22,020 nucleotides of DNA from a virus: IMG/VR virus record IMGVR_UViG_3300003178_000043, positions 1 to 22,020 of that record. One strand, given 5' to 3'. The notes beneath the pieces were generated by a model. It was given only the letters and a program-made list of their open reading frames with translations. It was not told the DNA's origin and searched no databases. Shown here piece after piece: positions 1 through 22,020 of this stretch; the first letter of the stretch is position 1, and every line of letters starts with the position of its first letter. Position numbers and translations under genes: made by a program.

Positions 1-6
1 TTTAAT

Positions 7-588
7 ATGATGACTACTAAAGTTAAAGAGTGGTCTATTTGGAGTGAGCCAAAGGCTAACACGACCGCTTTACCCGCTGAGTTTAAGGCTTTAATGGAGA
101 ACATGACTAAAGAGCTGACGGAGCTTAAAAAGTCTGTTAAAAATGACGGTATGACTAACAAGGGTCAAGAGCTTTTAAAGTTGGTTTATGGTGTGGAGTC
201 GGTCAAAGAGCTTAGAGAGCTATTTAAGACCCGTTGGGAGAGCGTAAACAGTAAAAAAGACGCGTCTAAGGCGATTATAGAGTTTGTCCCGTTTTGTTGG
301 TTGGGCGGTCGTGAAATTAACACCGTAGCAAGTTATTACCGTGATATGCGAAACATCATTAAGGAGGTAGGCGGTGAGTATATGGAACTCGGTTTAGACC
401 TTTTTGTCTTAAAGGGTGAAGTTTACGACCGTATCGCTGAAAAATCTATGAACACCGTTAAAGAAAAAAGCGAAGAGGCTACCCGTGACGAATACGACGG
501 CGAACATTTAGAGGCTGTTATCGCTGAGTTAAAAGAAAAGGCTCAAAAGGCTTTAGAGCTTGATTTAAACGACTTGGACGAAAAGTAG
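7..588 (+). CDS. Protelomerase-like tyrosine recombinase, N-terminal part (frameshifted from the catalytic part)
   Basis: This 193-residue, mostly helical, charged protein appears to be the N-terminal and core-binding part of a telomere resolvase. Such enzymes cut a palindromic site and reseal it as two hairpin ends, keeping a prophage as a linear plasmid. The assignment rests on what follows: the -1 frame, open from 564, continues from about 582 as VDRARAYLFATYLALVTGRR, a natural helix leading into the catalytic arginine motif. One extra A in the run at 581-584 (GACGAAAAGTAG) would join the two reading frames exactly. No ribosome binding site can be seen because the ATG at 7 is at the window edge and the frame is open upstream, so the true start may lie outside. 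Split plus continuation give roughly 355 residues, shorter than TelN or TelK (about 630) and nearer ResT or TelA (about 440). It could instead be an unusual integrase. Confidence 0.6.
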   Translation: MMTTKVKEWSIWSEPKANTTALPAEFKALMENMTKELTELKKSVKNDGMTNKGQELLKLVYGVESVKELRELFKTRWESVNSKKDASKAIIEFVPFCWLGGREINTVASYYRDMRNIIKEVGGEYMELGLDLFVLKGEVYDRIAEKSMNTVKEKSEEATRDEYDGEHLEAVIAELKEKAQKALELDLNDLDEK

Positions 589-620
589 ATAGAGCTAGAG
601 CGTATCTTTTCGCTACTTAT

Positions 621-1073
621 TTGGCTTTGGTTACGGGTCGTAGAAGTGTTGAGATTTTAAAGACCCTTGACATAGTAAAAGAGGGCAAAGAGTGGTTTTA
701 TGTTGGTGTGGCTAAAAAAGGTAAAGAGGACGCTAAAATCAAAGCCTATAGCCTTGATACTGATTACGAATTTTTAAAGGCTCTTTTGACTCAACTTAGA
801 GAGGATTTAGACACATCAAAACTAACCGCTAAAGAGGTAAACAGTAAATACAACCGTATCTTTAACCGTGCATTTAAAAAGCTTACTGATACAGATTACA
901 CCTTTCACGAAGCCCGTGAAATTTGGGCGGATATGCTTTATCTTGGAGAGGGCTACAAGTCGGGAGAATGGACGGAGGAGTTTAACTTTAAGGCTGAGGT
1001 CTTAGGGCATGAGATTAAAAAAGATAGATTAAAAGCTACTCATAGCTACATGACTAAAAAGGCTCAAAAATGA
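621..1073 (+). CDS. Protelomerase-like tyrosine recombinase, catalytic C-terminal part
   Basis: This frame carries an apparently complete set of tyrosine-recombinase residues. An arginine lies in LVTGRRSVEIL, and a lysine in the GVAKKGK segment fits the beta-hairpin position. HEAREIWADMLY fits the HxxR box, and LGHEIKKDRLKATHSYMTKK supplies the LGH histidine and a tyrosine 13 residues later. The helical insert between box R and LGH and the ending soon after Tyr are more like telomere resolvases than XerC/D integrases. The TTG at 621 is probably not the real start: homologous sequence begins near 582 in the same frame, so this is the displaced second half of the gene at 7. Its stop overlaps the parA start (ATGA at 1070-1073), implying translational coupling. 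The enzyme works only if the frameshift is recoded, or is a sequencing error. Confidence 0.65.
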   Translation: MALVTGRRSVEILKTLDIVKEGKEWFYVGVAKKGKEDAKIKAYSLDTDYEFLKALLTQLREDLDTSKLTAKEVNSKYNRIFNRAFKKLTDTDYTFHEAREIWADMLYLGEGYKSGEWTEEFNFKAEVLGHEIKKDRLKATHSYMTKKAQK

Positions 1074-1645
1074 TTATCTCAGTCATAAATAAAAAGGGCG
1101 GGGTGGGTAAAACCCCTCTTAGTGTGAGTTTGGCTATAGACCTTAATTATTACCTTATTACTAATGACGATAGTGTCGTAGAAGATATTATGCCTAATCC
1201 CGATAATTACCTTATTACTAATGACGATAGTGTCGTAGAAGATATTATGCCTAATCCCGATATGGTAATGATACAACGCGAACCCGTGTTAGTAGAAGAT
1301 ACCGTTTACGATTTCGGCGGGTTTGTCTCTGATAATAAAATAGACTCAAAAAAGCGAACTGTAAAGACTATATTTGAGATACAAAAATATAACTCAAATA
1401 TCTATATCGTAGCTACTGACTACAAAAAGCCAAAAGAGCTACAAGAGATAAAAGCAGACCTTGGAGAGGTGCTACCCGATACACCTATCTTAGAGCTAAA
1501 GCATACGGGGCTATATGATAAAGTCGTAGAGTATGGTCAAAGCTTTAATAATATGGCTGAGGAGTCACCACTTATAAAGCGTAACTGTAGAGCCGTTATC
1601 GGTCAATATAACCACATTTTGGAAACCGTTAAAAAAGGAGTGTAA
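1070..1645 (+). CDS. parA: ParA-like partition ATPase with internal 57-bp tandem duplication
   Basis: A small (191 aa) ParA/MinD-type ATPase, expected to segregate the extrachromosomal prophage with the ribbon-helix-helix protein encoded 4 bp downstream. The deviant Walker A KKGGVGKT lies at residues 8-15, with signature lysine K9 and P-loop K14. It is followed by Pro where most ParA proteins have a second Thr. VYDFGGF at 79-85 sits in the Walker B position. Residues 28-45 and 47-64 are an exact repeat of 18 residues separated by Asn, caused by a 57-bp tandem duplication just after the P-loop, in the usual A' region (here ITNDDS). The duplication keeps the frame but inserts 19 residues into the nucleotide-binding fold, so activity is doubtful. 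The ATG overlaps the protelomerase stop. Confidence 0.75.
   Translation: MIISVINKKGGVGKTPLSVSLAIDLNYYLITNDDSVVEDIMPNPDNYLITNDDSVVEDIMPNPDMVMIQREPVLVEDTVYDFGGFVSDNKIDSKKRTVKTIFEIQKYNSNIYIVATDYKKPKELQEIKADLGEVLPDTPILELKHTGLYDKVVEYGQSFNNMAEESPLIKRNCRAVIGQYNHILETVKKGV
1151..1261 (+). repeat. 57-bp-period tandem direct duplication inside parA
   Basis: Bases 1151-1204 recur identically at 1208-1261, separated by AAT, giving a period of 57 bp. The copies are identical, so the duplication is recent or an assembly artefact. It is in frame. Confidence 0.95.
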
Positions 1646-1648
1646 CCA

Positions 1649-1936
1649 ATGGAAAAGAAAAAACCAAGCTTAAAAGAGATTGTTAAAAAAGATGACGCTA
1701 TGACCTTTGAAAAAGCACAAGAGCTAAAGGAAAAAGCAAAGGTAGCGGAAAAGTCAAAGGTCGGGCGTAAAATGCTCGGTAAGAGTAAAGCTACTAACAA
1801 GATTACTTTTTATGTAGATGATGAACAATACGCGATACTAAAGTCTAAATTGGACTATGACAAAAAGCTATCAACGCCAAACGCTGTAGCAAAACATCTA
1901 TTAGTTAAGATACTTGACGAAATAGAGCCTAAATAA
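1649..1936 (+). CDS. Ribbon-helix-helix protein, likely ParB/ParG-type centromere-binding partner
   Basis: A 95-residue protein. The first half is Lys/Glu-rich and probably disordered or helical. The second half fits a ribbon-helix-helix fold: strand NKITFYVDDEQYAIL (residues about 50-64), a short helix, then a second helix ending AVAKHLLVKIL. Small type Ib ParA systems (ParF/ParG) have exactly this plan: a flexible basic N-terminus that acts on the ATPase and a C-terminal RHH dimer that binds the centromere and represses the operon. It begins 4 bp after parA, with AAGGAG at 1635-1640 as ribosome binding site. No obvious direct-repeat centromere lies beside it; the repeats at 21872-22013 are candidates. 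Function is inferred from fold and position. Confidence 0.65.
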   Translation: MEKKKPSLKEIVKKDDAMTFEKAQELKEKAKVAEKSKVGRKMLGKSKATNKITFYVDDEQYAILKSKLDYDKKLSTPNAVAKHLLVKILDEIEPK

Positions 1937-1951
1937 GCCTTTTGAGGCTTA
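1934..1951 (+). terminator. Stem-loop after the partition genes, possible terminator
   Basis: TAAGCCT-TTTG-AGGCTTA, a perfect 7-bp stem with 4-nt loop that begins at the stop codon of the RHH gene. There is no T-run after it, so it may be an mRNA-stabilising hairpin rather than an intrinsic terminator. Confidence 0.4.
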
Positions 1952-2021
1952 GGGCATACCAAACTATAAGGAGGCATTAAAAAACGGCTGTAAGTGTGAA
2001 TAGGTGGGCGTAATGCTCTAT

Positions 2022-2050
2022 AAGCTAATACATCTTTAAGTTAAAAAATA
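2022..2050 (+). promoter_or_regulatory. Operator-like site upstream of the 2065-2574 small-gene operon
   Basis: Bases 2022-2050 match 17597-17625, in the repressor/cro control region, at 26 of 29 positions; the three differences are all C/T. The core (2030-2044) ends in AAGTTAA like the four 15-bp operators there. It lies 21 bp before the ATG at 2065. The inference is that the same repressor controls this operon. Confidence 0.55.
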
Positions 2051-2064
2051 TAGGAGTAATTGAA

Positions 2065-2181
2065 ATGAGTGTTCAAATGTTAAAAACCCTCTTAAATCTG
2101 GCGGACAAAGAGGGTTTAGAATTGTGTAGCGTCGCAGACTTGAAAAAGTTTGCTGATAGAATTATAGCGAAAAAGGATTAG
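2065..2181 (+). CDS. Small unknown protein (38 aa)
   Basis: A short gene opening a three-gene plus-strand operon. ATG at 2065 follows AGGAG (2052-2056), and the TAG at 2179-2181 comes two bases before the ATG of the next gene. The predicted peptide starts MSVQMLKTLLNLADKEG, is probably two helices (residues about 3-15 and 22-35), and has no signal or recognisable domain. The upstream operator-like site suggests it is repressed in the lysogen, as for an early lytic function. I do not recognise it; support is the ribosome binding site, spacing and operon context. Confidence 0.55.
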   Translation: MSVQMLKTLLNLADKEGLELCSVADLKKFADRIIAKKD

Positions 2182-2183
2182 AT

Positions 2184-2405
2184 ATGCCAAAAGATTACGA
2201 AGTAAAAAACCTACTGAATGAGAAAAAGGTCATTTTAGCCCGTGAGGATATTTTCAAGATTGCTAAATATGCTATTGAAAATGAGATAATAGATGTTACT
2301 TGGTTTGAGGTTGATAGTGTTGATTATACATCACTACAAAATGATATTACTATAGATGATTTTATCTTTTTAGATAGTGAAGAGGTAGGCGGTGAAAAAG
2401 AATGA
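2184..2405 (+). CDS. Hypothetical acidic protein (73 aa)
   Basis: An uncharacterised acidic protein starting MPKDYEVKNLLNEKK. Residues 19-34 look helical (DIFKIAKYAIENEIID) and the C-terminal half is rich in Asp and Glu (ITIDDFIFLDSEEVGG). No signal, membrane segment or catalytic motif is visible. It starts 2 bp after the preceding small gene and its last codons overlap the GTG start of the next gene by 14 bp, so the three are one transcription and translation unit. Small acidic early phage proteins are often inhibitors of host enzymes, but nothing here identifies a target. Confidence 0.6.
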   Translation: MPKDYEVKNLLNEKKVILAREDIFKIAKYAIENEIIDVTWFEVDSVDYTSLQNDITIDDFIFLDSEEVGGEKE

Positions 2406-2574
2406 CCCTTTAGAGCGTTTACGCTCTGAGATAGACGACGCTCGGGCTAAAGTGTCCGAAGCGTTAGAGCATACGGCTAAAGCTCAAAGCATAGCTTTAA
2501 ATAATAAAGATTTAGAGGTCTATCATACACTAAGAAAAGCTTATCTACTTTTACGCGAAACATTGGAGCGTTAA
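2392..2574 (+). CDS. Hypothetical helical protein (60 aa, GTG start)
   Basis: An uncharacterised 60-residue protein predicted to be almost wholly alpha-helical and coiled-coil prone (RLRSEIDDARAKVSEALEHT, then a second amphipathic helix ending LLLRETLER). The start is GTG at 2392, inside the end of the preceding gene, with GAGGT at 2381-2385 as likely ribosome binding site. Its stop codon overlaps the stop codon of the minus-strand gene at 2571-2741, so the early operon and the end of the late operon converge with no spacer. Function unknown. Confidence 0.55.
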   Translation: MKKNDPLERLRSEIDDARAKVSEALEHTAKAQSIALNNKDLEVYHTLRKAYLLLRETLER

Positions 2575-2741
2575 ACCAATTTAAAAAACTCTTTGAAATA
2601 ATCCTCATGGACTCTACCGTCAAAGCCTTTAAAGTAGAGGTGTTTATCTTTTATCTTTAGGAGCTTATACGGTTTGGAGTCGTAACGCCCTTTTCTAAGT
2701 CTGTAAAACTTGTAATAGCGTCCAATTATCTTAGGTGGCAT
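2571..2741 (-). CDS. Small basic protein at the end of the late operon (56 aa)
   Basis: A short, strongly basic and aromatic protein starting MPPKIIGRYYKFYRLRKG, followed by a pattern suggesting a small beta-rich fold (YKLLKIKDKHLYFKGF). Its ATG overlaps the TAA stop of the late-control D gene (TAATG at 2739-2743). That junction is used repeatedly in this operon (also into U, the muramidase and the holin), which is good evidence it is translated. Its own TAA overlaps the stop of the opposite gene. I do not recognise the family; being last in the tail operon suggests a late structural, assembly or host-directed role. Confidence 0.6.
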   Translation of the reverse strand: MPPKIIGRYYKFYRLRKGRYDSKPYKLLKIKDKHLYFKGFDGRVHEDYFKEFFKLV

Positions 2742-3685
2742 TATTTGCTAAACTCAACGGTCATAGTCCACCCCGACGCGTTCATCGTGTGGCTAACGGT
2801 TTTGATTTTATAGAGTCCGTCATTTTCACCGTGGATAGTGTTTACAAGTAACATATTAGCCCCCGCGTAACAGATAGACCCCTCGGTCGTAAAAGAGCCT
2901 CTAATTATGCCCTCGTTTTCTTTGTCTAGTTTCGCTTTTGCTTTGATTTTAGCCTCTGTTTTATCTTTAAAAGACCCCGTATGATGTAATATAGGCTTAC
3001 CATTACCAACCTTTACTTTAATTTCTTTATTTTTTTTATGGTCGTGATATTTGCACTCACACGATTTATACTCTTTTTTGCTAGTCTCTTCTATATCTAA
3101 ATTAGATACCGTTTCAGCGTCAAAAGTAAACATTGGTAGCGTCTGTTTTTTCTTAACAAAAATCAAAGTCCTATTTTTAATCGTAAAAATAGCGTTATAG
3201 TCATCAGCTAACTTTTTTAAAAAATCTAAGTCGCTTTGGTTGGTTTGTGTTAAGTGTTTGATTTTTACTTTAAAATCGCATTTTGAAGCTAAACCATTCT
3301 CTTTTGCTTTGAGTGCTACTATATCTTTTAGCGTGGTTTTTTCAAATGTTTTAGATTTTTTTTCTTTGATTTTACCTTTAAAATCGACACCCGTAGCCCT
3401 AACAACTAAAACGCGGTTATCTATACGGCGTGAACCGTCCACGGTAAAGATACCACACGGCATAAACGGCACACCGTCATAACCAAAGAATAAAATCAAC
3501 TCATCACCCTTTTTTGGCTTGATGTAGTCGGGACTTACGACGGTTATCGTCACTTTGTCCGCGTGTGTCCCCTCTTGGTCTGTAAAAGAGATTGATTTAA
3601 TATCCTTACCAAGAGACAACCCAACCAAAGAGCCATTAGCCAATAAAAGATAAAAAGGCTTTTTTACATTACCCATTAAGCCCAT
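2741..3685 (-). CDS. D: Phage late control protein D / baseplate hub (P2 gpD-like)
   Basis: A 314-residue homologue of P2 gpD, the baseplate hub related to T4 gp27 and VgrG, which links the tail tube to the central spike. The N-terminal half has the hub pattern (SFTDQEGTHADKVTITVVSP, then KPKKGDELILFFGYDG). The middle has the typical NQSDLDFLKKLADDYNAIF segment. The C-terminus ends in the GLYKIKTVSHTMNASGWTMT strand pair. Length is close to the P2 protein (387) and the family range. Start chosen at 3685, where AAAGGTG lies 7 nt upstream; an ATG three codons later (3676) overlaps the gpX stop as TAATG and is an alternative. It follows U and X, as in other myovirus tail operons. Confidence 0.92.
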   Translation of the reverse strand: MGLMGNVKKPFYLLLANGSLVGLSLGKDIKSISFTDQEGTHADKVTITVVSPDYIKPKKGDELILFFGYDGVPFMPCGIFTVDGSRRIDNRVLVVRATGVDFKGKIKEKKSKTFEKTTLKDIVALKAKENGLASKCDFKVKIKHLTQTNQSDLDFLKKLADDYNAIFTIKNRTLIFVKKKQTLPMFTFDAETVSNLDIEETSKKEYKSCECKYHDHKKNKEIKVKVGNGKPILHHTGSFKDKTEAKIKAKAKLDKENEGIIRGSFTTEGSICYAGANMLLVNTIHGENDGLYKIKTVSHTMNASGWTMTVEFSK

Positions 3686-3894
3686 AACGCCACACCTTTA
3701 CCCGTCGGTAAATCTTCAATAGGATTAACTTTAAATTCATTAAGTAAGACCTTATCACCCGCGTTAAGCGTGACTTTACCTAATAGGTGCGGGTTATCCT
3801 CTAATACTTGCTTAACGGCGATTGTAGAGCCGTAAAAATTATAAACAATTTGGTCTATACGCTCACCGTCTTTAGTGTGATATATTTTACTCAT
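3676..3894 (-). CDS. X: Tail protein X (P2 gpX-like, LysM-type)
   Basis: A 72-residue tail protein X. The sequence YHTKDGERIDQIVYNFYGST, then VKQVLEDNPHLLG and LNAGDKVLLNE, is the usual LysM-like beta-alpha-alpha-beta fold of this family, which sits at the tube/baseplate junction and may contact peptidoglycan. The ATG overlaps the end of the U gene by 4 bp (ATGA), and the stop lies within the D start region, so U, X and D are translationally coupled. In P2 itself X lies with the head-completion and lysis genes; here it stands between U and D. Confidence 0.88.
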   Translation of the reverse strand: MSKIYHTKDGERIDQIVYNFYGSTIAVKQVLEDNPHLLGKVTLNAGDKVLLNEFKVNPIEDLPTGKGVALWA

Positions 3895-4310
3895 AGTATC
3901 GCCCCCGCTATTGCACCAATTAGGCTAAGACCTAAACCAAAGCCACCGCCACCACTCACACGCTCTAAAGTAATATCGAATGATTGCACCATATAAGAGC
4001 CGTCGTGATTGTATCTATCTTTACCGCGTCTAATGTTACGAATTAAGACATAATAATCATCTGTTTTAGTCGTAAGCCTTACGGGCTTTTTACGGTCTGC
4101 TATTGCTATAAGTGGGTCAATAGTTGCCATAGGACGCTGAACCAATAGCCCCCGAAGCGTTACGCGGTGTGAGCGTCCGTTTACATCGTGAAAAGTGCTA
4201 TCGTGTCCTAGTTGCTTATGTTCTGCAAAGTGATAGGTAAAAGTCTCTTCAAGCTGTTTAAAATGTGACTGGTCCATCACAAAAGCAAAAGAGTCTAATT
4301 TAGCCAACAT
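3891..4310 (-). CDS. U: Tail protein U (P2 gpU-like)
   Basis: A P2 gpU-type tail terminator/completion protein of 139 residues. Visible family pattern: a short N-terminal strand MLAKLDSFAFVMD, central HRVTLRGLLVQRP and MATIDPLIAIADRKKP, and a C-terminal SFDITLERVSGGGG followed by a glycine/alanine-rich hydrophobic tail. I chose the ATG at 4310, which overlaps the TAA of the muramidase gene (TAATG) and has GAGG upstream. A GTG at 4337 would add nine residues (MGKPCEVRL) but has a poorer site and lies inside the upstream gene. It lies between the lysis cassette and X. Confidence 0.85.
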   Translation of the reverse strand: MLAKLDSFAFVMDQSHFKQLEETFTYHFAEHKQLGHDSTFHDVNGRSHRVTLRGLLVQRPMATIDPLIAIADRKKPVRLTTKTDDYYVLIRNIRRGKDRYNHDGSYMVQSFDITLERVSGGGGFGLGLSLIGAIAGAIL

Positions 4311-4873
4311 TAAACGAACCTCGCACGGTTTACCCACCCGCGATAAAATCGCTTAAGTGTTTTATGCCTCTTAGAGAAGTAAGCCAAAAAGTGATAGTAG
4401 CCTATCTCTATTTTGTCAAACTCTATACTAAATTGACTTTCGTCAAACTCATTTAGAGCCTTTAAAGTAATAGCACCGACCCAACCGTCCGCCTTTACGC
4501 CTACTAGCTTTTGAGCCTTTTTAATCGCTTTACGCATACCGACATTAACACCAAAAATAAAAATCTCTTCAGCGATTTTCTGAGAGTCCACCAAGTCTAG
4601 CTTTGCCACATCCCAAAAACGGTGTTTGTAAAATCCGTTTACTTTTTTTCTGAGGTTGTTATCTTGATAAAGTGGCTCGGACGCTTTAGCCATAGAGCCG
4701 TATTTTTTAAGAGCTTTATAGACGATATGCCAACCCATCCAACGCGGGTGAGCTTTCTCATAGATACCGCCCACGGTGTAGCCTTTTTCACCTCGGTTAT
4801 AGTGTAAATAGTTCCTTGGACTGCTAAACTCCAATTTGTTTAGCTTTAGCATTGCACTTTTAAAGTCTGCCAT
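4310..4873 (-). CDS. Endolysin, GH108-type N-acetylmuramidase
   Basis: A 187-residue phage muramidase of the GH108 (DUF847, secretion-activator-like) type with a C-terminal PG_binding_3 region. The N-terminal part has the family's glutamate and GG-I pattern (NKLEF at 12-16, then EKGYTVGGIYEKAHPRWMGW from 29). I cannot decide by eye whether E15 or E29 is the catalytic acid. The C-terminal half has VNVGMRKAIKKAQKLVGVKA and DGWVGAITLKALNE, typical of the binding domain. There is no signal peptide, so it needs the holin to reach the wall. Its ATG overlaps the o-spanin stop (TAATG). It would degrade the cell wall at lysis. Confidence 0.85.
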   Translation of the reverse strand: MADFKSAMLKLNKLEFSSPRNYLHYNRGEKGYTVGGIYEKAHPRWMGWHIVYKALKKYGSMAKASEPLYQDNNLRKKVNGFYKHRFWDVAKLDLVDSQKIAEEIFIFGVNVGMRKAIKKAQKLVGVKADGWVGAITLKALNEFDESQFSIEFDKIEIGYYHFLAYFSKRHKTLKRFYRGWVNRARFV

Positions 4874-5196
4874 TAGTTACCCCTTTTGGATTGATTTACA
4901 TCAAGATACTCTTTAGCGTATCGGTCTAACTTGTTTTCGTAACCCGTGATTACTCTTTTTAGCTTTCGATTTTGAGCCTTTAAGATAAGAATGTTTGATT
5001 TATCCATACACGCCCCGATATTAACCCAAACGCCTTTTTTAAGTGCCTTACACTCTCTATAACCCGTTACCTTTTTTTCGTGCGGTCTATCAATCTTTTT
5101 AATCTTTGGATATTTGCACGGTGGCTTAATGTATGTGGTTGTCGAACATCCACTAAACGCTAAAGCTAAAAGTGTCACTATCATCATTTTTAGCAT
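4873..5196 (-). CDS. Outer-membrane lipoprotein, likely o-spanin (Rz1-like)
   Basis: A 107-residue lipoprotein: MLKMMIVTLLALAFSGC is a short signal sequence with a lipobox ending at Cys17, followed by STTTYIKPPCKYPKIKK, proline/lysine-rich as in o-spanins. The start overlaps the upstream i-spanin gene by 44 bp in another frame, the classical Rz/Rz1 arrangement. GGGGG lies just upstream of the ATG at 5196. The o-spanin spans the periplasm with the i-spanin and fuses inner and outer membranes in the last step of lysis. It is longer than lambda Rz1, with a helical C-terminal half. Identification is by architecture and neighbours. Confidence 0.75.
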   Translation of the reverse strand: MLKMMIVTLLALAFSGCSTTTYIKPPCKYPKIKKIDRPHEKKVTGYRECKALKKGVWVNIGACMDKSNILILKAQNRKLKRVITGYENKLDRYAKEYLDVNQSKRGN

Positions 5197-5470
5197 TTTG
5201 ACCCCCTTTTTTGGTTTGTAGGTCTATAGCCTCAAAATCTTTTACTACTTGTAAATTTTCTTCTATATCCTCGACCTCAAAAGAGGCTTTTTTCGTCTCA
5301 GCCTCTAACTCTTCTTTTTTCGTTTCTAGTTCTGCTTTTTTTCGCTTTGCCTCTTCTTTTAGCTCTTCTATCTCTCTATTCTTAAAGCCAAGGATTACAC
5401 CTAAAGCCATAATAACAAAGAGACCGAACGCAACCGCGTAACGCTTGATATTTAAAAAGAAATTAATCAT
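5153..5470 (-). CDS. Inner-membrane coiled-coil protein, likely i-spanin (Rz-like)
   Basis: A 105-residue protein with one N-terminal membrane helix (residues about 10-28, RYAVAFGLFVIMALGVILGF). A long charged coiled coil follows (about 30-65, many Glu/Lys/Ala repeats such as EELKEEAKRKKAELETKKEE), with an acidic tail. This is the form of an i-spanin, anchored in the inner membrane with the coil in the periplasm. Its 3' end overlaps the lipoprotein gene by 44 bp, and its ATG overlaps the holin stop (ATGA at 5467-5470), so holin, i-spanin, o-spanin and muramidase form one coupled lysis cassette. Confidence 0.75.
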   Translation of the reverse strand: MINFFLNIKRYAVAFGLFVIMALGVILGFKNREIEELKEEAKRKKAELETKKEELEAETKKASFEVEDIEENLQVVKDFEAIDLQTKKGGQNAKNDDSDTFSFSV

Positions 5471-5733
5471 CTTTTACCCCTATACTGATTGAACATTTCA
5501 GCGATTTTATTTATCGCACCCGCACCCACTAATACACCGATAAAAGTATAGATATTTAGCTCTACAAGATTATCTAATACGCTTTTGAGCTTTTCCGCCT
5601 CGGACGGGTAAATAATTACCTTAACCACTACTAAAACCAAGAGTAGTAAAAAAGTGTATCGTGATACTTTGGTCGATAACTTTTCTTTATGTTTAGCCGT
5701 TGTTTGTGGCTCTACTTGCTTTTTTTCTTCCAT
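5467..5733 (-). CDS. Probable holin
   Basis: An 88-residue membrane protein. A charged N-terminal tail (MEEKKQVEPQTTAKHKEKL) is followed by a strong hydrophobic segment at residues about 27-42 (YTFLLLLVLVVVKVIIY), a short polar loop, a second moderately hydrophobic segment at about 60-76 (LNIYTFIGVLVGAGAI) and a basic tail ending NQYRGKR. Two helices with charged tails, immediately before spanins and endolysin, fits a class II-type holin. Start set at the ATG at 5733, which overlaps the nuclease stop as TAATG with AAAAGGA upstream; a TTG three codons earlier is less likely. No family is recognised from residues alone. Confidence 0.65.
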   Translation of the reverse strand: MEEKKQVEPQTTAKHKEKLSTKVSRYTFLLLLVLVVVKVIIYPSEAEKLKSVLDNLVELNIYTFIGVLVGAGAINKIAEMFNQYRGKR

Positions 5734-6179
5734 TACAAACAATCCTTTTTAATGATTTCCCAAATGCCTTTTTGTTTGGCTTTGGCTCTTTTTTCAATAG
5801 CATACAAGACCCGCTTAGTCTTGTAATTTATATCCGCGTGGGCGTAAACTTGGGCGTAACCGTCCCGCACTATCTGAAAATTAAAATCCTTGACCCATAC
5901 CAACGCCCGACCGTAATAATCAATGCCAACCGATAAAAAAGAAATTTTAGACCCAACGGGTAGCGTGTAGGTAGTGTATATCTTGGATAGTTTCCCAAGG
6001 TGCAAAAGTTCACGCTCTGTAAGTTTGCACTCTTTGGACTGTTTACGGCTCTTTTTGCTTTTGTAGCTTTCGGGCGTTTCTATGCCAATTAATCTAGCTT
6101 TAAAGGTGTTGCCCTTAAAGCTTATCTCTATAGTGTCACCGTCTATAATGCGGTTCACCGTTCCAATATCCCAAGCCAT
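5733..6179 (-). CDS. Staphylococcal-nuclease-like (SNase/thermonuclease) protein
   Basis: A 148-residue SNase-fold nuclease, comparable to the 149-residue mature staphylococcal enzyme. Motifs correspond well: VNRIIDGDTIEI (D15 as metal ligand), KARLIGIETPE (R29, E34 replacing the usual Asp, T35, E37 as general base position) and YYGRALVWV (R91). Start set at the ATG at 6179, where GGAGG (6191-6187) lies 7 nt upstream. The frame is also open upstream into the tape-measure gene, and a GTG at 6302 would add 41 residues (INVHVKTTDGKFDNDHF...) that clearly belong to the tape measure. There is no signal peptide of its own. It sits between tape measure and holin, an odd place for a nuclease; it may help degrade host DNA at lysis. 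Confidence 0.85.
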   Translation of the reverse strand: MAWDIGTVNRIIDGDTIEISFKGNTFKARLIGIETPESYKSKKSRKQSKECKLTERELLHLGKLSKIYTTYTLPVGSKISFLSVGIDYYGRALVWVKDFNFQIVRDGYAQVYAHADINYKTKRVLYAIEKRAKAKQKGIWEIIKKDCL

Positions 6180-6587
6180 TAAATAGCCTCCAAGTGTTAA
6201 AAATAAAAGTAGTTTAGCCCTTTCGACTTGGGCTACAAAGTGGTCATTATCAAATTTGCCGTCGGTGGTTTTGACATGAACATTAATAGCCCCTACATCC
6301 ACTTTAACGCTCTTTGAGTGACTAACACCACCCGCACTAGCTAAAGTAGTTTCGTGTCGTGTGTTTACCTCGTTAAAGGTTGTTTGTGGTTTGTAGTATT
6401 TAGGCTCTTGTAGCGTCGATACTGACGCGTAGGCTTTAGGGCTTTTGGTATGTTTGCCTCACGCTCTTTTAGAGAGTGTGAGCCTTTAGGTGGCTTATCA
6501 CTACCAAAGAGATTTTTAGCACTATTCCAAGCCCCCGAAGTCCACTTTTTAACCCTCCCGACCATTGAGCCAATCCAAGCGAACTTT
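6180..6587 (-). pseudogene. Displaced C-terminal part of the tape measure protein (two frame changes)
   Basis: After the TAA at 6590-6588, tape-measure-like sequence continues in the +1 frame: KKFAWIGSMVGRVKKW, then NSAKNLFGSDKPPKG and ending ANIPKAL. It then returns to the original frame at about 6434 as AYASVSTLQEPKYYKP, leading to INVHVKTTDGKFDNDHF, a typical tape-measure C-terminus. The second change is what loss of one A from the run at 6437-6435 would give. The original frame then runs without a stop into the nuclease gene. A one-base shift at the A-run 6215-6213 would place TAA at 6199-6197, just before the nuclease Shine-Dalgarno, the expected native end. Confidence 0.65.
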
Positions 6588-8411
6588 TTAGCTATCTACC
6601 AATTTACTAAAAAAGCCCGTGATACCTGACCAATTTTTAACTATCATGCCTATTGGAGACCACGCCCAAACTTTGCCTAAAAACGCTTTGCCTTTAGCAG
6701 AATAGCTTTTAATGCCCGTCCACATACGACCAAAAAACGGCTTTATCATTGACCACTTACTATAGATAAGATACGCACCACCCGCTATAGCCGTAATGGC
6801 TAAGCCTATCGGGTTAAGCAAAAACGCCCGACCCAACCAACGACCCAACCAAAGCACCGCCCGACCCGCGAACCTCGCACCACCGCCCAAAATAGACATA
6901 GCCACTTTAGAGCGGGTCACCCAACCAATAAACGACCCCGCACCCTTGACTAAGCCTATAAAGGGTGAAGCTATCCACGATAAGGCTTTAATCGCCACCA
7001 ACGCCCCTTTGTTTTCGGTGTAAAATTTACGCGTCCACGATATAGCTTTAGGTATCGTCTCTAAAAACGATATGTAAGTCCCTTTTAGTTGGTCACCAAG
7101 TAAAATAGCCTCAGCGGTTATCTTGTTTTTAACTGCTGTTTCTCTAGCTTCACTTGTAGCCATTTTAACCGCGTATTCAGACGCAACGGCTAACATCATC
7201 TTTTTATCTGCCACGGTCGCTAAAGATTTGTCTAACGCGTCTAATTTGCTACCCATATTTGAGATAACATTAGCCCCTTGACTTCCAAAAGTCTTAATCA
7301 TCTCTTTGTTACTCATTGAGCTTTTTATCTCTTTGATAATTGATTTAAGCTCACCCGCCCCTTTTTTCTGTAGTCGTGAATAAAAACCGAATTTGTCATC
7401 AGTCTTTTTAAATCTATCCGTCAATATCTTGAAAGAGGTCGCGGCTAACTCGGGTGACACTTCAAGCGTATTCATAAAATTACTAATTGCCGCCGCGTTT
7501 TGTGGTTTGAATTTTAAGCCACGAAATACGCCCGATAATCTGCTCGTAGTATTGATTAGGTCTCTAGCTGAGTTTGAGCCGTTATTTTCTAAGTGTGTAA
7601 AGGCATTAGTAAGCACCGATATTTTACGGATAGGTATATCCATACGCTCGGACATTTTCGCAAAGTCCCGCCCGACCTCTGAGGTGTCCAAGTCCATAGC
7701 TACCGACGCTTGGGCTATATCTTTGGTAAATTGTGGTAGGTCTGGAATTTTTACGCCACTTCTACCGCCCCCCGCTTGGATTTGTGCTATCTCTGACGGT
7801 GCTAGTAGTGAGCCTTTAGGAGAAGAGACAATTTTTAAAATATTACGCTTAAGCATAACGATTTGTTTATCGTCTGCATTGGTCGCTTTTTTGACATCTG
7901 CCATTGAGGACTCAAACACCATAGACTTACGCACGGGGCTAATTTGTGCTACTGCACCCATTACCGCACCCGTAGCCATACCACCCGCAAAAACGGCGGT
8001 ATTTTTAGCCTTACTAGATACATAACCACGAACCCGACCCGTTACGCGTTTAGCCCTTGGAGCTTTTGACGCGTGGGTCATTGATTGATTGTAACGGTTA
8101 GCACTATTGGCTATTGAGGTCATATCTTTTTTGACCTCGTTTACCGTAGCTTTTAACGGTGAAGCGTCAAACGCTGAGGCTTCCATTTCACGCCTAAACT
8201 TTTTGGCTGATTGGTGCATACGGCTAAGGTGATTAACGGTCGTGTGTAGTTGGTTGTTGAGTGTTGGGAATGATACGCCCTTAAAGAGCTTTATCTTTTC
8301 GACTGCTTTAGCGTAGGTATGAATACCCTTAAAGCTGTTTTGCATGAAACCGCTACCCTTAATAGCTGAGTCCCATACAATGTTAAACGATAAAGCACCA
8401 CTACCCGCCAT
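6588..8411 (-). CDS. T: Tail tape measure protein (P2 gpT-like), main part
   Basis: A 607-residue tape measure protein that sets tail length and is ejected with the DNA. The N-terminal region is helical. A hydrophobic stretch at about 134-152 (NTAVFAGGMATGAVMGAV) precedes a conserved block around VFESSMADVKKATNADDK and SEIAQIQAGGGRSG that is typical of P2/Mu-type tape measures. Further hydrophobic segments lie at about 495-560 (AMSILGGGARFAGRAVLWLG, GLAITAIAGGAYLIYS). Start at ATG 8411, with AAGGTG upstream. The frame ends at 6588 after GFFSKLVDS, but homologous sequence continues in other frames to about 6200, so the native protein was probably near 740 residues. Confidence 0.88.
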   Translation of the reverse strand: MAGSGALSFNIVWDSAIKGSGFMQNSFKGIHTYAKAVEKIKLFKGVSFPTLNNQLHTTVNHLSRMHQSAKKFRREMEASAFDASPLKATVNEVKKDMTSIANSANRYNQSMTHASKAPRAKRVTGRVRGYVSSKAKNTAVFAGGMATGAVMGAVAQISPVRKSMVFESSMADVKKATNADDKQIVMLKRNILKIVSSPKGSLLAPSEIAQIQAGGGRSGVKIPDLPQFTKDIAQASVAMDLDTSEVGRDFAKMSERMDIPIRKISVLTNAFTHLENNGSNSARDLINTTSRLSGVFRGLKFKPQNAAAISNFMNTLEVSPELAATSFKILTDRFKKTDDKFGFYSRLQKKGAGELKSIIKEIKSSMSNKEMIKTFGSQGANVISNMGSKLDALDKSLATVADKKMMLAVASEYAVKMATSEARETAVKNKITAEAILLGDQLKGTYISFLETIPKAISWTRKFYTENKGALVAIKALSWIASPFIGLVKGAGSFIGWVTRSKVAMSILGGGARFAGRAVLWLGRWLGRAFLLNPIGLAITAIAGGAYLIYSKWSMIKPFFGRMWTGIKSYSAKGKAFLGKVWAWSPIGMIVKNWSGITGFFSKLVDS

Positions 8412-8528
8412 AAATACACCTTTTTTAAGGCATATAATGGCTTAAACAGTAGAATTTTTAAAGCCATATAGGCATATATGGAGAAAAATATTAAACGGGC
8501 TTACAGTAGCCAATAAAAAGAGAATATT
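8412..8528. other. AT-rich intergenic stretch between moron and tape measure, with hairpin
   Basis: ATGGCTT at 8438-8444 pairs with AAGCCAT at 8461-8467 (7 bp), and CATATATGG follows at 8472-8480. It could end the minus-strand moron transcript or structure the tape-measure leader. No coding sequence seen. Confidence 0.35.
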
Positions 8529-8996
8529 TTAAAAGGTCATCGCCTCTAATTTTGCTTCTTTTTCTCTTAACTCTTTTAGTTTTTGGTCTGTTTTTTCTAC
8601 ATCGCAAAGCTCTAACGCTTTATCTATAAAAGGTTGTAGGCTTATGTTGTATTGGTTTGATTTATCTTTGAGCCAAAAAGGATTATTGCTTTTTAATTCT
8701 GCATAGTGTCTTTTTGATTTGCCATTGAGTCCATACTTTACGCCCTCTTGGTCATAATCTATCACATAAATTAGCGGGTATCTATCGCACCCAAGCGTTA
8801 CACTATCGGAGCTAAACGCCCAAGTCTCGTTAATATCATTTTTAGAGATTTTAAGCTCTTTTTTTACCCAAATAGTAGCCTCAATTTGTGAGCGAATATC
8901 TTTTAAATCTTGGTCGTGTTTGGTCTCAGCCTCTGACGGTGCGAAATACCAAATTAAAGCACCTATAACCAAGATACCTATTAAAAAATCTTTCAT
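8529..8996 (-). CDS. Membrane-anchored hypothetical protein, probable moron
   Basis: A 155-residue protein of unknown function. The N-terminus MKDFLIGILVIGALIWYFAP is a single membrane anchor or uncleaved signal, so the rest is probably periplasmic. The remainder has a small strand-rich region around ETWAFSSDSVTLGCDRYPLI with a Cys, a second Cys near the end (LELCDVEK), and a charged helical tail (KLKELREKEAKLEAM). It interrupts the conserved E-to-tape-measure gene order, is flanked by AT-rich non-coding DNA on both sides, and has a TATAAT hexamer upstream. These are signs of a moron, expressible in the lysogen. AAGG lies upstream of the ATG at 8996. A surface or superinfection role is speculation. 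Confidence 0.6.
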   Translation of the reverse strand: MKDFLIGILVIGALIWYFAPSEAETKHDQDLKDIRSQIEATIWVKKELKISKNDINETWAFSSDSVTLGCDRYPLIYVIDYDQEGVKYGLNGKSKRHYAELKSNNPFWLKDKSNQYNISLQPFIDKALELCDVEKTDQKLKELREKEAKLEAMTF

Positions 8997-9025
8997 ATTT
9001 TGCCTTACTGTAGTTATTTATAAAA

Positions 9026-9045
9026 ATTATATCATAAGAAGATTA
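9026..9045 (-). promoter_or_regulatory. Likely promoter of the moron gene
   Basis: On the minus strand, TATAAT (9031-9026) in the context TTATGATATAATTTTT lies about 30 bp before the ATG at 8996. There is a weak TTGGGC 15-16 bp upstream. A good -10 with a poor -35 is usual in Campylobacterota. Confidence 0.5.
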
Positions 9046-9056
9046 CGCCCAAGGGC

Positions 9057-9490
9057 TTACATTTGAAGCCCTCGCGTTTTAAGTTCCATTTCGTGGATTT
9101 TAACGGCTTGTTTGTAGTATTTTAGCCACTCACTTACCGTCATAGTCTCTTGACGGTTTATATCTATATGTAGCCTATAAGAAATGAAGCTTACGCCCTC
9201 GATAAGCGTATCTTCATCTATGATAAAAAAGAGTTGTAAGCCTCCGTAATGGCGTAAGCGTCTTTTAGTGCTAATTGGTCTAGCTCTTCTACTTCAATAT
9301 CACAAAGGTTACAGAATAACCGCTCTTGGAGTTCATCTTCTGAGGTGATAGACTCACGGGCTATTTTTTCATCTTTGATAGTAGGCTCACGCATTGTAAG
9401 CGTATCTTTCCACTCACCGCTAAACGGATATTCACGGCTTAGTTTAATCTCTTTTGGTTTTGCATATTGGACTTTTTTATTATTTGACAT
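9057..9490 (-). CDS. Tail assembly chaperone E+E' fusion made by -1 frameshifting
   Basis: Reading E in frame 0 from 9490 and slipping -1 at TTTTTTA (9230-9224) continues for 56 codons to the TAA at 9059-9057, giving a protein of about 145 residues. The extension begins IIDEDTLIEGVSFISYR and ends with MTVSEWLKYYKQAVKIHE, like the second half of other tail chaperones. X XXY YYZ is satisfied exactly (T TTT TTA, frame 0 codons TTT TTA), and the frame 0 stop follows one codon later. In P2, lambda and many other tailed phages, both the short product and the frameshifted fusion are needed around the tape measure. The position between tube and tape measure agrees. Confidence 0.82.
9218..9490 (-). 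CDS. E: Tail assembly chaperone, short form (P2 gpE-like)
   Basis: A 90-residue P2 gpE-type chaperone. EIKLSREYPFSGEWKDTLTM followed by REPTIKDEKIA is the usual 'set of strands, then L-T-M/L-R-x-P-T' start of this family. The C-terminal CDIEVEELDQLALKDAYAI is the typical helix pair before the frameshift site. It ends with SFLS and a TAG at 9220-9218. Its ATG lies inside the end of the upstream gene (11-bp overlap). It binds the tape measure during tail assembly, together with the E+E' product. Confidence 0.8.
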   Translation of the reverse strand: MSNNKKVQYAKPKEIKLSREYPFSGEWKDTLTMREPTIKDEKIARESITSEDELQERLFCNLCDIEVEELDQLALKDAYAITEAYNSFLS

Positions 9491-9722
9491 CTTCTAACCC
9501 CTTAAATTTTACTTTTGTTACGCTCAAAACTTTACCTTGGATATACTCCACCACTTCAACACTTACGCCGTTATCGTAGCTCTTGACTTTTTCGTCTGAG
9601 ACTCTGAGGCGTTTTATGTCATCTATATACTCATCGCTTACCGTTCTGCTCGGGACATCAAGGTCGATAATAATATCACCCTCACCCTCTTCTAGTTGCA
9701 CGACTTCTTTTTCTTTTGCCAT
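9480..9722 (-). CDS. Hypothetical protein between ACP-HU and E (80 aa)
   Basis: An acidic 80-residue protein of unknown function. Residues 12-40 are dense in Asp/Glu (EGEGDIIIDLDVPSRTVSDE). The C-terminal half alternates as a likely beta-sheet (YDNGVSVEVVEYIQGKVLSV, then TKVKFKGLED). The ATG at 9722 follows AAAGGGT, and the gene overlaps E by 11 bp, so both are translated together. Its place next to the chaperones suggests a tail-assembly accessory, but I do not recognise a family. The gap upstream (9723-9841) holds two hairpins. Confidence 0.65.
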   Translation of the reverse strand: MAKEKEVVQLEEGEGDIIIDLDVPSRTVSDEYIDDIKRLRVSDEKVKSYDNGVSVEVVEYIQGKVLSVTKVKFKGLEDVK

Positions 9723-9771
9723 TTGTTACCCTTTTTGGTAGATTTTAAAGGCGGTTTTAGCCTTAGCAAAA

Positions 9772-9825
9772 GGTAACCTATAGTTACCCTCTACTAAAGC
9801 CGATAAAGAGGTAATTTACCCCTCT
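9772..9825 (-). terminator. Two hairpins between ACP-HU and the chaperone genes (attenuator?)
   Basis: GGTAAC-CTATA-GTTACC at 9772-9788 is a perfect 6-bp stem. AGAGG/CCTCT around 9806-9824 has flanking GATA/TATC. Neither is followed by a T-run. They could reduce expression of downstream genes relative to tube and sheath, or be processing sites. Confidence 0.35.
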
Positions 9826-9841
9826 ATCGTTGCACCAACGC

Positions 9842-10150
9842 TTACGCGTTAAGAGCGTTGTTAAACTCGTCTGAACCCTCGAACTTAACTTTAGTTACCG
9901 CAGGGAACGCCTCAGTCTGCTTAGTCGCTGGGTTGTAACGATTTCTCGCTTTGAACTCAACCGCTGTAAATGTTCCGAAGTGTCTCATTTTTACATCTTT
10001 ACCCGCAACTACTGCACCTTTAACTTTATCCTCGAAAATGTCAAGGATTTTTCCTACCTCTTCAATGTTTACGCCCGTTACGCCTTGCTTTACCGCTTCC
10101 GCGTGAACCTCGTGTGCCATTTCGTTTTCTGTTACTGTAGCTTTTGCCAT
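9842..10150 (-). CDS. HU/IHF-like protein from internal start
   Basis: Alternative product of the fused frame above: 102 residues starting MAKATVTENEM at ATG 10150, with AAGGA (10162-10158) at 7-nt spacing. HU-like proteins bend and compact DNA; the conserved NP of the arm is present. If made separately it would be a nucleoid-type protein expressed late, with the tail genes. Confidence 0.55.
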   Translation of the reverse strand: MAKATVTENEMAHEVHAEAVKQGVTGVNIEEVGKILDIFEDKVKGAVVAGKDVKMRHFGTFTAVEFKARNRYNPATKQTEAFPAVTKVKFEGSDEFNNALNA

Positions 10151-10390
10151 GATTTTTTCCTTTTCGTTTAGTTTGTTTTGAATATATGTTAGAGCATCGC
10201 CCACGCTTTTTATAGAGTCTAAATCTTTATCCTCTACCTCAATACCGTATTTATCCTCAACCGCTGTAACGACATCTATAGCGTCCAATGAGTCCATACC
10301 CAAATCATCTACAAAGAGAGTATTCTCAGTTATTCCGTCATCTTCTATGCCAAGCGTCGCAACGATTAGAGCTATAAGGTCTTTTAACAT
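9842..10390 (-). CDS. Acyl carrier protein fused to HU/IHF-like DNA-binding domain
   Basis: One 182-residue frame holding two known folds. Residues 1-76 are an acyl carrier protein: the four-helix pattern with DDLGMDSLDAIDVV, where S34 is the phosphopantetheine site, then EDKYGIEVEDKDLDSIKSVG. Residues 81-182 are an HU/IHF (DNABII) protein: helices MAKATVTENEMAHEVHAEAV and EEVGKILDIFEDKV, then MRHFGTF (135-141) and the DNA-binding arm with RNRYNPAT (149-156). Only about four linker residues separate them. An internal ATG at 10150, with AAGGA 7 nt upstream, would also give the HU-like protein alone (102 residues). AAGGCGG precedes the first ATG. A one-base change of a TAG at AAG (codon 78) would restore two genes, so this may be a recent fusion. 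It lies between tail tube and chaperones. Confidence 0.8.
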   Translation of the reverse strand: MLKDLIALIVATLGIEDDGITENTLFVDDLGMDSLDAIDVVTAVEDKYGIEVEDKDLDSIKSVGDALTYIQNKLNEKEKIMAKATVTENEMAHEVHAEAVKQGVTGVNIEEVGKILDIFEDKVKGAVVAGKDVKMRHFGTFTAVEFKARNRYNPATKQTEAFPAVTKVKFEGSDEFNNALNA

Positions 10391-10402
10391 TTAGACCCGC
10401 CT

Positions 10403-10891
10403 TTAGTTGACATTTTGGCGGTATTCTGCCAACAAGTCCACCCCGTCAATGACCAAAACATCGTTTAGACGGTCATAGACCACCTCGGGGATACCGTTTA
10501 CGGTTTTCGTGTATCTATCGACTTTGATTTTAACTTTACGCGTCACCTCCTTACCCTCTTCTAGCGTCCCGTCGTCTAGCTCGTGGATTTCTCCTTGAAC
10601 TGTCACCACTAAAGGAACATCCACCGCGTCGCGTCTAATGTTTCCTTTTAGCACCAACGGTAACCTATCTTTGGGCTTTAAGTTGTTTTTGTTGTATTCA
10701 GCCATGACGATACTTGAATACTTTTCAAAGCTAATCGTCATATACTGAGCTTTAAGCTTCCCGCTTGATATATCGTCAACGACATCCATATCTAGCTTGG
10801 GTTGCTCTACCTTGCCCGTAACTCCAAGGTGTCCGACACCTTGGACGGACGCGTTAAGACCGTTTAAAATATCTTTATCAGTTCTTGCCAT
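10403..10891 (-). CDS. FII: Major tail tube protein (P2 gpFII-like)
   Basis: A 162-residue tail tube protein of the P2 FII family. Pattern: a DISSGKLKAQYMTISFEKYS segment after the N-terminal arm, then LPLVLKGNIRRDAVDVPLVV and VTVQGEIHELDDGTLEEGKE, ending in DRYTKTVNGIPEVVYDRLND. FII subunits stack as hexamers to form the inner tube. The gene begins 3 bp after the sheath gene, and the ACP-HU gene begins 12 bp after it. Length agrees with P2 FII (172). Confidence 0.92.
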   Translation of the reverse strand: MARTDKDILNGLNASVQGVGHLGVTGKVEQPKLDMDVVDDISSGKLKAQYMTISFEKYSSIVMAEYNKNNLKPKDRLPLVLKGNIRRDAVDVPLVVTVQGEIHELDDGTLEEGKEVTRKVKIKVDRYTKTVNGIPEVVYDRLNDVLVIDGVDLLAEYRQNVN

Positions 10892-10894
10892 TTG

Positions 10895-12088
10895 TTAACC
10901 TCCTATGATTTTCATTAGCACGGGACTAAACTTATCGGTAAAGCTACACTCAACCTCAAAGCGTCTAACCGTAGGCATATTTTGCATTTCTGCTACAAGG
11001 TAAAATTTACCCGCCGTTAATGCCTCTTTGGTGTTCTTTTCCGCGTTCCAATAGACATCATAGCCCACCAACACATTAGCACCTTTAAGAGACAATAGCA
11101 GACCGTCAACGCTATCTTTAGCGTGGATTAGGACATCAGCCCCACGGTCAATAGCCCAAAAAACACCCTCTTGGACTGCTTCACCGATACGGTCGAACAC
11201 TCGGACGCGTTCCAAGCTTTGCCAAATACTGTCGGGGTCTGTAGTCTCAAAGCCCCAAAGTCTAAAGCCTTTGTAGTTGATAACGGTCGCTATTCCTAGC
11301 GTTCTGAGTCTGTCCGCCTCGCACTCTTGACCCGCGATAAAGTCAATCGGTCTAGCCGTTCCGCTGATACCTTGCATTACACGGTTAGAGGCACTATTAG
11401 CCCACCCGTATTCTTTGAGACCGTCGGAGTGGGCTATCATACCCGCTACCCTTGCACTCATTGGCTCGGTGATTGTTGCATTTGCTGTCGTGTCCCATAC
11501 CTTGACATACGGGTCACAGACCATAAGCCGACGCGTTCCGAAGTTTTTCATTTTTGCCGTAGCGTCTGCCTCATCTTTGGCGTTAAGGTCAACGATACCC
11601 GTAGCCGATAAAGAGGTAGCTACTGCCTCAATCTGAGCTTTTACATCGCCGTCGTGGCTAAAGCGTGGAGCGATAATCAAGTTTGATTTAACGCCATAGA
11701 TAGACATAGCCGTCTTAGCTTTGTCGATACCGTCGATAATCGCACTTTTTACCTCTGCTACCTCGTAAAATAGCTCTGCTTGTTTTTTACTCTGAGCGTC
11801 GGTGATAGGCACGATATGGACTACCAACGGACTTAATACGCCTTGGTCGTTGATACCGTCAACCGCACCGCTTACCGTTCCTTTTGATTTGTCAAAATCA
11901 TCTTTTGCTTTTTGAGCGTTGCCATAGTGCATAATGTAGTTATGCTCTTTTAGCTTATCTTGCACCTCTTTGCTGAGTGTGGCTAAAACGACCGTAGCGA
12001 TAAGAAAAATCGGTGTAGATGATTTAATTCTAATCGGACGGGACGCGTTAGCCCTTGTTACAATGTTTACACCGTAATTACTAGCCAT
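10895..12088 (-). CDS. FI: Tail sheath protein (P2 gpFI-like)
   Basis: A 397-residue contractile tail sheath, the same length as P2 FI (396). The N-terminal ASNYGVNIVTRANASRPI starts the family's arm. The middle includes KSNLIIAPRFSHDGDVKAQI. The C-terminal region has the conserved RPIDFIAGQECEADRLRTLG, NYKGFRLWGFETTDPDSIWQ and VRVFDRIGEAVQEGVFWAID. Sheath subunits wrap the tube and contract at injection. ATG at 12088 follows AGGAAAGG. It is directly followed by the tube gene, as in P2. Confidence 0.95.
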   Translation of the reverse strand: MASNYGVNIVTRANASRPIRIKSSTPIFLIATVVLATLSKEVQDKLKEHNYIMHYGNAQKAKDDFDKSKGTVSGAVDGINDQGVLSPLVVHIVPITDAQSKKQAELFYEVAEVKSAIIDGIDKAKTAMSIYGVKSNLIIAPRFSHDGDVKAQIEAVATSLSATGIVDLNAKDEADATAKMKNFGTRRLMVCDPYVKVWDTTANATITEPMSARVAGMIAHSDGLKEYGWANSASNRVMQGISGTARPIDFIAGQECEADRLRTLGIATVINYKGFRLWGFETTDPDSIWQSLERVRVFDRIGEAVQEGVFWAIDRGADVLIHAKDSVDGLLLSLKGANVLVGYDVYWNAEKNTKEALTAGKFYLVAEMQNMPTVRRFEVECSFTDKFSPVLMKIIGG

Positions 12089-12092
12089 GTTT

Positions 12093-12569
12093 TTAATCCT
12101 TTCCTATGATTATTAATTGTTTTGTATCAAGGTTAAAGCCTAAGCCTTGACCTCTTGCACCTCTTAGCTTTATGTTACCGCTATCATTAACGACCTCGAA
12201 GTCGCATACAAAAGGGTAACACTCGACTACATTCTCTTTTTTCTCTAAAAGATAATGATTTGTTTCATCGCTAAACCACTCTATCATTTCGTTTTCATCA
12301 AGAATAGCATTTGATATATTAGCCATGTTAAAACCTCCTACCTCGTCTAACTCTATTGATTTTAGACAATGTTTATTTTCAAATTTTCTAAGCACCCAAC
12401 ACAAAGCCTTTTCGGGTTTGGTGGCTTGGTTGGTCGCTATTCTGTAGCCTATGCGTCCGCTTATGGTTAGGTCGGGGTTACCGCCTAAGATTGCGTTTAC
12501 AAATTGGTCAAGCCCGATTAAAACCCGTAAGAAATAAGGTTTATTTGACCAAGCGTTACGCGGTTGCAT
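12093..12569 (-). CDS. Two small phage proteins joined in one frame (function unknown)
   Basis: A 158-residue frame that seems to hold two proteins. Residues 1-81 contain LDQFVNAILGGNPDLTISGR and an ENKHCLKS motif. From memory these resemble a widespread uncharacterised small phage protein with an 'LD...N.LLGG..D.T.S.R ... HC' pattern. Residues 82-158 (MANISNAILDENEMIEW onwards) look like a separate small protein with strands near the end (LDTKQLIIIGKD). An ATG at 12326 has a perfect AGGAGG (12339-12334) 7 nt upstream, so the second part is probably also translated alone (12093-12326). Deleting one G in GACGAGGTAGGAGG would give LDE-stop before that site. The gene lies between the fibre chaperone and sheath, where P2 has no corresponding gene. 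Confidence 0.65.
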   Translation of the reverse strand: MQPRNAWSNKPYFLRVLIGLDQFVNAILGGNPDLTISGRIGYRIATNQATKPEKALCWVLRKFENKHCLKSIELDEVGGFNMANISNAILDENEMIEWFSDETNHYLLEKKENVVECYPFVCDFEVVNDSGNIKLRGARGQGLGFNLDTKQLIIIGKD

Positions 12570-12572
12570 GGG

Positions 12573-12950
12573 TTACGCCTCCAACTCTCTAAGTGCTTTG
12601 TTTTTCTCAGCCAAAAGCTTACCCGCCATTTTTTTAAACGGTGTAGCCTTAGCCAATACACGGTTACAAAGCTCTTCAAGTGTTACGCCCTCGGGTTCAC
12701 CCTTTAGCACCTCGCTAAGTAGTGGAGCGTCTGTCTCATCTTTGCTTTTAAGATAGGTCATAGCCTCGAACTGCTGAATATCCCAAGTGTCGCGTTCTGC
12801 TTTTGGGTAGCTGTTTACAAGAGCTGACATTTTTGTTTCAAAAGATTTAATAATTTTAATCTTTTTGGTTTTTACAGTTTGCTCTCTACTTTCATCATCT
12901 GTAAAAGTAACAAATTCTTTTTTTTCGTTATCTATATAAACTTTTTTCAT
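12573..12950 (-). CDS. Putative tail fibre assembly chaperone (gpG-like position)
   Basis: A 125-residue protein that resembles the DUF4376-type domain found in tail fibre assembly proteins. MSALVNSYPKAERDTWDIQQ, then FEAMTYLKSKDETDAPLL, and a C-terminal ELCNRVLAKATPFKKMAGKL reproduce the 'YP..E..TW..Q..EA......TP.L' to 'L...V..KA..Y....G' pattern. Its place just after the fibre genes and before the sheath is that of P2 gpG. AAGGAG precedes the ATG at 12950. It probably helps fold or trimerise the fibre encoded upstream. The N-terminal 35 residues are basic and specific to this protein. Confidence 0.65.
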   Translation of the reverse strand: MKKVYIDNEKKEFVTFTDDESREQTVKTKKIKIIKSFETKMSALVNSYPKAERDTWDIQQFEAMTYLKSKDETDAPLLSEVLKGEPEGVTLEELCNRVLAKATPFKKMAGKLLAEKNKALRELEA

Positions 12951-12959
12951 ACCTACTCC

Positions 12960-13481
12960 TTATTCGTAAGACATTTCATAAACTTCTTTATCTGTATAAT
13001 CAACATTTTCATCTGTATGATTTACAGAGCCTACATATGGTATTAAACCTATTTGTAAATGCCAAATTCCGTCATTTCCCGTTTCAGTCATTAGCTGAAC
13101 ATGACCTGAACCTCTATAATCAACAATAATTTTAAGTTTGATTTTTCCATAGTGACTTGAAACGACTTCTACTATGTCAAGTCTTGACGGGTGTGTCATT
13201 ACCAAATCATAAATACCACCAAAGACAAAGTTTCTATAAGTTCCACTAATTACTAATCTAAATGAGCTTACTAGACCATATGAATTAAATTTAGCTATTG
13301 TTCTGTAGCTTCCTTTTTCTACTTCCATTGTCTTAGTCTTAAAAAGATTAACTTTCCAATTTTCAAGCTCTGCTATCTTTGCTTGAACCTGCCCGTTCCA
13401 TTTTGCTATTTGAGCGGTTACAAGGCTTGGAACTCTTTTAACCTCTTGGACTAAATCCGCTATTGCACTTGGTAATGTCAT
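12960..13481 (-). CDS. Probable receptor-binding tail fibre protein
   Basis: A 173-residue protein. The N-terminal third is helical (SAIADLVQEVKRVPSLVTAQ, then AKIAELENWKVNLFK). The remainder is beta-rich with alternating hydrophobic residues (RLVISGTYRNFVFGGIYDLV, KIKLKIIVDYRGSGHVQLMT), as in distal fibre tips. Codon and base use are noticeably more AT-rich than in the neighbouring I and J genes, as expected for a recently exchanged host-range module. The ATG overlaps the stop of the upstream gene (TAATG) with GGAGG before it. It precedes the putative fibre chaperone. It is much shorter than P2 gpH (669), so the fibre may be divided between this and the upstream gene. Confidence 0.55.
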   Translation of the reverse strand: MTLPSAIADLVQEVKRVPSLVTAQIAKWNGQVQAKIAELENWKVNLFKTKTMEVEKGSYRTIAKFNSYGLVSSFRLVISGTYRNFVFGGIYDLVMTHPSRLDIVEVVSSHYGKIKLKIIVDYRGSGHVQLMTETGNDGIWHLQIGLIPYVGSVNHTDENVDYTDKEVYEMSYE

Positions 13482-13954
13482 TATTGACCTCCGTTTACTT
13501 TTTTGATTTCAGCTTCTAACTCATCCGCGATACGCTGAGCCTGTAAAGAAAAAACGCTCACCGTAGGCATTAGATAAAGTTCCTCTGCTTCTGTTACTGT
13601 TAAGTATTTAGAACTTCTAAACACCACCTCACCCGCTTCACCCTTGATAGGGATTTTAATCGGGAATTGACCGCCTATCTGCTCGTTAAGATAGATAATC
13701 GGAGTCTTAGCTACTGTAGCTACTAACTTATCATCACTCATAAGGATAACGCCGTATAAATGCTTATCGTAGCTATCCTCGTTGGTCATATCTACCACGG
13801 CGGTAAACGTATTCTCTAGTAGAGCTTTTAGCGTTTTGTCATCTAAACCGTCCACACCGATTAGACCCACTCGTTTAAACTTATCTCTCATTTGAGAGTT
13901 TAAAAAGCTTATGAGTTGGTCATTTGGTAGAGCGGTTAAACCTCTAGTTGCCAT
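13481..13954 (-). CDS. Tail fibre-associated protein (proximal fibre candidate)
   Basis: A 157-residue protein in the gpH position, after gpI. The N-terminus MATRGLTALPNDQLISFLNS and the following FKRVGLIGVDGLDD could be the baseplate-attachment part. The middle is beta-rich (HLYGVILMSDDKLVATVAKT, GGQFPIKIPIKGEAGEVVFR) and the end is a helix (FSLQAQRIADELEAEIKKV). I do not recognise a specific family; the call is by position and by its overlap of 19 bp with gpI. GGAGG lies 7 nt before the ATG at 13954. It is likely the partner that connects the short fibre protein to the baseplate. Confidence 0.5.
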   Translation of the reverse strand: MATRGLTALPNDQLISFLNSQMRDKFKRVGLIGVDGLDDKTLKALLENTFTAVVDMTNEDSYDKHLYGVILMSDDKLVATVAKTPIIYLNEQIGGQFPIKIPIKGEAGEVVFRSSKYLTVTEAEELYLMPTVSVFSLQAQRIADELEAEIKKVNGGQ

Positions 13955-14610
13955 TGGTAACCTCCTTTTAAATTTGTATCGCTGAGGGTTACGCTCTCAT
14001 TGATATTTTTGTGTAGTGTAGGCTCAAACACCCACCCACTACTTACGCCCGTATCATCGCCTAAAATCACCTCGTTTATATCTCGGTATAGGTGAAGTAT
14101 GACGGGGCTTTTAAGCGTCCCTACTCCGACCGTGGCGGTGATAGGTGGCATACGCACCTTAAAGCTGTTTAGGTGGCTTCTGACATTTTTCGCGTCATCT
14201 ATCAACCGTTTAGCGGTGCTAAATAGCTTAGAGCTGTAAACCTTGGACGGGTCGGGTGCTATCGTGACTTCTACATCAAAAAGCCCCGCCGTTAGGTTTA
14301 CATCGAACCACTCTTTAAGCTCAGCGTCTGAGAACATCACCGCTATAGCTTTTTTTACGGCATACACCGTGCCTTTATGGCGGTGTATTTCAAAGGCATT
14401 ATTTAGATACGCTCGGGCTTCATCTTCTGTAAGTCCCGAAATATCCACACCGTAAGCTATAGCCAAATGAGGTAACAAAGACGCGTGAGCCTCTAAAGGT
14501 AAAGTGTTTAGATTGATTTGACGCTCTAAGCCGTCCACCAAAAACTTAGCGTTACTTTGGTCATCTGCTGAGGCATTAGGCGGTAAAAGATTAAACTCGT
14601 TACTACTCAT
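13936..14610 (-). CDS. I: Tail protein I (P2 gpI-like baseplate protein)
   Basis: A 224-residue P2 gpI homologue, a baseplate component beside J to which the tail fibres attach. The family signature is clear near the N-terminus (NTLPLEAHASLLPHLAIAYG) and in AFEIHRHKGTVYAVKKAIAV, the 'I..HR.KGT..A...A' block. The following part has GLFDVEVTIAPDPSKVYS, and then RLIDDAKNVRSHLNSFKVRM. It overlaps the J gene by 8 bp and the downstream fibre-associated gene by 19 bp. Confidence 0.92.
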   Translation of the reverse strand: MSSNEFNLLPPNASADDQSNAKFLVDGLERQINLNTLPLEAHASLLPHLAIAYGVDISGLTEDEARAYLNNAFEIHRHKGTVYAVKKAIAVMFSDAELKEWFDVNLTAGLFDVEVTIAPDPSKVYSSKLFSTAKRLIDDAKNVRSHLNSFKVRMPPITATVGVGTLKSPVILHLYRDINEVILGDDTGVSSGWVFEPTLHKNINESVTLSDTNLKGGYQWQLEV

Positions 14611-15721
14611 AGGTAGCCTCTTTATAGCTTAGGTTTAACGCCTTGATTTTGATAATCTCGGTCTTATCTGTTATCGCGTCTCTAAAGCTCGTATTGACTT
14701 TATAAACGCCGTTTACTTGTAGATTTTTGATTACCTTGGTGCGGGTAAGGTGCTGACCTATCACAAAGCTTTCACGCTCGAAGTTTGCTTTTATTGTAGC
14801 GTCTGCCTCGGACTGAGTGCCAATATCGAAAAGCTCTATCTCAGCGTTAATCGTAACCTCTTTGATACCCGCACTATAGACGCGAACATCATCACCAAGT
14901 GGGCGGACTTTTTCGTCGCTTAGATTAGCTTCTACCCTATCAATAATAACGCCGTCAACGCCCTCTTTAGCGTGTAGGTAAATGTTTACTTCAAGAGTGC
15001 CTTTTTTACCATATACCACCGCGTCGGTGATACGCTTATCCGCTGAATAAATCCAATAAAGATAAGAGTCCACACTACCCGCCGTTGAGAATTTGCCTAA
15101 TGCTCTAATGGCTCTTACTCTTAAAGCGTCGTCGCTTTCAGCGTCTGCACCGTGGGCGTAATCTTCAAGAGCTTTAGCCTCGGGCACAAACGGTAACGGC
15201 GTGGTGATAATCTCGGTTTTTAGCTTGGTGGTCTCTACAAACGCGTCTAACTCTACTTTGACCACGGCGGACTTTTGACCCGCTTTGATAGTCGTATCTT
15301 CTAACACATAGGCACGATAAACGCCGTCGTTATCTGTAAGCTCTGTTAGGCTTGGAATGACTACATCATAGTCTAAAACATCGCTAAGCTCAAAGAGATA
15401 ATTAGCGTATGGCTTAGAGCCTTTTAAACGCCACACATCTAAAAACGCGGTCAAGTGGTCTAAAGCCTCACCCGTAGCCGTGGTTATAAGTAGTTGCTTA
15501 ATGATATAGTTATCGTGGATTTGCCCTTGATACTGCTTGTAAGTCAATACTCTTAAATCTTTCATGTATCTATCAGACTCTAACGGTTGGTAGTTTGGTA
15601 GATACTCTTTGAGGCGGTCTATATTCTCTTGTAGTAGTTGATTGTAGTCTTTTACTTCTACTATCTTTGGAGCGGGTAGCCCTTGGATTTGAGCTAGTAT
15701 ATCTCTATTATGCAAAGCCAT
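14603..15721 (-). CDS. J: Baseplate assembly protein J (P2 gpJ-like)
   Basis: A 372-residue baseplate wedge protein of the P2 gpJ / Baseplate_J family (P2 gpJ is about 302). The C-terminal two thirds contain the conserved part: AKALEDYAHGADAESDDALR followed by the VRAIRALGKFSTAGSVDSYL block and AVVYGKKGTLEVNIYLH. Close to the end, TIKANFERESFVIGQHLTRT occurs. The N-terminus (LPAPKIVEVKDYNQLLQENI) is also typical. J forms the baseplate wedge with W and I. It overlaps W by 14 bp and I by 8 bp. Confidence 0.93.
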   Translation of the reverse strand: MALHNRDILAQIQGLPAPKIVEVKDYNQLLQENIDRLKEYLPNYQPLESDRYMKDLRVLTYKQYQGQIHDNYIIKQLLITTATGEALDHLTAFLDVWRLKGSKPYANYLFELSDVLDYDVVIPSLTELTDNDGVYRAYVLEDTTIKAGQKSAVVKVELDAFVETTKLKTEIITTPLPFVPEAKALEDYAHGADAESDDALRVRAIRALGKFSTAGSVDSYLYWIYSADKRITDAVVYGKKGTLEVNIYLHAKEGVDGVIIDRVEANLSDEKVRPLGDDVRVYSAGIKEVTINAEIELFDIGTQSEADATIKANFERESFVIGQHLTRTKVIKNLQVNGVYKVNTSFRDAITDKTEIIKIKALNLSYKEATYE

Positions 15722-16046
15722 TGAAAACCCCCTCGATATAGCTACCGTCGGTAAAGTTTAGGCGTGTGGCGATTGAACCCTTTACCGCGTCCACTTCTAA
15801 GACCCTTACACTCTCTAAAACTTTTCTAGTTTCCCAAATTGACGCGTCCATTAAGACCCGTCTATAGTCGATTAAAAACTCATCATCTATACGGCGGTCG
15901 ATAAGCTCGTGAAAATCACACCCAAACTCGGGTAACATGGTCACCGTATTCTTAGGCGTAGTAAAGATATTTTCAAAGCTCTCTAAGATAGAGACCTCGA
16001 AGCCGTCACTACTAGCCGTTAAAGAAAAGGTGATATTTTGACTCAT
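15708..16046 (-). CDS. W: Baseplate protein W (P2 gpW / T4 gp25-like)
   Basis: A 112-residue gp25-like baseplate protein. The pattern ESFENIFTTPKNTVTMLPEF then GCDFHELIDRRID corresponds to the family's 'I..IL.T..GER...P.FG..L..L' core, and the C-terminal RVLEVDAVKGSIATRLNFTD is the usual strand pair. This protein starts sheath polymerisation. The ATG overlaps the V gene stop by 4 bp, and the gene overlaps J by 14 bp, as in the tightly packed V-W-J-I block of P2. Confidence 0.9.
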   Translation of the reverse strand: MSQNITFSLTASSDGFEVSILESFENIFTTPKNTVTMLPEFGCDFHELIDRRIDDEFLIDYRRVLMDASIWETRKVLESVRVLEVDAVKGSIATRLNFTDGSYIEGVFNGFA

Positions 16047-16567
16047 TTAGTAGCCTTTACCGTGCTTGACGCGTCGCTATGCGGTGCGTTAGTGTAGGGA
16101 CAAATAGACTCAGCCGTTATCACGCCTTGACCGCCCTCACCTAAGCTAATATCTGAGCTATCTACTAGCACTTTATCCGCCTTAACCGTAGCCTCTGAAC
16201 ATATAATATTTAGTTTACTTGGTGAGTCGATTTTAAGCTCACCGCCGTTAAGGTCAAAGGTTACGACCGTCCCGTCCCCGAACTCCACGACCTCGGTATC
16301 ATCACCCGCCCCGCTTGGTGGCTTGAAATTGTCGTGATAGAGACCTTTAAGGATAAAGCCGTCTCTATTTGAGCCGTGCGGGTTTAAAATAAGCACTTGG
16401 TCACCTACATTAGAGGGACTAAACGACTTTTTAGACTTGGTAGCGTTTGGAGCTATCACGGGTAGCCAATCGGTTACGCGTCCGTCCACTTTGACTTTAG
16501 CCATACCGTTAGCGTTTTTGACCTCGGTAATCGTTCCGATTTGGATAGAACTATTTGACATCTTCAA
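16043..16567 (-). CDS. V: Baseplate spike protein V (P2 gpV-like)
   Basis: A 174-residue central spike, shorter than P2 gpV (211). An OB-fold occupies the N-terminal half: IGTITEVKNANGMAKVKVDG, then VTDWLPVIAPN and VGDQVLILNPHGSNRDGFIL. It is followed by a beta-helix-like part (GTVVTFDLNGGELKIDSPSK, ATVKADKVLVDSSDISLG). The C-terminal CPYTNAPHSDASSTV has a Cys/His tip pattern; P2 gpV has a metal-binding tip, but whether this one does cannot be seen. It pierces the outer membrane on sheath contraction. It overlaps the preceding membrane-protein gene by 17 bp and W by 4 bp. Confidence 0.9.
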   Translation of the reverse strand: MKMSNSSIQIGTITEVKNANGMAKVKVDGRVTDWLPVIAPNATKSKKSFSPSNVGDQVLILNPHGSNRDGFILKGLYHDNFKPPSGAGDDTEVVEFGDGTVVTFDLNGGELKIDSPSKLNIICSEATVKADKVLVDSSDISLGEGGQGVITAESICPYTNAPHSDASSTVKATK

Positions 16568-16916
16568 GCCTTGTAATTCTTTTATGCAAAGAGGCTAACG
16601 ACTCTTCAATCCTAATAAGCCTTTGGACTTTTTCTAGTTGGGTTTTATGGACGACCTCGTAACAGTCATCAAGTTTTTTTCTTTCGTGGTTAATGGTAGT
16701 GTCAAAAAATTTTTGTGTTTGTTTAAGTTCATTAATCAATAGTTGGTAAATCTCGTTTTGCTTACCTAACCCCTCATTGATAGACTCAAATACTTTTCTA
16801 TCTTCTGTTATTCTTTCGTCTGCTTTTTCTGCTAATCTTTTAATGCCGTATAGTAGGACTAATACAAAAACGCCCAACACGCCATAATCTAAAAAAACTT
16901 TTTCCAACTGAAACAA
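16551..16916 (-). CDS. Membrane-anchored coiled-coil protein, first gene of the late operon
   Basis: A 121-residue protein with a single N-terminal membrane helix (residues about 8-26, DYGVLGVFVLVLLYGIK) followed by a long charged coiled coil (EKADERITEDRKVFESINEG, then to the end with many Lys/Glu). Its plan resembles BhlA/UviB-type phage membrane proteins, sometimes called holin-like, but the family cannot be fixed by eye. The start is unusual: no ATG fits. The frame opens after TAG at 16922-16920, leaving TTG at 16916 or TTG at 16907; AGGA at about 16921-16918 suits the second better. It overlaps V by 17 bp. It could be a second lysis or superinfection protein. Confidence 0.55.
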   Translation of the reverse strand: MFQLEKVFLDYGVLGVFVLVLLYGIKRLAEKADERITEDRKVFESINEGLGKQNEIYQLLINELKQTQKFFDTTINHERKKLDDCYEVVHKTQLEKVQRLIRIEESLASLHKRITRLEDVK

Positions 16917-17126
16917 ATCCTAACCCTTAATATTTTTAGGTCAAGCCTCTAAAGAAGAGAAAAAGGCTTAACCAATGCTTGACGGGTAATTATCTCTAAG
17001 TATTGGATTTAAAAAAAGCCATATATGGGCTATGTGTTAGGTCTGTAAAAAAATGATATTTTTTTGATTTTTTGGGTGTATGGTAGGAGGTTTTAAAGTG
17101 ACCGACGGCGTGGTCGGTCGTAGGCG
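16917..17126. other. Leader of the late operon and 3' region of the repressor gene
   Basis: A non-coding 210 bp. It holds arms 16939-16947/16965-16973 (9 bp, one wobble) and 16972-16980/16998-17006 (9 bp, one wobble), two stem-loops sharing two bases, then the terminator at 17011-17031. A GC-rich stem GACCGAC/GTCGGTC at 17100-17119 also lies here. A late, activator-dependent promoter is expected here; I see no good -10/-35. Confidence 0.45.
17011..17031 (-). terminator. Intrinsic terminator of the repressor transcript
   Basis: On the minus strand, AGCC-CATATAT-GGCT followed by a further six T (17016-17011). It comes after the GC-rich stem at 17100-17119 that lies just behind the repressor stop, and before the late operon. 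Confidence 0.55.
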
Positions 17127-17558
17127 TTAGCCCTCTACTTGGGCTTTAAATTCTTCTAATTTTTTATGCACTTGGTCTAAGTAGGCGGGAGGAGCATACT
17201 TAAAAAGAGTGGCTAAATGCTCTAACTCTTTTTTGCTATTGGTGGAGATATTAGCGTCCACCTTGATATAAAAGGAGTTATTATCTCCTATTTGCTTATT
17301 TAACACGCCGTTACTAATATCGGTGGTATTGCCCGACTCTTCACAGTATTTACGCCCCTTACCATAGAAGAGCCAATTAAGGTTAACACCTTTAGACCCT
17401 GCAAGTGCTATCAATCTCTTAAACAGTAAAGCCGTGTTGCCGTTTCGCCACTCACTTACGCTTTTAGTGCTTACCTCAAAGTATAAGGCTATTTCGTTTT
17501 GGGTGGTTACTTCTAGTATCTCTTTTAATCTCTCTATTACCTCTTTAGTGTCAAGCAT
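17127..17558 (-). CDS. CI-like phage repressor (no peptidase domain)
   Basis: A 143-residue helix-turn-helix protein. VIERLKEILEVTTQNEIALY, then FEVSTKSVSEWRNGNTALLF and KGVNLNWLFYGKG, reproduce the N-terminal domain of the phage CI repressor family, with the recognition helix at about residues 29-39 and the typical 'LNWLLTGEG' ending. The remaining residues form a linker and a helical dimerisation tail (KKELEHLATLFKYAPPAYLD). There is no S24/LexA peptidase domain, so classical RecA-induced self-cleavage is not expected and induction must use another route. It is divergent from the Cro-like gene, with four 15-bp operators between. AAAGGA precedes the ATG at 17558. Confidence 0.8.
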   Translation of the reverse strand: MLDTKEVIERLKEILEVTTQNEIALYFEVSTKSVSEWRNGNTALLFKRLIALAGSKGVNLNWLFYGKGRKYCEESGNTTDISNGVLNKQIGDNNSFYIKVDANISTNSKKELEHLATLFKYAPPAYLDQVHKKLEEFKAQVEG

Positions 17559-17582
17559 TGGTTATCCTTTTGCATTTTTTTA

Positions 17583-17667
17583 TTACTTTTAAGTTAAAGC
17601 TAATACACCCTTAAGTTAAAAAACAATACAATATTACTTTTTAAGTAACTTATTACTTAAAAGTTAA
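17583..17667. promoter_or_regulatory. Operator array between repressor and Cro-like gene
   Basis: Four related 15-mers occur: TTACTTTTAAGTTAA (17583-17597), ACACCCTTAAGTTAA (17605-17619), TTACTTTTTAAGTAA (17634-17648, palindromic) and TTACTTAAAAGTTAA (17653-17667). The half-site is AAGTwAA. Such an array between divergent repressor and Cro genes is the lytic/lysogenic switch. The second copy extends into the match at 2022-2050. Confidence 0.75.
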
Positions 17668-17713
17668 ATTATAGGCTACTATAGCTTGTAATAACATAAA
17701 AAGGAGCTTAAGC

Positions 17714-17938
17714 ATGGCGGTCAAAAGTAACCCTATTACGGTATATCTTTACGACAATAGAAACCTTACTCTCAGTTTATGGGCTAAAAAACACGGTTTT
17801 AACCCTACAAGTGTAAGAAATACTTTTTATGGAATTAGACCCATTAAAAAAGTAGTATCGTATATAAAAGAGAATGACCAAGAGCTTTATAATATGCTAC
17901 CCGCTGAGGCTAAAGCGATTGTTGAGGCTGTAGCATGA
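17714..17938 (+). CDS. Cro/Ner-like small DNA-binding protein
   Basis: A 74-residue protein, probably the early antirepressor-type regulator. LTLSLWAKKHGFNPTSVRNT and the following FYGIRPIKKVVSYIK form a helix-turn-helix similar to Ner/Nlp proteins, where W-A-x-x-x-G-F-x-x-x-x-V is the usual motif. It starts the plus-strand early operon, with AAGGAG upstream of the ATG at 17714, and its stop overlaps the primase start (ATGA at 17935-17938). It should bind the operators at 17583-17667 and oppose the repressor. Being first in the replication operon supports this. Confidence 0.7.
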   Translation: MAVKSNPITVYLYDNRNLTLSLWAKKHGFNPTSVRNTFYGIRPIKKVVSYIKENDQELYNMLPAEAKAIVEAVA

Positions 17939-18759
17939 GCCACAAAACAGACTTAGAGGCACTAAAAGCCAAACTTGATATTATCGCTTTGGCTGAGAGT
18001 TACGGCTTTGGATTTAAGCAACCAAGCGGGGCTAGATATAGAGCCACTCAAAACTTACTAAGAGACGAAAAAACAAGCTCTTTAGACTTTTTTAGCGATA
18101 CTCAAAAGTTTTATGACCGTGGCACGGCTGAGGGTGGCGATGTAATCGACCTTATAGGTAAAATGGAAAATTTAGACGCGACCCAAGCTATCATAAGAGC
18201 TAAAGAGTTGGCGGGTGAAGATACCTACACCGTGCAAAAAAGAGAGGCTAAGCCCGTAAAGAAAAAAGTTAAAAAGATTGATTTTAATCAACTCCAAAAA
18301 CAAGCAACCCAAGAGCTAAACGCGGTAAAATCGCTTAACCCTTTTATAGAATTAGTAGAGGAAAATAAAAGCGGTAAAATCACTAAGCAAGAATTAATAA
18401 TAAATAAAAATTATGGTAAACTCTTTGAGGGTTTAAGCTTTACAATAGATTTTAAACCAAAGTTAGAGTATGTTTTTAAAAACCTCTTGGGTTGGTCTGA
18501 ATTTTGGAAAAGCCCAACGCTGATTTTAAGAGACCTTGACGGTCGTGTAGTCGATATTGTAGCGTATAGACCGCACGACAAAGAGACGGGTCAAGAGATT
18601 AGCGGTATGAAGTATTACTACAAAAACTTTAACGGTCGTGGTGAGCGTTTTATCTATCCTTATCAAAAAGAGGTAGAGCGTATTGCTGAGCGTGAAGAGT
18701 ATATTATCATAGGAGAGGGTTTAAAAAATGCTTTAAATGCTTTAATAAGCGGGGCTTAA
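17935..18759 (+). CDS. TOPRIM primase, truncated within the TOPRIM domain
   Basis: A 274-residue DnaG-type/phage primase. The N-terminal part follows the CHC2 zinc-domain pattern (YRATQNLLRDEKTSSLDFFS, then GGDVIDLIGKMENLDATQAI), but the zinc cysteines are absent. The middle has a binding domain (LILRDLDGRVVDIVAYRPHD, SGMKYYYKNFNGRGERFIYP). The TOPRIM starts with EEYIIIGEGLKNALNAL, E261 being the catalytic Glu. The frame then stops at 18759 after ISGA, so the DxD part of the TOPRIM is missing, and the normal end continues in another frame from 18749. With the helicase downstream it forms a RepA-like replication pair. As it stands it probably lacks primase activity. Confidence 0.75.
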   Translation: MSHKTDLEALKAKLDIIALAESYGFGFKQPSGARYRATQNLLRDEKTSSLDFFSDTQKFYDRGTAEGGDVIDLIGKMENLDATQAIIRAKELAGEDTYTVQKREAKPVKKKVKKIDFNQLQKQATQELNAVKSLNPFIELVEENKSGKITKQELIINKNYGKLFEGLSFTIDFKPKLEYVFKNLLGWSEFWKSPTLILRDLDGRVVDIVAYRPHDKETGQEISGMKYYYKNFNGRGERFIYPYQKEVERIAEREEYIIIGEGLKNALNALISGA

Positions 18760-18859
18760 AGCCTATAATAATTTTTTATCGTTGTTAGGATTTGAAGTTG
18801 AAAATATATTAGATTTTAACTCAAATCAAGACTTTGTAGAATATCTAAAGGCGGACTAG
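18749..18859 (+). pseudogene. Displaced C-terminal piece of the primase
   Basis: Frame +2, open only from 18749, reads AGLKAYNNFLSLLGFEVENI and continues to TAG at 18857-18859, directly before the helicase ATG. In TOPRIM primases 'AG.KAY' follows the DxD motif, so this is the true end of the protein. The segment that should connect GEG...ALISG to AGLKAY, with the DxD residues, is absent. The stretch AAGCGGGGCT (18747-18756) can be read as both ends of the missing segment, pointing to deletion between short repeats. Confidence 0.65.
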
Positions 18860-20407
18860 ATGGACACACAAAAACAGAACTATACATATAAAACAAGATT
18901 AGGTAATACCTCTTCTATCCTTGGCGATTTTATGCAAAAAAAAGCCATTAAGAAGAGAGGGACACAACAAGAGCAAGAGCGGGAAAACCCGTTAAACGAT
19001 AACGACCAAATGGCTCTTATCATGGAGATTTTTAGTCGTTGTCATAATGTCAAAATAGACGGACAAAAAGAACTATTATTAGACTTAAAAGACGGTCATA
19101 TCCAACACATAGAGAGAAACTATAAAAACTTTTCTACTATCATTAAAATTACTTTTCGTAAAGTGGCTAAAGAGGGTTACGAACATATCAATCTACCTAA
19201 ACTTTTTGAGGTAATCAAGACGAAAAACTCTTACAGTTTTAGGACTTCAAAGTCTATCTTTAATGAGAAAAACCAATTAGTCATTAATGAGGCACGAAAA
19301 GAGCTTATTAATGAGCTTAAAATCGACTATAATTTTAATATCCAAGATATAGACCCTAAAGAGTATAACGCTATCGTGCATGGCATTAACGAGCATTGGC
19401 AAGGTCTAATCCCAATGATTTTAGACCATATCGTAGCGGGTAAATTTGCGACCGACAAAAAAAACCTTTGGTTATTGGTTATGGCTGATAGTAACTTTGG
19501 TAAGTCAAAATTGTTTAATTGGTTAGAACCTTTTGGCGGGTCTGCTTTTTTGGATTTTAAAGATTTGATTAGTGACGGCATTAGTGATAAATCACCCGAC
19601 GAAATAGAGGGTAAAATGTGCTTAGTCATAGACGAAGTAACAAGTTTTCACCGTAAGCTATTTAAGATAGAAGATAACCTAATGATTAGACCTATGCGTA
19701 ACCACGCCATAAGAATACCTATCAATAGTAGAATACTCCTATCAGCAGACGGCGGGACATTTAATAACGAGTATATGGATAAACAGATTATTAACCGTGT
19801 AGCTGTAATCGACCTTAGAGGTAAGCGAACGGGTGAGCTTGGAAGTCTCAGCATTACGCACCAATACGGACGCTATAAAATCGCTTTAGTTATGACCCAT
19901 TGGCTCTATACTCAGATATTTAACAGACTTCAAGAGTATAGACGATTAGGGCATATAGAGAGAGCCAATAAAGCAGATAACACCATTCAAGATATTTTCA
20001 ATCTATATAAGCAACAAAAAGAGGACTTTTTCGAGATTGTCGAAAAATCACTATACGAGATATTACCCGAACCGTCAAACGCTCTTGACGATTATCACGC
20101 TAATATCTTGGGTAATGCTATACTGTATAGAGAGGACGGCTACATCATCAAGCGACCGCAAGAGATTATCCCTAAAATACTAATCAATTACGATAAATCG
20201 TTAGAGTATGAATTAGGCTATAAAAATCTAAAACAGATTGAAGCTAAAATAGGCGGATTTAAAATCGGGTCGTTTAAAATCGACGGTAAAACTATTAGAG
20301 GGCTATTTATCCCTAAGAATAGAATTAAAGACCAAAAAACACTTAACACACTTGACAAAGTAGCCTCTATTAAAAACAAGGCTAAAAAGGTTACCGTAAA
20401 CGCTTAA
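18860..20407 (+). CDS. SF3-type replicative helicase (D5/RepA-like)
   Basis: A 515-residue replication helicase. The N-terminal 150 residues are basic and specific (QKKAIKKRGTQQEQE). The ATPase core has a Walker A VMADSNFGKSKLFNWLEPFG (about residues 208-227), a Walker B KMCLVIDEVTSF (about 253-264) and a sensor region RIPINSRILLSADGGTFNNE, matching plasmid/phage superfamily 3 helicases. The C-terminal part, from about 425, looks like a winged-helix or DNA-binding tail ending in basic residues. It starts at ATG 18860, immediately after the primase remnant stop. In N15-type phages primase and helicase are one protein, RepA; here they are two. It is followed by an iteron-rich region that is a good candidate origin. 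Confidence 0.78.
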   Translation: MDTQKQNYTYKTRLGNTSSILGDFMQKKAIKKRGTQQEQERENPLNDNDQMALIMEIFSRCHNVKIDGQKELLLDLKDGHIQHIERNYKNFSTIIKITFRKVAKEGYEHINLPKLFEVIKTKNSYSFRTSKSIFNEKNQLVINEARKELINELKIDYNFNIQDIDPKEYNAIVHGINEHWQGLIPMILDHIVAGKFATDKKNLWLLVMADSNFGKSKLFNWLEPFGGSAFLDFKDLISDGISDKSPDEIEGKMCLVIDEVTSFHRKLFKIEDNLMIRPMRNHAIRIPINSRILLSADGGTFNNEYMDKQIINRVAVIDLRGKRTGELGSLSITHQYGRYKIALVMTHWLYTQIFNRLQEYRRLGHIERANKADNTIQDIFNLYKQQKEDFFEIVEKSLYEILPEPSNALDDYHANILGNAILYREDGYIIKRPQEIIPKILINYDKSLEYELGYKNLKQIEAKIGGFKIGSFKIDGKTIRGLFIPKNRIKDQKTLNTLDKVASIKNKAKKVTVNA

Positions 20408-20529
20408 AGCGTTGTAACCTACTACAACCTACACCCAAAGAGGTTACACGCCTTGTAACCTCACCTACACACCCACAAAAGCCCATATTATCGAGCCTCT
20501 AAAAGATAAAGCTATTCTTTTGGTTACAC

Positions 20530-20662
20530 GGTTACATAAGTTACATCAAAAACGGCGTAAAATATATTATTTTTAGGATATTAGAGCCTAAAGCCCCTAT
20601 CCTTGGGGTTTTGTATTAAATTTTTTTTTGTTTATCTCTTTTTTGATGTAACTTATGTAACC
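20530..20662. repeat. 23-bp perfect inverted repeat flanking an AT-rich 87-bp centre
   Basis: Bases 20530-20552 and 20640-20662 are exact reverse complements. Each arm holds two iterons and an A5/T5 end. The 87-bp centre is AT-rich (for example 20612-20629) and holds the possible terminator at 20591-20611. Confidence 0.9.
20591..20629 (+). terminator. Possible terminator of the replication operon
   Basis: AAGCCCC (20591-20597), loop TATCCTT, GGGGTTT (20605-20611), with one G-T wobble. It is followed by a T-rich stretch including nine T at 20621-20629. It lies inside the inverted repeat. Confidence 0.55.
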
Positions 20663-20882
20663 TTTGCTTTTATGCCCGATATATGGGGCTTTGTGGAGTT
20701 ACAAGCCGTGTAACCTCTATGTAACTTGATGTAACCGCGTGTAACTTTTGGCTTTTTTTAGCCCTTGGGTTACATCGGGTTACATGGTGCTAAGTGTTAC
20801 TTGTAACCTCTACTTTTTAGCCTTTAAGAGGGAAATTTAAAGTTTTTCTTTACGCCATAGGTAAATAAAACCGTTTTTTGGA

Positions 20883-20888
20883 TATAAT
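20883..20888 (+). promoter_or_regulatory. -10 box of the zinc-finger activator gene
   Basis: TATAAT at 20883-20888 in TTTTTTGGATATAATTTTT, 36 bp before the ATG at 20924. No clear -35 hexamer. AAAGGAG is the ribosome binding site. Confidence 0.5.
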
Positions 20889-20923
20889 TTTTACATATAA
20901 GGTAAATTAAAGGAGATATATAA

Positions 20924-21145
20924 ATGCTATGCCCTAAATGCTTGACCAATACACGCGTAACATCTACTACAAAACTAAGTTATGAGGGAGTCCAAAGATA
21001 CCGCTATTGTCCAAATTGTCATTTTGGATTTATTACCAAAGAAACATTACAAGCTATAACGGCTACTACTGCCTTTTCTAATGCAGATAAAAAAATGACC
21101 GTCAAATATGGTCACGAAGCCCACGGAGACGGTCAAGCGACCTAA
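20924..21145 (+). CDS. Ogr/Delta-like zinc-finger late transcription activator
   Basis: A 73-residue protein beginning MLCPKC, with a second CPNCHFGFITKE about 28 residues later. Two Cys-x2-Cys pairs separated by a strand-turn-strand (TRVTSTTKLSYEGVQRYRYC) are the pattern of P2 Ogr and P4 Delta, which bind RNA polymerase alpha and switch on late operons. Ogr is 72 residues. The C-terminal part is helical and polar. It has its own TATAAT and ribosome binding site, and lies outside the late operon as in P2. It probably activates the late operon starting at 16916. I see no clear P2-type TGT-N12-ACA site there, so the target sequence must have diverged. Confidence 0.72.
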   Translation: MLCPKCLTNTRVTSTTKLSYEGVQRYRYCPNCHFGFITKETLQAITATTAFSNADKKMTVKYGHEAHGDGQAT

Positions 21146-21169
21146 AAAGTGGGTTTTATGACCATATTT
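21104..21169 (+). repeat. Nested inverted repeat over the end of the activator gene
   Basis: AAATATGGTCA (21104-21114) and TGACCATATTT (21159-21169) are exact complements, and within them CCCAC (21120-21124 approx.) pairs with GTGGG (21149-21153 approx.). It spans the stop codon of the activator and could be an attenuator, or an operator pair for the gene at 21201. Confidence 0.5.
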
Positions 21170-21200
21170 TACAGTCATTACAAAATAAAGGAGCTACCAC

Positions 21201-21674
21201 ATGGAAAAAACAAAGCGTTTAGTCTTAGATACCAAATCATTGGTTATAGACTACAGTAACAATCAAGAGCTTTATGACCTACTAAGAGGCATACACGGCT
21301 TTACAGAAATAGAGTTAGCGGAAAAGTTTGATTTAACGCTATCAGCGGTGCAAAATTGGACTAAAAAAGACCGTGAACCGCCCGAATGGATTATAGTATA
21401 TCTATCAGAGACTTTAGAACTCAAACTAAGCCTAATTGGCTATATGCTTAAGCTTAAAAAAGCCTCTTTTGTAACTTACAATATAGAGCAGATACAAGCT
21501 ACTATAACGGACTTTAGGACTGAGGCTAATACTCAGATACCACAAAACCCGTTTACCCTCCAAATCGGCAATCTTATCACCGAAAGTAAGCCAATAGATA
21601 CCGCCGTACTAGCCAACATGGCAAAGATTTTAAACAACTTCTACCAAGAGCAGATAAAAAAGCTCAATAAATAG
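21201..21674 (+). CDS. Helix-turn-helix regulator (157 aa)
   Basis: A 157-residue DNA-binding protein of unknown target. GFTEIELAEKFDLTLSAVQN with the following WTKKDREPPEWIIVYLSE (residues about 33-70) is a good helix-turn-helix of the 'LAE.f..s..TV..W...R..P' type. The C-terminal 80 residues are helical (IEQIQATITDFRTEANTQIP, then LANMAKILNNFYQEQIKKL), probably for oligomerisation. It could be a CII-like, accessory replication or maintenance regulator. It has AAGGAG upstream and lies between the iterons and the DnaA-box region. Confidence 0.6.
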   Translation: MEKTKRLVLDTKSLVIDYSNNQELYDLLRGIHGFTEIELAEKFDLTLSAVQNWTKKDREPPEWIIVYLSETLELKLSLIGYMLKLKKASFVTYNIEQIQATITDFRTEANTQIPQNPFTLQIGNLITESKPIDTAVLANMAKILNNFYQEQIKKLNK

Positions 21675-21691
21675 CTACCACCGCCCTACCC

Positions 21692-21716
21692 GCCCCGCTG
21701 TAAAAAATCGCGGGGC
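21692..21716 (+). terminator. GC-rich hairpin after the regulator gene
   Basis: GCCCCGC (21692-21698), an 11-nt loop and GCGGGGC (21710-21716), a perfect 7-bp stem 18 bp after the stop codon. There is only a weak T-rich tail (CAACTTCT). Confidence 0.5.
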
Positions 21717-21770
21717 AACTTCTAACCAATAAATAACCATACTTTTTAAATCCATACCACATACAAAAAC

Positions 21771-21808
21771 ATAAAACTATAATAATGTATATATTTTTAT
21801 AGTTTTAT
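21771..21808. repeat. 38-bp near-perfect AT palindrome, candidate telomere (tel) site
   Basis: Perfect 12-bp arms (21771-21782 and 21797-21808) surround a 14-bp centre that is itself palindromic at 10 of 14 positions, so 34 of 38 positions are symmetric. Known protelomerase targets are palindromes of about 40-56 bp. It could equally be the AT-rich unwinding element of the origin. It is entirely non-coding. Confidence 0.45.
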
Positions 21809-21871
21809 ATAATTTTAAAATGCCTACAAAATAGGGCTTATAAAATACTATAAAAGTATATTTATATATAT

Positions 21872-22013
21872 AGTTATTCACATATTAGCCAATGATAGGG
21901 TGAATAACCGTGAAACATTACGAACGGTTATTAGCTATCAAACTAACAGTTATTCACATATTTTCAGCCAAAATTTGACGAACTGTGAACAACCGTGAAA
22001 CATACGAACGGTT
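21872..22013. repeat. DnaA boxes and paired direct/inverted repeats, candidate DnaA-dependent origin or centromere
   Basis: AGTTATTCACATATT occurs at 21872-21886 and 21948-21962; each contains TTATTCACA (21874-21882, 21950-21958), a perfect DnaA box. One-mismatch boxes lie inverted at 21899-21907 and 21984-21992. AACCGTGAAACAT recurs at 21906-21918 and 21991-22003, each followed by ACGAACGGTT, making inverted repeats (9-bp arms AATAACCGT/ACGGTTATT in the first). An AT-rich stretch lies just before (21731-21871). The window ends inside this region. Confidence 0.65.
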
Positions 22014-22020
22014 CTTTATT

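Follow-up and report, generated by a model that had tools for sequence, protein, structure and literature searches.

The joined gene and its two halves

The window, i.e. the whole stretch of DNA analysed, is an IMG/VR virus record of 22,020 bases. Within a P2-type tail module it contains a single open reading frame in which an acyl carrier protein (ACP) is followed by an HU-type DNA-binding protein. Coordinates, strand, both domains and the tail neighbours (PF04985, PF10109) are those of the original prediction of an open ACP-HU frame in a phage tail operon. The original observation is confirmed, and its interpretation is supported in part. The features of the gene are:

9842-10390, minus strand: ACP-HU open reading frame, 182 aa in one frame, conserved in the related contigs L002, L003 and L004
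10151-10390, minus strand: acyl carrier (PP-binding) half, residues 1-80, with the Ser34 codon at 10289-10291
9842-10150, minus strand: HU/DNABII half, 102 aa, a possible separate product
10158-10162, minus strand: internal Shine-Dalgarno-like AAGGA, 7 nt before the internal ATG, same sequence and spacing in 4/4 phages
10148-10150, minus strand: in-frame internal ATG (Met81), probable start of a free HU, with Met-Ala invariant amid variable linker codons
9760-9829, minus strand: twin RNA hairpins, adjacent and near-perfect (9829-9801 and 9800-9760), immediately behind the ACP-HU stop codon

Both halves scored above the curated Pfam cut-offs. PF00550 (PP-binding) matched residues 4-70 (E 4.6e-12; 46.4 bits vs 20.8) and PF00216 (Bac_DNA_binding) residues 99-181 (E 2e-14; 54 bits vs 22.4). 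In PHROGs the ACP half was assigned to phage ACPs (5934) and the HU half to phage HU-type DNA-binding proteins (379). Among solved structures in the PDB the best match of the ACP half was 2ehs (4e-16) and that of the divergent HU half 6n2l (3.4e-9). The DSL motif with the phosphopantetheine serine Ser34, which had been claimed to be intact, is invariant in all four known copies, as is the Asn-Pro (NP) beta-arm motif of the HU half, kept as RYNPAT. The ACP half missed the NCBIfam cut-offs for AcpP equivalogs (TIGR00517, 62 vs 70.45 bits; NF002148, 68 vs 71). By these profiles it is predicted to be a carrier domain but not a bona fide AcpP equivalog. The end of the ACP and the beginning of the HU (MAK) look like natural termini. 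Purifying selection operated on both halves (dN/dS 0.04-0.32). An AlphaFold model of the fusion with four sequences as input was of low confidence (pLDDT 56). We conclude that the predicted ACP-HU protein is encoded by one unbroken frame in which an AcpP-type carrier domain is joined to an HU domain.

HU proteins are typically strongly basic, a usual rather than a strictly defining property. Here the HU half is near neutral (net charge -1 to +1, pI 6.3-8.0) and the ACP half is strongly acidic (net charge -12 to -13). Given these charges, the ACP arm may lower or control any binding of DNA by the HU half.

Search for further copies

Scans of the viral collection yielded only three relatives, with ACP-HU identities of 97% (L002), 94% (L003) and 63% (L004). 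A stop codon between the two domains of a relative had been named beforehand as evidence against the fusion. We looked for such relatives in the viral collection and found none among the three; the ACP-HU frame runs uninterrupted in 4/4 separate IMG/VR contigs. Indels in the junction region were of 3 nt only, one of them in the linker. A separate, unfused ACP or HU relative of the gene was not found.

The domain pair was also sought elsewhere, as the original prediction had proposed. In annotated phages and plasmids tblastn retrieved ACP halves only, and a scan for other fusions in genomes outside the Campylobacterota returned ordinary ACPs only. Among 50 ACP-bearing phage contigs 46 had no HU match, two were fusion contigs and two carried an HU tens of kilobases away; thus, an HU near an ACP occurred only in the two fusion contigs. 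The HU half alone as a query had no phage match, and a search of 299 genomes of one phylum, run without a positive control, gave no close HU relative. Literature on an ACP joined to HU was not found. The pair of ACP and HU domains appears to be undescribed in the literature and the collections searched; the four known copies all belong to a single group of phages.

A conserved, probable internal start at Met81

The codons for Lys-Glu, which carry the Shine-Dalgarno-like sequence, and for Met-Ala (ATG-GCA), which make up the start, are invariant in 4/4 copies. The two codons between AAGGA and Met81 vary (K/N, I/T), and so do those after Met-Ala. MAK is a typical N-terminal start of HU proteins. 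The calculated duplex energy of AAGGA was -5.6 kcal/mol, a value within the range of real starts in the window, compared with medians of -7.1 for real starts and -2.1 for internal ATGs, and an equally strong Shine-Dalgarno sequence was present at 12 of 105 internal ATGs. By strength alone Met81 would not stand out as a start; what counts in its favour is that it is conserved in four related phages. The window has a single occurrence of the pattern AAGGA-N7-ATGGCNAA, and shuffled sequences have none. Because Shine-Dalgarno sequence, spacing and ATG are conserved amid varying spacer codons, we read the locus as a nested gene for ACP-HU and free HU, the latter probably made from Met81. Of the options raised originally, two proteins with an internal start is the best supported.

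Since no stop intervenes, any ACP made would be attached to HU. A frameshift or slippage giving ACP alone was considered and rejected. The +1 frame at the junction reaches a stop after 8 codons, but L002 lacks the A6 run found there in the window, and the mechanism is not conserved.

The tail operon and the host group

The neighbouring tail genes are:

10895-12088: tail sheath
10403-10891, minus strand: tail tube protein (FII), upstream neighbour (PF04985, E 4.2e-21)
9480-9722, minus strand: 80-aa open reading frame, downstream neighbour before the tail chaperone, present in L002, L003 and L004
9218-9490, minus strand: tail assembly chaperone of the P2 E type (PF10109, E 8.2e-11)
6588-8411, minus strand: tape measure

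The order is that of a P2-type tail module: sheath, tube, ACP-HU, 80-aa frame, tail chaperone, tape measure, U and D-like genes. A family search with the 80-aa frame gave no match. The tape measure seems broken (5733-8411, minus strand), with 607 aa vs 809-812 aa and a C-terminal piece that is read into the following nuclease frame; this appears to be decay or an assembly error. Also within the tail operon lies a DUF2511 protein with a hydrophobic N-terminus (8529-8996, minus strand), conserved in L002 and L003. On the plus strand the window carries a ParA-like gene (1070-1645) with an internal repeated stretch (YLITNDDSVVEDIMPNPD, present twice) and, at 17714-20407, a helicase-like frame preceded by a primase-like zinc ribbon. 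With these genes a phage-plasmid is possible.

The sheath was closest to those of Helicobacter pullorum and H. apodemus prophages (49-52% identity), followed by Campylobacter Mu-like phages (38-39%) and Sulfurimonas phage SNW-1 (31%). Because the closest sheath proteins come from phages and prophages of these three genera, we infer a host in the Campylobacterota. In four Campylobacterota phage records and one Campylobacter coli plasmid record the chaperone comes next after the tube, and the annotation shows neither an ACP nor an HU in between. As this slot is empty in the relatives, the ACP-HU gene is best described, from gene order, as an accessory gene inserted between those for the tube and the chaperone of the tail. 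The contigs of the three related phages, which are fragments, showed no acpS gene.

A twin hairpin after the stop codon

The twin hairpins lie in a gap of 110-120 nt that separates the ACP-HU stop from the following frame. Across the four phages the folding z-scores were -4.5 to -6.6. In the alignment 98% of cells were paired, and two pairs were changed on both sides. Four to seven G-U pairs are present, and the message strand folds with -30.9 to -42.6 kcal/mol vs -11.9 to -21.4 for the other strand. Because of the several G-U pairs and the far better folding of the message strand, the element most likely acts as RNA. For the same reasons cruciform DNA or an HU-binding site is less likely. An intrinsic terminator is unlikely; a T run is absent and a terminator scan did not find it. 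Promoter-like sites of the gene itself were not above chance. A comparison with Rfam gave no match, and in the folded gaps of relatives without ACP-HU a comparable twin hairpin was weak or absent. The twin hairpin probably serves to process or stabilise the part of the message for sheath, tube and ACP-HU, compared with the part for chaperone and tape. Such a role would separate the abundant tube message from the scarcer chaperone and tape messages.

Is the fusion selected?

Two independent accessory genes for ACP and HU may have been joined passively when the ACP stop was lost, with HU translated from its own start as before and also attached to the ACP as a tail without joint function. The retention by HU of its own Shine-Dalgarno sequence and ATG is consistent with this, as is a linker dN/dS of about 1, a value from low dS and small numbers. 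In simulations of random substitution without selection the junction stayed open with a probability of about 0.6-0.85. As to joint selection for the fusion, the junction could readily remain open by chance. In addition, another gene of this phage shows in-frame joining with a Shine-Dalgarno sequence inside it:

12093-12569, minus strand: two coding parts joined in frame, GGAGG at internal Met82

The downstream half stands alone as a gene in L003 (L135:5768-6001) and in L004 (2277-2528), where the genes upstream of it are other, unrelated ones, which indicates that neighbours are passively joined in frame in this phage group. Against passive joining of ACP and HU speak the lack of a separate relative of either half in our searches and the persistence of the fused frame down to 63% identity and across the 3-nt linker indel. 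We consider a purely passive origin possible, yet not the probable one.

A single bifunctional ACP-HU factor, a lipid- or phosphopantetheine-bearing protein for DNA binding or tail assembly with Met81 unused, would agree with the conserved open frame and Ser34 and with the location among tail assembly genes. It does not account for a Shine-Dalgarno spacing and a Met-Ala kept exactly within a variable linker and is unlikely. That an assembly or sequencing artefact joined two genes has virtually no probability left: the tape measure gene of the window is damaged (6588-8411, shorter than the 809-812 aa of L002/L003), yet the same open junction is present in three other contigs, one only 63% identical, so that a read error is excluded and the independent copies have already refuted an artefact.

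A proposed mechanism

Our preferred reading is an accessory two-product gene of a Campylobacterota phage, inserted between tube FII and chaperone E of its P2-type tail module. It has two steps. Translation from the first ATG would likely yield ACP-HU, the carrier domain existing only as a fusion, and ribosomes would likely also initiate at Met81 via the conserved AAGGA to yield free HU. For the two steps jointly we consider the chances to be even. The next two points draw on the respective protein families. HU dimerises, and ACP-HU/ACP-HU, ACP-HU/HU and HU/HU dimers are plausible. It is equally plausible that phosphopantetheine is attached to Ser34 by the AcpS of the host. Speculatively, and with little probability, the acidic ACP arm would tune HU, or it would anchor host enzymes that bind ACPs on the phage DNA at a late stage of infection. 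The broader picture of a phosphopantetheine-bearing nucleoid-type protein, with nested HU and ACP-HU forming DNA-bound HU dimers that carry one or two carrier arms and couple the fatty-acid metabolism of the host to tail assembly or to late phage DNA, is tentative and rather doubtful.

If the nested gene is real, a single gene would generate a series of homo- and heterodimers via an internal start. Phage ACPs are widespread and their role is unexplained. An ACP tied in frame to an HU domain, together with a probable dose of untied HU, is a concrete handle on them.

Comparison with known systems

Among Campylobacterota phages, P2-like tail modules (Campylobacter phage PC10, Helicobacter pullorum and H. 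apodemus prophages, Sulfurimonas phage SNW-1) share the order of sheath, tube, chaperone and tape measure, with sheaths 31-52% identical; they differ in that no ACP-HU is annotated between tube and chaperone and in the folded gaps there is no comparable twin hairpin. With HU/IHF proteins (DNABII; PF00216, PHROG 379) ACP-HU shares the family sequence and the NP arm motif, whereas the N-terminal ACP, the near-neutral charge and the divergence evident from its best PDB match set it apart. Stand-alone phage ACPs (PHROG 5934) have the same AcpP-like carrier domain with the DSL serine, yet those examined are not joined to HU. An example of a lone ACP, with unclear function, is ORF32 of Erythrobacter phage vB_EliS-R6L (PMC5463345). 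Finally, the E. coli AcpP-MukB complex, which is non-covalent and involves an SMC and not an HU protein, provides for ACP-HU an analogy only: there, an ACP works with a chromosome-organising protein (PMC8602292).
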